This document shows positions 1 to 64,000 of a stretch of DNA of 64,000 bases, piece by piece; the first letter of the stretch is position 1, and every line of letters starts with the position of its first letter. This DNA comes from Flavobacterium indicum GPTSA100-9 = DSM 17447. GTDB taxonomy: Bacteria; Bacteroidota; Bacteroidia; Flavobacteriales; Flavobacteriaceae. Made by a program: the position numbers and the translations under genes. The notes beneath the pieces are model-generated. The model saw nothing but the letters and a program-made list of their open reading frames with translations, had not been told where the DNA came from and ran no database searches. Location of the stretch: assembly GCF_000455605.1 (NCBI RefSeq), contig NC_017025.1, positions 558,001-622,000 of the forward strand. Direction: 5' to 3'.

Positions 1-515
1 TCCATGAAAATTACAGGGTCGTTATCGCGAATAGCTGATTTTAATAAACCTTTAGCATCGTAAGGAGTGGAAGGTACAACAACTTTTAATCCAGGAGTAT
101 TGGCAAACCAATTCTCAAATGCTTGAGAGTGTGTAGCGGCTAATTGTCCTGCAGAAGCTGTAGGGCCACGGAATACCATTGGCATTGGGAATTGTCCGGC
201 TGACATTTGTCTCATTTTAGCTGCATTATTGATCACTTGGTCAATTCCAACTAATGAAAAGTTAAAAGTCATGAATTCTACGATAGGTCTACAACCATTC
301 ATAGCAGAACCTACTGCAATTCCAGCAAATCCTAACTCGGCAATTGGTGTATCTATAACTCTTTTAGGTCCAAACTCATCTAACATTCCTTTTGATGCTT
401 TGTAAGCACCATTATATTCGGCAACTTCTTCTCCCATTAAATATACTGCTTCATCTCGACGCATTTCTTCGCTCATAGCTTCGCAGATTGCTTCTCTAAA
501 CTGTATTGTTCTCAT
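1..515 (-). CDS. pdhB: Pyruvate dehydrogenase E1 component, beta subunit (partial, 3' end outside window)
   Basis: The first 171 codons of a minus-strand gene, starting at the ATG complement at 513-515 and running off the left edge. The protein opens [18 protein letters not shown] and continues with the transketolase-like E1-beta segments '[18 protein letters not shown]', '[18 protein letters not shown]', '[14 protein letters not shown]' and '[17 protein letters not shown]'. E1-beta pairs with the E1-alpha subunit and decarboxylates pyruvate with TPP in the pyruvate dehydrogenase complex. A branched-chain 2-oxoacid dehydrogenase E1-beta is the main alternative, because the two families are alike and the C-terminus is missing. 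It is divergent from etfB across a 262-bp gap. Confidence 0.88.
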
Positions 516-546
516 TGTTATATTAATTCCATATTTAGTGAAAGGC

Positions 547-554
547 AAAAATAA
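547..554 (-). promoter_or_regulatory. Putative -7 promoter box for pdhB
   Basis: Read on the minus strand this is TATTTTTG, an exact match to the Bacteroidetes -7 consensus TAnnTTTG, about 30 bp upstream of the pdhB start. No convincing TTTG -33 box is seen at the expected distance. The rest of the 516-777 gap is AT-rich. On the plus strand there is only a weak box (TAATTTCG, 745-752) before etfB. Confidence 0.5.
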
Positions 555-777
555 TAATTTTTAATGAGTTGAAGTTTGAATTTGAATAAAATTATATTTT
601 TTTTACTTAATCGTTTTCTTTATCAACTTTTCAAATACCAAGTATTAAAAGAGGTTGGAATTGCAGTTTGTTTAATTTTTAATAATTTTTACTGAAAATT
701 TCATATTTATTATGCACGCATAGTTTTTTTAAAACATTTTTTTGTAATTTCGTGGCATCAATATAAAATTAGGAATA

Positions 778-1524
778 ATGAAAATATTAGTTTGCATCAG
801 CCATGTGCCTGATACTACTTCAAAAATTAATTTCGTTAATAATGATACTGAGTTTGATACAAACGGTGTGCAGTATGTTATTAATCCGAATGATGAGTTT
901 GGTTTAACTAAAGCGGTTATCTTAAAAGAGCAAACAGGAGCTCAATTAACAGTTGTGAATGTGGGTGGTGCAGATGCTGAAGCTACCTTGAGAAAAGCAT
1001 TAGCAATTGGTGCAGATGAAGCGATTAGAATTAATGCCAATCCTACTGATGGGTTATTTGTTGCAAAACAATTAGCAAATGTTGTAAAACAAGGGGGTTA
1101 TGATTTAATTATTGCTGGGACAGAATCTATTGATTACAATGGAGGAATGGTGCCAGGAATGTTAGCAGGTTTGTTAGGTTATAATTTCGTTAATGCTTGT
1201 ATTGGTTTGGAAATCAACGGATCTGAAGCAACTGCAGTTAGAGAAATTGATGGAGGAAAAGAAACTTCTACTGCGGCATTACCTTTAATTATTGCTGGGA
1301 AAAAAGGTTTAGTTGAAGAAAAAGATTTAAGAATTCCGAACATGAGAGGAATTATGACGGCTAGAACAAAAGCATTGAATTTAGTAGAGCCGACAGGAGA
1401 TGCGCCTGCAACTCAAGCGGTTAAATTTGAAAAACCAGCGGCTAAATCTGCAGTTAAATTAGTAAATGCAGATAATATTGATGAGTTAGTAAGTTTATTA
1501 CACAACGAAGCTAAAGTAATCTAA
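778..1524 (+). CDS. etfB: Electron transfer flavoprotein subunit beta
   Basis: A 248-residue protein of the usual length for ETF-beta. It has the N-terminal 'KILVCISHVPDTTSKI' and the family signature region 'VREIDGGKETSTAALPLIIAGKKG' followed by 'RIPNMRGIMTARTKAL' at about residues 158-200. With EtfA it forms the FAD/AMP heterodimer that takes electrons from acyl-CoA dehydrogenases and passes them to an ETF:quinone oxidoreductase. The etfA gene starts 29 bp downstream, so the two form an operon. The ATG follows a plausible short leader with a weak -7 box at 745-752. Confidence 0.96.
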   Translation: MKILVCISHVPDTTSKINFVNNDTEFDTNGVQYVINPNDEFGLTKAVILKEQTGAQLTVVNVGGADAEATLRKALAIGADEAIRINANPTDGLFVAKQLANVVKQGGYDLIIAGTESIDYNGGMVPGMLAGLLGYNFVNACIGLEINGSEATAVREIDGGKETSTAALPLIIAGKKGLVEEKDLRIPNMRGIMTARTKALNLVEPTGDAPATQAVKFEKPAAKSAVKLVNADNIDELVSLLHNEAKVI

Positions 1525-1553
1525 GTTATAATTCAAAATTTAAGAATAAAGAT

Positions 1554-2522
1554 ATGTCAGTTTTAATATATACAGAATCAAGCGAAGGAAAATTCAAAAA
1601 AACAGCTTTTGAAATCGCTTCTTACGCAAAAAAAATTGCTGATGCATTAGGGACTACAGTTACTGCAGTTTCAATAAATGCAACAGAAAATGCGGCTTTA
1701 GCTAACTATGGTGTGTCTAAAGTGTTAAAAGTAACTAATTCTCAATTAACTAATTTTTCTGCTAAAGCTTATGCAGATGTTGTTAAACAAGCAGCAGAAA
1801 AAGAAGGAGCAAAAGTTGTTGTTTTGGCTTCCACTACGGATAGTTTATATGTTGCGCCTTTAGTAGCAGTTAACTTAAATGCGGGTTATGCTTCAAATGT
1901 TGTTGCATTACCAGAAAGTACAGCTCCGTTTCAAGTAAAAAGAAATGCTTTTTCTAATAAAGCATTTAATGTAACTGAAATTTCTACTGATGTAAAAGTT
2001 TTGGGATTGTCTAAAAACTCATTCGGATTAGTAGAGGCGCCAACTTCTTTAGTTGAAGAGGATTTTGCACCTGCTTTATCGGATGCGGATTTTGGCGTAA
2101 AAGTGGTTAATGCTGAAAAAACAACAGGTAAAGTAACTATTGCAGATGCGGAAATAGTTGTTTCTGCAGGACGTGGTATGAAAGGTCCTGAAAATTGGGG
2201 TATGATTGAAGAATTAGCTTCGGTTTTAGGTGCAGCGACTGCTTGTTCAAAACCGGTGTCTGATATTGGTTGGAGACCTCATAGTGAGCACGTAGGACAA
2301 ACAGGAAAACCAGTTGCAGCAAACTTATATATTGCAGTGGGAATTTCTGGAGCAATTCAACATATTGCAGGTATCAATTCTTCAAAAGTTAAAGTGGTAA
2401 TTAATAATGATCCAGAGGCGCCATTCTTTAAAGTGGCAGATTATGGTATCGTTGGTGATGCTTTTGATGTGGTTCCTAAATTGATTGAAAAATTAAAAGA
2501 ATTCAAGGCAAATAACGCATAA
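1554..2522 (+). CDS. etfA: Electron transfer flavoprotein subunit alpha
   Basis: A 322-residue protein with an N-terminal nucleotide-binding-fold domain and the C-terminal FAD domain typical of ETF-alpha. Diagnostic stretches are 'GRGMKGPENWGMIEELASVLGA' and the ETF-alpha signature 'LYIAVGISGAIQH' at about residues 258-270, then 'NNDPEAPFFKVADYGIVGD', which holds the FAD-contacting region. It is the partner of the upstream EtfB in fatty-acid and amino-acid oxidation. A strong intrinsic terminator follows immediately, so etfBA is a two-gene unit. Confidence 0.96.
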   Translation: MSVLIYTESSEGKFKKTAFEIASYAKKIADALGTTVTAVSINATENAALANYGVSKVLKVTNSQLTNFSAKAYADVVKQAAEKEGAKVVVLASTTDSLYVAPLVAVNLNAGYASNVVALPESTAPFQVKRNAFSNKAFNVTEISTDVKVLGLSKNSFGLVEAPTSLVEEDFAPALSDADFGVKVVNAEKTTGKVTIADAEIVVSAGRGMKGPENWGMIEELASVLGAATACSKPVSDIGWRPHSEHVGQTGKPVAANLYIAVGISGAIQHIAGINSSKVKVVINNDPEAPFFKVADYGIVGDAFDVVPKLIEKLKEFKANNA

Positions 2523-2546
2523 TTTTTTATATATTGTGCCCTCCAA

Positions 2547-2599
2547 AGGGCTATCTAAATTAGGGTAGAAATATCTTTGTTTAGATAGCCCTTTTTTTT
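2547..2599 (+). terminator. Intrinsic terminator after etfBA
   Basis: A 13-bp perfect stem, AGGGCTATCTAAA (2547-2559) with TTTAGATAGCCCT (2580-2592), followed by a run of seven more T. It separates etfBA from the next gene. Confidence 0.9.
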
Positions 2600-2646
2600 A
2601 TCAATTTTACTACATTAGTAGACTTTTTGAAAATGATTTAAGATAC

Positions 2647-3273
2647 ATGAGTTTAGTTAAATTAACCATAAAAGGTATATCGTATAGCCAAACACAAAAT
2701 GGTGCTTATGCATTAATTCTTAACGAAGTAGATGGAGAACGAAAATTGCCCATCGTAATTGGTGCTTTTGAAGCGCAATCTATTGCTATTGCGTTAGAGA
2801 AAGAAATCAAACCTCCTAGACCTTTGACCCACGACTTATTTAAAAGCTTTGCTGACCGATTTGATATTGTTGTAAAACAAGTGATTATACATAAATTGGT
2901 GGATGGAGTGTTTTTTTCAAGTATAATTTGTGAACGTGATAGAATTGAAGAAATAATTGATGCGCGAACTTCAGATGCTATTGCATTGGCATTACGTTTT
3001 GATGCTCCTATTTTTACTTACAAGAATATATTGGATAAAGCCGGTATTTATTTAAATATGAATCCATCCGAAGGCAATCCCGAAGATTCTGAAAATGATG
3101 ATGTTCTGTCAACTCCAGAAACATTTGGAATTTCTGATGATAATAAATCTTCAGGTGGCTATGCAGCGTATTCATTACAAGAATTGTATGATTTGCTTGA
3201 AGAAGCAGTACAACATGAAGATTATGAAAAAGCAGCTCTAATTAGAGATGAAATAGACAAAAGAGAAAGTTAA
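2647..3273 (+). CDS. Bifunctional nuclease (BFN/DUF151) domain protein with C-terminal UVR motif
   Basis: A 208-residue protein. Residues ~1-140 match the BFN/DUF151 family ('LTIKGISYSQTQNGAYALILNE', 'LPIVIGAFEAQSIAI', 'ARTSDAIALALRFDAPIF'). The last 35 residues form a UVR-type helical hairpin ('LQELYDLLEEAVQHEDYEKAALIRDEID') like those in UvrB/UvrC and ClpC partners. In other bacteria DUF151 proteins have been linked to nuclease activity or stress responses, but the substrate here is unknown. An acidic linker joins the two parts. It lies 66 bp upstream of a nucleoside transporter and may be cotranscribed with it. Confidence 0.85.
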   Translation: MSLVKLTIKGISYSQTQNGAYALILNEVDGERKLPIVIGAFEAQSIAIALEKEIKPPRPLTHDLFKSFADRFDIVVKQVIIHKLVDGVFFSSIICERDRIEEIIDARTSDAIALALRFDAPIFTYKNILDKAGIYLNMNPSEGNPEDSENDDVLSTPETFGISDDNKSSGGYAAYSLQELYDLLEEAVQHEDYEKAALIRDEIDKRES

Positions 3274-3339
3274 TTACTAAGTCAAATTAAACACGCAACT
3301 ACAACTAAAAACAAGACTAATCAAAAAACTATTCAAATT

Positions 3340-4770
3340 ATGAATATTAAATTAAAATTGACGATTGTAAGTTTTTTACAATTATTTGTTTGGGGTGCTT
3401 GGCTTACTACACTTGCTAGTTATGGTTTCGGATTTAAACAATGGTCTGGAGCCGAATTTGGAATTGTATTTTCAACTTTAGGTTTAGGTTCTATTATCAT
3501 GCCTCCTATTTCAGGTATTATTGCAGACAAATATTTAAATTTAGAAAAATTATACGGTATTCATCATATTTTATATGCAATCATTTTATTGTTTTTACCA
3601 ATAATTGATAGTCCTTCAACTTTTTTTTGGGTGTTGCTTATAGGGATGATTTTCTACATGCCAACATTATCTTTGTCTAATTCATTGTCGTATGCCGTAT
3701 TAAAAAAATACAATTATAATGTAATTAAAGATTATCCTCCAATTAGAGTATTTGGAACTATTGGATTTATTGTGGCTATGTGGTGTACAAATTTATTTAG
3801 TAATGTTAATCCTCCATTTAGTTTTGGAATTGGAATAGGAAAAACAATTGCATCAATTACAGGTATGCCTATAGAATGTAATCAATTTTATATTGCTTCA
3901 TTTTTTGCTTTTGTTTTAGGTTTGTTTTCTTTTACATTACCTAAAATAGAACCAACAAAAGATACCAGTGAAAATAAAAAATTATCACAGATTTTTGGTT
4001 TGGATGCTTTCAAACTCTTTAAAGAATCCAAAATGGCTATGTTTTTTGTTTTCAGTATGTTTTTAGGAGCGGCCTTGCAATTAACCAATATGTATGGTGA
4101 AACCTATATTCATGATTTTGAAAATATTCCGAAATACGCCGAAACATTTGCTGTAAAATCTGCCAATATTGTTTTATCAATTTCACAAATTTCAGAAACG
4201 ATTTTCATTTTAGCTATTCCATTTTTCTTAAGAAGATTTGGTATTAAAAATGTAATGCTTTTTAGTTTAATGGCATGGGTAATTCGTTTTGGATTTTTTG
4301 CATACGGAGATCCAATTGGAAGTTTGTGGATGATAATTGTGTCTAATATTGTATACGGATTAGCGTTTGATTTCTTCAATATTTCTGGTTCTTTATTTGT
4401 AGAAACTACTACCGATTCTAAAATACGTTCTTCTGCACAAGGTTTGTTTATGATGATGACCAATGGTTTTGGAGCAATTATTGGAAGTTTAGGAAGTGGT
4501 TATTTAATTGATAAATTTTTCACTTTCAAATTCAATACAGAGCAAAGTCTTTTAACACATCTTGAAACTGATTCGAGTAATGAAGTGTATAAGAAAATCA
4601 CTAAAGATATAACTATTACAGATGGTGTTTTTGATAAAGATGTTTTCTTGAAAGATTGGCACAACATCTGGTTAACTTTTGCCATTTATGCTTTAGTTAT
4701 TGCCATTGCATTTGCCATTTTGTTTAAACACAAACACAATCCAAAAGATGTAGAATCTTTTAGTCATTAA
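3340..4770 (+). CDS. Nucleoside:H+ symporter of the major facilitator superfamily (NupG-like)
   Basis: A 476-residue polytopic membrane protein with about 12 hydrophobic segments and no signal peptide. The start 'KLTIVSFLQLFVWGAWLTTLASYGF' and 'GIVFSTLGLGSIIMPPISGIIADKYLNLEKLYGIHHILYA' resemble the NupG/XapB nucleoside:H+ symporter family. An MFS fold is clear and nucleosides are the likely cargo. The downstream thyA and folA (thymidylate and folate metabolism) fit a nucleoside-salvage role, though only proximity supports that. Compared with E. coli NupG there is a longer loop near the C-terminus (about residues 400-440). Confidence 0.85.
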   Translation: MNIKLKLTIVSFLQLFVWGAWLTTLASYGFGFKQWSGAEFGIVFSTLGLGSIIMPPISGIIADKYLNLEKLYGIHHILYAIILLFLPIIDSPSTFFWVLLIGMIFYMPTLSLSNSLSYAVLKKYNYNVIKDYPPIRVFGTIGFIVAMWCTNLFSNVNPPFSFGIGIGKTIASITGMPIECNQFYIASFFAFVLGLFSFTLPKIEPTKDTSENKKLSQIFGLDAFKLFKESKMAMFFVFSMFLGAALQLTNMYGETYIHDFENIPKYAETFAVKSANIVLSISQISETIFILAIPFFLRRFGIKNVMLFSLMAWVIRFGFFAYGDPIGSLWMIIVSNIVYGLAFDFFNISGSLFVETTTDSKIRSSAQGLFMMMTNGFGAIIGSLGSGYLIDKFFTFKFNTEQSLLTHLETDSSNEVYKKITKDITITDGVFDKDVFLKDWHNIWLTFAIYALVIAIAFAILFKHKHNPKDVESFSH

Positions 4771-4830
4771 TGCTCAACTTGTTAGAGTTGTATTGATTTT
4801 AAGTGGAACTATACTATTTAAATTTAAAAT

Positions 4831-5655
4831 ATGAAGCAATATCACGATTTAGTAAAACATGTATTAGAGTACGGAAACCAAAAAGGCGACCGTACAGGAA
4901 CAGGAACTATTAGTGTTTTTGGCTACCAAATGCGATTCGATTTAAGCGAAGGTTTTCCAATGGTAACCACTAAAAAGTTGCATTTAAAATCCATCATTCA
5001 TGAATTATTATGGTTTTTAAAAGGGGAAACTAATATTGCTTATTTAAAAGAAAATGGGGTTAAAATTTGGGATGAATGGGCCGATGAGAATGGCGATTTA
5101 GGTCCGGTTTATGGGCACCAATGGCGCAATTGGAACAGTGAAGAAATTGATCAAATTGCCGAATTAATTGATACGCTTAAAACCAATCCTAACAGTCGAA
5201 GAATGTTAATTTCGGCTTGGAATCCTTCTGTGTTGCCTGATACGTCCATTTCCTTTGCAGAAAATGTTGCCAATGGAAAAGCAGCTCTACCTCCATGTCA
5301 TGCGTTTTTTCAATTTTATGTAGCCGACGGAAAATTATCGTGTCAATTGTACCAAAGAAGTGCCGATATCTTTTTAGGTGTTCCATTTAATATTGCTTCT
5401 TATGCACTGTTTACTATGATGGTAGCGCAAGTTTGCGGATTTGAAGCAGGAGAATTCATTCATACTTTTGGAGATGCGCATATTTATAACAATCATATTG
5501 AGCAGGTGAATTTACAATTAAGTAGAGCGCCAAGAAAATTACCGAAAATGATTTTGAATCCAGAGGTGAAAAATATCTTTGATTTTAAATTCGAGGATTT
5601 TACTTTAGTTGATTATGATCCGCATCCACACATTAAAGGAGAAGTTTCAGTTTAA
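4831..5655 (+). CDS. thyA: Thymidylate synthase
   Basis: A 274-residue ThyA that methylates dUMP with 5,10-methylene-THF, giving dTMP and dihydrofolate. Seen directly: the phosphate-binding 'DRTGTGT' near the N-terminus, the catalytic '[12 protein letters not shown]' with Cys156, '[23 protein letters not shown]', and the C-terminal '[14 protein letters not shown]'. Just before the catalytic Cys lies an insertion of roughly ten residues ('[13 protein letters not shown]') relative to E. coli ThyA. The product dihydrofolate is recycled by FolA, encoded two genes downstream. A small hairpin (CAACT/AGTTG, 4776-4791) lies between it and the transporter. Confidence 0.98.
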
Positions 5656-5658
5656 AGC

Positions 5659-6591
5659 ATGAAAAAAATAGTTTATTTCGTATTTGCTTTTATTCAATTT
5701 CTACTTTCAAATTCTCAAGAAATTGTAAAAGTTGAAATGTTAGACTCTTCTTTTAATGTGAGTAACACTGAGAATTACTATATTAAAAGAACAATAAAAT
5801 CTATAGAAAATTCTACCAATTTTAATGTAGAGGAAGTTAGGAAGACAGGGGAAACTTTTGCTATTTATCAAGTAACTGATTATGTTACAATGATTAAAGA
5901 TGGCAATAGAAAAACATTTTATAAAAATGGACAACAAAGAACTTCTTCAGCCTATAATAATAATTTAGCTTTTGGTGAGTATTTGGAATTCTATGAAGAT
6001 GGAAAGCCAAGAGTTATTGGTGAAAATAAAATTGAAAATAATGTTTCGAAACTTTATATTAAGGATTTTTGGGATAAAGATGGAAATCATAAGGTGATTA
6101 ATTTTAATGGCGAAATTGAATTATTAAAGGCTAATAAATTATACAGAGTGCCTGTTAAAGAAGGGAGGTATAATGGAGAAATGAAACCTGTTGATGAAAC
6201 ATATCCATATACAATTATTTTTTATGAAAATGGAGATTTAGTTAAGGGGGAACTTCATAAGTCTCCTACCGTTATTCGGTTTTTTAATTCTAATGAAGTA
6301 CCAGCTAGTCCAATTGGTGGTATGGAAAAATTTAAAAATGATTTTATAGACCAACTGATAAATAAATTTTCAAATAAAAAATTAAACATTGATGTCTTAA
6401 TTAAATTTGTAGTTTTAGAGGATGGTAGCTTAACAAATGTTGAATTTTTAAAAAGTGCTGGTTCTAAAGTTGATAAAAAAATTGAAGAGCTTTTATGTAA
6501 ACAAAATAAGTGGGAACCTGGAATTAAATATGGAATAGAAGTTAAAACAATATGTAAACTTCCTTTAAGATTAAATGTAACGTTTGAGTAA
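5659..6591 (+). CDS. Secreted MORN-like protein with TonB C-terminal-like domain, unknown function
   Basis: A 310-residue protein with an N-terminal signal peptide (MKKIVYFVFAFIQFLLSNSQ). The middle contains toxin-antitoxin/MORN-type phrases ('KTFYKNGQQRTSSAY', 'GEYLEFYEDGKPRVIGENK', 'IIFYENGDLVKGEL'). The last ~80 residues resemble a TonB C-terminal fold ('KFVVLEDGSLTNVEFLKSAGSKVDKKIEELLCKQNKWEPGI'). There is no N-terminal transmembrane anchor followed by a Pro-rich linker, so it is not a classical TonB. It starts 3 bp after thyA and ends 5 bp before folA, so it is cotranscribed with them. A role in folate metabolism is not implied. It is probably a periplasmic or envelope protein. Confidence 0.7.
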   Translation: MKKIVYFVFAFIQFLLSNSQEIVKVEMLDSSFNVSNTENYYIKRTIKSIENSTNFNVEEVRKTGETFAIYQVTDYVTMIKDGNRKTFYKNGQQRTSSAYNNNLAFGEYLEFYEDGKPRVIGENKIENNVSKLYIKDFWDKDGNHKVINFNGEIELLKANKLYRVPVKEGRYNGEMKPVDETYPYTIIFYENGDLVKGELHKSPTVIRFFNSNEVPASPIGGMEKFKNDFIDQLINKFSNKKLNIDVLIKFVVLEDGSLTNVEFLKSAGSKVDKKIEELLCKQNKWEPGIKYGIEVKTICKLPLRLNVTFE

Positions 6592-6596
6592 ATATT

Positions 6597-7082
6597 ATGC
6601 TAACTATAATCGCTGCCGCAGCAGAAAATAATGCTTTAGGGAAAGACAACCAATTGGTTTGGCATTTACCCGATGATTTTAAACGTTTTAAAAGTTTAAC
6701 TTCGGGACATTATATTATTATGGGACGAAAAACCTTTGAAAGTTTTCCGAAACCCCTGCCTAATCGCACACATGTAATCATTACACGCCAAGCTAATTAT
6801 GAAGTTCCTGAAGGATGTGTCGTAGTTTCAAGCTTACAAGAAGCAATAGCTTTTTGTCCTAAAGAGGAAGAAGTGTTTGTTATTGGTGGCGGTCAGATCT
6901 ACCAACAAGCGATTGATTTAGTGGATAAAATCGATTTAACTCGCGTACATACTACTGTTGAGGCAGATGCTTTTTTCCCTGAAATTAATACACAAAAATG
7001 GGAATTGGTATTTGAAGAGTTTCATTCAAAAGATGAAAAACACAATTACGATTTTACATTTTTAACGTACATTAAAAAATAA
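6597..7082 (+). CDS. folA: Dihydrofolate reductase
   Basis: A 161-residue DHFR that reduces dihydrofolate to tetrahydrofolate with NADPH. Motifs: 'IIAAAAENNALGKDNQLVWHLPDDFKRFK', with Asp27 at the position of the E. coli catalytic acid; 'HYIIMGRKTFESF' (NADPH site); 'VFVIGGGQIYQQAI'; and a C-terminal 'HNYDFTFLTYIKK'. It closes the thyA-folA operon and regenerates the folate oxidised by ThyA. Confidence 0.97.
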   Translation: MLTIIAAAAENNALGKDNQLVWHLPDDFKRFKSLTSGHYIIMGRKTFESFPKPLPNRTHVIITRQANYEVPEGCVVVSSLQEAIAFCPKEEEVFVIGGGQIYQQAIDLVDKIDLTRVHTTVEADAFFPEINTQKWELVFEEFHSKDEKHNYDFTFLTYIKK

Positions 7083-7109
7083 TCTACTCTTCAATTCGTA
7101 ATTTTAAAT

Positions 7110-7117
7110 TACTTTTG
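7110..7117 (+). promoter_or_regulatory. Putative -7 promoter box for ubiE-porT
   Basis: TACTTTTG, an exact TAnnTTTG match 18 bp before the ubiE ATG, implying a leader of about 10 nt. The preceding bases (AATTCGT, AATTTTA, AATTACT at about 7093-7113) have a 7-bp rhythm like the repeats described elsewhere, but are too short to call. Confidence 0.55.
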
Positions 7118-7135
7118 TGCTACAAAAAATAAATT

Positions 7136-7867
7136 ATGTCTGAGATAATTAAGCCGTATCAAGATTCTGAAAAAGGAAAGAAAGAGCAAGTAGCTCAAAT
7201 GTTTGATACCATTTCTGAAAATTATGATGGATTAAATAAGGTCATTTCCTTTGGAACTGATGCGAAATGGAAAAAGAAAATTTTGAAAATGGTTCAAGGT
7301 CAAAATCCAACAACTATTTTAGATATTGCTACCGGAACTGGAGATTTGGCAATTTTATTTGCTTCCACTTCGGCAACTGAAATTATTGGACTAGATATTT
7401 CACAAGGAATGCTTGATATTGGTAAGAAAAAAATAGAAGCACAAAAGTTACAGTCCAAAATTCAAATGGTTTTGGGTGATGGGGAGAATATTCCTTATCC
7501 AGACAATTATTTTGATACCATTACTGTTGCTTATGGTGTTCGTAATTTTGAAAATTTAGAAAAAGGCTTGTCTGAAATTTTGAGAGTACTTAAACCTAAT
7601 GGACAGTTTATTATTTTAGAAACATCGGTTCCAACTAAATTTCCGTTCAAGCAAGGGTATTTTATTTACACTAATTTTGTTATGCCTACCATCGGAAAAT
7701 TGTTTTCAAAAGATCAAAAAGCGTACAAATATTTGTCTACTTCTGCACAAAATTTTCCTTTTGGCGAAGCTTTAAACAATATTTTGAGAAAAATTGGGTT
7801 TATAGATGTTGTAGACTTACCACAGACTATGGGAGTTGCAACTATATATAAAGCATCAAAAAAATAA
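7136..7867 (+). CDS. ubiE: Demethylmenaquinone methyltransferase
   Basis: A 243-residue class I SAM-dependent methyltransferase of the UbiE/MenG family. It has the N-terminal 'QVAQMFDTISENYDGLNKVISFGTDAKWKKK', motif I 'ILDIATGTGDLAI', 'DISQGMLDIGKKKI', 'YPDNYFDTITVAYGVRNFENLEKGL' and the C-terminal 'FIDVVDLPQTMGVATIYKASKK'. It catalyses the last step of menaquinone synthesis, menaquinone being the usual respiratory quinone in Bacteroidetes. porT starts 3 bp after its stop, a gene pairing I associate with flavobacteria. Confidence 0.96.
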   Translation: MSEIIKPYQDSEKGKKEQVAQMFDTISENYDGLNKVISFGTDAKWKKKILKMVQGQNPTTILDIATGTGDLAILFASTSATEIIGLDISQGMLDIGKKKIEAQKLQSKIQMVLGDGENIPYPDNYFDTITVAYGVRNFENLEKGLSEILRVLKPNGQFIILETSVPTKFPFKQGYFIYTNFVMPTIGKLFSKDQKAYKYLSTSAQNFPFGEALNNILRKIGFIDVVDLPQTMGVATIYKASKK

Positions 7868-7870
7868 AAA

Positions 7871-8569
7871 ATGAAGTTTAACTATCTTTTACTACTATTA
7901 ATTTGTACCCAAACAAGCTTTGCTCAATTTGGTTTGTTTGGAAAAAATCCATTAATAAATCAAGAAAACTTTGATAAACAAAGAGTGCATTGGGGTTATT
8001 TTTTGGGCTTTAATAGTTATGATTTTAAATTTGATTATTTAACAGTAGGTAAAGATATTGAGGTGAAATCAAATACTGGTTTTAGTGTTGGATTAGTTGG
8101 GAATTTAAGAATTAATGATTATTTTGATGTACGATTTGAACCAGGTTTTTATGCCACTCAACGAAATTTAACGTATCCAAATATTGAAGATAGTGTAGAC
8201 CGTCTGAGGGAAGTTAAGGCGTCTAATTTACATTTTCCACTATTGTTAAAATATTCAGCTTTACGAACTGGAAACATCAAACCATACATTGTTGGCGGTT
8301 TTTCAAGAACACTTAATTTAGGTAGTAATGCCAATGCACAAGACGATAATTATACAAATCGTTTTAGAGTGAAAAAATGGACAACTAATTATGAAGTTGG
8401 TTTTGGAATCGATTTATATTTGGAATATTTTAAATTTTCTCCATCAATTAGAGGTGTTTTCGGAATGGGAGACGAATTAATTCGCGATAATAATCCAAAT
8501 AGTCCTTGGACAGGAAATATTCAATCTATGAAAACAAGGGCAGTATTTATTAATTTTACGTTCCATTAA
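7871..8569 (+). CDS. porT: PorT, outer-membrane beta-barrel component of the type IX secretion system
   Basis: A 232-residue protein with a signal peptide ending 'QTSFAQ'. It has an amphipathic beta-strand pattern of an outer-membrane barrel and the PorT/SprT hallmark 'QFGLFGKNPLINQENFDKQRVHWGYFLGFNSYDFKFDY', then 'GFSVGLVGNLRINDYFDVRFEPGFY'. PorT/SprT is required for T9SS function and gliding in Porphyromonas and Flavobacterium. It is cotranscribed with ubiE. Its last 4 bp overlap the end of the convergent RNA methyltransferase gene, leaving no room for a terminator. Confidence 0.92.
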   Translation: MKFNYLLLLLICTQTSFAQFGLFGKNPLINQENFDKQRVHWGYFLGFNSYDFKFDYLTVGKDIEVKSNTGFSVGLVGNLRINDYFDVRFEPGFYATQRNLTYPNIEDSVDRLREVKASNLHFPLLLKYSALRTGNIKPYIVGGFSRTLNLGSNANAQDDNYTNRFRVKKWTTNYEVGFGIDLYLEYFKFSPSIRGVFGMGDELIRDNNPNSPWTGNIQSMKTRAVFINFTFH

Positions 8570-9294
8570 TATAGACGCTTTTTAAATTCTGAAAGTATAA
8601 TTGCTGTAGCTGTTGCAACGTTTAAGCTTTCCGTTACTTGTAAATTTCCAAATCGAGGTATGCTGATTTTTTGTGTTATAAGTTTTTCTACAGATTTACT
8701 TATGCCATTCGCTTCATTTCCCATAACAATAATTCCATGTGAAGGTAATTCTAAATTATAAATAGAATCACCTTCCATAAATGTTCCAAAAACAGGGATT
8801 TTAGAACTGCTTAAAAAATCTTCTAATTGTTTGTAAATGACTTCTACTCGGGCCAAAGAACCCATGGTGGCCTGAACAACTTTAGGATTGTAAATGTCAA
8901 CCGTTTCAGGAGAACAAACTATTTTTTGAATTCCAAACCAATCGCATAAACGGATTATTGTTCCCATATTTCCAGGGTCTCTAATAGTGTCTAAGGCAAG
9001 AATTAATTGGTCTTCAGATGAAAATTTTATTTCTTTAATTTTAAAAACAGCCAAACAGTCATTTGGGGTTGTTAAGGCAGAAATTTTTTTTAATTCTGAT
9101 TCTGAAATGAGTGTGCTAGGCCATTTATTTTCAAAAATACCCTCTTGTGTAACAAATAATGAAACCAATTCAAAATCGGCATGAATTAATTCAGAAATTA
9201 CTTTTCTACCCTCCGCAATGAAAAGTTGATGGATTTTTCGGTATTTTTTTTGTTGTAAACTTGTAATAAGTTTAATTTGGTTTTTGCTAACCAT
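8566..9294 (-). CDS. TrmH/SpoU-family RNA 2'-O-methyltransferase
   Basis: A 242-residue SPOUT methyltransferase. The N-terminal substrate-binding domain reads 'VSKNQIKLITSLQQKKYRKIHQLFIAEGRKVISELI'. The three SPOUT motifs are 'LALDTIRDPGNMGTIIRLCDWFGI', 'IIVMGNEANGIS' and 'IPRFGNLQVTESLNVATATAIILSEF'. It methylates a ribose 2'-OH in rRNA or tRNA; which one cannot be said from sequence. It is convergent with porT (4-bp overlap) and divergent from tamL (27-bp gap), so the tamL promoter lies partly inside its first codons. Confidence 0.92.
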   Translation of the reverse strand: MVSKNQIKLITSLQQKKYRKIHQLFIAEGRKVISELIHADFELVSLFVTQEGIFENKWPSTLISESELKKISALTTPNDCLAVFKIKEIKFSSEDQLILALDTIRDPGNMGTIIRLCDWFGIQKIVCSPETVDIYNPKVVQATMGSLARVEVIYKQLEDFLSSSKIPVFGTFMEGDSIYNLELPSHGIIVMGNEANGISKSVEKLITQKISIPRFGNLQVTESLNVATATAIILSEFKKRLY

Positions 9295-9311
9295 AAAAAA
9301 TTGTATTTTTG
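9283..9311 (+). promoter_or_regulatory. Promoter of tamL (TTTG-N17-TATTTTTG)
   Basis: TTTG at 9283-9286, then 17 bp, then TATTTTTG at 9304-9311. This is the best two-box match to the Bacteroidetes consensus (TTTG / TAnnTTTG) in the window. The tamL ATG is at 9322, so the leader would be only a few nucleotides. The -33 box falls inside the 5' end of the divergent methyltransferase gene. Confidence 0.7.
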
Positions 9312-9321
9312 AATAAATTTT

Positions 9322-11880
9322 ATGCGCTTGAAATATCAGTCATCAAAAATAGTATTATTTTTTCTTATTAGCTTATTTTTTTACTCTTGTTCTGAGGTAA
9401 GAAAAATGCATAAGAATCAATATTTATTACATCAAAATAAAATCATAGTTAATGATAAGGAATCTAATTTAGAAGAGTTAGAAATTCAATTGTATCAAAA
9501 ACCCAACAGTAAATTGCTTGGATATAAACTAAGATTGCAGTTGTATAACTTAAGTAGAAAAAATTCGGATTCAACCTATCGAGTTTGGTTAGAAAAGAAA
9601 CCAAATAGAATGGAGAGAATGAAAAAAATCTACTCTAAAAAACAAGTTGACAGACTTGGGAAATCCTTTTTGGTTTCAGGATATAGCGAATTCTTAAAAA
9701 AAGTAGGAGAAGCTCCTGTTGTTATGGATACTGCAAAAATTACGCGCTCTAAAAAAAGATTGAATTTGTATTTTTATAATAGAGGATTTTATGATGCAAA
9801 AGTAGAGGCGAAAATAGATACGTTGAGTAAAAGAAAAACAAAGGTTTCTTATTTCGTAAAAACAGGCGATGTTTATGTTATAGATAGTGTGTTTAGAAAA
9901 ATTCAAACACCTGTAGTGGATTCTATGTACCAAGCAATTTCTGGGAGTTCATTAGTTGAAAAAGGAAAGCCTTTTACTGCCCAAATGGAGGATGATGAAA
10001 AAAATAGAATTACCAAAGAATTTAGGGATAATGGCTTGTATTATTTTGAAAAAACAAATATTAATTACGATGCGGATTCTATTGGAAAAGAGAAAAAATT
10101 AAATTTAATTGTTCGTATTGATAATAAAAAAATCAAACAAGGCGATAGTTTAATTAGCAAACCTTTTAAAATATATAAAATAGGTCGTGTTAATATTTTT
10201 ACGGATCGACAAACTAATGATAAAACATCGGTAATTGATAGTACTACCTATAAAAATTTACATATCTACAGTTCTGGAAAATTAAAATACAGACCAAAAA
10301 CGTTAGCTGATGCTATTTTTATAGAAGAAGGAGAAGTTTTTAGTGATAAAAATAAAGTGTTGACAGGAAAAGCATTGTCTAATTTTAAAGTTTTTTATTT
10401 CCCAAGAATCCAATATGTTGAAAATAATAACGACAGTAATACTTTAACGGCAAATATTATTTTATCACCATTAAAGCGTCGTCAATTTGTTATAAAAGCT
10501 GATGTAACAACTTCAAACATTCAAGATTTCGGAATTTCTGGATATATGGGTGTTACTTTTAGAAATGTATTTAAAGGCGCCGAAATATTAGATTTTTCTA
10601 TGCGTGGAAATTTAGGGTCGTCAAGTAAATTATCAAATCCAAATGATTTGTTTTTTAATGTAAGAGAATATGGTGCCGATTTAAAATTATCTTTCCCTAG
10701 GATATTTTTCCCAATCAATACCCGAAAAGTAATAAAAAAGGATATGTTTCCAACTACATCAATTACTATGGGTATGTCTAAACAAACAAATATAGGTTTG
10801 GATAAAGAATCGTATGTGAGTAATTTTTATTATGATTGGACCACAACAAAAGGAAAAGAAAAGAAATACAGATTTGATTTGTTTAATCTTCAGTTTATTA
10901 GAAATTTAAATACGGCTAATTATTTTAATGTATATAAATACTCTTATAATGTTTTGAATAGTTATGCGCAGACTTTTGGTGCAAATAGTAATTATTTAGA
11001 TAATGATGGTAATTTAACCTATCCAGGGGCAGTTAGTTTTGTGAATGATGTAGTAAATGGAGCGTATAATACAATTCCTGTTGGTAGTTCAGATTATAGA
11101 ACAATAAACAGTATTGGAGAAAGAAGAAAGCGATTGATTGAAAATAATTTAATTTTTTCTTCTGCTTTTAGTTTTAATTTAAGTTCTAAGAAAGATTTTA
11201 ATGATGTAGAGTTTTACAATATTAGAGCTAAAGTTGAAAGTGCAGGAAATTTTGTAGCATTAATAGCTAATCAATTGCCTGCTAAATATAATGATAATGG
11301 TAATAAAACTATGTTCGGTGTTGAATATGCACAATATTTTAAGTTTGAACTAGAATACATAAAGCATTTACATATTAGAAGAAAAAGCTCTTTAGCTTTT
11401 AGAACTTTTGGTGGAATTGCCATTCCATATGGAAATTCTAATTCAATTCCTTTTTCTAAAAGTTACTTTGCAGGAGGTAGTAATGATAATAGAGGGTGGT
11501 TGGCTTACAGTTTAGGTCCGGGAGCAAGTAATAGTTTAAATGATTTTAATGAAGCTAATTTTAAATTATCAGCTAATTTAGAATACCGATTTAATATTTT
11601 TGGAAAATTGAATGGAGCTTTATTCGCTGATGCGGGTAATATCTGGAATATATATGATAATGTAGATGATGAAAAATTAAAATTTAATGGTGTTCAATCG
11701 TTTAAAGATATTGCTTTAGGCTCTGGTTTTGGGTTTCGATATGATTTCGGTTTTTTTGTAGTCCGTACAGATTTTGGATTTAAAACATACAACCCAGCTA
11801 AAGAAATGGATCAGAGATGGTTTAAAGATGTAAGTTTAAGCGAAGGCGTATTTAATATTGGTATTAATTATCCTTTCTAG
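9322..11880 (+). CDS. tamL: TamL-type outer-membrane lipoprotein (BamA/TamA superfamily)
   Basis: An 852-residue protein with a lipoprotein signal ('LISLFFYSCSE', lipidation Cys23). POTRA-like segments fill about residues 35-400, and a C-terminal 16-strand barrel of the Omp85 family ends '...SEGVFNIGINYPF'. The barrel holds the lid-loop-like 'SKSYFAGGSNDNRGWLAYSLGPG'. TamL is the lipidated TamA relative of Bacteroidetes, which with TamB helps assemble or lipidate the outer membrane. The partner tamB is not in this window. The length fits TamL better than BamA. Confidence 0.85.
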   Translation: MRLKYQSSKIVLFFLISLFFYSCSEVRKMHKNQYLLHQNKIIVNDKESNLEELEIQLYQKPNSKLLGYKLRLQLYNLSRKNSDSTYRVWLEKKPNRMERMKKIYSKKQVDRLGKSFLVSGYSEFLKKVGEAPVVMDTAKITRSKKRLNLYFYNRGFYDAKVEAKIDTLSKRKTKVSYFVKTGDVYVIDSVFRKIQTPVVDSMYQAISGSSLVEKGKPFTAQMEDDEKNRITKEFRDNGLYYFEKTNINYDADSIGKEKKLNLIVRIDNKKIKQGDSLISKPFKIYKIGRVNIFTDRQTNDKTSVIDSTTYKNLHIYSSGKLKYRPKTLADAIFIEEGEVFSDKNKVLTGKALSNFKVFYFPRIQYVENNNDSNTLTANIILSPLKRRQFVIKADVTTSNIQDFGISGYMGVTFRNVFKGAEILDFSMRGNLGSSSKLSNPNDLFFNVREYGADLKLSFPRIFFPINTRKVIKKDMFPTTSITMGMSKQTNIGLDKESYVSNFYYDWTTTKGKEKKYRFDLFNLQFIRNLNTANYFNVYKYSYNVLNSYAQTFGANSNYLDNDGNLTYPGAVSFVNDVVNGAYNTIPVGSSDYRTINSIGERRKRLIENNLIFSSAFSFNLSSKKDFNDVEFYNIRAKVESAGNFVALIANQLPAKYNDNGNKTMFGVEYAQYFKFELEYIKHLHIRRKSSLAFRTFGGIAIPYGNSNSIPFSKSYFAGGSNDNRGWLAYSLGPGASNSLNDFNEANFKLSANLEYRFNIFGKLNGALFADAGNIWNIYDNVDDEKLKFNGVQSFKDIALGSGFGFRYDFGFFVVRTDFGFKTYNPAKEMDQRWFKDVSLSEGVFNIGINYPF

Positions 11881-11895
11881 AATTAATAAAATTGT

Positions 11896-11903
11896 TACTT
11901 TTG
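11896..11903 (+). promoter_or_regulatory. Putative -7 promoter box for fbaA
   Basis: TACTTTTG, an exact TAnnTTTG match 20 bp before the fbaA ATG, located in the short gap after tamL. It gives the aldolase gene its own promoter. Confidence 0.55.
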
Positions 11904-11923
11904 TAAAACAAACAACATAAATT

Positions 11924-12991
11924 ATGAGTCATAATATTAAACCTGGTGTGGCAACTGGAAGCCAAGTTCAAGAAATTTTTAAATATGCAAAAGAAAAAGG
12001 ATTTGCTTTACCAGCAGTAAATGTAACTGGGTCAAGTACAATAAATGGTGTATTAGAAACGGCAGCAAAATTGAATGCTCCTGTAATTATTCAGTTCTCA
12101 AATGGTGGTGCTCAATTTAATGCTGGAAAAGGTTTGTCAAATGAAAATCAAAGAGCAGCTATTTTAGGAGCTATTGCGGGTGCTAAACATATTCATACTT
12201 TAGCAGAAGCTTATGGTGCTACTGTAATTTTACATACAGACCATTGTGCAAAAAATTTATTACCATGGATTGATGGTTTATTAGATGCTTCTGAAAAACA
12301 TTTTGCAGAAACAGGAAAACCATTGTATTCATCACATATGATTGATTTGTCTGAAGAGCCATTACATGAAAATATTGAGTTGTGTAAAAACTATCTTGAA
12401 CGTATGAGTAAAATGGATATGACGTTGGAGATAGAATTAGGAATTACGGGTGGAGAAGAAGATGGAGTAGATAATTCAGATGTTGATAGCTCAAAATTAT
12501 ATACACAACCTGAAGAAGTTGCTTACGCCTATGAAGAGTTAATGAAAGTAAGTCCTAGATTTACTATTGCAGCTGCGTTTGGAAATGTTCATGGAGTTTA
12601 TAAACCTGGAAATGTAAAATTAACACCAGTTATTTTGAAAAACTCTCAAGAGTATGTGCAAAATAAATTTAACACAGAAGCTAATCCTGTAGATTTTGTT
12701 TTCCATGGTGGTTCAGGTTCTACGTTAGAAGAGATTAGAGAAGCGATTTCTTATGGTGTTATTAAAATGAATATCGATACAGACCTACAGTTCGCATTTA
12801 CTGAAGGTGTAAGAGATTATATGGTTGATAAAATTGACTATTTAAAAACTCAGATTGGAAATCCAGAAGGAGCAGATAGTCCAAATAAAAAACATTATGA
12901 CCCAAGAGTATGGGTTAGAAAAGGAGAAGTAACTTTTAATACACGTTTAGAACAAGCTTTTGCTGATTTAAACAACGTAAATACATTATAA
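11924..12991 (+). CDS. fbaA: Class II fructose-bisphosphate aldolase
   Basis: A 355-residue zinc-dependent aldolase interconverting fructose-1,6-bisphosphate with DHAP and glyceraldehyde-3-phosphate. Visible motifs: 'FALPAVNVTGSSTINGVLETA', 'APVIIQFSNGGAQFNAGKG', the metal site 'VILHTDHCAKNLLPW', 'HSSHMIDLSEEPLHENIE'-type region at residues ~125-145, 'AFGNVHGVYKPGNVKL', 'FHGGSGSTLEEI' and 'GVIKMNIDTDLQ'. The length and the 'YDPRVWVRKGE' tail place it with the long E. coli FbaA type. It functions in glycolysis and gluconeogenesis. Confidence 0.97.
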   Translation: MSHNIKPGVATGSQVQEIFKYAKEKGFALPAVNVTGSSTINGVLETAAKLNAPVIIQFSNGGAQFNAGKGLSNENQRAAILGAIAGAKHIHTLAEAYGATVILHTDHCAKNLLPWIDGLLDASEKHFAETGKPLYSSHMIDLSEEPLHENIELCKNYLERMSKMDMTLEIELGITGGEEDGVDNSDVDSSKLYTQPEEVAYAYEELMKVSPRFTIAAAFGNVHGVYKPGNVKLTPVILKNSQEYVQNKFNTEANPVDFVFHGGSGSTLEEIREAISYGVIKMNIDTDLQFAFTEGVRDYMVDKIDYLKTQIGNPEGADSPNKKHYDPRVWVRKGEVTFNTRLEQAFADLNNVNTL

Positions 12992-13050
12992 TTAACAATT
13001 GATAATTGACAATTAATAATTAAGTATTGTCAATCATCCATTATCCATTA
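12990..13050 (+). repeat. Heptamer-periodic intergenic repeat (fbaA-accD)
   Basis: The gap reads as 7-bp units: AATTAAC, AATTGAT, AATTGAC, AATTAAT, AATTAAG (12990-13024), followed on the other side by TCAATCA, TCCATTA, TCCATTA (13030-13050). The two sides form a partly inverted pair: ATTGACAAT (13005-13013) is the exact complement of ATTGTCAAT (13026-13034). The first unit covers the fbaA stop codon. Confidence 0.8.
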
Positions 13051-13055
13051 AAATT

Positions 13056-13910
13056 ATGGCTTGGTTTAAAAGAAAAGAAAAAGGAATTCAAACTCCAACA
13101 GACGAAAAGAAAGACGTGCCTAAGGGCTTGTGGTATAAGTCTCCAACAGGGAAAATTGTTGATTCAGAAGAATTAGAAAGAAATTTATGGGTAAGTCCAG
13201 AAGATGATTATCATGTAAGAATTGGAAGTAAAGAATATTTTCAAATATTGTTTGATGATAACGAATTTACTGAATTGGATGCTAATCTAACTTCTGTCGA
13301 TTCACTGAATTTTATTGATACTAAAAAATATAGTGACCGTTTAAAAGAGGTTACTGATAAAACAAAATTAAAAGATGCTGTAAGAACAGCAGTAGGAAAG
13401 TCTAAAGGTAAAGATTTAGTAGTTTCTTGTATGGATTTTGCTTTTATTGGTGGTTCTATGGGTGCAGTAGTGGGTGAAAAAATTGCAAGAGGAATTGATT
13501 ATTCTATTAAACATAATATTCCATTTGTAATGATCTCAAAATCTGGTGGTGCACGTATGATGGAAGCAGCACAATCATTGATGCAGTTAGCTAAAACATC
13601 TGCTAAATTAGCACAATTAGCAGAAGCGAAAATTCCTTATATCTCTTTATGTACTGACCCAACAACGGGAGGTACAACAGCATCTTATGCTATGTTGGGC
13701 GATATTAATATTGCTGAACCAGGAGCTCTAATCGGTTTTGCTGGACCACGTGTTGTTAAAGATACAACAGGTAAAGATTTACCAGAAGGATTCCAAACAT
13801 CTGAATTTTTATTAGATCATGGATTTTTAGATTTTATTTCTCATAGAAAAGAATTAAAAAATAAAATAAATTTATATATTGATTTAATCTTAAATCAAGA
13901 AGTTAGATAA
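13056..13910 (+). CDS. accD: Acetyl-CoA carboxylase carboxyltransferase subunit beta (zinc-ribbon cysteines absent)
   Basis: A 284-residue AccD that, with AccA, transfers CO2 from carboxybiotin to acetyl-CoA. The crotonase-fold core is intact: '[26 protein letters not shown]', '[26 protein letters not shown]', '[37 protein letters not shown]'. In the N-terminal region where E. coli AccD has a Cys4 zinc ribbon, this protein reads '[20 protein letters not shown]' and '[13 protein letters not shown]', so all four cysteines are replaced. The rest of the alignment is collinear, so it is a genuine AccD without the metal site. A heptamer repeat precedes it and a bidirectional terminator follows. Confidence 0.94.
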
Positions 13911-13940
13911 AAAAATCCCGATTTTTAAATCGGGATTTTT
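13911..13940. terminator. Bidirectional terminator between accD and the S74-domain protein
   Basis: AAAAATCCCGATTT (13911-13924) pairs with AAATCGGGATTTTT (13927-13940). The A-run on one side and T-run on the other let it stop transcription from both convergent genes. Confidence 0.9.
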
Positions 13941-13943
13941 TTA

Positions 13944-16013
13944 TTACTTTAGTTTGTCTTCAATTAATTTTAGTCTTTCTTCTAATTTGTTGTTTCTTAT
14001 TTTTTCAGCTTCTAATTGTTTTTTAAGTGAAACAATTTCTGTTTGTTGTTCTTGAATTGCTTTTACAATTGGTACAACAAAATCACCGTATTTTAATCTG
14101 TAATGGTCGTTAGTGTTTTTTGGTTTTTCAACACCACTAAAATTAAATTGAACATCATTTGCAGCTTGTTCAACTTCTTGAGCAATAAATCCGCTTAATC
14201 TTGTCTTTTGAGCTTTTGCAATTAATTCTGAATCAAAGGGTATGTTTTTATGAAGCTCTAAAAGTTTTAAATAGTTTAATTCATAAGATACAGGTCTTAA
14301 TTTTAAAATAAAATCTAATCCTTTTATATCTTCTGAAATGTTTTCTTTGTATCTTCCATCAGATAAGTTACTCCAGTTGGTATATCCACCAATACTAGTG
14401 TTTAAAAAGTTACCGATAATAACTTCATTGTCGTTAAAAACAGTTGCGTTATATCCTAATCCAACAGAGTTTGTAAATTCAGTATCATATAAGGATTGAA
14501 AACCTATTGCTGTATTGTAATTTCCATTTACATTTCCGTTTAATGAGTTGTTACCTAATGCGGTGTTGTATTTACCTGATATATTAATTTTAGCGGCTTC
14601 AAAACCAATAGCTGTATTCTTAAATCCTGTTGTATTTGTGTATAAAGAACCACTACCAAATGCGCTGTTGGAATGTCCTGTTGTATTGGTGTACATAGCG
14701 TTATATCCATTTGCTGTGTTTTGATATCCGTTGCTATTTGAATATAAGGAAAAATATCCTTGAGCCGTATTGTTAAAACCTGTAGTATTTGTTTTTAATG
14801 CGTTGGACCCTTGAGCGGTATTGTTGTAGCCAGAAGTGTTATTTGTTAATATATACGAACCTACAGCCGTATTGTGTGATCCTGTGGTGTTTTTGTTTAA
14901 TGCAAAGGAGCCAATCGCTAAATTTTGACTTCCAGTAGTATTGTTTTCTAAACTAAAAGCACCTACACTTGTGTTCGAATTTCCTGAAACATTTTTATTT
15001 AAAGCATTGTATCCTATTGAAGTATTCTCATTTCCAGTGTCATTAGAATATAAAGAATTTGATCCAATAGCAGTGTTCTTATTACCGGTTTTGTTAAAAT
15101 ATAAAGAATTGTATCCTTCTGCAGTATTGTCGTTTCCAATAGTGTTGCTTGATAAAGCATTGGCTCCACTTCCCGTATTTTTACTGCCAGTGGTATTTGA
15201 ACTTAAAACATATGCGCCATTTGCAGTATTCAAGTTACCAGTGGTATTGGAAATTAATGATTGTGCTCCTGTGCCTGTATTCGAAATTCCTGTTGTATTC
15301 GAGTATAGTGTGTAAACACCAACTGCTGTATTGGCGTATCCGCTGGTGTTCTTGTTTAATGTGTTATAGCCTATTGAAACATTATTGTATCCTGATGAAT
15401 TTGTTAGTAAACTAAATGCGCCAATACTTGTGTTTTGATAACCAGAAGTATTTGAGTTCATCGAATTGTATCCAATAGAAGTATTAGCGTTTCCTGAAGA
15501 ATTACTACTTAATGAGTTAACACCAAAACTTGAATTTTGAATTCCTATGGAATTTATTTTAAATGAATTTTGCCCAAATGAAGTATTCGATGAACCAATA
15601 ATTCCTGAAAAAATATTATTTCTTTTGAACACTAAATCATTATCGTCTAAAGTGCCAAGAAAATTTACAGTTGGATTAGTATTGCTGTTTCCGTTGCTAA
15701 ACCAAAGGTCTTTGCCTGATGTTAAGGGTATCCAACTAGATAAAGTTGAGTCCCAAAAATAAAATCCACGGTTATATGTATTGTAGTTTTGATTCAAAAA
15801 CACTAACATCCCGTTTTGATTGTTGGTAGGGATGCTTGTTGGTAGTGAGTTTATTCTAGGTATAATTAATCCATCAGTTATAGTTGGATTGTTTGGATCG
15901 CTACTTTTAATTTCAAGTGTTGCTTGTGGATTGGTGGTGTTTATGCCTATTTGTGAAAATAGGAACATAGGTATAATGTAAATTATTAAGCTTAATAATT
16001 TTCTTGATAACAT
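13944..16013 (-). CDS. Surface protein with 21 tandem 17-residue repeats and S74-type intramolecular chaperone domain
   Basis: A 689-residue secreted protein with a signal peptide to about residue 20. A tip-like region follows (residues 21-142: 'QIGINTTNPQATLEIKSSDP', 'GLIIPRINSLP'). Next come 21 contiguous 17-residue repeats (143-499) of consensus N-T-A-x-G-x-x-S-L-x-x-N-T-T-G-x-x, similar in spirit to YadA-head beta-rolls. The C-terminal ~130 residues hold 'SDGRYKENISEDIKGLDFILKLRPVSYEL', 'GFIAQEVEQ' and a terminal coiled coil 'EIVSLKKQLEAEKIRNNKLEERL'. That last part is the Peptidase_S74 endosialidase-type chaperone seen in phage tail fibres and bacterial surface proteins; it usually trimerises and self-cleaves. 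No T9SS sorting domain is seen. It lies downstream of metK, separated by a terminator. Confidence 0.8.
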   Translation of the reverse strand: MLSRKLLSLIIYIIPMFLFSQIGINTTNPQATLEIKSSDPNNPTITDGLIIPRINSLPTSIPTNNQNGMLVFLNQNYNTYNRGFYFWDSTLSSWIPLTSGKDLWFSNGNSNTNPTVNFLGTLDDNDLVFKRNNIFSGIIGSSNTSFGQNSFKINSIGIQNSSFGVNSLSSNSSGNANTSIGYNSMNSNTSGYQNTSIGAFSLLTNSSGYNNVSIGYNTLNKNTSGYANTAVGVYTLYSNTTGISNTGTGAQSLISNTTGNLNTANGAYVLSSNTTGSKNTGSGANALSSNTIGNDNTAEGYNSLYFNKTGNKNTAIGSNSLYSNDTGNENTSIGYNALNKNVSGNSNTSVGAFSLENNTTGSQNLAIGSFALNKNTTGSHNTAVGSYILTNNTSGYNNTAQGSNALKTNTTGFNNTAQGYFSLYSNSNGYQNTANGYNAMYTNTTGHSNSAFGSGSLYTNTTGFKNTAIGFEAAKINISGKYNTALGNNSLNGNVNGNYNTAIGFQSLYDTEFTNSVGLGYNATVFNDNEVIIGNFLNTSIGGYTNWSNLSDGRYKENISEDIKGLDFILKLRPVSYELNYLKLLELHKNIPFDSELIAKAQKTRLSGFIAQEVEQAANDVQFNFSGVEKPKNTNDHYRLKYGDFVVPIVKAIQEQQTEIVSLKKQLEAEKIRNNKLEERLKLIEDKLK
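14517..15587 (-). repeat. 51-bp tandem repeat array encoding 21 17-residue units
   Basis: In-frame array, period 51 bp, in the S74-domain gene. Invariant positions are Asn1, Gly5, Asn12 and Gly15, with strong Thr2, Ser/Ala8, Leu9 and Thr/Ser13-14. The units are well diverged at DNA level, so the array is old rather than freshly expanded. Long open frames on the opposite strand here are shadows of the repeat. Confidence 0.85.
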
Positions 16014-16083
16014 GGGGGAGTAGGTTTTTTTATAGTTATGAAGGACAAATATATAAAAAAACTAATTACTTGTGTATCAATGT

Positions 16084-16120
16084 AAAAAAAATAAAATGAG
16101 CCCGATTATTTATCGAGCTC
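16084..16120 (-). terminator. Intrinsic terminator of metK
   Basis: On the minus strand GAGCTCGAT and ATCGGGCTC pair around an AAATA loop (16098-16120; one internal mismatch), followed by a long T-rich tract (A-run at 16084-16096 on the plus strand). The 16014-16097 gap otherwise shows nothing. Confidence 0.8.
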
Positions 16121-16167
16121 ACTATTGTTTAATTGATTGAAAATTTGTCTAAATTTCAACGCCTTTT

Positions 16168-17418
16168 TTATAAACTAAAAGCATTTTTTACTTTATCTAA
16201 ATAATCTAATTTTTCCCAAGTAAATAATTCAACCTCTACTGTTTTTTCTTTTCCGTCTGGAGATTTGAATGTTTTAGTAACCACTTCATTTTTACGACCC
16301 ATGTGGCCATAAGCAGCAGTTTCACTGTAAATAGGATTTCTTAATTTTAATCTTTGCTCAATGAAATAAGGTCTCATGTCAAATATTTTTTCAACAATTT
16401 TACCAATTTCGCCATCCGTTAAATTCACTTTTGCAGTTCCATAAGTATTAACGTTAATAGATGTAGGCTCTGCAACGCCAATTGCGTAAGAAACTTGAAC
16501 TAAAATTTCATCAGCTACACCAGCAGCTACTAAATTTTTAGCAATATGTCTTGTTGCGTATGCCGCAGATCGGTCAACTTTAGATGGATCTTTTCCAGAA
16601 AATGCTCCTCCACCGTGTGCGCCTTTACCTCCATAAGTGTCAACAATAATTTTTCTACCTGTTAAACCTGTGTCTCCATGAGGGCCACCAATTACAAATT
16701 TACCTGTTGGGTTAATGTGGTATTTAATAGCCTCATTAAATAAATGAGCATATTGTGGATTTTTTGCAATTACTCTCGGAATTAATATTTCAATGATGTC
16801 TTTTTTGATTTTTGCTAACATGGTTGGCTCATCAGCAAAATCATCGTGCTGTGTTGATACAACTATAGCGTCAATTCTAACAGGTTTATTATCGTCTGAA
16901 TATTCTAAAGTAACTTGTGATTTTGCATCAGGACGTAAATAAGTTATTTCGCTATTTTCTCTTCTTAATGCTGCTAATTCTTGTAAAATTTGGTGCGATA
17001 ATTTTAAGGCTAATGGCATAAACTCCTCAGTTTCATTTGTTGCATAGCCAAACATCATTCCTTGGTCACCAGCGCCTTGCTCTTCTTTACTAGCTCTATC
17101 AACTCCTTGGTTAATGTCTGCAGATTGTTCGTGAATTGCGGATAATACACCACATGAATTTGCTTCAAACATGTATTCACTTTTTGTGTAACCAATTTTT
17201 TTGATTACATCTCTTGCAATACTTTGAACATCTAAATAGGTTGAAGATTTTACTTCACCTGCCAAAATAACTTGGCCAGTTGTTACTAAAGTTTCACACG
17301 CAACTTTTGACTCAGGGTCAAATGCTAAAAAGTTATCAATTAGGGCATCGCTGATTTGATCAGCTACTTTGTCTGGATGTCCTTCACTTACAGATTCTGA
17401 CGTAAATAAATAAGCCAT
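16168..17418 (-). CDS. metK: S-adenosylmethionine synthase
   Basis: A 416-residue MetK making SAM from methionine and ATP. Motifs: '[24 protein letters not shown]' (N-terminal ATP site), '[28 protein letters not shown]', '[25 protein letters not shown]' and the P-loop-like '[27 protein letters not shown]'. The length is slightly above E. coli MetK (384). The 127-nt leader carries a SAM-II-like riboswitch fused to a terminator hairpin, indicating feedback control by its own product. Transcription runs away from the T9SS protein at 17704. Confidence 0.97.
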
Positions 17419-17465
17419 ATTATAATTAATTAAATTAATATTAGTGAAGAAAAATTGAGATTGCA

Positions 17466-17499
17466 GGAAAAAGCTAAAGAAGGGTTTATCTGCTTTAGC
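17466..17499 (-). terminator. Terminator hairpin in the metK leader, overlapping the SAM-II core
   Basis: On the minus strand GCTAAAG (17499-17493) pairs with CTTTAGC (17479-17473) and is followed by TTTTTCC (17472-17466). The upstream arm is the conserved GCUAAAG segment of the SAM-II motif, so aptamer and terminator use the same bases and should be mutually exclusive or coupled. Confidence 0.65.
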
Positions 17500-17537
17500 A
17501 TTTTTTATAGAGGTTGCAATCAGTCAAATTTTTCCTC
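17493..17537 (-). ncRNA. SAM-II-like riboswitch upstream of metK
   Basis: Read on the minus strand: GAGG, then AAAAATTTGACTGATTGCAA, then CCTC, TATAAAAAAT, GCTAAAG. GAGG/CCTC form P1. The loop segment ATTTGAC..TTGCAA and the 3' strand with AAAT and GCTAAAG match what I remember of the SAM-II (metA) consensus, a compact H-type pseudoknot known from Alphaproteobacteria and Bacteroidetes. The position 75-120 nt before metK supports the call. No covariance model was run. Confidence 0.8.
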
Positions 17538-17550
17538 TGTTAAATTTTGG

Positions 17551-17558
17551 CAAAGTTA
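17551..17558 (-). promoter_or_regulatory. Putative -7 promoter box for the metK leader
   Basis: TAACTTTG on the minus strand, an exact TAnnTTTG match. The implied start is near 17545, just upstream of the riboswitch, so the leader would be about 125 nt. In the remaining bases up to 17703 I see only AT-rich sequence (for example an ATTTAAATTTAAATT run at about 17568-17583). Confidence 0.6.
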
Positions 17559-17703
17559 TGAAATCATATTTAAATTTAAATTGAATTATAATTTTTTTTT
17601 AAAATATTAATTTGGTCGATTTTTTTTTCGTTTGAACGGTATTTTGTTTAGAGTGAAAGATTTAAGTGTTAGCTTTAAAAATTAAACTATAAAAAATAAT
17701 TAC

Positions 17704-18627
17704 ATGAAAAAAACATTACTTACTTTTTTATTGATTCCATTTTTTGGAATTTCACAAAATCAGTTTTCTTTTGGTTTTGATGGAACTACTGCGGCAATGC
17801 TTTCTGCGGGTTGGCAATCTACAAATCAAAGTTCTCCTACCACTACTTCCACATGGACAATTGCAGCTTATACTACTCCTTTAACGAATCCGTTGTTTGG
17901 TAGTGGCAATACAACGACAGTTCCGGTAGGACAAGCAGGAGGAAATAATTCATTTGCTTTGGTAAATTATACAAGTACCTCAGGAGTAGGAACTATAAGT
18001 AATTGGTTAATTACTCCATCTATTACAGTGCAAAACGGTGATGTTGTTACTTTTTATACACGTAAAGGGACAGATGGAACTACTGATTATCCTGATAGAC
18101 TAGAGTTGAGAATGAGTTCAGCTGGAACGCATGTTGTTCCTACTACAGGTTCTTCAGATGTGGGTTCTTTTAGTACAGTTTGTGCTACAGTTAATCCGTC
18201 TTTATTAGGTGGTTTTGTTTACCCAAAAGTATGGACGCAATATTCGTATACAGTTTCAGGTTTGTCAGGATTAACACCTGTAAGATTCGCTTTTAGATAT
18301 TTTGTAACCAATGGTGGTCCTTCAGGAGCTAATTCTGATCTTATTGGAATAGATACTTTTTCTGTAGACAGACCTTTAAGTACTGATAGTTTCTTTAATC
18401 AAAATTTTGCGGTGTATCCAAATCCTGCAAATAATGTGCTTAATATTTTACCAAAAAATGGAAATGCGATCAATTATTTTTCAATTTCAGATTTAAATGG
18501 TAGAACAGTTGCTTCTGGAAACTTAACAAACAATTCTATCGATGTTTCGAGTTTGTCACAAGGTGTATATTTAGTTACAATTGAGACTGAGGAGGGTAAA
18601 GGTACATCTAAATTCGTTAAAAACTAA
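17704..18627 (+). CDS. Secreted protein with T9SS type A sorting domain and choice-of-anchor J-like domain
   Basis: A 307-residue protein. The signal peptide ends 'PFFGISQ'. Residues ~20-220 form a jelly-roll-like extracellular domain ('FGFDGTTAAMLSAGWQSTNQ', 'NWLITPSITVQNGDVVTFYTRKG', 'RLELRMSSAGTHVVPTT', 'FAFRYFVTNGGPSGANSDLIGID') of the choice-of-anchor J type. The last ~75 residues are a T9SS type A sorting domain ('FAVYPNPANNVLNILPKN', 'SISDLNGRTVASGNL', 'DVSSLSQGVYLVTIETEEGKGTSKFVKN'). It is probably exported by the T9SS and released or anchored at the surface. Its ligand is unknown. Confidence 0.85.
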   Translation: MKKTLLTFLLIPFFGISQNQFSFGFDGTTAAMLSAGWQSTNQSSPTTTSTWTIAAYTTPLTNPLFGSGNTTTVPVGQAGGNNSFALVNYTSTSGVGTISNWLITPSITVQNGDVVTFYTRKGTDGTTDYPDRLELRMSSAGTHVVPTTGSSDVGSFSTVCATVNPSLLGGFVYPKVWTQYSYTVSGLSGLTPVRFAFRYFVTNGGPSGANSDLIGIDTFSVDRPLSTDSFFNQNFAVYPNPANNVLNILPKNGNAINYFSISDLNGRTVASGNLTNNSIDVSSLSQGVYLVTIETEEGKGTSKFVKN

Positions 18628-18649
18628 TTGGTTAAATACATATTGTTTA

Positions 18650-18679
18650 AAAAAGAAGAGGTTTTTTACCTCTTTTTTT
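18650..18679 (+). terminator. Intrinsic terminator after the T9SS type A protein
   Basis: A-rich arm plus GAGGT (18658-18662) pairs with ACCTC (18668-18672) and a T-run. It isolates the upstream gene from the methionine operon leader. Confidence 0.75.
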
Positions 18680-18715
18680 GTATCTATAGTTTATGTTCTG
18701 GTGTTAAGTATTTTA

Positions 18716-18805
18716 ATTAGAAAAATAATCTATAAAACAATCTATAAATAACAAAATTTAGAAAAATAAACTAAAAAATATAATTATTTAGAAAAATATT
18801 CTAAA
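18716..18805 (+). promoter_or_regulatory. Tandem palindromic operator sites TTTAG-N9-CTAAA
   Basis: Two 19-bp palindromic sites with identical arms, TTTAG-N9-CTAAA at 18757-18775 and 18787-18805, start exactly 30 bp apart. A degenerate third copy, ATTAG-N9-CTATA, is at 18716-18734. The spacer starts AAAAATA in all three. The last site overlaps the -7 box at 18802-18809, the classic position for a repressor of the Met/Cys operon. The cognate regulator is not identifiable from the window. Confidence 0.6.
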
Positions 18806-18809
18806 TTTG
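18802..18809 (+). promoter_or_regulatory. Putative -7 promoter box of the metY-metX-thrA operon
   Basis: TAAATTTG, an exact TAnnTTTG match about 48 bp upstream of the leader peptide start. It overlaps the right arm of the second TTTAG-N9-CTAAA site. No TTTG is seen at -33. Confidence 0.6.
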
Positions 18810-18856
18810 CATCAGATTTAATCAAGTAACAAAAAAATATTCTAAAGGTAACAGGT

Positions 18857-18946
18857 ATGACAACTTTCATTTTACATACAACGATGTTTATCATGACAAT
18901 GTGCATGTGTTGTTTTTATGTCTATTACCAAAAGATTTATACTTAA
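18857..18946 (+). CDS. Met/Cys-rich leader peptide of the methionine biosynthesis operon
   Basis: A 29-codon ORF, MTTFILHTTMFIMTMC followed by MCCFYVYYQKIYT. It holds five Met codons (1, 10, 13, 15, 17) and three Cys codons (16, 18, 19), with all three Cys and four of the Met packed into codons 10-19. Its last codons, TAC CAA AAG, form the antiterminator arm. Codon content, placement and the following competing hairpins are those of a classical transcription attenuator. Ribosome stalling on scarce Met-tRNA or Cys-tRNA would favour read-through into metY. Confidence 0.85.
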   Translation: MTTFILHTTMFIMTMCMCCFYVYYQKIYT

Positions 18947-19003
18947 TCAAGTTATATGCTATAATCAAGTAACCCTTTTGGTAAATATCAAAAGGGTTTT
19001 TTT
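18925..19003 (+). promoter_or_regulatory. Transcription attenuator (antiterminator/terminator) before metY
   Basis: Terminator: AACCCTTTTG (18971-18980) pairs with CAAAAGGGTT (18989-18998), then a T-run to 19003. Antiterminator: TTACCAAAAG (18925-18934, inside the leader ORF) is the exact complement of CTTTTGGTAA (18975-18984), which includes the terminator's left arm. A ribosome reaching the leader stop codon covers 18925-18934 and lets the terminator form; a ribosome stalled at the Met/Cys cluster leaves it free. Confidence 0.85.
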
Positions 19004-19035
19004 ATTGACAATTTCTAACTATTAAATTTATAAAA

Positions 19036-20328
19036 ATGAGTACACAAAAATTTGCAACACAAGCATTACACGCTGGTTATGATGTAACTAAAAATGCAGG
19101 AACCCGTGCAGTTCCAATTTATCAAACAACATCTTATGTTTTTAATAATGCTGATCATGCAGCTAATCTGTTTAACTTGTCTGAAAGTGGATATATTTAT
19201 ACAAGACTGAATAACCCAACAAATGATGTGTTGGAACAACGTTTAGCTGCGTTAGAAGGCGGAATTGGTGCAGTCGTTACAGCATCAGGGACAGCTGCAA
19301 TTGCTACTACATTATTGGTGTTGTTAAAGGCTGGAGATCATATAGTTGCTTCTAGTAGCTTATACGGGGGGACTTATAATTTATTAAGTGTTACATTACC
19401 TAGATTGGGAATAACAACTACTTTCGTAGATCCTTCAAATCCAGAAAATTTTACAAAAGCAGCACAAGAAAATACTCGTGCCTTTTTTGTAGAAAGTTTG
19501 GGTAATCCAAAATTGGATGTACTAGACTTAAAAGGAATTGCTCAAGAAGCAAAAGCATTTCGCGTTCCATTTATAGTTGATAATACTGTAGCCACACCTT
19601 ATTTATTAAATCCAATAGAACATGGAGCAAATATTGTAATTCATTCATTGACTAAATATATTTCAGGAAATGGAACTTCTTTAGGAGGTGTAATTATTGA
19701 TGCTGGAAATTTTGAATGGGATAATGGAAAATTTCCTGAGTTTACGGAGCCTTCAGCGGGTTATCATGGTTTAAAATATTATGAAGTATTGGGAGCGGCT
19801 TCTTTTATTGCTAAGGTGAGAATTGAAGGCTTGCGTGATTTTGGTGCTGCTTTAAGTCCGTTTAATGCTTTTCAAATCATTCAAGGGCTAGAAACATTGG
19901 AAATTCGTATAAAAAAACACAGTGAAAATGCTTTGGCACTTGCGCAATGGTTAGAAGAACAAGAAGAAGTTGCTTGGGTGAATTATCCAGGTTTAACTAC
20001 CTCTAAATATAAACAATTGGCGGATGTTTATTTACCAAATGGACAAAGTGGTATCGTTACTTTTGGTTTAAAAGGTGGTTTTGAAGCGGCTAAATTAGTA
20101 GCTAATGAAACAAAACTGTTTTCGTTATTAGCAAATATTGGTGATACTAAATCATTAATTATTCATCCGGCAAGTACTACACACCAACAATTAAATGAAT
20201 CGGAACAAAAAGCTACAGGGGTTACCGCAGATTTAATTCGTTTATCGGTAGGGTTAGAAGATATAGAAGATATTAAGGCTGATTTACAAGGGGTTTTTGA
20301 AAAATTACCAGTATCGGTGTTAAATTAA
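19036..20328 (+). CDS. metY: O-acetylhomoserine sulfhydrylase (aminocarboxypropyltransferase)
   Basis: A 430-residue PLP enzyme of the Cys/Met metabolism family, with the length and C-terminal half of the MetY (OAH sulfhydrylase) group. Motifs: 'AVPIYQTTSYVFNNADHAANLF', 'YTRLNNPTNDVLEQRLAALEGG', 'VVTASGTAAIATTLL', the PLP-lysine 'IVIHSLTKYISGNGTSLGGVI' and 'IHPASTTHQQLNESEQKATGVTADLIRLSVGLED'. It condenses O-acetylhomoserine with sulfide to give homocysteine. First structural gene after the Met/Cys attenuator. metX, which makes its substrate, follows. Confidence 0.94.
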   Translation: MSTQKFATQALHAGYDVTKNAGTRAVPIYQTTSYVFNNADHAANLFNLSESGYIYTRLNNPTNDVLEQRLAALEGGIGAVVTASGTAAIATTLLVLLKAGDHIVASSSLYGGTYNLLSVTLPRLGITTTFVDPSNPENFTKAAQENTRAFFVESLGNPKLDVLDLKGIAQEAKAFRVPFIVDNTVATPYLLNPIEHGANIVIHSLTKYISGNGTSLGGVIIDAGNFEWDNGKFPEFTEPSAGYHGLKYYEVLGAASFIAKVRIEGLRDFGAALSPFNAFQIIQGLETLEIRIKKHSENALALAQWLEEQEEVAWVNYPGLTTSKYKQLADVYLPNGQSGIVTFGLKGGFEAAKLVANETKLFSLLANIGDTKSLIIHPASTTHQQLNESEQKATGVTADLIRLSVGLEDIEDIKADLQGVFEKLPVSVLN

Positions 20329-20345
20329 GTTTAGTTTGTTTTTAG

Positions 20346-20383
20346 CTGTCTTCGGCTAAATTTTTGGTCGAGGACAGTTTTTT
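20346..20383 (+). terminator. Intercistronic terminator-like hairpin between metY and metX
   Basis: CTGTCTTCG (20346-20354) pairs with CGAGGACAG (20369-20377) over 9 bp with one G-U, followed by TTTTT. It could be a leaky terminator or a stabilising 3' end that lets metY be expressed above metX. Confidence 0.6.
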
Positions 20384-20394
20384 AAAAAAATGAG

Positions 20395-21372
20395 ATGAAT
20401 AAATTACAATTTATAAGTATTTCAAATTTTTTATTGCAATGTGGTGATCTCGAAAAGTTTGAATTGAGTTATCAAACTTTTGGGCAACCTCTAGGAATGG
20501 CTCCTATTGTATTAGTGAATCATGCGCTAACAGGTAACTCGAATGTGTCGGGAGAAAATGGCTGGTGGAATAATTTAGTTGGGGAAAATAAAGTGATTGA
20601 TTTAAGGAAATATTCAGTCATCGCTTTTAATATACCGGGCAATGGTTTTGATGGTAAAAATGCTAACTTAATTCAAAATTATAAAAAGGTAACCACTAAA
20701 GATATTGCTGCTATTTTTTGGAAAGGACTCGAGTATTTGAAGATAAATCAATTGTATGCTGTAATTGGAGGGAGCTTGGGAGGTGCTATTGCTTGGGAAA
20801 TGGCGTATATAAAACCGAAGTCAATACAATATATAATACCAATCGCAACAAACTGGAAAGCATCAGATTGGATTATCGGTAATGTTTTAGTGCAAGATGC
20901 AATTTTGAATAATTCCATAAATCCAATTCACGATGCACGATTACATGCCATGCTTTTGTACAGAACCCCGCAGTCTTTGACACTAAAGTTTGAAGGAAAA
21001 AAACAAGAGAAACAAGATGTTTTTAAAGTTGAATCTTGGTTGCTTCATCATGGCGAAAAATTGCAAAATAGGTTTCAATTACAAGCTTATAAATTAATGA
21101 ATCATTTATTAAAAACAATTGGAAGTTTTTATTCAGAAATTGATTGGATTAACATTTTGAAAAATTCAAATATTAAAATTTGTCAAATTGCCATAAATTC
21201 TGATTATTTTTTTACATCCGATTCTAATTTAGATATGCATTTTTTATTAAGTAAACATACTAATAACATAACGTATAATGAAATAAATTCAATTCACGGG
21301 CACGATGCTTTTTTAATTGAATATGAAAAATTAAACGACATACTTAAACCAATATTTACAACAAACAACTAA
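20395..21372 (+). CDS. metX: Homoserine O-acetyltransferase-like alpha/beta hydrolase
   Basis: A 325-residue alpha/beta-hydrolase fold protein of the MetX family. Visible: 'FELSYQTFGQPLGMAPIVLVNHALTGNS', nucleophile elbow 'AVIGGSLGGAIAWEMAY' (MetX-typical GGSxGG with the catalytic Ser), an Asp in 'QIAINSDYFFTSDS' and the His of 'SIHGHDAFLIEYE'. It would acetylate homoserine with acetyl-CoA to feed MetY. At 325 residues it is shorter than typical MetX (~350-380), consistent with a reduced lid. Position between metY and thrA strongly supports the role. Confidence 0.88.
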   Translation: MNKLQFISISNFLLQCGDLEKFELSYQTFGQPLGMAPIVLVNHALTGNSNVSGENGWWNNLVGENKVIDLRKYSVIAFNIPGNGFDGKNANLIQNYKKVTTKDIAAIFWKGLEYLKINQLYAVIGGSLGGAIAWEMAYIKPKSIQYIIPIATNWKASDWIIGNVLVQDAILNNSINPIHDARLHAMLLYRTPQSLTLKFEGKKQEKQDVFKVESWLLHHGEKLQNRFQLQAYKLMNHLLKTIGSFYSEIDWINILKNSNIKICQIAINSDYFFTSDSNLDMHFLLSKHTNNITYNEINSIHGHDAFLIEYEKLNDILKPIFTTNN

Positions 21373-21383
21373 AAACAAACAAC

Positions 21384-23792
21384 ATGAAAATTTTAAAATT
21401 CGGAGGAAAATCTCTTGCAAATGGGGAAGGGATAAATCAAGTCATACAAATTATTGCTAATCGTTATTATAAAGATGAAGAGGTGGCAGTAGTGGTTTCA
21501 GCACGAGGCAATGCAACAGACGAATTATTAGCAATTTTAAATTTTGCTCAGCAAGGATTTAATTATGAAGACCTATTTCATGATTTTAAAGTGTATCAAT
21601 CTGAAGGAGTTGCAGCAGATTTTTTTGAAGCAGAATTTAATACACTAACTAAATTATTTGAAGGGGTAAAATTATTGAGTGATTTTAGTGATAAAATAAA
21701 AGATCAAGTTTTAGCCTTTGGTGAACTTATAGCGGCAAAATATTTGACTTATAAACTAAGTGAAAAAGGTCTGTCAGCAGTTTTTGTTGATGCCAGAAAA
21801 TTAATAGTAACTGATTCTAATTTTGGAAATGCACAACCCATCGATTCTATTTCTAAGAAAAATGTTCAAAAGTTTTTTGAAAACAGTACTGCTGTTTCTG
21901 TTGTTACAGGTTTTATTGGTGCTACTGCTACTGGTGAAACAACTACTTTAGGTAGAAATGGTAGTAATTATACAGCATCGTTATTGGCTAATTATCTTAA
22001 TGCAGCTGAATTTCAGAACTTTACTCATGTAGACGGTATTTATACTGCAAATCCTGAATTGGTTGAAGATGCCAAAAAAATTGAACGCTTGTCTTTCAAT
22101 GAAGCAAATGAATTGGCCAATTTTGGTGCTACAATATTACATGCGAAAACGATTATTCCTTTAGTGGAAAAAAACATTCCTTTACGAATTTTAAACACCT
22201 TTAATCCGGAAAATGATGGAACATTAATCACGGCAGAACAAACAGATGAGGGAATAAAATCGTTGTCGGTTTTAGATCATGTTTCTTTAATTAATTTAGA
22301 AGGTCGCGGGTTGTTGGGTAAAACAGGTGTTGATGCTCGAATCTTTAAGGTTATGGCTGACAATGGTATTAGTGTAAGTATCATTTCTCAAGGTTCTTCT
22401 GAACGAGGTATAGGGTTGGTTGTAAATACTGATAGAGCTTCGGAAGCTTTAGTGGGACTGGAGAAAGAATTTGAAAATGATTTCTATACTCGAGATGTAA
22501 ACCGAATTTCTGTAGATGATAATATTTCGGTAATTTCAATTATAGGTCAAGATTTAAGTACGTTTCACAAACCGTATACTGCTTTAATCCGAAATAAAAT
22601 TGTTCCAATTTTGTTTAACAATACAACTACAGGTAGAAATATAAGTTTGGTTATTAAAAAGAACGATTTAAAAAGAGCTTTAAACGTAATACATGGTGAA
22701 ATTTTTGGCGTAACTAAAAAAATTAATATCGCTGTGTTTGGTCATGGTTTAGTTGGAGGTACACTTATTAATCAAATTCTTTCGTCTTCAAAAAATATTG
22801 AATTTAAAAAAGGGATTAAATTGAATGTTTTTGCTGTAGCGAATTCATCTAAATTAATTATCAATAAACGTGGGATTTCTGAAAATTGGAAAACTGAAAT
22901 TGAGCAACAAGGTCAAAAATATTCTGTAAAGGAGATCATTCAATATGCGAAAAACAATCATCTCGAAAATTTAATCGCTGTAGACAATACGGCAAGTAAA
23001 GATTTTGTGGAAAATTATATTGAATTAATTGAAAACAGTTTTGATGTGGTTTCTTCTAACAAAGTGGCCAATACGTTGAGTTATGATTTCTATAAAAAAC
23101 TGCGTAAAGCACTTGCTAAAAATCAAAAAAATTATTTATACGAAACGAATGTAGGTGCAGGCTTGCCTTTAATTGATACGATTAAATTGTTGCATCTTTC
23201 TGGTGAAAACATCACCAAAATTAAAGGTGTTTTCTCGGGTTCGTTAAGCTTTATTTTTAATAACTATTCACTTGAAAACAGGCCGTTTAGTGAAGTGCTG
23301 AAAGATGCAATTGCGAAGGGCTATACAGAACCAGATCCTCGTGAAGATTTATGTGGAAATGATGTGGCTCGAAAATTATTAATTTTAGCTAGAGAGTTGG
23401 ATTTACAAAATGAATTTGATGAAATAAAAATTCAAAATTTAATTCCAGAATCCTTACGAACACTAAGTACAAGAGAATTTTTGGTTAGTTTAGATAAATT
23501 AGATGATTATTATTCTGAAATAAAACAAAGTCAAGAAAAAGGAAATGTACTTCGTTATATTGGTGAATTGTCTGGAGATTTACAACAAGATAAAGGGGAT
23601 TTAGAAGTGAAATTGGTTTCCGTGCCTGAGAGTTCAGCTTTGGGTCAATTGAAAGGGTCTGATTCTATTTTTGAAATTTATACTGAATCCTATGGTGAAC
23701 GTCCAATTGTTATTCAAGGTGCTGGTGCTGGTGCATCGGTGACGGCAAGAGGTGTTTTTGGAGATATACTGCGCTTGGCAGATAAAGGGTAA
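21384..23792 (+). CDS. thrA: Bifunctional aspartokinase / homoserine dehydrogenase
   Basis: An 802-residue fusion. Residues ~1-290 are aspartokinase ('MKILKFGGKSLANGEG', 'VTGFIGATATGETTTLGRNGSNYTASLLA', 'EANELANFGATILHAKTIIPL'). Residues ~300-445 are two ACT domains ('GLLGKTGVDARIFKVMADNGISVSIISQGSSERGIGLVV'). Residues ~450-802 are homoserine dehydrogenase ('INIAVFGHGLVGGTLINQIL', 'VSSNKVANTLSYDFYKKLR', 'YETNVGAGLPLIDTIKLL', 'GAGAGASVTARGVFGDILRLAD'). It supplies homoserine to metX and to threonine synthesis. In this operon the flow is to methionine; control is by the attenuator and probably by the ACT domains. Confidence 0.96.
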   Translation: MKILKFGGKSLANGEGINQVIQIIANRYYKDEEVAVVVSARGNATDELLAILNFAQQGFNYEDLFHDFKVYQSEGVAADFFEAEFNTLTKLFEGVKLLSDFSDKIKDQVLAFGELIAAKYLTYKLSEKGLSAVFVDARKLIVTDSNFGNAQPIDSISKKNVQKFFENSTAVSVVTGFIGATATGETTTLGRNGSNYTASLLANYLNAAEFQNFTHVDGIYTANPELVEDAKKIERLSFNEANELANFGATILHAKTIIPLVEKNIPLRILNTFNPENDGTLITAEQTDEGIKSLSVLDHVSLINLEGRGLLGKTGVDARIFKVMADNGISVSIISQGSSERGIGLVVNTDRASEALVGLEKEFENDFYTRDVNRISVDDNISVISIIGQDLSTFHKPYTALIRNKIVPILFNNTTTGRNISLVIKKNDLKRALNVIHGEIFGVTKKINIAVFGHGLVGGTLINQILSSSKNIEFKKGIKLNVFAVANSSKLIINKRGISENWKTEIEQQGQKYSVKEIIQYAKNNHLENLIAVDNTASKDFVENYIELIENSFDVVSSNKVANTLSYDFYKKLRKALAKNQKNYLYETNVGAGLPLIDTIKLLHLSGENITKIKGVFSGSLSFIFNNYSLENRPFSEVLKDAIAKGYTEPDPREDLCGNDVARKLLILARELDLQNEFDEIKIQNLIPESLRTLSTREFLVSLDKLDDYYSEIKQSQEKGNVLRYIGELSGDLQQDKGDLEVKLVSVPESSALGQLKGSDSIFEIYTESYGERPIVIQGAGAGASVTARGVFGDILRLADKG

Positions 23793-23809
23793 CCCAACCA
23801 CTACTACTT

Positions 23810-23849
23810 AACCTGTGAGCTTTTTTATAGCTTGCGGGTTATTTTTATT
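23810..23849 (+). terminator. Intercistronic terminator-like hairpin after thrA
   Basis: AACCTGTGAGC (23810-23820) pairs with GCTTGCGGGTT (23830-23840) over 11 bp including three G-U pairs, followed by ATTTTTATT. Expression of the next two genes may therefore be partly independent of metY-thrA. Confidence 0.6.
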
Positions 23850-23870
23850 AAAAACAAACTTAAGAAATAC

Positions 23871-24290
23871 ATGAAAATTACATTAAAAAGAATTGATGAA
23901 GACTATCATTTTGAATTACAAAATGAACGCGGTCATAAAGTATATTTAGATAATCGAGCTGAATTTGGAGGTCAGGATTTAGCGCCAAGTCCAATGGAAC
24001 TTTTATTGATGGGAGTTGCCGGTTGCAGCGCAATTGATATCATTACTATCTTAAAAAAACAGAGGCAAGTTGTTACGAATTATTTCGCAGAAGTAGAAGG
24101 TGTTCGTGTACCAATTGAAGAAGCTAAACCTTTTAAGGATATTAAGGTGACTATTTTTTTAGAGGGAGAAATTTCAGAGGAAAAAGCACAAAAAGCAGCA
24201 CAATTGTCTTTTGAAAAATATTGTTCGGTGTCTAAAACTTTTGCCCCTTCAGTAGAAATTAATTATCAAGTTAACGTAATCCAAAAATAG
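23871..24290 (+). CDS. OsmC family protein
   Basis: A 139-residue OsmC/Ohr-fold protein ('MKITLKRIDEDYHFELQNERGHKVYLDN', 'LAPSPMELLLMGVAGCSAIDIITILKKQRQ', 'QLSFEKYCSVSKTFAPSVEINYQVNVI') with the two fold-typical cysteines in 'AGCSA' and 'KYCSVSK'. OsmC proteins can be thiol peroxidases, though the conserved Arg/Glu set was not verified. The start is the ATG at 23871; an in-frame TTG 39 bp upstream lies inside the terminator-like hairpin and is not used here. It sits between thrA and a trans-sulfuration enzyme, which suggests a link to sulfur amino-acid metabolism. Confidence 0.85.
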   Translation: MKITLKRIDEDYHFELQNERGHKVYLDNRAEFGGQDLAPSPMELLLMGVAGCSAIDIITILKKQRQVVTNYFAEVEGVRVPIEEAKPFKDIKVTIFLEGEISEEKAQKAAQLSFEKYCSVSKTFAPSVEINYQVNVIQK

Positions 24291-24291
24291 C

Positions 24292-25467
24292 ATGTCAACC
24301 AATCATATTGAAACCCAGATTATACGTTCGCAAACAGAACGAACACAATTTTTAGAACATTCAACTCCTTTATATTTAACTTCAAGCTTTATTTTTGAAG
24401 ATGCTGAAGACATGAGAGCGTCTTTTGCAGAGGAAATAGATAGAAATATTTACAGTCGCTTTTCCAATCCAAATACGTCTGAATTTGTTGATAAAGTTTG
24501 TAAAATGGAAGAAGCTGAAGACGGATTTGCATTTGCTACGGGAATGGCCGCTGTGTATTCAACCTTTGCTGCTTTGTTGAATGCAGGCGATCATATCGTT
24601 TCTGCAGGCAGTGTGTTTGGTTCTACACATACACTTTTTACTAAATATTTTCCGAAATGGAATATTACCACCACTTATTTTGATGTAAATCAACCAGAAA
24701 CAATAGAACATGTTATTCAATCAAATACAAAAATTTTGTATGCCGAATCTCCTACCAATCCGGCGGTTGATGTCATTGATTTAGAATTATTAGGACAAAT
24801 TGCTAAAAAATATAATTTAATTTTAATCATAGATAATTGTTTTGCTACGCCCTATTTGCAACAACCCATCAAATTTGGTGCGGATTTAGTGATTCATTCT
24901 GCAACAAAATTAATGGACGGTCAAGGGCGTGTTTTAGGAGGAGTTGTAGTGGGTAAAAAAGAATTAATACGAGAAATTTATTTGTACTCAAGAAATACAG
25001 GTCCGGCATTATCTCCATTTAATGCTTGGGTTTTGTCAAAAAGTTTAGAAACATTGCCTATTAGAGTAGAGAAGCACTGTGAAAACGCAGTTAAAGTAGC
25101 CCAATTTTTAGAATCAAGCGATCAAGTGGAAGTGGTGAAATATCCTTTTTTGCCTTCTCATCCTCAATACGAAATAGCCAAAAAACAAATGAAGTTAGGA
25201 GGGAATATCGTAGCTTTTGAAATCAAAGGTGGGATAAATGCAGGAAGAAAATTTTTAAATGCCATTCAATTGTGTTCGTTATCGGCTAATTTAGGAGATA
25301 CTCGTTCAATAGTTACGCATCCAGCTTCAACCACGCATAGTAAATTGTCTCAAGAAGAACGTTTAAAAGTTGGAATTACTGATGGTTTGGTTCGGGTTTC
25401 GGTTGGTTTGGAACATGTTGATGATGTAATTAATGATTTAAAACAAGCTTTAGCTAGTATTGGTTGA
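24292..25467 (+). CDS. PLP-dependent trans-sulfuration enzyme (cystathionine gamma-synthase / O-succinylhomoserine sulfhydrylase-like)
   Basis: A 391-residue Cys/Met metabolism PLP enzyme, smaller than MetY and nearer the MetB/MetZ group. Motifs: 'TPLYLTSSFIFEDAEDMRA', 'IYSRFSNPNTSEFVDKVCKMEEAEDGFAFATGMAAVYSTF', PLP-lysine region 'DLVIHSATKLMDGQGRVLGGVVVG', 'THPASTTHSKLSQEERLKVGITDGLVRVSVGLEHVDDVINDL'. It could make homocysteine from acylated homoserine and sulfide (MetZ) or cystathionine from cysteine (MetB); sequence alone does not decide. It starts 1 bp after the OsmC gene. The gene before the SAM-I riboswitch. Confidence 0.88.
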   Translation: MSTNHIETQIIRSQTERTQFLEHSTPLYLTSSFIFEDAEDMRASFAEEIDRNIYSRFSNPNTSEFVDKVCKMEEAEDGFAFATGMAAVYSTFAALLNAGDHIVSAGSVFGSTHTLFTKYFPKWNITTTYFDVNQPETIEHVIQSNTKILYAESPTNPAVDVIDLELLGQIAKKYNLILIIDNCFATPYLQQPIKFGADLVIHSATKLMDGQGRVLGGVVVGKKELIREIYLYSRNTGPALSPFNAWVLSKSLETLPIRVEKHCENAVKVAQFLESSDQVEVVKYPFLPSHPQYEIAKKQMKLGGNIVAFEIKGGINAGRKFLNAIQLCSLSANLGDTRSIVTHPASTTHSKLSQEERLKVGITDGLVRVSVGLEHVDDVINDLKQALASIG

Positions 25468-25567
25468 TTATTTTTTTAAGATTTGAATAAAATACAGTTA
25501 AAACATCTATAAAAATGATTAAATAGGTTAATGTTTAGAAAATATTTCATTTTTAATTATTTTGTTT

Positions 25568-25575
25568 TACATTTG
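25568..25575 (+). promoter_or_regulatory. Putative -7 promoter box for the SAM-I/metH transcript
   Basis: TACATTTG, an exact TAnnTTTG match, with a weak TTTC (25545-25548) 19 bp upstream. Transcription would begin near 25582, about 16 nt before the riboswitch P1 helix. The rest of the 25468-25597 gap is AT-rich without other signal. Confidence 0.6.
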
Positions 25576-25597
25576 CAACGTTCATACAATTAATGTT

Positions 25598-25696
25598 GTT
25601 ATCACGAAAGCTGGAGGGAATAGACCCAATGAAAGCTTAGCAACCCTATTAAATAGAAGGTGCTACATTCTATTCGCAATTTGCGAAAAAGATAAC
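25598..25696 (+). ncRNA. SAM-I (S-box) riboswitch upstream of metH
   Basis: P1 is GTTATC (25598-25603) with GATAAC (25691-25696). Core segments of the S-box are visible in order: CTGGAGGGA, ACCCAATGAAAGCTTAGCAACC, AAGGTGCTACATTC. P3 is CTATT/AATAG and P4 is TTCGCAA/TTGCGAA. P2 contains AAGCT/AGCTT. All match the family's helix order and conserved binding-core bases. It lies 63 nt before the metH start. An open frame that runs through it in phase with metH is not translated protein. Confidence 0.95.
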
Positions 25697-25718
25697 TTGA
25701 AAATTCTCTTCATTTTTC

Positions 25719-25755
25719 TTGATAACGTTATGAAATCATCGTATAGAGTTATCAA
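25719..25755 (+). promoter_or_regulatory. Expression-platform hairpin between SAM-I and metH
   Basis: TTGATAAC (25719-25726) pairs perfectly with GTTATCAA (25748-25755), ending four bases before the metH ATG. The same GTTATC can pair instead with the P1 3' strand GATAAC (25691-25696). No T-run follows, so control of translation initiation is more likely than termination. Confidence 0.5.
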
Positions 25756-25759
25756 AATT

Positions 25760-26749
25760 ATGTCAAAAATTCAAGAAGAACTTAAAAAAAGAATACTAGT
25801 CCTTGATGGAGCAATGGGAACAATGTTGCAACGCAATAAATTTGAAGAAGCAGATTTTCGTGGCAACCGATTTGCAGATTTTCCACATCCACTAAAAGGA
25901 AATAACGATTTGTTATCCATCACGCAACCTGAAGCGGTAAAAGCGGTGCACAGAGCCTATTTTGCTGCTGGTGCAGATATTGTAGAAACCAATACGTTTT
26001 CAGGGACTACAATTGGAATGGCTGATTATCATATGGAAGATTTGGTTTATGAATTGAATTATCAATCTGCAAAAATAGCCCGTGAAGTAGCCGATGAATT
26101 CACCGATAAACCAAGATTTGTAGCTGGGTCTATTGGTCCAACGAATAGAACAGCCTCGATGTCTCCTGATGTAAATGATCCTGGATACAGAGCAGTTACT
26201 TTTGATGAATTAAAATTAGCGTATAAACAACAAGTTGAGGCATTAATCGACGGTGGTAGTGATTTACTTTTAGTGGAAACGATTTTTGATACATTAAATG
26301 CTAAAGCAGCTTTGTTTGCAATCGAAGAGGTAAAAGAGGAGCGTAAAATTGACATTCCAGTCATGGTTTCAGGAACTATAACTGATGCTTCTGGAAGGAC
26401 GTTATCGGGTCAAACTGTAGAAGCTTTTTTGATATCAATAGAACATATACCATTATTAAGTGTTGGGTTTAACTGTGCATTAGGCGCAGATCAATTGAAA
26501 CCTTATTTAAAAAGGTTGTCCCAAAATACCAGTTTAAATATTTCCGCACACCCTAATGCCGGTTTGCCCAATGCATTTGGTCAATATGATCAAACTCCAG
26601 AAGAAATGCAACAATTAATTCGAGAATATTTGCAAGAAAACTTAGTGAATATTATTGGAGGTTGTTGTGGAACTACACCTGAGCATATTAAACTTATTGC
26701 TGAGGTAGCTAAAGAATTTAAACCAAGAAAGTTGTTGGTTGTTAGTTAG
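25760..26749 (+). CDS. metH: Methionine synthase, homocysteine-binding module (split MetH, first half)
   Basis: 329 residues from the ATG at 25760 ('[24 protein letters not shown]'). It corresponds to the N-terminal homocysteine S-methyltransferase barrel of cobalamin-dependent MetH. The zinc ligands are seen in '[13 protein letters not shown]' and '[13 protein letters not shown]'. An upstream in-frame extension would be translated from riboswitch RNA and is rejected; an ATG at 25730 is possible but lies inside the platform hairpin. The last codons (KLLVVS, stop) are encoded by heptamer repeat DNA, so the C-terminus may have been altered by that repeat. It works with the module at 27133. Confidence 0.93.
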
Positions 26750-26769
26750 TAGTTGTTGGTTAAAAGTTT
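26731..26769 (+). repeat. Heptamer repeat at the end of metH part 1 (left flank of four-helix-bundle gene)
   Basis: Consecutive 7-bp units GTTGTTG, GTTGTTA, GTTAGTA, GTTGTTG, GTTAAAA, GTTT. The metH part 1 stop codon lies inside. Orientation (GTT-type) is opposite to the AACC-type units at 27147-27178 on the other side of the four-helix-bundle gene. Confidence 0.8.
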
Positions 26770-26776
26770 AAATAAA

Positions 26777-27094
26777 ATGAAATATACAGAACTAGAGGTT
26801 TGGCTTGAGACAAGAAAATTAACTAACTTGGTTTATAACAAAACAAAAGTTTTTCCAAAAGAAGAGGTTTACGGATTAACTAATCAAATTAGAAGATGTG
26901 CTGTTTCTATTCCTTCAAATATTGCTGAAGGTATTGGAAGACAATCTTCGAAAGAAACATTGCATTTTTTGCATATTTCAAGAGGTTCGTTATATGAGTT
27001 AGAAACTCAGTTTTATTTGTCTTTAGACCAAAATTATATGTCGGCAAATGATTTTGAAATTATTATTAATCAAATAGAAACATGTAAAAAATAA
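26777..27094 (+). CDS. Four-helix-bundle protein (23S rRNA intervening-sequence protein / S23 family)
   Basis: 105 residues from the ATG at 26777 (an upstream in-frame start at 26753 lies in repeat DNA). The family hallmark '[49 protein letters not shown]' is clear. Members form pentameric four-helix bundles. They occur in rRNA intervening sequences, as stand-alone genes, and as the Avd accessory protein of diversity-generating retroelements; no reverse transcriptase or variable repeat is seen here. It interrupts the metH pair and is flanked by inverted heptamer repeats, which suggests a mobile or repeat-associated cassette rather than a methionine enzyme. Confidence 0.9.
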
Positions 27095-27132
27095 ATAAAT
27101 GGATTTATCAATTATTACAAAAAACTTTAATT

Positions 27133-29841
27133 ATGGAAACTGATAAAACCATCAACCATCAACCATCAACTATCAACCGATTTTTAAAATTATCAGGTTT
27201 AGAGCCTTTAATTGTTACACCCGAATCCAATTTTATTAATGTTGGAGAACGAACAAATGTTACAGGTTCAAGAAAATTTCTTCGATTAATTAAAGAAGAA
27301 AAATATGATGAAGCATTAGATATTGCTCGTGCTCAAGTAGAAGGCGGAGCGCAAATCATCGATGTTAATATGGATGAAGGTATGTTAGATGGTGTGTTTG
27401 CCATGACAAAATTCCTAAATCTTATCGCCGCTGAACCCGATATCGCACGTGTTCCGGTTATGATTGATTCTTCAAAATGGGAAATCATCGAAGCTGGGCT
27501 AAAAGTAATTCAAGGGAAAGGAGTCGTAAATTCCATTTCTTTAAAAGAAGGAGAAGCTATTTTTATTCATCATGCTAAATTGATAAAACGTTATGGCGCT
27601 GCTGTAATAGTAATGGCCTTTGATGAAGTTGGACAAGCAGATACTTATGAACGTCGTATTGAAATATGTAAACGTTCTTATGATATATTAGTAAATAAAG
27701 TAGGTTTTCCTGCTGAGGATATTATTTTCGATCCCAATATTTTTCCAGTCGCTACAGGTATGGAGGAGCATAGAAGAAATGCATTGGATTTCTTTTTGGC
27801 TACCAAATGGATTAGAGAAAATCTGCCTTATGCTAATATTAGTGGTGGGGTAAGTAACGTGTCTTTTTCGTTCAGAGGTAATGATAAAGTACGTGAAGCT
27901 ATGCATTCGGCCTTTTTATATCATGCGATCAAACATGGCATGACGATGGGAATTGTAAATCCTGAAATGTTGGAGATTTATGATGAAATCGACCCTGTTT
28001 TATTAGAACATGTTGAAGATGTATTGTTGGATAGGAGAGATGATGCTACAGAACGTTTGTTAGAATTAGCGGAAAGCTATAAAGGTGATTTCAAAACAAA
28101 TGAAAAAGTGGTGCAAGAATGGCGTAATGGTTCTATTCAAGAGCGTTTGACATATTCTTTGGTTAAGGGGTTAGATGAATTTATAGAGCTCGATGTTGAA
28201 GAAGCAAGATTGCAAGTAGACAAACCTATTGAAGTAATTGAGAATCATTTAATGAACGGGATGAATGTCGTAGGCGATTTGTTTGGTTCAGGTAAAATGT
28301 TTTTGCCACAAGTAGTAAAGTCAGCTCGTGTAATGAAAAAAGCTGTCGCTTATTTGTTACCATTTATTGAAGCAAGTAAAGACGGTAAATCTTCTAGCGC
28401 AGGGAAAATTTTAATGGCGACAGTTAAGGGCGATGTGCATGATATTGGTAAAAATATTGTTTCGGTGGTTTTAGCCTGTAATAATTTTGAAATCATTGAT
28501 TTAGGAGTGATGGTGCCTCCTGAAAAAATTATTGAAACGGCGGTTAAAGAAAATGTAGATGTAATTGGATTGAGTGGTTTAATTACGCCGTCATTAGATG
28601 AAATGGTGTATTTGGCTAAAGAATTGGAAAAATTAAATATCAAAATTCCAATAATGATTGGTGGGGCAACGACATCTAGAGCACATACTGCAGTTAAAAT
28701 TGCGCCTGAATACCAATCTACTGTTGTGCATGTTAATGATGCTTCTAGAGCAGTAACGGTGGCTAGTAATTTATTACAACCCGATACAAAAGCAAGCTAT
28801 TCATCGGCTTTAAGAGAAGAATATTCCCAATTGCGTGAAGGCTATTTGAACAGAAGTAGAGAAAAGAATTTTTTATCTCTTGAAGAGGCAAGAAAAAATA
28901 AATTTAAAATAGATTGGTCTACTTATCAACCTAGTAAGCCAAATTTTATTGGAACTAAAAAGATTCAAATTGAAGTTAAGGATTTGGTTGATTATATCGA
29001 TTGGACACCGTTTTTTCAATCTTGGGAATTATACGGAAAATATCCCGCAATTTTAACCGATGAGGTGGTAGGTGAACAAGCCACACATTTGTTTGCAGAT
29101 GCTCAACATATGATTGCAAAAATTATTAAAGAAAATTGGTTTGAAGCAAAAGGTATATTAGGTATTTTTCCTGCGAATTCTATTGATGATGATGATATAC
29201 TGGTGCAACCTTTAGCTAACAATCAGCAACCAACAACTTTTTTAACTTTAAGACAGCAATCACAAAAAACAGTTGGTGCACCCAATATTGCTCTGGCTGA
29301 TTTTATTGCGCCTAAGGAGTCTAATATACAGGATTATATAGGTTGTTTTTGTGTCTCAACCGGATTTGGAGTGGATGAAAAAGCTGCAGAATTTGAAAAA
29401 GAATTAGATGATTATAACTCAATTTTAGTAAAGGCGCTTGGCGACCGATTTGCAGAGGCTTTTGCTGAATATTTGCATGAAAAAGTTCGTAAAGAAATTT
29501 GGGGGTATGCTGCAGAGGAAAATTTTTCAAACGAAGAATTAATCAAAGAAAATTACAAAGGAATACGACCTGCTCCAGGCTATCCTGCTTGCCCTGATCA
29601 TTTAGAAAAACCAACGATTTGGAAGCTATTGAAAGTAGAAGAAGAAATAGGTGTAAAACTAACGGAAAGTATGGCAATGTGGCCAGCAGCTTCTGTATCT
29701 GGATATTATTTTGCAAACCCTCAAAGTAAATATTTTGGGTTAGGAAAAATCCAAAAAGACCAATTGGAAGACTATGCTAAAAGAAGAAAAATAAATATTG
29801 AACAAGCTGAAAAATGGCTTTCACCTAATTTAGCAGATTAA
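27133..29841 (+). CDS. metH: Methionine synthase, folate/cobalamin/activation modules (split MetH, second half)
   Basis: 902 residues holding the other three MetH modules: pterin-binding ('[24 protein letters not shown]', residues ~30-300), cobalamin-binding with '[35 protein letters not shown]' (DxHxxG, axial His) at ~430-570, and the SAM reactivation domain ('[23 protein letters not shown]', '[28 protein letters not shown]') at ~620-895. It takes a methyl from 5-methyl-THF, made by MetF next door, and passes it to homocysteine held by the first half. The N-terminal '[10 protein letters not shown]' is encoded by heptamer repeat DNA, and a second heptamer patch (29218-29238) encodes 'NNQQPTT' in the activation domain. 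Confidence 0.95.
27147..27178 (+). repeat. Heptamer repeat inside the 5' end of metH part 2 (right flank of four-helix-bundle gene)
   Basis: Units AACCATC x3, AACTATC, then AACC. Translated in frame as part of the MetH2 N-terminus. Inverted with respect to the GTT-type units at 26731-26769. Confidence 0.8.
29218..29238 (+). repeat. Heptamer repeat within metH part 2 coding sequence
   Basis: Units AACAATC, AGCAACC, AACAACT, translated in frame as NNQQPTT in the activation module. Only three units, so the call rests on similarity to the other copies. Confidence 0.5.
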
Positions 29842-29845
29842 TAAT

Positions 29846-29905
29846 AGATGATGGTTATTAGTTGATAGAATAAGTCTGCAACCAACAACCAACAACCAAC
29901 AACTT
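29846..29905 (+). repeat. Inverted heptamer repeat pair between metH and metF
   Basis: The left part has degenerate GTT-type units (TAGATGA, TGGTTAT, TAGTTGA, TAGAATA; 29846-29873). The right part has AACCAAC x3 plus AACTT (29880-29905). The metF ATG follows six bases later, so the repeat occupies the ribosome-binding region. Confidence 0.7.
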
Positions 29906-29910
29906 AAAAA

Positions 29911-30867
29911 ATGAAAGTAACACAACATATTGAAAATGCAAAAGGAAAGACATTGTTTTCTTTTGAGATATTGCCACCTTTGAAAGGTCAAAATATACAA
30001 TCCATTTTTGATGGAATCGATCCATTAATGGAATTTAACCCACCTTTTATTGACGTGACATACCATCGGGAGGAATATGAATTTAAAGAGTTAGCTAATG
30101 GATTGTTGCAAAAGAAAATTGTAAAAAAGCGTCCCGGAACTGTAGGGATATGTGCGGGTATTCAAAATAGATACAATGTTGATGCTATACCACACATTCT
30201 TTGTGGAGGATTTACAAAAGAAGATACGGAGAATCTCTTAATTGATTTGGATTTTTTAGGTATTGATAATGTAGTGGCTTTGCGAGGTGATGCTCTAAAG
30301 ACTGAAACTTATTTTAAACCTGAAAAAGAAGGTAATGAATATGCTTCAGATTTGGTAAAACAAATCAGTAATCTAAATGAAGGGGTGTATTTGGATGAAG
30401 ATTTGCAAAATACAGCCCAAACTAATTTTTGCATTGGTGTTGCTGCTTATCCAGAAAAGCATATGGAAGCACCAAGTCTAGATAGTGATATTCATTTCTT
30501 AAAACAAAAAATAAAAAATGGTGCGGATTATATTATCACCCAAATGTTTTTTGATAATAAAAAGTTTTTCGATTTTGTTGCTAAAGTTAGAGCTGCTGGA
30601 ATTACCGTACCAATTATTCCGGGATTAAAACCTATTGCAACCAAAAAGCAGTTGAATTTAATTCCTCATCGCTTTAGTTTAGAAATGCCTGATGATTTGA
30701 TTATGGAAGTTGTAAAAGCAAAAGATAATGATGCTGTTCGTCAAATTGGCATTGAATGGTGTATTCAACAAAGTAAAGAATTAGTAGCTGCAGGAATTCC
30801 TGTTTTGCATTATTATTCAATGGGTAAATCGGATAATATTAAAGCAATAGCTAGTGAGGTTTTTTAA
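29911..30867 (+). CDS. metF: Methylenetetrahydrofolate reductase
   Basis: A 318-residue flavin-dependent MTHFR barrel ('KGKTLFSFEILPPLKGQNIQSIFDGIDPLMEFNPPFIDVTYHREEYE', 'PGTVGICAGIQNRYNVDAIPHILCGG', 'DNVVALRGDALKTE', 'IGVAAYPEKHMEAPSLDSDIHFLKQKIKNGADYIITQMFFD'). It reduces 5,10-methylene-THF to 5-methyl-THF, the methyl donor for MetH encoded upstream. No separate riboswitch is seen; cotranscription with metH from the SAM-I promoter is likely, with the inverted heptamer repeat in between. Confidence 0.96.
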   Translation: MKVTQHIENAKGKTLFSFEILPPLKGQNIQSIFDGIDPLMEFNPPFIDVTYHREEYEFKELANGLLQKKIVKKRPGTVGICAGIQNRYNVDAIPHILCGGFTKEDTENLLIDLDFLGIDNVVALRGDALKTETYFKPEKEGNEYASDLVKQISNLNEGVYLDEDLQNTAQTNFCIGVAAYPEKHMEAPSLDSDIHFLKQKIKNGADYIITQMFFDNKKFFDFVAKVRAAGITVPIIPGLKPIATKKQLNLIPHRFSLEMPDDLIMEVVKAKDNDAVRQIGIEWCIQQSKELVAAGIPVLHYYSMGKSDNIKAIASEVF

Positions 30868-30947
30868 CAAATTCACTACTTTTTGTGTTATTTATCGAGG
30901 TTTTATTGTTTTTATCGGATTTTTTGTGCGAGTTATTTGAGTTTGGC

Positions 30948-30955
30948 TATTTTTG
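30948..30955 (+). promoter_or_regulatory. Putative -7 promoter box for the gene at 30984
   Basis: TATTTTTG, an exact TAnnTTTG match 28 bp before the ATG, with a TTTTG (30922-30926) about 21 bp upstream as a loose -33 element. Confidence 0.5.
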
Positions 30956-30983
30956 TTTGTAAATAATTTTAAACCAGTTATTT

Positions 30984-31433
30984 ATGAAAAAAACAACACT
31001 ACTCCTGATTGCATTTTTATTTTTCCAAATTAGTTTTTCTGCGAATGATAGAGATGAAGTTTTAACAAAAGCAAGAACCTATTCTGAAAACAAAGATTAC
31101 AGAAATGCAATAAAGACCTATATAAAATATATTAAATTGTTTAGTAACGAAGCTGTAAACTTAAAGGATATTTATTATGAAGTAGCCAATTGTTATTTTT
31201 TACATGGAAAAAAAGACATGGCTATTAAAGTTATTAGAGAAACAATTTATAGATACGGCGCAACTAAAGAAGATTTAGAAAACAGCACCGTTTTAAACAA
31301 AGAAACGTATCAAGTTGTATGGTCTGATATTTATCCTGATTATAATTTTCTTAGAAAAAAGTACATTAACAGAGTTGGTGATGTGGATCAATATGTAGAA
31401 AATAATATTGTTACCCCATCAGAAAAAAAATAG
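30984..31433 (+). CDS. Small secreted TPR-like protein, unknown function (paralogue 1)
   Basis: 149 residues with a clear signal peptide (ending 'QISFSA') followed by helix-turn-helix units like tetratricopeptide repeats ('VLTKARTYSENKDYRNAIKTYIKYIKLF', 'LKDIYYEVANCYFLHGKKDMAIKVIRETIYRYG'). No enzymatic motif. The gene at 31693 encodes a shorter paralogue with the same order of segments. Probably periplasmic. A strong terminator follows. Confidence 0.75.
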   Translation: MKKTTLLLIAFLFFQISFSANDRDEVLTKARTYSENKDYRNAIKTYIKYIKLFSNEAVNLKDIYYEVANCYFLHGKKDMAIKVIRETIYRYGATKEDLENSTVLNKETYQVVWSDIYPDYNFLRKKYINRVGDVDQYVENNIVTPSEKK

Positions 31434-31451
31434 TTAAAGAGATTTTTTGTG

Positions 31452-31488
31452 AAAACCCGTTTGAAATAACTAATTCAAACGGGTTTTT
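31452..31488 (+). terminator. Intrinsic terminator after paralogue 1
   Basis: AAAACCCGTTTGAA (from 31452) pairs with TTCAAACGGGTTTT (31474-31487) over a short loop, with the T-run in the 3' arm and beyond. The remaining gap to 31692 is AT-rich and holds one imperfect inverted repeat (31569-31603, AATTAGTGAAT / ATTCATTAATT). Confidence 0.85.
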
Positions 31489-31692
31489 TATTGTAAATAA
31501 TTAAGAATCAATTATTTAAAAATATCAGTTTGTTAATGAATTTTTAGATTTCATGTTAACTTATTATTAATTAGTGAATTATAGTATTAAGTATTCATTA
31601 ATTTAAATGTTTTTTTGAAAATATCGCAATTTAATTTGGTGATTAAAATTAAAATTACTAATTTTAGAATATAATCTACTAATTAAATTGAC

Positions 31693-32079
31693 ATGAAAAG
31701 ATTTTTACTACTTACAGTTATGCTTTTCATTGCTCAGCTAAGCTCCGCAATAGAAAATGATTCTTTGTTAAATCAAGCAAGAGAATTTAGTACAAAGAAG
31801 GATTATAGTTCGGCTATTATTTGTTACAAAAAATATTTGAAGGAAACTTCAAATAAAGATTTGAAAGAAGTTTATATTGAGTTTGCAAATAGTTATTATT
31901 TAAATAAACAAAAGAAAGAAGCAATACAAACTATCAGGGTTGCAATTGAAAAATATGGTTTTGTCGAACAAGATTTTATTTTTAATAAAACTTTAAATGA
32001 AAAATTGTCTGATGAAGCTTGGGCAGCAATATATGATGATTATTTTATTTTAAGAGACAGGTATTTGGCTAATCAATAA
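31693..32079 (+). CDS. Small secreted TPR-like protein, unknown function (paralogue 2)
   Basis: 128 residues with a signal peptide (ending 'AQLSSA') and the same pattern as the upstream gene: 'LLNQAREFSTKKDYSSAIICYKKYLKETS', 'LKEVYIEFANSYYLNKQKKEAIQTIRVAIEKYGF', then 'DEAWAAIYDDYFILRDRYL' matching 'QVVWSDIYPDYNFLRKKYI'. Clearly a tandem duplicate that diverged. Function unknown. Confidence 0.72.
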   Translation: MKRFLLLTVMLFIAQLSSAIENDSLLNQAREFSTKKDYSSAIICYKKYLKETSNKDLKEVYIEFANSYYLNKQKKEAIQTIRVAIEKYGFVEQDFIFNKTLNEKLSDEAWAAIYDDYFILRDRYLANQ

Positions 32080-32099
32080 AAATAAAATAATTAGTTAAA

Positions 32100-32142
32100 A
32101 ATTCCTCATAATCTATATATTTGTTACTAGATATGAGGAATT
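32100..32142 (+). promoter_or_regulatory. Inverted repeat spanning promoter and start codon of the PagL-like gene
   Basis: AATTCCTCAT (32100-32109) and ATGAGGAATT (32133-32142) are perfect 10-bp inverted repeats, and the right arm begins with the start codon of the next gene. A TATATTTG -7 box (32116-32123) lies in the loop, so the transcript from that promoter would start only a few bases before the ATG and lack the left arm. For transcripts from upstream, the hairpin plus the T-rich signal-peptide codons could act as a weak terminator. Confidence 0.5.
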
Positions 32143-33236
32143 TTTATTTTTATTTAATAGCTTTATTAAATTGTTTTGCAGTTTTTGGTCAAATTTCTAA
32201 TAATGATTACAATTTAGATTTTCAATTATTTAGGGGAAATATATATAAACATACACCTGATGTAGCACATTTGGCCACTGGACATCCAGATGGATTTCTG
32301 TTGTCTTTTAATAGGAAAACAAATGGATCCAAAGAATGGCATCACTATTTTAATTACCCGGAATTTGGATTTTCATTGCATTCAATGAATTATAACATGA
32401 AGTACTTAGGTACTAATTATGCCATTGGTGCGCATTTTAACTTTTATTTTTTAAAGCGTCATTTGCTATTAAGAATCTCTCAGGGAATTGGAATGACTAC
32501 GAATCCTTATGATAAGGAATCAAATAATAAAAATAATGCTTTTGGGACTAAAGTCCTCGATAATAATTACTTCTTATTACAATATCAAAAGAAAAATTTA
32601 ATCGGCCCCATTGGAATTCAAACTGGTTTTATGTTGTCTCATTTTTCGAATGGACGATTTAAAGCACCTAATAGTGGTTTAAATACGTATAGTTTTAACT
32701 TTGGGTTGAATTATAATTTTGATAAAGAAAATGAATTTATTAAATCAGACTCTTTACCTAGTAAAAAATCGTTTAGAGAACCTATCAAATACAACCTAGC
32801 TTTTCGAACAGGTCGCTCTGAAGGCCCAGTTGTTAATTTGGGGCAAAGACAATTTTATCATATTGGTTTGTATGCTGATAAACGTATTGGTAGAAAAAGT
32901 ACACTTCAATTAGGAACAGACGTTTTCTTTTCAAGGTATTTACGGGATTATATTAAGTATGTAGTTGTAGCTAAACCAAAGGGACAAATTGTAAAACCAG
33001 ATGTTGATTATAAGCGAGTTGGTTTGTTTGTTGGGCATGAGTTGATTATTAATAAATTAACTATTGAAACACAAGTTGGGTATTATGTTTATAAGCCCTT
33101 TAAGTATGAAATTGACATATACCAACGTTTGGGATTAAAATATTATTTGCATAAAAATATTTTTACAGGTGTTGGTTTGAAATCTCATGGAGCACGTGCT
33201 GAAGGAATTGAAGTAACTTTAGGAACTAGATTATGA
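32133..33236 (+). CDS. Acyloxyacyl hydrolase / PagL-like outer-membrane protein
   Basis: 367 residues from the ATG at 32133; an in-frame TTG at 32121 lies in the promoter and is not preferred. A signal peptide ends near 'CFAVFGQ'. The beta-barrel pattern and the segment 'GFMLSHFSNGRFKAPNSGLNTYSFNFGLNY' match the PagL lipid A 3-O-deacylase signature around the catalytic His-Ser ('HxSN...PNxG'). It may deacylate lipid A in the outer membrane. The chain is about twice the length of classical PagL, with an extra C-terminal barrel-like half. Its stop overlaps the next start by 4 bp. Confidence 0.7.
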   Translation: MRNFYFYLIALLNCFAVFGQISNNDYNLDFQLFRGNIYKHTPDVAHLATGHPDGFLLSFNRKTNGSKEWHHYFNYPEFGFSLHSMNYNMKYLGTNYAIGAHFNFYFLKRHLLLRISQGIGMTTNPYDKESNNKNNAFGTKVLDNNYFLLQYQKKNLIGPIGIQTGFMLSHFSNGRFKAPNSGLNTYSFNFGLNYNFDKENEFIKSDSLPSKKSFREPIKYNLAFRTGRSEGPVVNLGQRQFYHIGLYADKRIGRKSTLQLGTDVFFSRYLRDYIKYVVVAKPKGQIVKPDVDYKRVGLFVGHELIINKLTIETQVGYYVYKPFKYEIDIYQRLGLKYYLHKNIFTGVGLKSHGARAEGIEVTLGTRL

Positions 33237-33967
33237 TGAAATATTTACTTTTATTGACCGCACTGGTTATGACTGGTTGTGGTGTTTCAGAAGATTGTTT
33301 TAAAAATTCTGGATCGATACAAAATAAAAACCTTTCAATTGCTGATTTTGATAAAATTAGAGTTCATTCTGGAATTGAATTAGTTGTTAAACAAGGTGCT
33401 AATTATAATATCAGAATTGAATCGGGACAAAACATTATTGATAATATTGAAGTATCTAAAGAAGGAGAATTTTTAATAGTAAAGGGTAATACAACCTGTA
33501 ATTGGACACGTGATTATAAGGCCGCAACGGTTTATGTTACAACTCCTAATTTAATTGAAATTCATAGTAAAACAGAACAAGATATTCGTTCAGATGGTAT
33601 TTTATCATTTCCAATTCTCCGCTTATTTTCTTTAGATGGCTCTGGAGAGTCAGGAACTGGTGATTTTTATCTTACTATAAATAATGGGCAAACTGTGGTG
33701 GAAAGTAATTATATAGCAAATTTTTATTTAAATGGATATTCAAATGAATTATTATTAAATTTCTATTTTGGAGATGGTCGTTTTTATGGCGAAAATTTAG
33801 AAGTTGAAAATATTAAAGTTTTTCATCGTGGATCTAACGATATGATTATAAAACCAATTCAAAGTGTAACTGGTAAAATTGAAAGTACTGGAAATGTAAT
33901 TTTAAAAAATAATCCACCAATTATTGATGTTCAACAATTGTTTACGGGTATTTTAATTTTGAACTAA
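33233..33967 (+). CDS. Lipoprotein with head GIN domain (DUF2807)
   Basis: A 244-residue putative lipoprotein (signal 'LLLLTALVMTGCGVS', lipidation Cys16). 'IADFDKIRVHSGIELVVKQGANYNIRIESGQNIIDNIEVSKEGEFLIVKGN' is the DUF2807/GIN opening, followed by a repetitive beta-helix-like stretch. These proteins are common in Bacteroidetes as putative adhesins; their function is unknown. It is translationally coupled to the PagL-like gene (ATGA overlap) and convergent with gldA, only 2 bp apart. Confidence 0.78.
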   Translation: MMKYLLLLTALVMTGCGVSEDCFKNSGSIQNKNLSIADFDKIRVHSGIELVVKQGANYNIRIESGQNIIDNIEVSKEGEFLIVKGNTTCNWTRDYKAATVYVTTPNLIEIHSKTEQDIRSDGILSFPILRLFSLDGSGESGTGDFYLTINNGQTVVESNYIANFYLNGYSNELLLNFYFGDGRFYGENLEVENIKVFHRGSNDMIIKPIQSVTGKIESTGNVILKNNPPIIDVQQLFTGILILN

Positions 33968-33969
33968 AC

Positions 33970-34656
33970 TTACTTGGTTTTTTCTCTAAATACTTTTTCT
34001 AAATTTTTACCTAATTCAGAAATTGAAGCGTCTTCAACAAGTTTACCTTTGTTAATAATGATAATGCGATCACAAATGGCTTCTACTTCTTGCATGATGT
34101 GGGTGGATAAAAATACGGTTTTGTCTTTACCAATATTTTTAATTAATTCTCTAATTTCAACTAATTGATTAGGGTCTAATCCTGTTGTTGGTTCATCTAA
34201 AATTAATACTTCTGGATTGTGTAATAAAGCAGTAGCTAAACCGACACGTTGTCTATACCCTTTAGAGAGTTCACCAATTTTTTTATGACTTTCTGGGGTT
34301 AAACCTGTTAATTGAATTACTTCTTCAATTTTAGATTTTGAAACTTTATGTAAATCAGCATTAAACTCTAAATACTCTCTAACATATAAGTCTAAATATA
34401 AGGGATTGTGCTCCGGTAAATAACCAACTGATTGTTGAACCTGTTTGGTTTGAGAAAGCACATCAAATCCATTTACTGATGCTTCTCCTTCATCAGCCGT
34501 CAAATAAGTAGTCAATATTTTCATTAAAGTTGATTTTCCAGCACCATTCGGACCCAAAAATCCAACAATTTCACCTTTGTTTACAGAAAATGAAATGGAA
34601 TCCAAAGCTTTTTGTTCTCCGTATACTTTAGTAATATTTTTTACTTCGATTGACAT
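33970..34656 (-). CDS. gldA: Gliding-motility ABC transporter ATP-binding protein GldA
   Basis: 228 residues from 'MSIEVKNITKVYGEQKALDSISF' (start at 34656; a longer frame begins 18 bp upstream). Walker A 'GFLGPNGAGKSTLMK', signature 'LSKGYRQRVGLATALLHNP', Walker B 'VLILDEPTTGLDPNQLVEIRELI', H-loop 'FLSTHIMQEVEAICDR'. The sequence resembles the GldA of Flavobacterium johnsoniae as I remember it, including 'GYLPEHNPLYLDLYVREYLEFNADLHKVSKSKIEEVIQLTGLT'. GldA works with GldF and GldG, encoded elsewhere, in gliding. Monocistronic here. Confidence 0.88.
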   Translation of the reverse strand: MSIEVKNITKVYGEQKALDSISFSVNKGEIVGFLGPNGAGKSTLMKILTTYLTADEGEASVNGFDVLSQTKQVQQSVGYLPEHNPLYLDLYVREYLEFNADLHKVSKSKIEEVIQLTGLTPESHKKIGELSKGYRQRVGLATALLHNPEVLILDEPTTGLDPNQLVEIRELIKNIGKDKTVFLSTHIMQEVEAICDRIIIINKGKLVEDASISELGKNLEKVFREKTK

Positions 34657-34671
34657 GATTTGTGTTTTTAG

Positions 34672-34679
34672 CAAAAATA
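34672..34679 (-). promoter_or_regulatory. Putative -7 promoter box for gldA
   Basis: TATTTTTG on the minus strand, an exact TAnnTTTG match 15 bp before the gldA ATG, giving a short leader. Confidence 0.55.
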
Positions 34680-34730
34680 ATAAAATAAAGTTATAAGCGT
34701 ATAGATAAAATAAAGTTAAGAAATATTCAT

Positions 34731-34764
34731 TTTGTTTAAATATTTTGTAAATTTGTTAAACAAA
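34731..34764 (+). promoter_or_regulatory. Promoter and putative TetR autoregulatory operator
   Basis: A TAAATTTG -7 box (34748-34755) overlaps a 13-bp palindrome TTTGTTAAACAAA (34752-34764; arms TTTGTT/AACAAA). A related half-site TTTGTTTAAA is at 34731-34740. It lies 15 bp before the TetR-family start, where such a repressor would bind its own promoter and control the photolyase operon. Confidence 0.5.
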
Positions 34765-34779
34765 AAAATAACTTAAATT

Positions 34780-35454
34780 ATGGCAAAGAAAAAAATAACC
34801 GAAATAAATAAAGATACTGTGGTGTCTTTTTATATGGATCATGTGCTTTTAAAAGGTCACAAGCCACATTCAGTATATGAGTTTGCTAAGATTAATGGTA
34901 TTGAAGAATCGGAGTTCTATAAATATTTTGCTTCTTTCGAGGCGTTAGAAGAACAGTTTTTTTCTGATATGTTTCATTATACATTAGAATTATTAAATAA
35001 AACGGCTGAATATGAAAATTATGATGCTGCACAAAAATTGTCTTGTTTTTATTTTACATTTTTTGAAATAGCTACTGCCAATAGAAGTTTTGTTGTGTAC
35101 TTGCTTAAACAAGAAAAAATGCCGCTGAAGAATCTTATGAAGCTAAAACAACTTCGTAAAGAGTTTTTGTCTTATGTTAAAACGGTTTTGGAAACCCCTT
35201 ATAGAATTGAAAATCAAAAAATAACAGATATTCAAAATCGAGTGGTGCATGAAGGGGCTTGGTTGCAATTCATGTCTGTCCTTAAGTATTGGATAGAAGA
35301 TACATCAACTAGTTTTGAAAAAACGGATGTGTTTATTGAAAAATCAGTGAAAGCTAGTTTTGATGTGGTGTATAATGTTCCGATTGAAAGTATTCTCGAT
35401 TTTGGAAAATTTATTTGGAAAGAACGATTTGGAAATTTTAATTCAAAAAAATGA
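34780..35454 (+). CDS. TetR-family transcriptional regulator
   Basis: 224 residues. The N-terminal DNA-binding segment is 'VVSFYMDHVLLKGHKPHSVYEFAKINGIEESEFYKYFASFEALEEQFFSDMF', the TetR helix-turn-helix pattern, followed by an all-helical ligand domain ('YFTFFEIATANRSFVVYLLKQEKMPLKNLMKLKQLRKEFL'). First gene of the photolyase/cryptochrome run; the next gene starts 82 bp downstream. It probably controls this cluster; the ligand is unknown. In several other bacteria comparable clusters use MerR-type (LitR) light regulators, which are not seen here. Confidence 0.85.
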   Translation: MAKKKITEINKDTVVSFYMDHVLLKGHKPHSVYEFAKINGIEESEFYKYFASFEALEEQFFSDMFHYTLELLNKTAEYENYDAAQKLSCFYFTFFEIATANRSFVVYLLKQEKMPLKNLMKLKQLRKEFLSYVKTVLETPYRIENQKITDIQNRVVHEGAWLQFMSVLKYWIEDTSTSFEKTDVFIEKSVKASFDVVYNVPIESILDFGKFIWKERFGNFNSKK

Positions 35455-35536
35455 TATCCCAACCAATAAATTTTAATATCCTATTGTTAAATAAGGGGAT
35501 TCTATAGGTTTCCACTGAAAAATATAACTTAAACAG

Positions 35537-36844
35537 ATGAAAAAAATAGATTCTATTCCAACGAATAAAGTGGAACGTGTAGCTAAATTAGTTACTACCG
35601 GTGTTAAAGTAGGTGGGAATTATTTAAAATACTACGGCGAAAAGGTGGTTAATCCAAATTTAACAAAGGATAAATTGCATGAGAATAATGCTGCTGATAT
35701 TTATGACGGATTAAAAGAATTAAAAGGCAGTGCTTTAAAAGTGGCTCAGATGTTGAGCATGGAGAAAAATTTATTGCCTCAGTCTTATGTTGAAAAATTT
35801 TCGTTGTCGCAATTTTCTGTTCCGCCTTTATCGGCACCCTTAGTTCGCAAAACGTTTAAAAATTATTTTAAAAAATATCCAGAGGAATTGTTTGATGAAT
35901 TTGCGCCCGATTCTATTAACGCAGCGAGTATTGGTCAAGTACATCAAGCCAAAAAATATGGGAAAGATTTAGCGGTAAAAATTCAATATCCTGGTGTAAG
36001 AGAAAGTATCAGTACTGATATCGCACTGGTGAAGCCTATCGCGGTGCGAATGTTTAATTTGCAAGGTACTTCAGATGAATATTTTCAAGAAGTGGAGGAT
36101 AAATTAACAGAAGAAACGGATTATCAATTAGAATTGAAACAAAGTGAAGCTGTTCGTAAGGAATGTGAAGTGATCGAAAATTTAAAATTTCCAAGTTATT
36201 ATCCTGAGTTGTCTTCGGATAAAATCATTACAATGGATTGGATGAAAGGTGTGCATTTATCTGAATTTTGCAAAACGGAAGTTTCTCAAGATAAACGAAA
36301 CAAACTAGGTCAAACGCTTTGGAATTTTTATATGTTTCAAATTCATCAATTAAAAAAGTTTCATGCTGACCCGCATCCAGGTAATTTTTTAGTCGATGAT
36401 CAAGCCAATTTAATTGCGATTGATTTTGGTTGTATGAAACAAATTCCAGATTCATTTTATAAACCTTATTTTGAAGTCTCTACACCAAGTGCTTTGGCAA
36501 ATGCAGACTATTTCAAGGAGAAATTAGTTGAATTAGAAATTTTAAAACCAACGGATAGTACTAAAGAAATTGAATTTTTTACCGCAATGTTTCATGAATT
36601 GTTAACGGTTTTTACAGAACCCATTCACAAACCTGAATTTGATTTTGCCAATCCTGTATTTTTTGGAAAAATAGCAGCGCTAAGTGAAAAATTTGCAAAC
36701 GACAAGCAATTGCGTAAAATGAATGGGAATCGAGGTTCTAAGCATTTTATTTATGTTAATCGAACGTTTTTTGGTTTGTATAATTTAATGTTTGATATCA
36801 AAGCCAAAATTAAAATTAACGATTTTGAAAAATACTTATCATAA
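35537..36844 (+). CDS. AarF/ABC1/UbiB-family atypical kinase
   Basis: 435 residues of the UbiB/ABC1/ADCK family. Seen: '[31 protein letters not shown]' (Ala-rich loop and Lys), '[20 protein letters not shown]', '[13 protein letters not shown]', catalytic loop '[36 protein letters not shown]' with the DPHPGN motif and a DFG-type metal site. The N-terminal motif usually reading KxGQ is '[14 protein letters not shown]' here (Gly replaced by Ala). The family is tied to isoprenoid-quinone metabolism; in this cluster its substrate is unknown. Confidence 0.88.
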
Positions 36845-36974
36845 AGGGAATAAGTCTTATTTGCCAAGTAAAATTTGTGCCTCTTGTGAGAAACCATTTT
36901 CTTGGAGAAAAAAATGGGAGAAAAATTGGGATGAAGTAAAATATTGTAGCGATGCTTGTAGAAAAAGGAAGTAA
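36825..36974 (+). CDS. DUF2256 small zinc-finger-like protein
   Basis: About 49 residues ending '[38 protein letters not shown]', the DUF2256 pattern with a CxxC...CxxxC metal site and the [13 protein letters not shown] core. No ATG is available: the frame opens at a TTG at 36792, but the TTG at 36825 gives the family-like opening 'KNTYHKGNK' and is chosen here. It overlaps the UbiB gene end by 20 bp and the cryptochrome start by 23 bp. DUF2256 genes often accompany CRY-DASH and FeS photolyases; function unknown. Confidence 0.8.
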
Positions 36975-38265
36975 AAAAATCATTTGGTTTAGGAATAATT
37001 TGCGTACACACGATGCTGCTTTTTGGAATCATATTCAAAAAGAGGATGAGGTAATTGCACTCTATTGTTTGGAACCAGAATGGTTAAAACCTACTTCTTT
37101 TGGCTGGAAAAAAATGGAAGTCTTTCGGGCTCAATTTTTAGTAGAAACGTTGCGAGACTTACAACTACAATTGTCTAAAAATAATATTTCTTTTTATTTT
37201 TTTCAATGTCAGGCGGTTCAGGCTTTTGAAGAAATTTATACTAGTTTTCCATTTGATACTATCATTACACAAAATGAATGGACTCAAGAAGAAGTTGAGG
37301 TTGAAAATAAAGTCAGAACTGCTTTCCCCAACGTTAGCTTGAAAACGGATTACGACCAATTTTTAATTGAACCTGCTCAATTGCCTTTTTCTCTAAACGA
37401 TTTACCCAATGTTTTTACGTCTTACCGCAAAAAAGTGGAACAAAAATGGGCTGTTAATGAAGTGATTCCTAAGGCAAATTATTTGTTTAAAAAAATAGAT
37501 TTACCCTTTTCTTCTGCTGTACCTACTGTTGAAGAATTGGGGTATTCTTCTTTACAGGTAGATGAACGTTCGGCTTTTCCTTTCAAAGGCGGTGAATCTG
37601 AGGCGTTACAACATCTGAAAAAATACATTTGGGAACACCAACAAATAAAAACTTATAAGGATACCAGAAATGAATTGGTGGGTATTCAATACAGTACCAA
37701 ATTGGCTCCTTGGCTAGCAAATGGCTCGCTTTCCGTTCGAACGGTGTATCATGAAGTGAGAAAGTTTGAACAGGAAGTCTTAGAAAATGATTCAACCTAT
37801 TGGGTCTTATTCGAATTGTTGTGGCGCGACTTTTTTAAATGTGTTAGTATTAAATACGGAAATCAATTGTTTCAACTTTCAGGGATTTTAAACCGAAATT
37901 ATAATTGGAAAAGAAATGAAAAAGTAATTGCTGATTGGATCAATGGGAATACCCGTTATGATTTTATCAACGCGAATATGTTGGAGTTAAAAAATACGGG
38001 ATGGATGAGTAATCGAGGAAGACAAAATGTAGCGAGTTATTTTGCAAAAGAAATGGAACAAGATTGGCGAATTGGGGCGAGTTATTTTGAAGCTTTTTTG
38101 ATAGATTATGATGTGCATTCCAATTATGGGAACTGGAATTATTTAGCTGGTGTTGGAAATGATCCGCGAGACCGTAAGTTTAATATAGAATTACAAGCTA
38201 AAAACTACGATAATTATTATGTTTTTCGCAATCTTTGGTTAACTAAAAAAGCGGTAGAATTATGA
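36952..38265 (+). CDS. DASH-family cryptochrome
   Basis: 437 residues. The N-terminal photolyase domain ('[38 protein letters not shown]', about residues 8-130) binds the folate antenna. The C-terminal FAD domain has the DASH signatures '[24 protein letters not shown]', '[73 protein letters not shown]'. CRY-DASH proteins repair CPDs in single-stranded DNA and act in blue-light signalling. The start overlaps DUF2256; its stop overlaps the next ATG (4 bp). Confidence 0.94.
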
Positions 38266-39788
38266 TTTTGCGCTTGCTTTTAGGTGATCAATTGAATGAT
38301 GCTCATTCTTGGTTTCAGGAACAAGATCAGTCGAATTACTTGTATGTAATGATGGAGGTGCAATCGGAAACGAATTATGTAAAACAGCACAAACAAAAGA
38401 TTGTCGCTTTTTTTTCTGCTATGCGAAATTTTGCAGAAACTTTAAGTTCAAAAGGTTGTCAGGTATATTATATAAAAATTAATGATTCGCTTAACAAGCA
38501 TTCTTTTGAAGAAAATATAAAGGGGCTAATTGAATCCTTTTCAATAACGGCTATACACTATCAATTGCCCGATGAATATCGATTATACCAAGTGTTTAAA
38601 AATTTTAAATCGATATTTTCTCTTGAAGTTAAGGCTTTTGAAACGGAACATTTTTTCTGTAGTTTGTCTGAAATTGCAGAATTGGGTAAAGAAAAAAAAT
38701 ACTATTTGCTTGAAAACTTTTACCGGCACCTAAGAAAAAAACACCAAGTTCTTGTAATAAACGATAAACCGTTGGGAGGAAAATGGAATTTTGATGCAGA
38801 AAATAGAAATAAATGGAAAAATCAAGTTCCTATTCCTCATGTAGTCCACTTCAAAAATGATGTTTCAGATGTGGTTGAGGATTTAAAGGCTATGAATATT
38901 GAAACCTTTGGGAAATTTACTTCTATTTCGAACTATCCCAAGTCAAGAGAACAGGCCTTGTTGCAATTAGACTATTTTATAACACATTTATTGCCTCATT
39001 TTGGAACGTATCAAGACGCCATGCATACTGATGAGGTATGGTTGTTTCATTCTAATTTGTCCTTTGCCATGAATGTAAAAATGTTGAGCCCTAATGAAGT
39101 GGTTCAAAAAGTAGAAGATTATTACGGAACTAATCAAGATAAGGTAGGTTTGGCACAAGTAGAAGGATTTATTCGGCAAATTTTAGGTTGGAGAGAATTT
39201 GTAAGAATGGTGTATTGGAATAAATTTAATGAGTTGAAATCTGGCAATTTTTTAGAACATGAACGCGCATTGCCCGAAGTTTACTGGACGGGAAAATCGA
39301 AAATGAAATGTGTAGCAACTTGTGCGCAAAATTCGTTAGATCATGCTTATGCACATCACATTCAACGATTAATGGTTTTAGGAAACTATGCACTTTTAAT
39401 GGAATCTCATCCAGATGAAGTAGATGCATGGTATTTGGGCGTTTATGTTGATGCAATAGAATGGGTTCAATTGCCAAATACTAGAGGTATGAGTCAGTTT
39501 GCAGATGGAGGTATTGTAGCTACTAAGCCCTATATTTCTTCGGCCAACTATATTGATAAAATGAGTAATTATTGTGCTTCTTGTTCTTTTGATAAAAAAA
39601 CCAAAACGGAAGAAAATAGTTGCCCGTTCAATAGTCTGTATTGGCATTTTTTAGATCGAAATAGAAATCGGTTGGAATCCAATCAACGTATGAAAATGAT
39701 GTATGCTATGATGAATAAAATGGACCAACAAGAATTGAGTAAAATAAATGAACGCGCACATTTTTTAATTGAAAAAAGAAACCTATAG
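38262..39788 (+). CDS. FeS-containing bacterial cryptochrome/photolyase (PhrB-like (6-4) photolyase family)
   Basis: 508 residues of the deoxyribodipyrimidine photolyase-related family. It opens 'LRLLLGDQLNDAHSWFQEQDQSNYLYVMMEVQSETNYVKQHKQKIVAFFSAMRNFA'. The C-terminal half has 'QVEGFIRQILGWREFVRMVYW', 'CVATCAQNSLDHAYAHHIQRLMVLGNYALL' and 'YCASCSFDKKTKTEENSCPFNSLYWHFLDRN', which supply the four FeS-cluster cysteines. PhrB of Agrobacterium is a (6-4) photolyase of this class with a DMRL antenna. Translationally coupled to the CRY-DASH gene. Confidence 0.92.
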   Translation: MILRLLLGDQLNDAHSWFQEQDQSNYLYVMMEVQSETNYVKQHKQKIVAFFSAMRNFAETLSSKGCQVYYIKINDSLNKHSFEENIKGLIESFSITAIHYQLPDEYRLYQVFKNFKSIFSLEVKAFETEHFFCSLSEIAELGKEKKYYLLENFYRHLRKKHQVLVINDKPLGGKWNFDAENRNKWKNQVPIPHVVHFKNDVSDVVEDLKAMNIETFGKFTSISNYPKSREQALLQLDYFITHLLPHFGTYQDAMHTDEVWLFHSNLSFAMNVKMLSPNEVVQKVEDYYGTNQDKVGLAQVEGFIRQILGWREFVRMVYWNKFNELKSGNFLEHERALPEVYWTGKSKMKCVATCAQNSLDHAYAHHIQRLMVLGNYALLMESHPDEVDAWYLGVYVDAIEWVQLPNTRGMSQFADGGIVATKPYISSANYIDKMSNYCASCSFDKKTKTEENSCPFNSLYWHFLDRNRNRLESNQRMKMMYAMMNKMDQQELSKINERAHFLIEKRNL

Positions 39789-39793
39789 AGTGT

Positions 39794-40105
39794 ATGAGTG
39801 GAACAAAAATTATAGCGTTAAGACCGAATGCTGCATTTTCAGAAACTGAAATAGATCGAATTATTGAAATGGCTTGGGAAGACCGAACTCCTTTTGAGGC
39901 TATTGAGTACCAATTTGGTATTCCTGAAAAAGAGGTCATTCAAATCATGCGAAAAGAATTGAAACGTTCGTCTTTTAATTTGTGGAGAAAGCGTGTCAAT
40001 TCGGGGGTTAGTCAAAAACATGCACAGAAGCGAAACCCCGAAATAAATCGCTTTAAATGTACTTTACAAAGACAAATCACAGGAAATAAAATATCAAAAA
40101 GATAA
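39794..40105 (+). CDS. TIGR03643/DUF2805 family protein
   Basis: 103 residues; 'LRPNAAFSETEIDRIIEMAWEDRTPFEAIEYQFGIPEKEVIQIMRKELKRSSFNLWRKRV' is the family core, with a helix-turn-helix look. A basic C-terminus follows ('KHAQKRNPEINRFKC'). The family is known chiefly from association with cryptochrome/photolyase clusters; it could be a DNA-binding protein, but this is inference. It starts 5 bp after the FeS photolyase gene. Confidence 0.82.
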   Translation: MSGTKIIALRPNAAFSETEIDRIIEMAWEDRTPFEAIEYQFGIPEKEVIQIMRKELKRSSFNLWRKRVNSGVSQKHAQKRNPEINRFKCTLQRQITGNKISKR

Positions 40106-40110
40106 AAGCT

Positions 40111-40794
40111 ATGAAAAAATTTTTAATTATTGGGGGAAGTAAAGGAATAACAAAAGAGGTGGTGCAGCAACTTTCTGCTCAGGGCGATTTTTGTTACGTT
40201 GTTTCAAGGACGGCACCCGATTTTCCGTTTAACGGAACTCATTTTGCCTTGAATGTGCTAACAGACGAATTGCCAACTATAGATGCTATTGACGGTATTG
40301 TATATGGAGTAGGGACAATTAACTTAAAGCCGTTTCATCGACTTACTATGGATGATTTTGCAAATGATTGGCAAGTGAATGTAATGGGGGCTGTTAAAGT
40401 GATGCAACATTATTTACCTCAATTAAAACTTGCCAATCAAGGGAGTGTGGTTCTGTTTAGTTCGGTGGCAGCACAACGCGGTATGCCATTTCACGCCAGT
40501 ATTGGTGCAGCTAAAGGTGCTGTGGAAGGATTGGTAAAGAGTTTGGCAGCTGAATTGGCGCCTAAAATACGAGTAAATGCTATTGCTCCTTCCATTGTTG
40601 ATACACCTCTTGCAGCCGGAATCCTAAGAAATGAAACTGTAAAAGAAAATATGGTAGCAAAACATCCATTAAAACGGATTTTACAACCTGAGGATGTAGC
40701 CAAAACGGTTGTTTTTTTACTTAATGATTCCTCAAATGGTATAACCGGACAAATATTTATTCAAGATAACGGACTGATTTCAATCAGCAACTAA
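40111..40794 (+). CDS. Short-chain dehydrogenase/reductase, atypical active site
   Basis: 227 residues with a Rossmann fold ('KKFLIIGGSKGITKEVVQQL', 'GIVYGVGTINLKPFHRLTMDDF', 'KIRVNAIAPSIVDTPLAAGIL', 'EDVAKTVVFLLNDSSNGITGQIFIQDNG'). The catalytic Ser region 'VVLFSSVAAQRGMPFHASIGAAKGAVEGL' keeps Ser and Lys, but the YxxxK tyrosine is Ile. It is either a non-catalytic SDR or uses another acid. Located between the TIGR03643 gene and folE; a pterin or chromophore substrate is a guess from context. Confidence 0.85.
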   Translation: MKKFLIIGGSKGITKEVVQQLSAQGDFCYVVSRTAPDFPFNGTHFALNVLTDELPTIDAIDGIVYGVGTINLKPFHRLTMDDFANDWQVNVMGAVKVMQHYLPQLKLANQGSVVLFSSVAAQRGMPFHASIGAAKGAVEGLVKSLAAELAPKIRVNAIAPSIVDTPLAAGILRNETVKENMVAKHPLKRILQPEDVAKTVVFLLNDSSNGITGQIFIQDNGLISISN

Positions 40795-40805
40795 AAAAAA
40801 TAGTT

Positions 40806-41492
40806 ATGACAAAGTACCCAACAGTTGATACATCAAAATTAGTCTCTTTTTCTATTGATGAAATAGGAGATAACCATTTATTTACTTCTGTAGAAACTCC
40901 CATGAAAGCGGATGCTTTTCTCTTGTCTGATGATGAGAAAAAAGATAAAATCGCCTTTCATTTTAAGGAAATAATGGAAGTTTTAGGACTCGATTTAACA
41001 GATGATTCCTTAAAAGGGACTCCACAACGTGTGGCCAAAATGTATATCGATGAGATTTTTTGTGGCTTGAATCCAGCGAACAAACCTCATGTGGCTCTTT
41101 TTGAAAATAAATACCAATACAACCAAATGCTTGTAGAGAAGAATATTACGTTCTATTCTAATTGCGAACATCATTTTGTCCCTATTTTTGGTAAAATACA
41201 TGTGGCGTATATTTCAAAAGGAAAAGTAATTGGGCTTTCAAAAATAAATCGAATTGTGCAATATTTTGCTCAACGACCACAGGTTCAAGAACGTCTTACA
41301 ATACAAATTGGTATAGAATTACAACAGATTTTAGAAACAGAAGACATCGCCGTAATTGTCGATGCAAAACATTTGTGTGTGTCTTCTCGAGGCATTAAAG
41401 ATGAAAGTTCGGCTACGGTAACCAGTTACTATGGAGGAATATTTCAAAACGAGCAAAAAATGATGGAACTACATAATTATTTGAAAATGTAG
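40806..41492 (+). CDS. folE: GTP cyclohydrolase I
   Basis: 228 residues. Active-site and zinc ligands are seen in 'ITFYSNCEHHFVPIFGKIHVAYISKGKVIGLSKINRIV', 'RPQVQERLTIQIGIELQQIL' and 'VIVDAKHLCVSSRGIKDESSATVTSYYGG'. It converts GTP to dihydroneopterin triphosphate, the first step to folate and pterins. As the last gene of the photolyase/cryptochrome run it probably boosts folate antenna (MTHF) supply rather than being the only folE of the cell. Confidence 0.93.
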   Translation: MTKYPTVDTSKLVSFSIDEIGDNHLFTSVETPMKADAFLLSDDEKKDKIAFHFKEIMEVLGLDLTDDSLKGTPQRVAKMYIDEIFCGLNPANKPHVALFENKYQYNQMLVEKNITFYSNCEHHFVPIFGKIHVAYISKGKVIGLSKINRIVQYFAQRPQVQERLTIQIGIELQQILETEDIAVIVDAKHLCVSSRGIKDESSATVTSYYGGIFQNEQKMMELHNYLKM

Positions 41493-41512
41493 TGAAGAAC
41501 TGAAACTTTTTA

Positions 41513-41520
41513 TATATTTG
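41513..41520 (+). promoter_or_regulatory. Putative -7 promoter box of the pheA leader transcript
   Basis: TATATTTG, an exact TAnnTTTG match 20 bp upstream of the leader peptide ATG. Confidence 0.55.
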
Positions 41521-41539
41521 CCTTTCATAAAACAAAAAA

Positions 41540-41620
41540 ATGAACAACTTATTTACTTATTTCAACAATTTCTTTTTCTATTTCTGGTGCCAGAAACGGG
41601 ATTGTTATTGTGTAAACTAA
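41540..41620 (+). CDS. Phe/Tyr-rich leader peptide of the pheA operon
   Basis: A 26-codon ORF: MNNLFTYFNNFFFYFWC followed by QKRDCYCVN. It has six Phe, three Tyr and one Trp codon, with 'FFFYFW' packed at codons 11-16. The antiterminator arm CGGGATT is formed by codons 20-22. Peptide composition matches the pathway of the gene it precedes, so ribosome stalling when Phe/Tyr/Trp-tRNA is uncharged would allow pheA expression. Confidence 0.88.
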   Translation: MNNLFTYFNNFFFYFWCQKRDCYCVN

Positions 41621-41680
41621 AGTTGGTAAAAGTATATATAATATAATCCCGGTGTAAGCTTACATCGGGATTTTTTTTTT
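41597..41680 (+). promoter_or_regulatory. Transcription attenuator before pheA
   Basis: Terminator: AATCCCG, one unpaired G, TGTAA (41643-41654) pairs with TTACA, T, CGGGATT (to 41670), followed by ten T. Antiterminator: CGGGATT at 41597-41603, inside the leader ORF, is an exact copy of the terminator's right arm and can capture AATCCCG (41643-41649). The two structures exclude each other. Confidence 0.85.
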
Positions 41681-41691
41681 AAAATAAGTTT

Positions 41692-42516
41692 ATGAAAGTA
41701 GCAATTCAAGGTATTCAAGGTTCTTTTCATCAGCAAGTAGCACATCAGTATTTTGATGAAACTATAGAGGTGGTGGAATGTAAAACTTTTAAAGATGTAG
41801 CCAAACAATTGGCAAAAAATGAAGTTGATTTTGGTATTATGGCTATAGAAAATTCAATTGCTGGAGCTTTATTGCCTAATTATGCACTAATTGATACGTA
41901 TCAATTCAATGTTGTAGGCGAATATTATTTAAAAATAAGCTTGAATGTAATGGCTTTACCTGGACAAAAAATCGAGGAAATTCAAGAAATTCATTCGCAT
42001 CCAATTGCCTTGTTACAATGCGCTAAATTTCTAGAAAAGCATAAACATATTAAAATCATTGAAAGCGATGATACGGCTATTGCCGCCAAAAATATTTTTG
42101 AAAATCAAACAAAAGGCGTTGCGGCACTTGCAGGACCAACAGCTGCAGTAATTTTTAATTTGGAAATTTTAGCTCCTGAAGTTCAATCGGTGGAAAGTAG
42201 CATTACTCGTTTTATGATTTTAGAAAAAGAAATAACCAATTATCAGTCTAAAAAAATCAATAAAGCTTCTTTAAAGTTTCAATTAGACGATACGCCCGGT
42301 AGTTTGGCAACGGTGCTCAATGTGTTGCATAATTGCAAGTTGAATGTTACAAAAATTCAGTCTTTACCAATAATTGAAACACCATTTCACTATTCTTTTT
42401 TTATTGATGTTGTTTTTGATAAGTACCCTCACTATGAAAAAGCAAAAAAAGTAATGGAATTGATGACTAAACAATTTAAAGTATTAGGGGAATATCCTCT
42501 AGGAAATCAAATATAA
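41692..42516 (+). CDS. pheA: Prephenate dehydratase
   Basis: 274 residues, monofunctional (no chorismate mutase domain). 'MKVAIQGIQGSFHQQVAHQYF' opens the catalytic domain; 'DFGIMAIENSIAGALLPNYALI', 'SHPIALLQCAKFLEKH', 'VESSITRFMILEKE' are family blocks. A C-terminal ACT domain ('DDTPGSLATVLNVLHNCKLNVTKIQSLPI') gives Phe feedback, with 'QSLP' where many enzymes have 'ESRP'. It decarboxylates and dehydrates prephenate to phenylpyruvate. The ATG is 12 bp after the attenuator T-run. Confidence 0.95.
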   Translation: MKVAIQGIQGSFHQQVAHQYFDETIEVVECKTFKDVAKQLAKNEVDFGIMAIENSIAGALLPNYALIDTYQFNVVGEYYLKISLNVMALPGQKIEEIQEIHSHPIALLQCAKFLEKHKHIKIIESDDTAIAAKNIFENQTKGVAALAGPTAAVIFNLEILAPEVQSVESSITRFMILEKEITNYQSKKINKASLKFQLDDTPGSLATVLNVLHNCKLNVTKIQSLPIIETPFHYSFFIDVVFDKYPHYEKAKKVMELMTKQFKVLGEYPLGNQI

Positions 42517-42558
42517 ACGGAAAATAAATTTTAAATTTACAACATTATAAAATTAGCT

Positions 42559-43641
42559 ATGGAAAATAGTAAAGCATTAGGCACTTGGTTAGATGATTTT
42601 AAATTATCGCATCCATTAGTAATTGCTGGACCTTGTAGTGCAGAAACAGAAGAACAGGTATTAGAAATTGCAAGAGAATTAAAAAATTCTGATGTAAGTA
42701 TATTTAGAGCAGGAATTTGGAAACCTAGAACACGACCAGGCGGATTTGAAGGTGTGGGTGAAATAGGGTTGAATTGGTTGCAAAAAGCAAAAGAGGAAAC
42801 AGGTTTGTTAATGGCGGTTGAAGTAGCTAATGCACAACATGTTAAATTGGCTCTTGAACACAATATAGATGTATTATGGATAGGCGCAAGAACTACTGTA
42901 AATCCTTTTGCAGTTCAAGAAATTGCAGATGCACTTCAAAATACTGATAAAATTGTATTGCTTAAGAATCCGGTGAATCCTGATTTATCCTTGTGGTTGG
43001 GAGGTTTAGAACGTTTGTATAATGCGGGAATCAAGAAATTAGGTGTCATTCACCGAGGTTTTTCTACTTATGAAAAAACAAAATACAGAAACAATCCAGA
43101 ATGGCAAATAGCAATTGAACTTCAAAGTAAATTCCCCGATTTGCCTTTGATTTGCGATCCGTCGCATATTACAGGCAGAAGAGACATGATTCAAGAAGTA
43201 TCACAACAAGCTTTAGATTTAAATTATGACGGATTAATCATTGAAACACATTGTAATCCAGATAAAGCATGGAGTGATGCACCGCAACAAATTACACCAA
43301 CCGCATTAAAACAATTATGTGTTGATTTAAAAGTGAGAAAAGAATCGGATGATGCCGATGAGTACAATCAGAAATTAGCGGGATTACGAACACAAATAGA
43401 TGAATTGGATGCTAAGTTAATTAATGTACTGGCCAAGCGAATGAAAATTGCTGATGCAATTGGAATGTTGAAAAAAGAACGAAATGTTGCAGTATTGCAA
43501 AGTAATAGATGGAATGAGGTATTGGGCAGAATGATATTAGATGGCGAAGAAAAAGGATTGAGTGAGGGGTTTTGGCTGAAATTATTTAAAGCCATTCATC
43601 AAGAAAGTATTAGCCACCAAGAAAAAGTGTTTAAAGAATAA
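42559..43641 (+). CDS. Bifunctional DAHP synthase / chorismate mutase (type II)
   Basis: 360 residues. Residues ~10-260 are a KDPG/DAHP-synthase barrel ('HPLVIAGPCSAETEEQVLEIAREL', 'FRAGIWKPRTRPGGFEGVGEIGLNWLQKAKEETG', 'LWIGARTTVNPFAVQEIADAL', 'ICDPSHITGRRDMIQEVSQQALDLNYDGLIIETH'). Residues ~270-355 are an AroQ-type chorismate mutase helix bundle ('LRTQIDELDAKLINVLAKRMKIADAIGMLKKERNVAVLQSNRW'). It catalyses the first step of the shikimate pathway and chorismate to prephenate, feeding PheA. A 42-bp gap to pheA without terminator suggests cotranscription. Confidence 0.94.
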   Translation: MENSKALGTWLDDFKLSHPLVIAGPCSAETEEQVLEIARELKNSDVSIFRAGIWKPRTRPGGFEGVGEIGLNWLQKAKEETGLLMAVEVANAQHVKLALEHNIDVLWIGARTTVNPFAVQEIADALQNTDKIVLLKNPVNPDLSLWLGGLERLYNAGIKKLGVIHRGFSTYEKTKYRNNPEWQIAIELQSKFPDLPLICDPSHITGRRDMIQEVSQQALDLNYDGLIIETHCNPDKAWSDAPQQITPTALKQLCVDLKVRKESDDADEYNQKLAGLRTQIDELDAKLINVLAKRMKIADAIGMLKKERNVAVLQSNRWNEVLGRMILDGEEKGLSEGFWLKLFKAIHQESISHQEKVFKE

Positions 43642-43670
43642 AAAAACCTCTTCATTTGAAGAGGTTTTTT
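43641..43670. terminator. Bidirectional terminator
   Basis: AAAAAACCTCTTC and GAAGAGGTTTTTT (43641-43670) pair over a 4-nt loop ATTT. Flanking A and T runs serve the convergent genes at 42559 and 43670. Confidence 0.9.
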
Positions 43671-44128
43671 TATTCTTTAACTGCTCTTTTAAAGAAGTAT
43701 CTTGTAATAAATATTCCGTTACCATCATCTTTTCCGGCATCACTTTCTGCTGCGCTTGTAATCTGAATTAAATCCCAACCATCTTTGCTGTATTTATTTA
43801 AAAGTGAGGTCATCATAGCGTCATTAGAGGCAATATTTTGAAAATTTATACCTACCATACTGTAAAAATTTACAAGAGTAGTTTCATTTAAATCATCAAT
43901 TTTAACATCAGAACGGTCCTTGTTTGTTTTGTCTTTTCCTTCTTTGCTTCTTACAGTTGTAAATTCAGTGTAGTCAACTTCAGTTCCGTTTTCAATAATT
44001 CTAGATCTTCCCGCTCCTCCAGGTACAATAGATTCGATTGTTGTTACAATTTTGAATTCAGATATTTGCCCGAAAACGGCACTTGATATTGTTAAAAAAA
44101 ATATCAAACAAAAATTAAATTTTTTCAT
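43670..44128 (-). CDS. Secreted protein of unknown function
   Basis: 152 residues from the ATG complement at 44128 ('MKKFNFCLIFFLTISSAVFGQ', a clean signal peptide; a longer frame adds ten residues). The mature part has 'EFKIVTTIESIVPGGAGRSRIIENGTEVDYTEFTTVRSKEGK' and ends 'GWDLIQITSAAESDAGKDDGNGIFITRYFFKRAVKE'. The 'Y(S)KDGW(D)L' plus 'RYFFKR' ending resembles DUF4177-like small domains, but this is weak. No recognised function. Confidence 0.6.
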   Translation of the reverse strand: MKKFNFCLIFFLTISSAVFGQISEFKIVTTIESIVPGGAGRSRIIENGTEVDYTEFTTVRSKEGKDKTNKDRSDVKIDDLNETTLVNFYSMVGINFQNIASNDAMMTSLLNKYSKDGWDLIQITSAAESDAGKDDGNGIFITRYFFKRAVKE

Positions 44129-44275
44129 ACGATTATAATTTTTAATTAAATGGTTCAAACAAAAATAATAATATTAATTTATATTAAATATTATCAGAAT
44201 TATTAAAAGGTAAATTTCTAACTACATCATTAAATATGAATTGTTTTTTTATTTATTCTTTTTCATAAGAAATAT

Positions 44276-44283
44276 TATCTTTG
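44276..44283 (+). promoter_or_regulatory. Putative -7 promoter box for rsgA
   Basis: TATCTTTG, an exact TAnnTTTG match 60 bp before rsgA, upstream of the heptamer repeat in the leader. Confidence 0.5.
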
Positions 44284-44297
44284 TTTAAATAATTATT

Positions 44298-44340
44298 AGT
44301 TATCCTTAGTTTTGAAGGACTAACTTCTTACTTCTAACTT
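44298..44340 (+). repeat. Heptamer repeat in the rsgA leader
   Basis: Units CTAACTT, CTTACTT, CTAACTT (44320-44340) directly before the rsgA ATG, with a degenerate inverted counterpart (TAGTTATCCTTAGTT, about 44298-44312). Confidence 0.65.
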
Positions 44341-44343
44341 TAA

Positions 44344-45324
44344 ATGACAGGAACCGTTTATAAATCTACAGGAAGTTGGTATACCGTAAAATCAGAGGCA
44401 GGTGATTTTGTGGAATGCAGAATAAAAGGAAAATTCCGAATGAAAGGAATTAAAAGTACCAATCCAATTGCGGTAGGTGATTTAGTTGATTTTGATTTAG
44501 ATGAAACAACAGATGAGGTAATTGGTCAAATTCACACCATTCATGATCGAAAAAATTACATTGTTCGAAAATCGGTGAACTTATCCAAACAAACGCATAT
44601 TATTGCTTCAAATATTGATGTTGTTTTTTTAATTGTTACCATTCATAATCCTGTTACAACAACGAGTTTTATTGATCGGTTTTTAGTTACTGCTGAAGCA
44701 TACGGAATTGAAGCGGTTTTGCTTTTTAATAAAATCGACACCTTTACTAAAGAGATAGAAGATGAACAATTGTACTTGCAATATATATATTCTCAAATAG
44801 GTTATCAATGTTTGCGTGTTTCGGCTGCAACGGGTAAAGGAATTGCGGAATTAAAAGAAGTAATGAAAGATAAAGTGTGTATGTTTTCCGGACATTCAGG
44901 GGTTGGGAAATCAACTTTGGTAAACGCATTAGAACCAGGTTTAAATTTAAAAACAAAGGAAATATCCGATTCACATAGTCAAGGCCAACATACTACGACT
45001 TTTGCAGAAATGTTTGACTTATCTTTTGGAGCAAAAATTATTGATACTCCCGGAATACGTGGTTTTGGAGTGGTAGATATGGAAAAACAAGAAATTGGAG
45101 ATTACTTTCCTGAATTTTTTGCTTTAAAAGACCAATGTAAATTTAATAATTGTTTACACAAAGAAGAACCCCATTGCGCAGTTAAAAAAGCGTTAGAAGA
45201 AGACGAAATAGCTTGGTCTAGATACAACAGCTATCTTAAAATTTTGGAAGGAGACGAAGAAACCTATCGAAATGATATTTATGATGCCGATCGAAAAGCA
45301 AGTGATGAAACAAGGAAAAGTTAG
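44344..45324 (+). CDS. rsgA: Ribosome small-subunit-dependent GTPase A
   Basis: 326 residues, circularly permuted GTPase. N-terminal OB fold ('GTVYKSTGSWYTVKSEAGDFVECRIKGKFR'), then G4 'LLFNKIDTF', G1 'CMFSGHSGVGKSTLVNALEP', G3 'IIDTPGIRGFG', and a C-terminal zinc knuckle 'FALKDQCKFNNCLHKEEPHCAVKKAL'. It helps mature the 30S ribosomal subunit. Head of a likely rsgA-dtd-... series. The ATG follows the heptamer repeat by three bases. Confidence 0.96.
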   Translation: MTGTVYKSTGSWYTVKSEAGDFVECRIKGKFRMKGIKSTNPIAVGDLVDFDLDETTDEVIGQIHTIHDRKNYIVRKSVNLSKQTHIIASNIDVVFLIVTIHNPVTTTSFIDRFLVTAEAYGIEAVLLFNKIDTFTKEIEDEQLYLQYIYSQIGYQCLRVSAATGKGIAELKEVMKDKVCMFSGHSGVGKSTLVNALEPGLNLKTKEISDSHSQGQHTTTFAEMFDLSFGAKIIDTPGIRGFGVVDMEKQEIGDYFPEFFALKDQCKFNNCLHKEEPHCAVKKALEEDEIAWSRYNSYLKILEGDEETYRNDIYDADRKASDETRKS

Positions 45325-45374
45325 TTTACAGTTTTAAGTCACAGTTTGTCATTCTGAACTCGATTCAGAATCTC
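45325..45374 (+). repeat. Dispersed repeat between rsgA and dtd
   Basis: AGTTTAC, AGTTTTA, AGTCAC, AGTTTGT units (period about 7) run into ATTCTGAA-CTCGA-TTCAGAAT (45350-45370), a perfect 8-bp inverted repeat. A related 'ATTCTGAA..TTCAGAAT' word is, from memory, frequent between flavobacterial genes. Confidence 0.6.
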
Positions 45375-45400
45375 TATTATTTTATAAAGTTTTATTATTT

Positions 45401-45853
45401 ATGAAAGCTGTAATACAAAGAGTTTTACAATCTTCAGTAACCATTGATCAAAAAATAGTCGCCCAAATTGAACAGGGTTTATTAGTTTTAGTTGGTATTG
45501 AAGACGCTGATACTAAAGAAGATATTGATTGGCTTACTTCTAAAATAGCCAATTTAAGAATTTTTGGAGATGAAAACCAAGTAATGAATTTATCTGTTAA
45601 AGACATTAAGGGAGAAATGCTTGTTGTCAGTCAGTTTACATTACATGCACTTACTAAAAAGGGTAACAGACCTAGTTATATCAAAGCAGCAAGACCTGAG
45701 ATTGCTGTACCATTGTATGAATCTTTTGTTCATCAAATGGAAATTGAATTAGGTAAAAAAGTACAAACGGGTCAATTTGGAGCCGATATGAAAGTCGCTT
45801 TAATTAACGACGGCCCCGTAACTATTATTATTGATACCAAAAATAAAGATTAA
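45401..45853 (+). CDS. dtd: D-aminoacyl-tRNA deacylase
   Basis: 150 residues of the DTD family: 'MKAVIQRVLQSSVTIDQKIVAQIEQGLLVLVGIEDADT', 'DIKGEMLVVSQFTLHALTKKGNRPSYIKAARPE' (SQxT motif as SQFT), and 'TGQFGADMKVALINDGPVTIIIDTK' (the NxGPVT motif as NDGPVT). It hydrolyses D-aminoacyl-tRNAs and Gly-tRNA(Ala). Length is typical. Confidence 0.96.
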   Translation: MKAVIQRVLQSSVTIDQKIVAQIEQGLLVLVGIEDADTKEDIDWLTSKIANLRIFGDENQVMNLSVKDIKGEMLVVSQFTLHALTKKGNRPSYIKAARPEIAVPLYESFVHQMEIELGKKVQTGQFGADMKVALINDGPVTIIIDTKNKD

Positions 45854-45945
45854 TAGTAATAAAATTATAAATTCGGTTTTTGTATTTTTTTAGAAAATTT
45901 TATTACATTTACGCCAATTCTTAATTCGAAAATTAACGTTTTATC

Positions 45946-47814
45946 ATGAATAAAATTGGCTTAGTTTTACTGTTTTTTATTAATATTTTATTTTCACAAA
46001 AACATTCATTACCAGGTAATATTGAGGAATTTAAAGAACATGCTAACGTAATTGTTTTAAATGAAAATTTATTGATTAACATTAAATCTATTAATGCTTA
46101 TCAAGAAAATTATAATTTAGAATGTTTAGTTTTAAATGAAACGGGTTTTAAACAGTTAACATTAGAAGAAACTTATGATAAATCTAAAAAAATAAACAAC
46201 ATAGGTGTTGAAATTTATAACACTAAGGGTGTCTTATTTAAAAAATTTTCTTCAAATGATTTTACAGATACTTCAGCCTCTGATGGAGTTTCTATTTATA
46301 GTGATAATCGGGTAAAATCATTTCAATATGTTCCAACATTCTATCCATTTATTTTAAAATATAATTACCAAGTTAACTCTAAAAACACTTCTTTTATTTC
46401 TTCTTGGGTTCCTATTCAAAACTCAAATATAGCAGTTCTAAAAAGTAGTTACGTAGTAAATAATCAGTCTGGATTAAAGTTGAATTTTATAGAAAAAAAT
46501 TTTGACAAATTTCAAGTGGAAAAAATTTCTAATGGTTATGAAATGTCAAATTTTAAAGCTTTAAAATTAGAATATTTGATGGATTATGATAATGAAATTT
46601 TAAAAGTTAATCCCTATCTCGAAAAAATAAATTATGAAGGTTTTGAATTTAGATGTGATTCATGGAAAAATTTCGGAATAGATTATTATGCTAATTTTTT
46701 AAAAGATAACATTGTTTTAAATGATAAAACGAAATTAAAAATTAAAGAAATAGTTCAACCGACTGATTCCAAAATTGATAAAATTAAAAAGTTATATGAT
46801 TATCTTCAAAATTCTAAGAGATATGTGAGTATACAAGTCAAAGAAGGAGGTTTGTGTCCTATGCCAATTGAAGATGTAGAAAAATATAGTTATGGAGATT
46901 GTAAAGGTTTAAGTAACTATATGCGAGCGCTTTTAAATGAAGTTGGTATAGAATCTTATTGTGCTGTTTTATATGGTGGAACTAGAAAATTAATTGATGA
47001 AAAAGATATTTCATTTCAAGGTAATCATATGATACTTGCTATACCATTTGACAATGAATTAATGTTTGTTGAATGTACAGATTTAGATGCTCCTCTTGGT
47101 TATTTAGGGCAATTTACTTCCAACAGAAATGCGATTGTGTTTAAGCCAAATGGAGCAGAAATAATTGAGACCAAGAAATATGATTATTTAACTAATTTAG
47201 AACATAATGAAATAACGGTTTTATTAAATGAGGATAATTCTATCAATGCAACTATGAATTTACAATCATTTGGAATTAATTATGATAGTGCAAAAAAATT
47301 ATCAAATTTAAATTTAGATAATCTTAAAAATCATTATAAAGAAAAATACAGTCATCTAAATAATCTTAAAATCGAAAAGTTTAAATTTAATGATGATAAA
47401 CAAGCTCAAAAATTTATTGAAACAGTTGAGTTTACTTGTAGTGACTATTTGTCAAAAGATGGTGAAAATTTAATTGTAACACCTAATATTTTTCAAAGAA
47501 AATCTCCAGTTGCTAAAGTTAGAAATAGAAAGTTTTCTTTTAAAATTAATTATGGATATTCTGAAAAAGAAAATATAAAAATTAAAATACCCGTTACTTA
47601 TACAATTAAAAATCTTCCTGATAATGTTAACATTAAAACAAAGTTTGGAAATTACATCATTAATTTAAAAGTCGTAAATGATGAATTGATTTATGAAAGA
47701 GAATTTAATTTTTTTGATGGTAACTATATGGCGTCAGAATATGAAGATTTTAAACAATTTACCGAATTAATCTCCAAATTAGATAATTTAAAAATTTTAT
47801 TAGAAAAGAAATGA
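45946..47814 (+). CDS. Secreted DUF3857 transglutaminase-fold protein, catalytic residues present
   Basis: 622 residues, signal peptide 'MNKIGLVLLFFINILFSQ', N-terminal DUF3857 beta domain (to ~260), then a transglutaminase-like core: 'KIKKLYDYLQNSKRYVSIQVKEGGLCPMPIEDVEKYSYGDCKGLSNYMRALLNEVGIESYCAVLYGG' with the nucleophile Cys in 'GDCKG', His in 'QGNHMILAIPF' and Asp in 'VECTDLDAPLG'. The C-terminus is another beta domain. Periplasmic or exported; substrate unknown. Coupled by a 4-bp overlap to its paralogue. Confidence 0.82.
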   Translation: MNKIGLVLLFFINILFSQKHSLPGNIEEFKEHANVIVLNENLLINIKSINAYQENYNLECLVLNETGFKQLTLEETYDKSKKINNIGVEIYNTKGVLFKKFSSNDFTDTSASDGVSIYSDNRVKSFQYVPTFYPFILKYNYQVNSKNTSFISSWVPIQNSNIAVLKSSYVVNNQSGLKLNFIEKNFDKFQVEKISNGYEMSNFKALKLEYLMDYDNEILKVNPYLEKINYEGFEFRCDSWKNFGIDYYANFLKDNIVLNDKTKLKIKEIVQPTDSKIDKIKKLYDYLQNSKRYVSIQVKEGGLCPMPIEDVEKYSYGDCKGLSNYMRALLNEVGIESYCAVLYGGTRKLIDEKDISFQGNHMILAIPFDNELMFVECTDLDAPLGYLGQFTSNRNAIVFKPNGAEIIETKKYDYLTNLEHNEITVLLNEDNSINATMNLQSFGINYDSAKKLSNLNLDNLKNHYKEKYSHLNNLKIEKFKFNDDKQAQKFIETVEFTCSDYLSKDGENLIVTPNIFQRKSPVAKVRNRKFSFKINYGYSEKENIKIKIPVTYTIKNLPDNVNIKTKFGNYIINLKVVNDELIYEREFNFFDGNYMASEYEDFKQFTELISKLDNLKILLEKK

Positions 47815-49820
47815 AAAAACTATTATTGTTAATTATTTTTTTGCCGAGTTTACTTTGTGCTCAAAAAAGAGAATTAGGTACTGTTACAATTGAAGAATTA
47901 AAACAAACTAAACACTCTCAAGATACTTCAGCTGTTGCGGCCTATCTTTTTAAAAAAGGGAGATCGTATTTTGACTATGGTTCGGATGGTTTTTCTTTGT
48001 ATACAGAAGTTGAAGTTAAAATGAAAATTTATAAAAAAGAAGGATTAGATGCTGCGAATTTTGAAATTGCTTTATATAAAGGTGAATCCGATGAAACAAT
48101 AAATTTTTCAAAAGCTATTACTTATAATTTAGTAAATGGTAAAATTGAAAAAACAAAGTTGAATTCAGATGGAAATTTCAATGAAAATATTAACGAGAAT
48201 TGGAGAAAAATATCAATTTCGATGCCTAATGTTAAAGTAGGTAGTATTGTTGAATATAAATATGTAATAAAATCAAAATATTTTCAGAATATAAATAAAT
48301 GGGAATTTCAATCTACTATACCAGTAGATTATTCAGAATATGTTTTTGAAGTTCCTGAATTTTATGTTTACAATAATCATTTCAGAGGAGGTTTAAATCC
48401 TGAAATTATAAAAGAAAAAAAAGACAAAAAAATTACGTTATCAAATAAAGTAAGAACAGGTGCTTCTCTTTCAACAAGACAAGGTCCAACTTCAACTATA
48501 GAATACGAGGAAATTAATTATATTGATAATATAGTGAAAATGTCTTTAATAAATGTTCCCGCATTTGAAGAAGAACCTTTTTCAAATGATTATAAAAATT
48601 ACCTTAGTAGTTTAGAATTCGAATTAGCGTCTATTCAATTTAAAAATAAACCTTTTCAATTAATTTCTGAAACTTGGGAAGATGTAGTCAAGAAAATTTA
48701 TGAAGAAGATGAATTTGGAAAACAAATTGACTTAACTGATTATTATTCAAATGATTTGAATAAATTAGCAATTAATAATAGTTCTACTCAAGATAAAATC
48801 AACGCTATATTTAATTTTTTAAAATCAAAATTAAAATGGAACGAAAATTATGGATATAAAACTTCAAAAAAACTAAGTAAAATTTATGAGGAGAAAACAG
48901 GTAATGTTGCCGATTTAAATTTGATGTTAGTTTCAATGTTAAGAAGTTCGGGTGTAGATGCAAACCCTGTACTATTATCAACAAGAAGTAGAGCAATTCC
49001 AATATTTCCTTCAATAAGTGCATTCAATTATGTTGTATGTGGTGTAGAATTAGAAAATAAAGTTTTACTACTAGATATTACCGATCCATACCTTCAAATT
49101 GATATGTTGCCAGATAGAGCTTTAAATTATTTAGGTATAATTGTTAGAAATAATGGAAGTTCGTCTCAAGTAAATTTGTCACCTTCTAATTTTGCAAAAG
49201 AAAACAATACTATTTCTGGGACTATCACAAACGAAGGGAATGTTGAGGGTACTTTAAATCAATCTTTAATTCAAAGGGGTGCCTATATTTTTAGAAGAGA
49301 TTATGCAAATTTAACTGATGAAACTTATTTAGAAAAATTTGAGAAAGATTATACTGGAATTGAAGTAATTGATTATAAAATTGAAAATAAAAAAGATGTA
49401 GATTTAAATGTTAATAAAGTAATTAAGTTTAAATACACAAATGCTTCTGAAATCATAAGTAATAAAATTTATTTTAACCCATTTATGTTTTTCAAATTAA
49501 ATGAAAATCCTTTTAAAGCTGAAAAAAGAACTTATCCAGTAGATTTCATGACTCCAATGGTTGATAATTATACCATGCATTATGTAATTCCACAAGGTTA
49601 TGAAATTGAATCGTTACCAACACAAATTAATTTACAAATGAGCGATGGTCTTGCAAAATTCACATTTTACATAGCTAAAAATGGTGATAATATTCAAATA
49701 TCCTCAAATTTAAGTATTTTTACTCCCATTTTTAACCCTGAATATTATGAGGAATTAAAAGAGTTCTTTAATAAGGTTTATTTAAAAATGAATGAGAAAA
49801 TAGTTTTAAAAAAGATATAA
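47811..49820 (+). CDS. Secreted DUF3857 transglutaminase-fold protein, catalytic Cys absent
   Basis: 669 residues with signal peptide 'MKKLLLLIIFLPSLLCAQ' and the same architecture as the upstream gene. 'WEFQSTIPVDYSEYVFEVPEFYVYNNHFRGG' is the DUF3857 part. In the core, 'EKTGNVADLNLMLVSMLRSSGVDANPVLLSTRSRAIPIFPSISAFNYVVCGVEL' lies where the paralogue has 'GDCKGLSNYMRALL', and Cys is replaced by Ala; the His position is also changed. Probably a non-catalytic partner or binding protein. Confidence 0.8.
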   Translation: MKKLLLLIIFLPSLLCAQKRELGTVTIEELKQTKHSQDTSAVAAYLFKKGRSYFDYGSDGFSLYTEVEVKMKIYKKEGLDAANFEIALYKGESDETINFSKAITYNLVNGKIEKTKLNSDGNFNENINENWRKISISMPNVKVGSIVEYKYVIKSKYFQNINKWEFQSTIPVDYSEYVFEVPEFYVYNNHFRGGLNPEIIKEKKDKKITLSNKVRTGASLSTRQGPTSTIEYEEINYIDNIVKMSLINVPAFEEEPFSNDYKNYLSSLEFELASIQFKNKPFQLISETWEDVVKKIYEEDEFGKQIDLTDYYSNDLNKLAINNSSTQDKINAIFNFLKSKLKWNENYGYKTSKKLSKIYEEKTGNVADLNLMLVSMLRSSGVDANPVLLSTRSRAIPIFPSISAFNYVVCGVELENKVLLLDITDPYLQIDMLPDRALNYLGIIVRNNGSSSQVNLSPSNFAKENNTISGTITNEGNVEGTLNQSLIQRGAYIFRRDYANLTDETYLEKFEKDYTGIEVIDYKIENKKDVDLNVNKVIKFKYTNASEIISNKIYFNPFMFFKLNENPFKAEKRTYPVDFMTPMVDNYTMHYVIPQGYEIESLPTQINLQMSDGLAKFTFYIAKNGDNIQISSNLSIFTPIFNPEYYEELKEFFNKVYLKMNEKIVLKKI

Positions 49821-49821
49821 A

Positions 49822-50148
49822 ATGAATCTGAAAAACGCCCAACAAGAAGTTGATAATTGGATTAAAGAACACGGAGTTCGTTATTTCAATGAATTAACTA
49901 ATATGGCCCAACTTACTGAAGAAGTAGGTGAGGTAGCCCGAATTATTGCTCGTAGATATGGCGAACAATCAGAAAAAGAAAGTGATAAAAACAAAGACTT
50001 AGGTGAAGAACTTGCCGATGTAGTTTTTGTAGTTTTATGCTTAGCTAACCAAACAGGCGTAGATTTACAAGCTGCTTTCGATAAAAAAATGGATTTAAAA
50101 ACAAAGCGCGATCACGATCGTCATCACAATAACGATAAACTGAAATAA
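49822..50148 (+). CDS. MazG-like nucleotide pyrophosphohydrolase
   Basis: 108 residues of the all-alpha NTP pyrophosphatase group: 'GVRYFNELTNMAQLTEEVGEVARIIARRYGEQSEKESDKNKDLGEELADVVFVVLCLANQTGVDLQAAFDKKMDLKTKRDHDRH' includes the EExxE...ExxD metal motif (EEVGEVAR, EELADV). It hydrolyses (d)NTPs to monophosphates, perhaps housecleaning. 1 bp after the DUF3857 gene. Confidence 0.9.
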   Translation: MNLKNAQQEVDNWIKEHGVRYFNELTNMAQLTEEVGEVARIIARRYGEQSEKESDKNKDLGEELADVVFVVLCLANQTGVDLQAAFDKKMDLKTKRDHDRHHNNDKLK

Positions 50149-50150
50149 AG

Positions 50151-50222
50151 GTGAGTTGTGAGTTATGAATTGTAAATTATGAATTAAAAAATATAATTCA
50201 CCATTCATAACTCACCATTAAA
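50151..50222 (+). repeat. Inverted pair of heptamer repeats before the SMR gene
   Basis: Left units GTGAGTT, GTGAGTT, ATGAATT, GTAAATT, ATGAATT (50151-50185). Right units AATTCAC, CATTCAT, AACTCAC, CATTAAA (50195-50222). GTGAGTTATGAAT (50158-50170) is a perfect complement of ATTCATAACTCAC (50203-50215), so the transcript can fold into a long hairpin right before the SMR start. Confidence 0.85.
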
Positions 50223-50225
50223 AAT

Positions 50226-50555
50226 ATGAACTGGATATTACTCATCATTGCAGGTCTTTTTGAAGTAGCATTTGCTACTTGCTTAGGAAAAGCTAAAGAA
50301 ACCACTGGACATCAAATGTGGATTTGGTACGCTGGTTTCTTAATTTGCTTGACTATAAGCATGGTATTATTAGTCAAAGCGACAAAAGAAATTCCTATTG
50401 GTACTGCTTATGCCGTTTGGACCGGTATTGGCGCGGTAGGAAGTGTGATAGCTGGAATTGTTTTTTTTAATGAACCGGCTACTTTTTGGAGAATATTTTT
50501 TCTTTTCACATTAATCGCTTCAATCATTGGTTTAAAATACGTTGCTGTTTCATGA
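50226..50555 (+). CDS. Small multidrug resistance family transporter (SugE/Gdx-like)
   Basis: 109 residues, four transmembrane helices. 'MNWILLIIAGLFEVAFATCLGKA' with the essential Glu13, and 'EIPIGTAYAVWTGIGAVGSVIAGIVFFNEP' match SMR proteins; the 'GTAYAVWTGIGAVG' segment and overall sequence resemble the Gdx (SugE) guanidinium exporters more than EmrE-type drug pumps. No guanidine riboswitch is visible upstream; the leader is instead a long heptamer hairpin. The stop overlaps the aroA ATG (ATGA). Confidence 0.87.
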   Translation: MNWILLIIAGLFEVAFATCLGKAKETTGHQMWIWYAGFLICLTISMVLLVKATKEIPIGTAYAVWTGIGAVGSVIAGIVFFNEPATFWRIFFLFTLIASIIGLKYVAVS

Positions 50556-51832
50556 ATTTAAAATTAGAAAAATCAACACTTAGATCTACAGTTTTAGCAA
50601 TCACAGGTAGTAAATCGGAAACCAATCGTTTAATTCTATTAAAAGCTTTGTATCCTGAAATTGAAATTCTAAATTGTTCAAATTCAGATGATTCAGAAGT
50701 GATGTTGAAGGCGCTAGATTTGGTTACATCAAATGATATCTATGTACCGTTGCATGTGGATATACATCATGCAGGTACTGCCATGCGTTTTTTAACTGCT
50801 TTTTTCGCAATTCAAGAAGGTAGGGAAGTGGTTTTAACAGGCTCTTCACGAATGAAGGAACGCCCAATAAAAATTTTAGTCGAGGCTCTAAAACAATTAG
50901 GCGCCGAGATAGAATATTTAGAGCAAGAAGGTTTTCCACCTTTAAAAATTAAGGGAAAATCGCTCATTCAGGATAAAATTTCATTACCTGCCAATGTAAG
51001 TAGTCAATATATTTCGGCTTTATTGTTAATTGCACCCAAATTGAAAAATGGTTTAGCGTTAAATTTGGAAGGTGAAATTACATCTGTTCCCTACATTAAA
51101 ATGACGTTGGCTTTATTAAATGAACTAGGTGTGAAAACTTCATTTGTGGGTAATACAATCACTGTTGGTCATGCTGAACGCGTTGGTTTACACCAGTTCG
51201 CTCCACTCGAATCTGTCTTTCAATTAACCGTTGAATCAGATTGGAGTTCTGCTTCCTACTGGTATTCATTGGTTGCACTTTCGGAAGTAGGAACAACAAT
51301 TACATTATCGAGTTATAAAAAAAATAGTTTACAGGGTGATGTAGTTTTAGCAAATATTTATCAAGATTTTGGAGTGGAAACTTTTTTTAATAATGATAAT
51401 ACAAATACAATTACTATTTCAAAAGTAAAAAACTGTCAACTGTCAACTGTCAACTATCAACTTAGAAACTCTCCAGATATTGCTCAAACTATTGCCGTTA
51501 CTTGTTTTGGATTAGGAATTGCGTGTGATTTATTCGGTTTACACACCTTAAAAATTAAAGAAACAGATAGACTTGAAGCTTTAAAAATTGAGTTAACAAA
51601 ATTAGGTGCAAAAATTGCTGTAACAGAAGATTCATTGCATTTGGAAAGTTCAAACAGTATTAATGAGAATGTGTCTATAAAAACCTACCAAGATCATAGA
51701 ATGGCAATGGCATTTGCGCCTTTAGCTTTAAAAGTGCCAATTGTAATTCAAGATGCAGAAGTGGTAAGTAAATCGTATCCCATGTTTTGGGAAGATTTAC
51801 AAAAAACGGGTATAAAAATAATTGAAAATTAA
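50552..51832 (+). CDS. aroA: 3-phosphoshikimate 1-carboxyvinyltransferase (EPSP synthase)
   Basis: 426 residues from the ATG at 50552, which overlaps the SMR stop; an upstream in-frame start would lie inside the SMR gene. Motifs: 'ITGSKSETNRLILLKALYP', 'HAGTAMRFLTAFFAIQEGREVVLTGSSRMKERPIKILVEAL', 'SSQYISALLLIAPKL', 'SPDIAQTIAVTCFGLG', 'LKIKETDRLEALKIELTKLGA', 'TYQDHRMAMAFAPLAL'. It makes EPSP for chorismate. The stretch 'NCQLSTVNYQ' is encoded by a heptamer tandem repeat. Confidence 0.95.
   Translation: MNLKLEKSTLRSTVLAITGSKSETNRLILLKALYPEIEILNCSNSDDSEVMLKALDLVTSNDIYVPLHVDIHHAGTAMRFLTAFFAIQEGREVVLTGSSRMKERPIKILVEALKQLGAEIEYLEQEGFPPLKIKGKSLIQDKISLPANVSSQYISALLLIAPKLKNGLALNLEGEITSVPYIKMTLALLNELGVKTSFVGNTITVGHAERVGLHQFAPLESVFQLTVESDWSSASYWYSLVALSEVGTTITLSSYKKNSLQGDVVLANIYQDFGVETFFNNDNTNTITISKVKNCQLSTVNYQLRNSPDIAQTIAVTCFGLGIACDLFGLHTLKIKETDRLEALKIELTKLGAKIAVTEDSLHLESSNSINENVSIKTYQDHRMAMAFAPLALKVPIVIQDAEVVSKSYPMFWEDLQKTGIKIIEN
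51431..51464 (+). repeat. Heptamer repeat inside aroA coding sequence
   Basis: Units AACTGTC x3, AACTATC, AACTTA. Translated in frame as part of aroA, just before the conserved 'SPDIAQ' block. Same AAC[C/T][A/G]TC pattern as the metH part 2 repeat. Confidence 0.75.
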
Positions 51833-51875
51833 CGCAACTATTATATTATATGTGCATCTTGTAATAAATATTTCG

Positions 51876-54800
51876 ATGTGTTTTAGAGCTTTTTTCATAG
51901 TAGCATTATTGTCAATACAATCATTGTTTGCTCAATTATCAAATTTTACATTTCAAGTTAATGCTTCTAATGAAACTTGTTTAGGAAATGGGAGTTTAAA
52001 TTTTTTGGTTACAAATACGACACCTGGTGCTGCTCTAACTTATTCTGTTTATTTATTGCCTAATATAACTACGCCTATAGCAGTAACTACAAATACTACA
52101 TTAACTGGTTTAAATTCAGGGGTGTATCAGGTTGTTGCAACTCAAACTTTAGGAGCAAATTCAGGGACACAACAGCAAAACGCAACAATAATAAATACCA
52201 TTCAAAATTTATCTTATACCATTTCTGGAGTAAAACCAATATGTGGAAATGAAGGCGTTTTAACTGTAAATGTTAATTCGGGAAACCCGGTTACGTATCA
52301 AATTATAAATGGTCCTATTACTACTGGAATTCAAAATACAAATGTTTTTAATAATTTGCCCGTTGGGCAGTATCAAATTAGAGTTGTAGATGCATGTGGA
52401 AATGCGGTAATTCAAACTTATACCTTATTACAAAGTTTACCGGGTTTAAATATTGATTTTGGCACGGTTGTTCCTCCATTAATTGATTGTAATACCCTAA
52501 AAGTATCCAATTATTTTGCAGCTTTATCTGGTTTTACAATTGCCTATCCTATTAATTTTCAATACACTGTCTTTCCTCCTGGAGGAGGTACACCTGTAGT
52601 ATTAAATCAAAGTGTTAATTCAGGTAATGTTGTTTTACAAAATATTCCATTTCATAATGGTCAGCAATATTATTATAATTTAGTTGCTACAGATGCATGT
52701 GGAAATGTTTATACCTTAAATAATAACCCAGTTAATCGAAAATTTGATATTGCATTAAGTGTAAATAATTTGAATTGTTCAACAAAACAAATAGAAATTA
52801 CACCATCATATTTTATTGCACCATATACAATAAATTTTACTTCATTTCCATCTGGCTTTAATCCAATTGCATATAATGGACTACATCCAGGGCCTTTTTT
52901 AGGAAATAGTACAGCTTATGGCGGTGTTGGAAACTCTATCCCTTTAGGAAGTTATACCATAACAGTTACAGATGCGTGTGGCAGAACTGCATCAAAATCG
53001 ATAAATGTTCAAAATATTCCAGCTATGTCAACTTATATAGCTTCTTCAGACGGTTGTGGTAAAGTAATGGTGACTTTAAGTACTGTTTTAATGCAATCAG
53101 TTTCTATAATTTCTGCTCCTAATGGATTCCCCAATTCGCTGCCTTATGATGTAACTTCTTTTATTGATCCTGTTTCTAATAATTTAATTATGACAGGTTT
53201 AATGGAGGGTAATTATATTTTTCATATTGTTGATATTTGTGGAATTGAATACACTTTAAATGTGATTGTACCACCTTATATACCCAATAGTTTTTCAATC
53301 ACACAAAGACCAGGGTGTGATCTAGGATTTGGTTCGGCAAGAATGATTTCTGATGTAAATGTAGTTTCTGCAGTCTTAATCAATGCTCCAAGTAGTTATA
53401 CTGGTACTTTACCGTTGAATTTATCTATAATTTCAGCAAATTCATTTTATTTGTCTAACGTTCCTGATGGTAATTATGTAATTCAGTCTATTAATTCATG
53501 TGGAGTTTCAAGAACTGATACAATTGCAATTTCAGGATATACTCAAACAACTTCAAATGTTGTAATTCAAAGAAATTGTGGTTCGTTTAATTTACAATTT
53601 ACTCATGCTAGTAATGCGTCTGGTACTATTTTATATTGGTTGCAAAAGTTAGATGTTTCAACTGGAAATTGGGTTCATCCTTCATCAGGTATAATTTATG
53701 TTAATGGTTCAGATCCTAATACGGGTAATTCATTACTACTAAATGCTTCAGTTAATAATTTGAATTTGGCTTTTTCAGGACAATTTAGAATATTAAAATC
53801 ATTTCAAACTTTTTCAGCTAATGGGGGAAGTATAGATTGTGTTAAAGAAATTTATTCTTTCGAAGTTGATCCAAATCCTATTATAGATTCTGTAAATCAA
53901 TTTGGGTGTAGTAATGGTAATTCAGAAGCGGTTGTAAATGTAATTGGTACACCTCCGTTTCAATATAGGATTACCACAAAAGACGGAAATCCATTTTTGA
54001 TAAATAATGGGAATTCAAATTATTTTATAAATTTAGCACCAGGAATATATAATTTTCAAGCTGAAGATTCTTGTGGAAATCTAGTTAATAGAATAATTGA
54101 AATAACTAATTTAGCACCATTACATATTACTTCATCTATTCTTTGTAATGCACAAAATGGAAGTTTAGCAGTGCCCAATATTAGTTTTTTAACTTATGAA
54201 TGGTGGAAAGATAATGCAACAACTACAATTTTAAGCACAACGAATGCATTAAATTTTATACCTTTTAATAATCCTAATGATTTTGGAGTTTATCATGTTA
54301 GAATTGTAAATACTTTAAACTCGAGTTCATGTTTAAATACAGAATTAACATTTGTTATTTCTGATGCCTTAAATAATCCACATGCAGGTAATGATAATAC
54401 GATTACTTATTGTGGAAATCAAGGGACTGTTAATTTGCAAAATCTCTTGAGTGGAACATTTGATAACAATGGATTTTGGATAGAACTTAGTAATTCAAAC
54501 GGCAGTTTAATAGGTTCTAATTGGGATACTACAAATGTTAGTTTTGGTACCTATCAATTTTCGTATCAAGTAAATGGTTTTTGTTCAAATAGTGATGAAG
54601 CTATAATTACAATTAATTTTAATCAAAATCCAGAGGTTTTAAATTTAATACCTAATTATTCGGTTTGTGAAAATGACACTGTTCAAATAGTTGGCGATCA
54701 AAATAACATCTCATATACTTACACATGGACAGGTCCAAATGGATTTATTTCAAATAATCCAAATATTGAAATTTTAAACGCACAACCAGAACAGAGTGGT

Positions 54801-55361
54801 AATTATACTTTAATTATATCTAATGGCATTTGTAATTCAGTTCCTTATGTTGTTAATGTATTGATTGCAAATTCTCCAGAATTTTATATTCAAGATTTAT
54901 GTAGTGACAATGTGAAAACACTTCAAGTTGTACCAATTAATAATTCATTCAATATAGAAGATGTTTCTTATAATTGGTCAGGTCCAAATGGCTATATAAG
55001 TAATAGTAATCCAATTCAAATAAATGAAGAAGCAATTGGTGATTATTCAGTTACAGTAGATAATGGGACTTGCGTTTTAAATGAGACCATTACAGTTTTG
55101 AATTTATTATGTGCTATCCCAAAAGGAATTTCCCCTAATGATGATGGGTTGAATGATTATTTCGATTTAAGCGGATTCGATGTAAAAGAGTTAAAAATAT
55201 TCAACAGATATGGTCTAGAAGTGTATTCACAATCAGCCTATAAAAAAGAATGGTACGGACAAGACTTTAAAGGTAATGTATTGCCGGCAGCTACCTATTA
55301 TTATGTTATTTTACAAACAACTGGGGAATCTAAGACAGGTTGGGTGTATTTGCAACGATAA
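51876..55361 (+). CDS. Large secreted adhesin-like protein with T9SS type B sorting domain
   Basis: 1161 residues from 'MCFRAFFIVALLSIQSLFAQ' (51876; a frame 18 codons longer overlaps aroA). Five to seven repeated ~90-110-residue domains each end in a Cys-containing phrase: 'VVDACGNAV', 'ATDACGNVY', 'VTDACGRTA', 'IVDICGIEY', 'SINSCGVSR', 'AEDSCGNLV'. Two PKD/Ig-like units follow ('YTWTGPNGFISNNPNIEI', 'YNWSGPNGYISNSNPIQI'). The C-terminal ~90 residues are the gliding-associated (type B) sorting domain ('IPKGISPNDDGLNDYFDLSGFDVKELKIFNRYGLEVY', 'GNVLPAATYYYVILQT'). Probably a surface adhesin exported by the T9SS. Confidence 0.88.
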   Translation: MCFRAFFIVALLSIQSLFAQLSNFTFQVNASNETCLGNGSLNFLVTNTTPGAALTYSVYLLPNITTPIAVTTNTTLTGLNSGVYQVVATQTLGANSGTQQQNATIINTIQNLSYTISGVKPICGNEGVLTVNVNSGNPVTYQIINGPITTGIQNTNVFNNLPVGQYQIRVVDACGNAVIQTYTLLQSLPGLNIDFGTVVPPLIDCNTLKVSNYFAALSGFTIAYPINFQYTVFPPGGGTPVVLNQSVNSGNVVLQNIPFHNGQQYYYNLVATDACGNVYTLNNNPVNRKFDIALSVNNLNCSTKQIEITPSYFIAPYTINFTSFPSGFNPIAYNGLHPGPFLGNSTAYGGVGNSIPLGSYTITVTDACGRTASKSINVQNIPAMSTYIASSDGCGKVMVTLSTVLMQSVSIISAPNGFPNSLPYDVTSFIDPVSNNLIMTGLMEGNYIFHIVDICGIEYTLNVIVPPYIPNSFSITQRPGCDLGFGSARMISDVNVVSAVLINAPSSYTGTLPLNLSIISANSFYLSNVPDGNYVIQSINSCGVSRTDTIAISGYTQTTSNVVIQRNCGSFNLQFTHASNASGTILYWLQKLDVSTGNWVHPSSGIIYVNGSDPNTGNSLLLNASVNNLNLAFSGQFRILKSFQTFSANGGSIDCVKEIYSFEVDPNPIIDSVNQFGCSNGNSEAVVNVIGTPPFQYRITTKDGNPFLINNGNSNYFINLAPGIYNFQAEDSCGNLVNRIIEITNLAPLHITSSILCNAQNGSLAVPNISFLTYEWWKDNATTTILSTTNALNFIPFNNPNDFGVYHVRIVNTLNSSSCLNTELTFVISDALNNPHAGNDNTITYCGNQGTVNLQNLLSGTFDNNGFWIELSNSNGSLIGSNWDTTNVSFGTYQFSYQVNGFCSNSDEAIITINFNQNPEVLNLIPNYSVCENDTVQIVGDQNNISYTYTWTGPNGFISNNPNIEILNAQPEQSGNYTLIISNGICNSVPYVVNVLIANSPEFYIQDLCSDNVKTLQVVPINNSFNIEDVSYNWSGPNGYISNSNPIQINEEAIGDYSVTVDNGTCVLNETITVLNLLCAIPKGISPNDDGLNDYFDLSGFDVKELKIFNRYGLEVYSQSAYKKEWYGQDFKGNVLPAATYYYVILQTTGESKTGWVYLQR

Positions 55362-55362
55362 T

Positions 55363-56112
55363 TTACCTTTTAATTATTTCAATGGCTTCTAAAATAGTTT
55401 GAATTTTTTCATTAGAAACAGGAATTTGAATACCATTTTTAAGTTCTAAACTTCCACCATCAGATTTAATATAAGCTTTTATGAAATTTGTATTGACAAT
55501 ATACGATTTATGATTTCTAACAAAATTTTGATGAATACACATAATGTCTTCAAAGTTTTTTAAGTTTCTGCTGACAAGCAATTTTTCATTGTCCAAACAA
55601 AATATTTCAGAATAGGCCCCTTCACCTTTGATGTAAATTATTTTTTCAGTTTCGATGAATACTAAACTATTACCTGTTGGAATTGCTATTTTTTTTATAG
55701 AGTCTTGTTTTAAATTTTCTTTTAGAAGTGTATATTTTTCAATTTTTTCCTTCTCTTTTGAAAAACGATTTACAGCTTCAGTTAATTCTGTTGGATTTAT
55801 TGGTTTTAATAGATAATCTACAGCAGAAAATTTAAAAGCTTGAATGGCATATTCTTGGTAAGCAGTAGTGAAAATTATTTTAAAACCTATTTCGTTTTCA
55901 TCAAAAAAATCTAAGAGTTCCAATCCACTATGACCAGGCATTTCAATGTCTAGAAAAACCAAATCAGGTTTGTTTTTTCGAATTGCCTTAACACCTTCAG
56001 GTAAATTTTCGCATTCAGCAATTATAGTCACATCGGAACAATATTCATTAATAAGCAATGCTAAATTTAATCTTGCTCTTTTTTCATCATCTATTATTAT
56101 TGCTCGTATCAT
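55363..56112 (-). CDS. LytTR-family response regulator
   Basis: 249 residues: N-terminal receiver with 'RAIIIDDEKRARLNLALL' and phospho-acceptor Asp55 in 'DLVFLDIEMPGHSGLELLDF', and a C-terminal LytTR DNA-binding domain ('IAIPTGNSLVFIETEKIIYIKGEGAYSEIFCLDNEKLLVSRNLKNFEDIMCIHQNFVRNHKSYIVNTNFIKAYIKSDGGSLELKNGIQIPVSN'). Its start overlaps the kinase stop by 1 bp. LytTR-type direct repeats at 59052-59083 and 59230-59261 are candidate targets. Confidence 0.94.
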   Translation of the reverse strand: MIRAIIIDDEKRARLNLALLINEYCSDVTIIAECENLPEGVKAIRKNKPDLVFLDIEMPGHSGLELLDFFDENEIGFKIIFTTAYQEYAIQAFKFSAVDYLLKPINPTELTEAVNRFSKEKEKIEKYTLLKENLKQDSIKKIAIPTGNSLVFIETEKIIYIKGEGAYSEIFCLDNEKLLVSRNLKNFEDIMCIHQNFVRNHKSYIVNTNFIKAYIKSDGGSLELKNGIQIPVSNEKIQTILEAIEIIKR

Positions 56113-58964
56113 TATTCTAAAGGTAATTTAATTATAACAGTTGTGCCAGAAGCCTGTTTCGTAATGGTGTATTTGTCTATTGTTTCTATTGAAATATTTT
56201 TATTTGTATATTGATTTAATAAAGATATTCTATTTTGTAGTGCATCTGTTGCAAAAGATTGATGATTCTTATTTTTTATTTTATTTAAAGCATTGCTTTT
56301 TACTCTTCCTATACCATTATCATCAATTTTAATTATTAAATTATTTTCGATTTTTAAAAATTCAATAGTCAAAATTTTCTCTTCCTTCTTATGAAGTAAT
56401 CCATGTTTTATGGCGTTTTCCACATACGGTTGTATGAGCATAGAAGGTATTTTAATAAGTTCAGTATCAATGGATGGGTCAATAGTTATTGTATATGTTA
56501 AGTCGCCTTCAAATCGGGCTTTCTCTATATCAAGATAAAGTGCTAAAGTTTTAATTTCATCTGAAATAGTTATCCAGTCTTTTTCTGTCATTTCTAATAT
56601 TGTGCGGGTTAGATTAGAAAATTTAGACAAATATTCCACGGCTTCTTTCTTTTCGTTGGATAAAATATAGGATTGTAAAGTGTTTAATGCATTATAAAAG
56701 AAATGTGGATTCATTTGCGATTTGATGGCTTTCAATTTCGTTTGGTTTACATTTTTTTCTAAGTTAATTTTATCTAAAATAAGTTGGTTTCGTTTTTGGA
56801 TTTTTTTGATATTACTACGATATAGCCAATATAACAAAGCTAAAATAGTTAGTGATGCACCAAAAATAAAAGGGAATTGTAGCCAAAATGGACGATTAAT
56901 TTTAAAATGAATTTTCGTTGTGTTTTTAAAATCTGAATTTAGTACAAATTCAATGGTATAACTACCATGATTTAATGAGTTTAAAACTAATTCTGGATTT
57001 AAAACATCTGCTTTTTGCCATTGCGATTCGTTGATTTTATATAACAATTCGTGTTCTTCAAAAGGTGTTGGTGATAAAAAACGATAGATAATATGAATGT
57101 TATTTTCGTTATAAGACAAATCATTCAGCTTAAATTTTTTTATAACTTGATTGTTCACGGTTATGTGTTTGATAACAAAAGTTGGGTTGGAACGATTATA
57201 AACTTCTTGATTTCTAATGATTAAACCTCTGTTGGTTGAAATGTAATAGCAGTTGTTTTTAATGATAATATCATTCACTTCAATATTACTATTGATATGA
57301 ATAATTTGTTTTAGCTTTTTAGAGGACAAATCGTACTCAAAAATGTATTTATTGGTAATGATAAAAAGAAGTCTGTCTTTAAGAATTGTTTTTTCAACAT
57401 TGTCCTTTTGAATAATCGTAGGAAAATTAATTTCTGAAATTATATTTTTATTAATTTGATATAAATTCAAATCACCATTACAAGCATATATTTTCCCTTT
57501 TTCATATGAAAGTTTGGTGATATTTAATGAAGTGTTTTTATACTTTAATTCAGAAAGTAAACCATTTTGACCAATATAAAACAAACCATTGTTTGTGGCA
57601 AAATAAATTGTTTTATTAATACTGTCAAAAGCTGTTGATTTTCCTTTAGCATTAATAACAATATTGTTGTAATTAAGGTTTTTTAATTCGATAAAAGCCT
57701 TATAAACCAAATCCCACTCACTTTTGCTATTTTCATTCGTTTTAATTAAACCTGAAGAACTACTGGCAGCAAACGCAATATATTTATGATCAACAGCGCA
57801 AACACTTTTAACAGCAATGGGTAATTCTTTGGTTAGTTTTAGTTCCGAATTTAAAACACCAAACTTGGAAGAAGTAAAATACAATTGGTTTGAAAGTTTA
57901 TCATAAAAAACTTGTCCCATTTGATGGTTGTCTTTTCCAGTAAAAATGGTTTTAAACTGTTTTTTTTTTAAAGCGAGAATTTTATCATTTTTGGTCCCGA
58001 CAATTAATTGCTCGTTTTTAAAACACAAAGTAGTTAAACTTTCTTGAGAGCTAATTAATTGGGTGTCGAAATCTTCAATATAAAATAAACCTTCAGTTAA
58101 AGTAGAAATCCAATAATTGTTGTTTTTGGTTTTGTAGATGTAGGAAATATTAGTTCCGTCAAAAAAAGTACGTTTTGTTCCTAATTCATAATCCATTTCT
58201 ATAATTCCTGTCGTAGTACAAAGCCAATTTTTATTATTACACCAACTCAAATTTTGAACAATTGTATTTTCTAGATTTAATTCTTTTTTAATAAATTGAT
58301 TGTTAGAAAATAGATAACAATAATTTGAAAATTTAGAACCAATAAGTAACCCATTTTTTGTTTTTTCTACGAGTATGGAATTAAAGTTTTCTGAAAAGTC
58401 TTTTGGTAAATCAATTTTTTGCTGAATGTGATCATCATGGATAACAATCAATTGATTTGCAAAAACATAGATAGTGTTATCACTAAAAAAAATGTATTTA
58501 TTATCCTCTGTATTAAGTTCAATCTTTTTAATAAGTGAAAGTGTTTTTAAATCATAAATATCAACGGTGTTTTTGTTAATGATATACAATTGGTTTTGAA
58601 TAATTCCGTATTTAAAATAACCAATAGATTTGTTTTGATTCAATTTTTTCAATTGATTTTTCTCAACATAATACAAATAACCATCAAAGTTTTCGTACCA
58701 AATTCTTCCAAAAGCATCTTGTTTTATACAAGAACCTGCTTTTGAGGTCATGCCATCTTGACTAAAATATTGAAAAGTATAACCATTAAATTGACACAAA
58801 CCTTTATCGGTGGCAAACCACATAAAATTGTCTTTATCTTCAAAAATGTCGTAAACACTATTGGTTAACAATCCTTGTGATTTATCAATTGTATTGTAAT
58901 ACGGGTTTTGCCCAATTAGTTTTTGGATGAATACTAAAATTAAAACTAGGAAGATCTTGTTCAA
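56112..58964 (-). CDS. Two-component regulator propeller histidine kinase (LytS/His_kinase type)
   Basis: 950 residues: signal peptide, beta-propeller sensor (residues ~20-600, repeats such as 'IFEDKDNFMWFATDKGLCQFNGYTF'), a Y_Y_Y-like domain ('FLSPTPFEEHELLYKINESQWQKADVLNPELVLNSLNHGSYTIEF'), a membrane helix at ~692-714, and a His_kinase domain with phospho-His754 in 'IKSQMNPHFFYNALNTLQSYIL' plus ATPase region 'LIQPYVENAIKHGLLHK' and 'IKIDDNGIGRVKSNAL'. The cognate regulator gene overlaps its end. It senses an unknown periplasmic signal. Confidence 0.92.
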   Translation of the reverse strand: MNKIFLVLILVFIQKLIGQNPYYNTIDKSQGLLTNSVYDIFEDKDNFMWFATDKGLCQFNGYTFQYFSQDGMTSKAGSCIKQDAFGRIWYENFDGYLYYVEKNQLKKLNQNKSIGYFKYGIIQNQLYIINKNTVDIYDLKTLSLIKKIELNTEDNKYIFFSDNTIYVFANQLIVIHDDHIQQKIDLPKDFSENFNSILVEKTKNGLLIGSKFSNYCYLFSNNQFIKKELNLENTIVQNLSWCNNKNWLCTTTGIIEMDYELGTKRTFFDGTNISYIYKTKNNNYWISTLTEGLFYIEDFDTQLISSQESLTTLCFKNEQLIVGTKNDKILALKKKQFKTIFTGKDNHQMGQVFYDKLSNQLYFTSSKFGVLNSELKLTKELPIAVKSVCAVDHKYIAFAASSSSGLIKTNENSKSEWDLVYKAFIELKNLNYNNIVINAKGKSTAFDSINKTIYFATNNGLFYIGQNGLLSELKYKNTSLNITKLSYEKGKIYACNGDLNLYQINKNIISEINFPTIIQKDNVEKTILKDRLLFIITNKYIFEYDLSSKKLKQIIHINSNIEVNDIIIKNNCYYISTNRGLIIRNQEVYNRSNPTFVIKHITVNNQVIKKFKLNDLSYNENNIHIIYRFLSPTPFEEHELLYKINESQWQKADVLNPELVLNSLNHGSYTIEFVLNSDFKNTTKIHFKINRPFWLQFPFIFGASLTILALLYWLYRSNIKKIQKRNQLILDKINLEKNVNQTKLKAIKSQMNPHFFYNALNTLQSYILSNEKKEAVEYLSKFSNLTRTILEMTEKDWITISDEIKTLALYLDIEKARFEGDLTYTITIDPSIDTELIKIPSMLIQPYVENAIKHGLLHKKEEKILTIEFLKIENNLIIKIDDNGIGRVKSNALNKIKNKNHQSFATDALQNRISLLNQYTNKNISIETIDKYTITKQASGTTVIIKLPLE

Positions 58965-59051
58965 TTGATTGTTTTTATCAAAAATATGAAAAAGAAAGCT
59001 TTAAATAGAGTGTAATTAACAAAACAAACAGTTCAGTTTATAAAAGTAGGG

Positions 59052-59083
59052 TTTGGTTAACTCTAATTTGGTATTGGTAAATT
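59052..59083 (+). promoter_or_regulatory. Possible LytTR direct repeat (pair 1)
   Basis: TTTGGTTAACT (59052-59062) and ATTGGTAAATT (59073-59083, 8 of 11 identical) start 21 bp apart, the LytTR-type spacing. A TATTTTTG -7 box follows at 59093-59100, so the pair may serve a transcript covering the small ORF at 59136. Confidence 0.4.
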
Positions 59084-59135
59084 AGAAAATGTTATTTTTG
59101 AATTTAAAGATAGTTTTGAATTAAAATTTATTCTG

Positions 59136-59228
59136 ATGAAAATTTTAAAATGCTATCGATTGGAGTTGCTGTTAACTGTTCTGTATTTAATACTCGGACT
59201 TTTTATTTTCTATTTCTTTTTAAAATGA
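59136..59228 (+). CDS. Possible small membrane peptide (30 codons)
   Basis: An ATG-started ORF, MKILKCYRLELLLTVLYLIL followed by GLFIFYFFLK, with one hydrophobic helix spanning most of its length. It lies in the gap between the kinase and LamG genes, 36 bp after a TATTTTTG box and between the two LytTR-like pairs. No visible Shine-Dalgarno, which is normal in Bacteroidetes. Such short hydrophobic frames can occur by chance in AT-rich DNA. Confidence 0.35.
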   Translation: MKILKCYRLELLLTVLYLILGLFIFYFFLK

Positions 59229-59229
59229 T

Positions 59230-59261
59230 TTTCGTTAACTCAAAAATGCTTTTGGTTAACT
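59230..59261 (+). promoter_or_regulatory. LytTR-like direct repeat before the LamG gene (pair 2)
   Basis: TTTCGTTAACT (59230-59240) and TTTGGTTAACT (59251-59261) are 10 of 11 identical, 21 bp apart, upstream of the TAGTTTTG -7 box at 59289-59296. Tandem ~9-bp sites two helical turns apart are the known LytTR (AgrA/AlgR class) binding layout. Confidence 0.55.
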
Positions 59262-59288
59262 GATTAAAATTAATATGAATTGGACTAC

Positions 59289-59296
59289 TAGTTTTG
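59289..59296 (+). promoter_or_regulatory. Putative -7 promoter box for the LamG gene
   Basis: TAGTTTTG, an exact TAnnTTTG match 25 bp before the LamG protein ATG and 27 bp after the LytTR pair, a position suited to activation. Confidence 0.5.
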
Positions 59297-59320
59297 TTTG
59301 ATAATTATAAATCTACAATT

Positions 59321-61315
59321 ATGAAAACAAAATTATTTTCTTTTTTATTTATGCTGTTTTGCAGTGTGTTAAGTGCTCAAATTAATGTGACAGAGAGTTT
59401 TGAGTCGGGTTCAGTTCCTTCAAGTTGGGCAACTAATAGTTTTAATATTGTTAATGATGGATCAGTTTCTTGTGACGGAACATATTCATTGCGAATAAAT
59501 TTAACGCAATTAGGGAATGGTGGAGTTCAAACGGGTTATTTTGTGACACAAAATTATACTTCAAATGGGGAACAAATTACTTTTTCTGTTGGTTACAATA
59601 AAAATAATAATTCTGCAAGTTTTTCAGGAAATATAAAATTATATTATGCTGTAAATAATAGTGCAACTTTTGTTCAATTTGCTACATCTACAAGTTTTCC
59701 AACAAGTTGTTTTAGTGATACAGGAAAAATAACAGGAAATATAGCGGCTGGTGTTATTACTTCTGGAAGTGTAGTCAGATTTAAAGTTGAGGTAAATCAT
59801 AGTGCGAATTATGCTTATGTTAATGTAGATGATTTAGAAATTACTCAAAATGTATCAACTGTAAATCAGACAATAGCAGAATATAATTTTAATAATACTT
59901 ACAATAATTTACTTGGAAATGCACCTTTTGGTTCAAATACTGGTACATCTTTCACAACAGATAGAAATGGTAATTCTAATAGTGCACTTAATATTCAAAA
60001 TACAGGTACTTCTGCTACAATAAATGGATTGCCTTATGGAAATTCTGCTAGAACTATTTCGTTTTGGGCTAAAGTTAATACCATGCAATCACCATATAAT
60101 ATGACTTTTTCTTACGGACAAAGTTCTAACAGTAATGCAGTCGGTGGTTCTTTTAATACTACTACAGTTGATTATTTTGGTTATGCAAATAATTTTAATG
60201 CAAGTTCTAGTAATAATCCTTCCACTTGGTACCATTTTGTATATACTTATGATGGTACAACAGCCAAGATCTATAAAAACAATGTTATGATTGCAAGTCA
60301 ACCAAAAACTTGGAATACCATAAACAATAGTAATATATTTAAATTAGGCGTAGGTGTAGGCGGTGAATTAAATTTTGATGGAGCAATTGATGATTTGAAA
60401 ATATTCAATTATGTTTTAACAGATATAGAAATAAACAATTTATACACTTATAATTCATTAGTTCCAATAACAAATAATGAAATTTATACCTTTAATTTTA
60501 ATAATTCTTATTATGATGTAACTTCTGTAAATAGTTTTAATGCTACAGGAAATTTTACAACGGATAGAAATGGAAATATTAATAGTGCTTTACAGTTAAA
60601 TAGCGCAGGTACTGTTGCAACTTTAACTAACTTACCAATAGGTAATGCTTCTCGTTCTATATCCATTTGGATTAAAATGAATAGTTATTTTTTCGATAAC
60701 TTTTTGTTTAGTTATGGTTCACCAGCAGCTAATCAGTCCTATGGTTTTTCTTTGAAATCAAATATGATAAATAATTATGCATGGGCAAATGATTTATCAT
60801 ATACTACTAGTATTCCATTAAACACTTGGAAACATTTAGTTGTTACATTTGATACAACAACAGACTTAGCATCAATTTATCTAGATGGAGTTTTGATAAC
60901 TAGTGCGGCCAAACCAGATTGGAATACGGCAAATGAAACTAGTTTTTATTTAGGAAGATCGTATCAAGGATCAAATAGCTTTAATGGAGTAGTTGATGAT
61001 TTAAAAATTTATAATTATGCTCTTACTCAATCGGAAATAACTAATTTATACAATTATAATACCATATTAAGCAATCAAAATTTTAATCAAAACAATTTAG
61101 AAGTTACGTTATATCCAAACCCGGTTCAAAATGTATTAAATATAAATGTTGATAATGCTATTAAATCAATAGAGCTATTTACGCTTCAAGGGCAAAAAGT
61201 TCTAAATTCAACTTCAAATCAAGTGGATATGTCTTCATTAAATTCGGGAATTTATTTAGTGAAAATTACAGATGAAAATAATTCGATGACAACTCAAAAA
61301 ATAGTAAAAAGATAG
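59321..61315 (+). CDS. Secreted LamG-domain protein with T9SS type A sorting domain
   Basis: 664 residues from 'MKTKLFSFLFMLFCSVLSAQ' (59321). N-terminal jelly-roll-like region ('ITFSVGYNKNNNSASFSGNIKLYYAVNN'), then two LamG/concanavalin-like domains with matching phrases: 'RTISFWAKVNTMQSPYNMTFSYG ... WYHFVYTYDGTTAKIYKNNVMI ... AIDDLKIFNYVLTDIEINNLY' and 'RSISIWIKMNSYFFDNFLFSYG ... WKHLVVTFDTTTDLASIYLDGVLI ... VVDDLKIYNYALTQSEITNLY'. The C-terminal type A domain is 'LEVTLYPNPVQNVLNINVDNAIKSIELFTLQGQKVLNSTSNQVDMSSLNSGIYLVKITDENN'. Possibly a target of the adjacent LytTR system. Confidence 0.88.
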   Translation: MKTKLFSFLFMLFCSVLSAQINVTESFESGSVPSSWATNSFNIVNDGSVSCDGTYSLRINLTQLGNGGVQTGYFVTQNYTSNGEQITFSVGYNKNNNSASFSGNIKLYYAVNNSATFVQFATSTSFPTSCFSDTGKITGNIAAGVITSGSVVRFKVEVNHSANYAYVNVDDLEITQNVSTVNQTIAEYNFNNTYNNLLGNAPFGSNTGTSFTTDRNGNSNSALNIQNTGTSATINGLPYGNSARTISFWAKVNTMQSPYNMTFSYGQSSNSNAVGGSFNTTTVDYFGYANNFNASSSNNPSTWYHFVYTYDGTTAKIYKNNVMIASQPKTWNTINNSNIFKLGVGVGGELNFDGAIDDLKIFNYVLTDIEINNLYTYNSLVPITNNEIYTFNFNNSYYDVTSVNSFNATGNFTTDRNGNINSALQLNSAGTVATLTNLPIGNASRSISIWIKMNSYFFDNFLFSYGSPAANQSYGFSLKSNMINNYAWANDLSYTTSIPLNTWKHLVVTFDTTTDLASIYLDGVLITSAAKPDWNTANETSFYLGRSYQGSNSFNGVVDDLKIYNYALTQSEITNLYNYNTILSNQNFNQNNLEVTLYPNPVQNVLNINVDNAIKSIELFTLQGQKVLNSTSNQVDMSSLNSGIYLVKITDENNSMTTQKIVKR

Positions 61316-61339
61316 TTGGGATTAATAGTTTTAGTTGTA

Positions 61340-61370
61340 AAAAAGGGTTGACTTTATGTCAACCCTTTTT
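61340..61370. terminator. Bidirectional terminator between the LamG gene and mlaF
   Basis: AAAAAGGGTTGAC (61340-61352) pairs with GTCAACCCTTTTT (61358-61370) around a TTTAT loop; A and T runs suit both convergent genes. The mlaF stop codon begins at its last base. Confidence 0.9.
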
Positions 61371-62137
61371 TATTTATCGTCTTCTAAATACATTTTTCGA
61401 ACTCTTTTGAACAACTCACTAGAATAAACAAAATCGGTAACTGCTGCGTTATCTGTCTTGAAAATTTCTTTATTAGACCCTTCCCATTCCAATAATCCAT
61501 TTTTTAGAAACACAATTTTTTCCCCAATCTCCATTACCGAATTCATATCGTGTGTGTTAATTACTGTGGTAATGTTGTATTCTTTTGTGATTTCTTGAAT
61601 CAAATTGTCAATAACAATGGCCGTTTTTGGGTCTAAACCTGAGTTGGGTTCATCGCAAAATAAATATTTCGGATTATTTACAATTGCTCTTGCAATGGCT
61701 ACCCTTTTTTGCATTCCTCCGGAAATTTCAGAAGGTTTTTTGTGATGTGCATTGATTAAATTAACCCGTTCAATCACAAAATCAACACGTTCTTTAATTT
61801 CTTTTGGAGTTTTATTGGTGAACATTTTTAATGGAAATCCAATGTTTTCTTCCACGGTCATACTGTCAAAAAGCGCACTTCCTTGAAAAACCATTCCAAT
61901 TTCAGTTCTTAAATCACGTTTTTCATCTTTATTTAAATGACCATATATTCTTCCATCAAATGAAATGGTACCACTGTCTACCTCATGAATTCCTAAAAGT
62001 GATTTCAAGAATACCGTTTTTCCAGAACCACTTTGTCCAATAACCAAACTTGTTTGTCCAGCATCAAATTTTGTAGTAATGCCTTTTAAAACTTTTTGTT
62101 CACCAAAGCTTTTTTCAATGTTATTTACTTCAATCAT
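61370..62137 (-). CDS. ABC transporter ATP-binding protein, MlaF-like
   Basis: 255 residues from 'MIEVNNIEKSFGEQKVLKGITTKF' (62137; a longer frame enters the upstream gene). Walker A 'LVIGQSGSGKTVFLKSLLG', signature 'EISGGMQKRVAIARAIV', Walker B 'YLFCDEPNSGLDPKTAIVIDNLI', H-loop 'TVINTHDMNSVMEIGE'. Belongs to the MlaF group that powers phospholipid transport between the envelope membranes. The start overlaps the MlaE stop by 1 bp; no mlaD is seen next to it. Confidence 0.92.
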   Translation of the reverse strand: MIEVNNIEKSFGEQKVLKGITTKFDAGQTSLVIGQSGSGKTVFLKSLLGIHEVDSGTISFDGRIYGHLNKDEKRDLRTEIGMVFQGSALFDSMTVEENIGFPLKMFTNKTPKEIKERVDFVIERVNLINAHHKKPSEISGGMQKRVAIARAIVNNPKYLFCDEPNSGLDPKTAIVIDNLIQEITKEYNITTVINTHDMNSVMEIGEKIVFLKNGLLEWEGSNKEIFKTDNAAVTDFVYSSELFKRVRKMYLEDDK

Positions 62138-62883
62138 TAGCTTAACAAAATTTGAGTTAAAATATAGTTCATCAGAATAATCACAACTGAGGTCCAAACA
62201 AATGAAACAGTACTTGCCTTACCTACCTCTAGTGCGCCTCCTTTCATGTAATAACCATGAAATGAAGGAATAGTAGCTAATAAAAAGGCAAAAACCAATG
62301 TTTTAATAAATGCATAAGTGATATGAAAGGGAATAAAATCTTCTTGAATTCCAACAATAAATTCTTGACTTGATGCAAAACCACCATAAACGCCTGCTAA
62401 ATAACCACCAAACACACCTAAGAACATTGCAATACCAATTACAAAAGGGTATAAAAATAAAGCAATAATTTTAGGAAATACTAAATAGTTTAAGGAATTT
62501 ACCCCCATTACTTCTAAGGCGTCAATTTGTTCTGTTACACGCATGGTCCCAATACTTGATGTAATAAAGGAACCCATTTTTCCTGCCATAATGATGGAAA
62601 TAAAAGTAGGAGCAAACTCTAAAATAACAGATTGACGTGTTGCAAATCCAATTAAATATTTCGGAATCAGTGGGTTAGTAAGGTTTAAGGCTGTTTGAAT
62701 GGCTACAACTCCACCTACGAAGAATGAAATAAAGCAAACAATTCCTAATGAATCAATCACTAAATCGTCAATTTCTTTTAGTATTAATTGTCTCATTACA
62801 CTCCATTTAACAGGTCGGTTCAACATGTCTTTGAGCATAATAAAGTATCGTCCAATTTGCGATAAATAACGAACTAACATCAT
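62137..62883 (-). CDS. ABC transporter permease, MlaE-like
   Basis: 248 residues, about five to six membrane segments, with the MlaE/DUF140 core 'IVCFISFFVGGVVAIQTALNLTNPLIPKYLIGFATRQSVILEFAPTFISIIMAGKMGSFITSSIGTMRVTEQIDALEVMGVNSLNYLVFPKIIALFLYPFVIGIAMFLGVFGGYLAG'. It is the permease partner of the ATPase encoded next. The first two codons are both ATG; either may be the start. Confidence 0.93.
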   Translation of the reverse strand: MMLVRYLSQIGRYFIMLKDMLNRPVKWSVMRQLILKEIDDLVIDSLGIVCFISFFVGGVVAIQTALNLTNPLIPKYLIGFATRQSVILEFAPTFISIIMAGKMGSFITSSIGTMRVTEQIDALEVMGVNSLNYLVFPKIIALFLYPFVIGIAMFLGVFGGYLAGVYGGFASSQEFIVGIQEDFIPFHITYAFIKTLVFAFLLATIPSFHGYYMKGGALEVGKASTVSFVWTSVVIILMNYILTQILLS

Positions 62884-62961
62884 AGTTTAAAAATAATTTC
62901 AAAAATAGTGTTTTTTGGCTAGTAACCCAAAGTAAAATTAAACTTGTAACTGCTTTATTTT

Positions 62962-63894
62962 TTACCTTTTTAATTTTTGAATCATTTTTTTCCAACGGTA
63001 TTTTCTAATAAATTGAGCTTGTTCTGGAGTTACTAATAGGTTCTTTTTTTCACGTTTAGCTTTCCAAAATCCTTTGATGTAGTCTAAAAATAATAATGGT
63101 TTGCCTTTACGAAGAGCTAATTTTATAGAGGCTACAGCTGTAATAAAAAAACCATATCCTAAGGTGTAAAAAGCCTCACCTTGTTTGTATCTTGCTGCTT
63201 GATTATAACTGGCACCTGTAGGTTTTAAGTGTTTTACGTGTAAGCTTTCATCGGTTACAACTTTCCAATTGTAGAATTTACATAATAATTCGTCAACGGT
63301 ATCCCAACCCATTTGTGGTTTTAATCCACCAATTTGTTTAAATGTTTCTTTTCTGTAGGCTTTTAAGGCGCCTCTTATGTGGTCTTTATCGGTTAAGTTT
63401 TCCAACACCCAATCCCCATTTTTTTCTTCACAGATTTCATTTTTTTGCCAAAGGTGTTCAGGAACCCTATTTTTTTTATTGGATTTTATGTGTTTATTTC
63501 GGGTTTCAATATAACAAAAGCCACCCACCATTCCTATTCTATCATCCGATTGGAAATGTTTGATAATAGTTTCAAAATAATTTTTAGGGAAAATTAAATC
63601 AGCATCAATTTTTACTATAATGTCGTAATTTTCATCAATATGTTTTTCACCTTCCTGAAAAGCTTGAATAACTTTACTGCCTGGTAAATGAATCGCATCT
63701 GATTTTTTATTAACTAATTGAATAAATGGAAATTGAGAAGCAAATTCTGAAACAATTTCAGCCGTTTTATCTGTTGAATTATCATTCACAACAATCAATT
63801 TTGTTGGTAAAACGGTTTGTTCAACTAACGATTGTAAAGTTAAGCCCATAAAAGCTTCTTCGTTATAGGCCGGAATGATAATATAGTATTTCAT
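62962..63894 (-). CDS. Family 2 glycosyltransferase
   Basis: 310 residues: GT-A fold 'YYIIIPAYNEEAFMGLTLQSLVEQTVLPTKLIVVNDNSTDKTAEI', metal-binding 'DIIVKIDADLIFPKNYFETII' (DAD), 'IGMVGGFCYIETRN', 'HIRGALKAYRKETFKQIGGL' and 'GWDTVDELLCKFYNWKVV'. It transfers a sugar to an unknown acceptor, probably in envelope polysaccharide or glycoprotein synthesis. Upstream of mlaE with a 78-bp gap. Confidence 0.9.
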   Translation of the reverse strand: MKYYIIIPAYNEEAFMGLTLQSLVEQTVLPTKLIVVNDNSTDKTAEIVSEFASQFPFIQLVNKKSDAIHLPGSKVIQAFQEGEKHIDENYDIIVKIDADLIFPKNYFETIIKHFQSDDRIGMVGGFCYIETRNKHIKSNKKNRVPEHLWQKNEICEEKNGDWVLENLTDKDHIRGALKAYRKETFKQIGGLKPQMGWDTVDELLCKFYNWKVVTDESLHVKHLKPTGASYNQAARYKQGEAFYTLGYGFFITAVASIKLALRKGKPLLFLDYIKGFWKAKREKKNLLVTPEQAQFIRKYRWKKMIQKLKR

Positions 63895-63897
63895 TTA

Positions 63898-63932
63898 ACT
63901 AATCACTATTTACTAATTACTAGTCACTCTTT
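63898..63932 (+). repeat. Heptamer repeat upstream of the glycosyltransferase gene
   Basis: Units ACTAATC, ACTATTT, ACTAATT, ACTAGTC, ACTCTTT. The stop codon of the next minus-strand gene lies inside. Confidence 0.65.
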
Positions 63933-64000
63933 CAGCATAAACTAAATAATATCTTGGAGTAAACCATCTTAAAAGAGGGCGTAATCCCAATTTTTTTACT
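63913..64000 (-). CDS. C-terminal tail of a probable SAM-dependent methyltransferase (partial)
   Basis: Minus-strand frame entering from the right edge and ending at a TAG (complement 63913-63915). The 28 visible codons read 'KKLGLRPLLRWFTPRYYLVYAER' then 'VTSN', reminiscent of the end of class I methyltransferases ('TPRYYLVYA'). The last residues are encoded by the heptamer repeat. Too little is present to be sure. Confidence 0.5.
   Translation of the reverse strand, partial: VKKLGLRPLLRWFTPRYYLVYAERVTSN

Follow-up and report, generated by a model that had tools for sequence, protein, structure and literature searches.

A probable ribosome-mediated attenuator reading methionine and cysteine codons before metY in Flavobacterium, at the place of the SAM-I riboswitch of related genera

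The metY gene of Flavobacterium indicum GPTSA100-9 (= DSM 17447) is preceded by a short open reading frame (ORF) rich in methionine and cysteine codons and by a hairpin with a run of T residues, and the question raised by this arrangement is whether the two work together as a leader-peptide attenuator and how widely such a device is used at this gene. We analyzed the locus within a 64,000-nt stretch of contig NC_017025.1 (positions 558,001 to 622,000; "the window" below means this whole stretch). The first-pass annotation, made from the letters of the window, had proposed a complete attenuator that reads both sulfur amino acids and controls a metY-metX-thrA operon. Comparison with relatives strongly supports ribosome-mediated attenuation at Flavobacterium metY, and, judged from sequence comparison, the window element is real and conserved and very probably functions as an attenuator. 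Its features and the genes behind it are collected in Table 1.

Table 1. Features of the metY leader and downstream genes in the window
Feature	Position	Strand	Basis
Candidate Bacteroidota -7 promoter element TAAATTTG (TAnnTTTG)	18802..18809	+	
Segment 1, contains leader start codon	18847..18862	+	MFE folds
Leader peptide ORF (predicted), module B type	18857..18946	+	sequence, shuffles, relatives
Regulatory codon cluster Met-Phe-Ile-Met-Thr-Met-Cys-Met-Cys-Cys	18884..18913	+	sequence, geometry in relatives
Segment 2, antiterminator 5' strand, TTACCAAAAG, within leader ORF	18925..18934	+	
Segments 3:4, intrinsic terminator hairpin	18971..18998	+	stem scoring, covariation, MFE
T-run (T7) of terminator	18997..19003	+	sequence
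metY, O-acetylhomoserine sulfhydrylase, first gene behind attenuator	19036..20328	+	TIGR01326, above cut-off
metX-like homoserine O-acetyltransferase	20395..21372	+	best-matching models, below curated cut-off
Bifunctional aspartate kinase-homoserine dehydrogenase, thrA type	21384..23792	+	NF006959, above cut-off

The leader ORF runs from an ATG at 18857 to a TAA at 18944-18946, and its 29 codons (MTTFILHTTMFIMTMCMCCFYVYYQKIYT) include five Met codons (counting the start) and three Cys codons, as first annotated; codons for the amino acids of the pathway are clustered in it, and an intrinsic terminator lies between it and the first gene. The hairpin and its T-run likewise stand as originally described; its length does not, since the stem at 18971-18998 scores 12 pairs rather than 10, around a 4-nt loop. 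The exact complementarity claimed for a 10-nt leader segment is also there: TTACCAAAAG at 18925-18934 matches CTTTTGGTAA at 18975-18984, the 3' strand of the antiterminator being the left arm and loop of the terminator. Neither the ORF nor the complement is likely to have arisen by chance, since only 1 of 20,000 dinucleotide shuffles of the 408-nt intergenic region contained a short ORF with at least seven internal Met and Cys codons, and only 64 of 20,000 shuffles of the leader ORF gave a complement of at least 10 nt to the left arm plus loop. The internal Met and Cys count of seven is the highest among the 488 window ORFs of 12-45 codons on both strands; the next-highest count, six, is reached by four others.

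The antiterminator is the MFE structure of 18924-18987 (-12.4 kcal/mol). Once everything has been transcribed, the terminator is still the MFE structure, also when segment 2 is unoccupied, and antitermination must therefore be kinetic. The fully transcribed, ribosome-free leader folds modestly better than shuffles (z -1.46), and in the folding models segment 1 (18847-18862) may then pair with approximately 18919-18929; this possible 1:2 hairpin, which involves the 5' side of segment 2, did not figure in the first-pass annotation. Upstream, TAAATTTG matches TAnnTTTG, which we take to be the Bacteroidota -7 promoter type, and would place a transcription start site before the leader. In 28 of 88 loci this motif occurs in the 100 nt that precede the first leader, compared with 138 of 1800 random windows from the same upstream sequences. 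A known SAM riboswitch or T-box was considered for the metY leader and set aside, as no Rfam 15 covariance model matches it (none in 18700-19060 up to E = 1).

The metY, metX and thrA genes probably share one transcript. The window genome encodes a full-length CBS-like protein (496.5 bits, below the 510 cut-off), and a search for a serine acetyltransferase found no match (E up to 1e-30), so homocysteine made by MetY may feed both methionine and cysteine in this organism. The same gene cluster carries a SAM-II riboswitch before metK (17485-17543, minus strand) and a SAM-I riboswitch before metH (25596-25698, plus strand), in agreement with the remark in the first-pass annotation that this bacterium also uses SAM riboswitches.

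To place the window leader among its relatives, 150 Flavobacterium genomes were sampled, which gave 85 metY matches with E < 1e-200 from 83 genomes (two of them with two loci each). A module was called automatically where an ORF of 10-50 codons starts with ATG, has three or more internal Met and Cys codons and is followed by a terminator. By this criterion 79 of the 85 metY leaders contain at least one module, and the modules are of two types, A and B: both are present in 38 leaders, B only in 28, A only in 13 and neither in 6. In all 38 two-module loci A is upstream and B downstream; the window leader has module B only. Many stretches extended just 450-600 nt upstream of metY, so module A is perhaps undercounted, and among the 29 loci with at least 745 nt upstream 16 have both modules, 9 B only and 4 A only. 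Module A leaders have a median of 22 codons (for example MNLTICNMCCMMWKFPQRTFIA), with a terminator that is often CCTCTGC...GCAGAGG and a segment 2 that is often GCAGAGG; module B leaders have a median of 28.5 codons, a terminator arm that is usually CTTTTGG and a segment 2 that is often TTACCAAAAG or TTGCCAAAAG. Segment 2, as placed automatically, is poor or odd in some modules (e.g., L058, L074-L077, L081 and L083). L089 (the same locus as L063) and L177-L187 were dropped before counting.

Two of the six leaders missed by the automatic criterion (L046 and L072) have a typical leader ORF and, by eye, a weaker hairpin, and in the other four (L053, L065, L068 and L073) no module was found. These four have neither attenuator nor SAM-I riboswitch upstream of metY, and the first three resemble one another there by eye. 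Several leaders carry further features. Genomes G030 and G112 each have two metY copies a few kb apart (L040/L041 and L043/L044), and every copy has its own leader module pair, with differing sequences. An extra short Cys-rich ORF lies between module A and metY in L014 (MKIAIYNPRRCCRMCS, 18 codons), L015, L016, L019 and L035; no terminator was found behind it in these five. A small gene of about 55-70 codons, with a motif like SLLFxMYxxExExLF at its end, is found between attenuator and met gene at L191 (1970-2173) and in upstream regions such as those of L020, L022, L025 and L031; the L191 gene has 182 homologs, mostly labeled Flavobacterium, and the named ones among the matches listed are hypothetical proteins.

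Covariation in the two competing helices was examined in alignments of each module. Near-identical sequences were removed from the alignments (62 to 53 for module A, 70 to 47 for module B), whose stretches were delimited by the stop codon and the terminator; segment 2 played no part in this, so the test of 2:3 covariation is not circular. In module A the 2:3 helix is paired in 86.0% of cells in the 53 sequences, both sides have changed in 6 of 7 pairs, and 35 cells are double-changed against 10.6 in shuffles (the shuffles, here and below, ignore kinship). In module B (47 sequences) it is paired in 88.0% of cells, with 15 double-changed cells against 5.6 and a covariation score of 0.189 against 0.106, and none of 500 shuffles equaled any of these three values; pairs changed on both sides (4 of 10) and further pair types were matched by 257 and 284 of the 500 shuffles, respectively. 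The 3:4 pairing holds in 92.9% of cells in A and 99.6% in B, with both-side changes in 8 of 9 and 7 of 12 pairs, figures that are biased by selection as the modules were chosen for a terminator and a Met/Cys-rich ORF. Both modules have a covarying antiterminator that excludes the terminator, more weakly in B, where two of five measures fall within the shuffles. A less certain, short 1:2 hairpin in module A is 71.3% paired, with 19 cells double-changed against 10.5; slid by -1, the register is 70.4% paired and scores higher.

The distance from the last Met/Cys codon to segment 2 has a median of 15 nt (quartiles 14-15) in 59 A modules and of 7 nt (quartiles 4-15.5) in 69 B modules, the looser B spacing arising because some leaders have Cys codons that abut segment 2; the placement of the stall codons is accordingly clean in A and mixed in B. 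Given the size of the ribosome footprint, a ribosome stalled at the last Met/Cys codon of module A would have its front edge just short of segment 2. The start of segment 2 precedes the end of the stop codon by a median of 21 nt in A and 12 nt in B, a distance at which a terminating ribosome is predicted to cover it. If folding stops short of the right arm, the MFE structure is the 2:3 helix for 53 of the 59 type A modules and for 67 of the 69 of type B. Met and Cys codons make up 31.7% of codons in frame compared with 10.3% and 3.5% in the other two frames, in modules that were chosen for Met and Cys.

The window element is very likely a transcription attenuator of the ribosome-mediated kind, one that reads the charging of tRNA-Met and tRNA-Cys, and its context of methionine and cysteine genes supports this reading. 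With both amino acids plentiful, a ribosome would reach the stop codon and cover segment 2, the 3:4 terminator would form and RNA polymerase would halt before metY. When either is scarce, the ribosome would stall at the cluster of Met and Cys codons that lies shortly before segment 2, leaving that segment free to pair with segment 3, and metY-metX-thrA would be transcribed for want of a terminator. In relatives with A and B in series RNA polymerase would have two gates to pass. Methionine has a difficulty as the regulatory amino acid, in that its shortage would also limit initiation, leaving the leader untranslated and favoring termination. The attenuation logic put forward in the first-pass annotation draws support from the conserved ORF, competing stems and covariation in relatives, and the absence of such conservation, which that annotation had named as grounds for giving it up, is not what the relatives display. 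The dual reading that it thought unusual is typical of the genus, at least two Cys codons being present in 100 of 104 leaders outside one group (below). The serial attenuator pairs of many relatives, and the position of the leader at the SAM-I place of other genera, were not part of that annotation.

The SAM-I riboswitch senses SAM through an aptamer, and in related genera it stands where the Flavobacterium attenuator does. Close metY homologs are present in 136 of 199 genomes drawn at the family level, and the 88 best-scoring metY loci of other genera were sampled (riboswitch strand was checked for the cmscan part of these). Their leaders contain SAM-I only in 76 cases, directly upstream of metY, an attenuator only in 9, neither in 3 (L105, L115 and L138; L105 was covered over 383 nt) and both in none (Fisher p 4e-10, not corrected for kinship). 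In Flavobacterium, SAM-I is present somewhere in 50 of 60 genomes and was found within 1 kb upstream of metY at 0 of the 61 loci in those 60 genomes. The Flavobacterium attenuator occupies the place of the SAM-I riboswitch of related genera. Counted against attenuation are the 79 of 88 other-genera loci and the four Flavobacterium loci that lack a module. In a metY tree (bootstrap unsettled, with many open forks, and with one Flavobacterium group, described next, left out) the attenuator-bearing genera outside Flavobacterium are scattered among SAM-I genera, which tentatively suggests several swaps between the two devices. Beyond the family, close metY homologs (E up to 1e-150) were few, occurring in 5 of 119 genomes order-wide and 1 of 149 class-wide; modules that a looser criterion gave in L183, L184 and L186 are left out of the counts. 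Separately, upstream of a metX/aspartokinase locus in L191, L192 and L198, A-like and B-like elements are followed by SAM-I; in L191 the small gene described above separates B from SAM-I, and L192 has a similar gene behind B.

The leaders of eight Flavobacterium genomes (L078-L085) contain as many as 11 Met codons and almost no Cys, and at least two Cys codons occur in 1 of 13 leaders of this Met-only group, against the 100 of 104 elsewhere in the genus. A search with stricter filters found no SAM-I in the eight, so that SAM-I is missing from 8 of 8 Met-only genomes versus 2 of 52 others; its absence from the group is possibly a single event. One of the eight, G072, has tandem Met-rich modules before metH (L188), where the window metH lies behind SAM-I instead. 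The metH genes of four others (L223, L224, L225 and L227) have no module of their own, and, in the three whose upstream gene was inspected by eye, metH directly follows an apparent met or thr gene; in the remaining three genomes metH gave no match at the cut-off used. A cysE homolog (E up to 1e-30) is present in 7 of 8 Met-only versus 12 of 20 other Flavobacterium genomes, which are not independent, and a full-length CBS-like protein in 2 of 8 versus 18 of 20 (none over the curated cut-off). The serine acetyltransferase and CBS pattern fits the idea that Cys codons go with homocysteine-derived cysteine, which we offer as a lead only. We lean somewhat toward a broader view, in which Flavobacterium has shifted methionine control from a SAM-sensing riboswitch to charged tRNA-Met and tRNA-Cys, read by two serial attenuators, and in which the Met-only group has completed the shift, with SAM-I gone, Cys codons nearly gone and the metH of one genome included.

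The metY leader might instead be an uncharacterized riboswitch or T-box-like element that senses SAM, methionine or tRNA directly, with the ORF incidental, as the SAM-I and SAM-II riboswitches in the same cluster and SAM-I at the same place in other genera could lead one to think. We consider this quite improbable: there is no Rfam match in 18700-19060 up to E = 1, the pairings found to be conserved are 2:3 and 3:4, which exclude each other, plus the less certain short 1:2 hairpin of module A, the Met and Cys codons are concentrated in one frame and in module A keep a fixed distance to segment 2, and the codons vary between Met plus Cys and Met only while the architecture stays constant.

Modules of the attenuator type also occur before other genes, namely metH (one genome), cysE-cysK (one) and a TonB receptor (two). 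A module is present in 1 of 21 metH leaders scanned (L208/L188, the G072 case above) and in 1 of 16 cysE leaders scanned (from 28 matches), where a Met plus Cys module A in G061 precedes cysE, cysK and a uroporphyrinogen methyltransferase gene (L193). The leader could be thought to encode a functional small peptide, for example a metal-binding one, before an ordinary terminator, since the peptides are alike in length and rich in Cys and Met; this is less probable still, as their C-termini (Pro-Gln-Arg (CCGCAGAGG), Ser-Ala-Glu and similar in A; Tyr-Gln-Lys and similar in B) track RNA complementarity to the terminator arm, with covarying changes, and methionine or cysteine genes stand behind the modules at metY, metH and cysE. 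Equally slight is the chance that leader translation acts on Rho access or on metY translation and not on intrinsic termination, as proposed for the terminator-less mycobacterial cysteine leaders (PMC1262725) and the tandem attenuators of Salmonella mgtCBR (PMC3641672), given a covarying intrinsic terminator with a T-run in 79 of 85 metY loci (in the module set, by construction).

Other matches to the module models are of various kinds. Two genomes have a module A ahead of a TonB-dependent receptor gene (L194, at 781-882, and L196; the family was tested for L194), in L194 about 3.5 kb upstream of metY. Among the matches listed for the window genome (G000), the one strong module B match is the window's own (8.4e-11; four further B matches rank below those listed), and the best module A match is weak (0.0012, L197); the latter was rejected as a module A, having a hairpin and no Met/Cys ORF. 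Of the weaker model matches in general, L195 and L201-L207 also have a hairpin and no convincing Met/Cys ORF. Leaders that resemble modules and carry codons for Cys, Trp, Met, Phe, Tyr or His (L189, L190, L199 and L200) stand before a gene of about 150 codons (for which L189, the one tested, gave no NCBIfam match) and a peptide-type ABC transporter ATPase gene (tested in L189), and are possibly attenuators that read several scarce amino acids.

Flavobacterium metY very probably has a conserved attenuator for both sulfur amino acids, in two serial copies in 38 of 85 loci. At this single gene an aptamer that senses the end product SAM and a decoder of tRNA charging replace one another in different genomes, which makes a natural set of swaps. 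The system opens tests of whether two attenuators for one signal sharpen the response, and of how attenuation through methionine codons can work when methionine shortage also limits initiation. As peptide attenuation needs coupled transcription and translation, the modules would also be comparative evidence for such coupling in Bacteroidota.

The classical leader-peptide attenuators are those of trp, his, phe, thr and ilv. Like them, the Flavobacterium leaders have a short ORF that carries the regulatory codons, 2:3 and 3:4 helices that compete, an intrinsic terminator and cognate biosynthesis genes downstream; unlike them, they read Met and Cys together, often have two modules in series and stand at the SAM-I place. 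SAM-I (RF00162) also precedes metY, in other genera, and was found in none of the metY leaders checked that bear an attenuator. A study of F. psychrophilum reports strong signs of attenuation by leader peptides in front of operons for amino-acid biosynthesis, pheA and hisG being named among the genes with conserved 5' elements; the word methionine is absent from the main text of that study, whose supplements may list a metY leader (PMC9723704). The 29-residue metL leader peptide of Streptomyces lividans contains Met and Cys and precedes the methionine import genes metNIQ; the available text calls it rich in Met and Thr, makes no mention of Cys as a signal and reports no typical Rho-independent terminator (PMC8079986). 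Mycobacterial cys operons have leader peptides with Cys runs before sulfur genes, and these, unlike the Flavobacterium modules, are described as having no conserved terminator hairpins (PMC1262725). In uORFC-8-2 of Rhodobacterales, tandem Cys codons in a uORF before cysS are followed by a terminator, and the mechanism is described as ribosome-mediated attenuation (PMC8632094); this differs from the Flavobacterium metY leader in being Cys only, cysS only, from another phylum and a single module, and the window element was not assigned to it, its context being metY in Flavobacterium and not cysS in Rhodobacterales.

The mechanism is of a known kind, and tandem attenuators too are already known, from the mgtCBR virulence and Mg2+ transport operon of Salmonella (PMC3641672). 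There two short ORFs in one leader each govern transcription of the same operon in response to two signals, ATP and proline, with effects reported as independent and additive; according to the available text, the authors regard the stem-loops as unlike intrinsic terminators and the leader as a singular example for different signals (PMC3641672). In contrast, the two Flavobacterium modules share one amino-acid signal, and each ends in an intrinsic terminator of its own. A search limited to open-access literature found no Met/Cys attenuator in Bacteroidota and no attenuator/SAM-I swap, and, as far as such searches reach, the new parts are the reading of both Met and Cys by one complete attenuator, the doubling of modules that share their amino acids, and the exchange with SAM-I.
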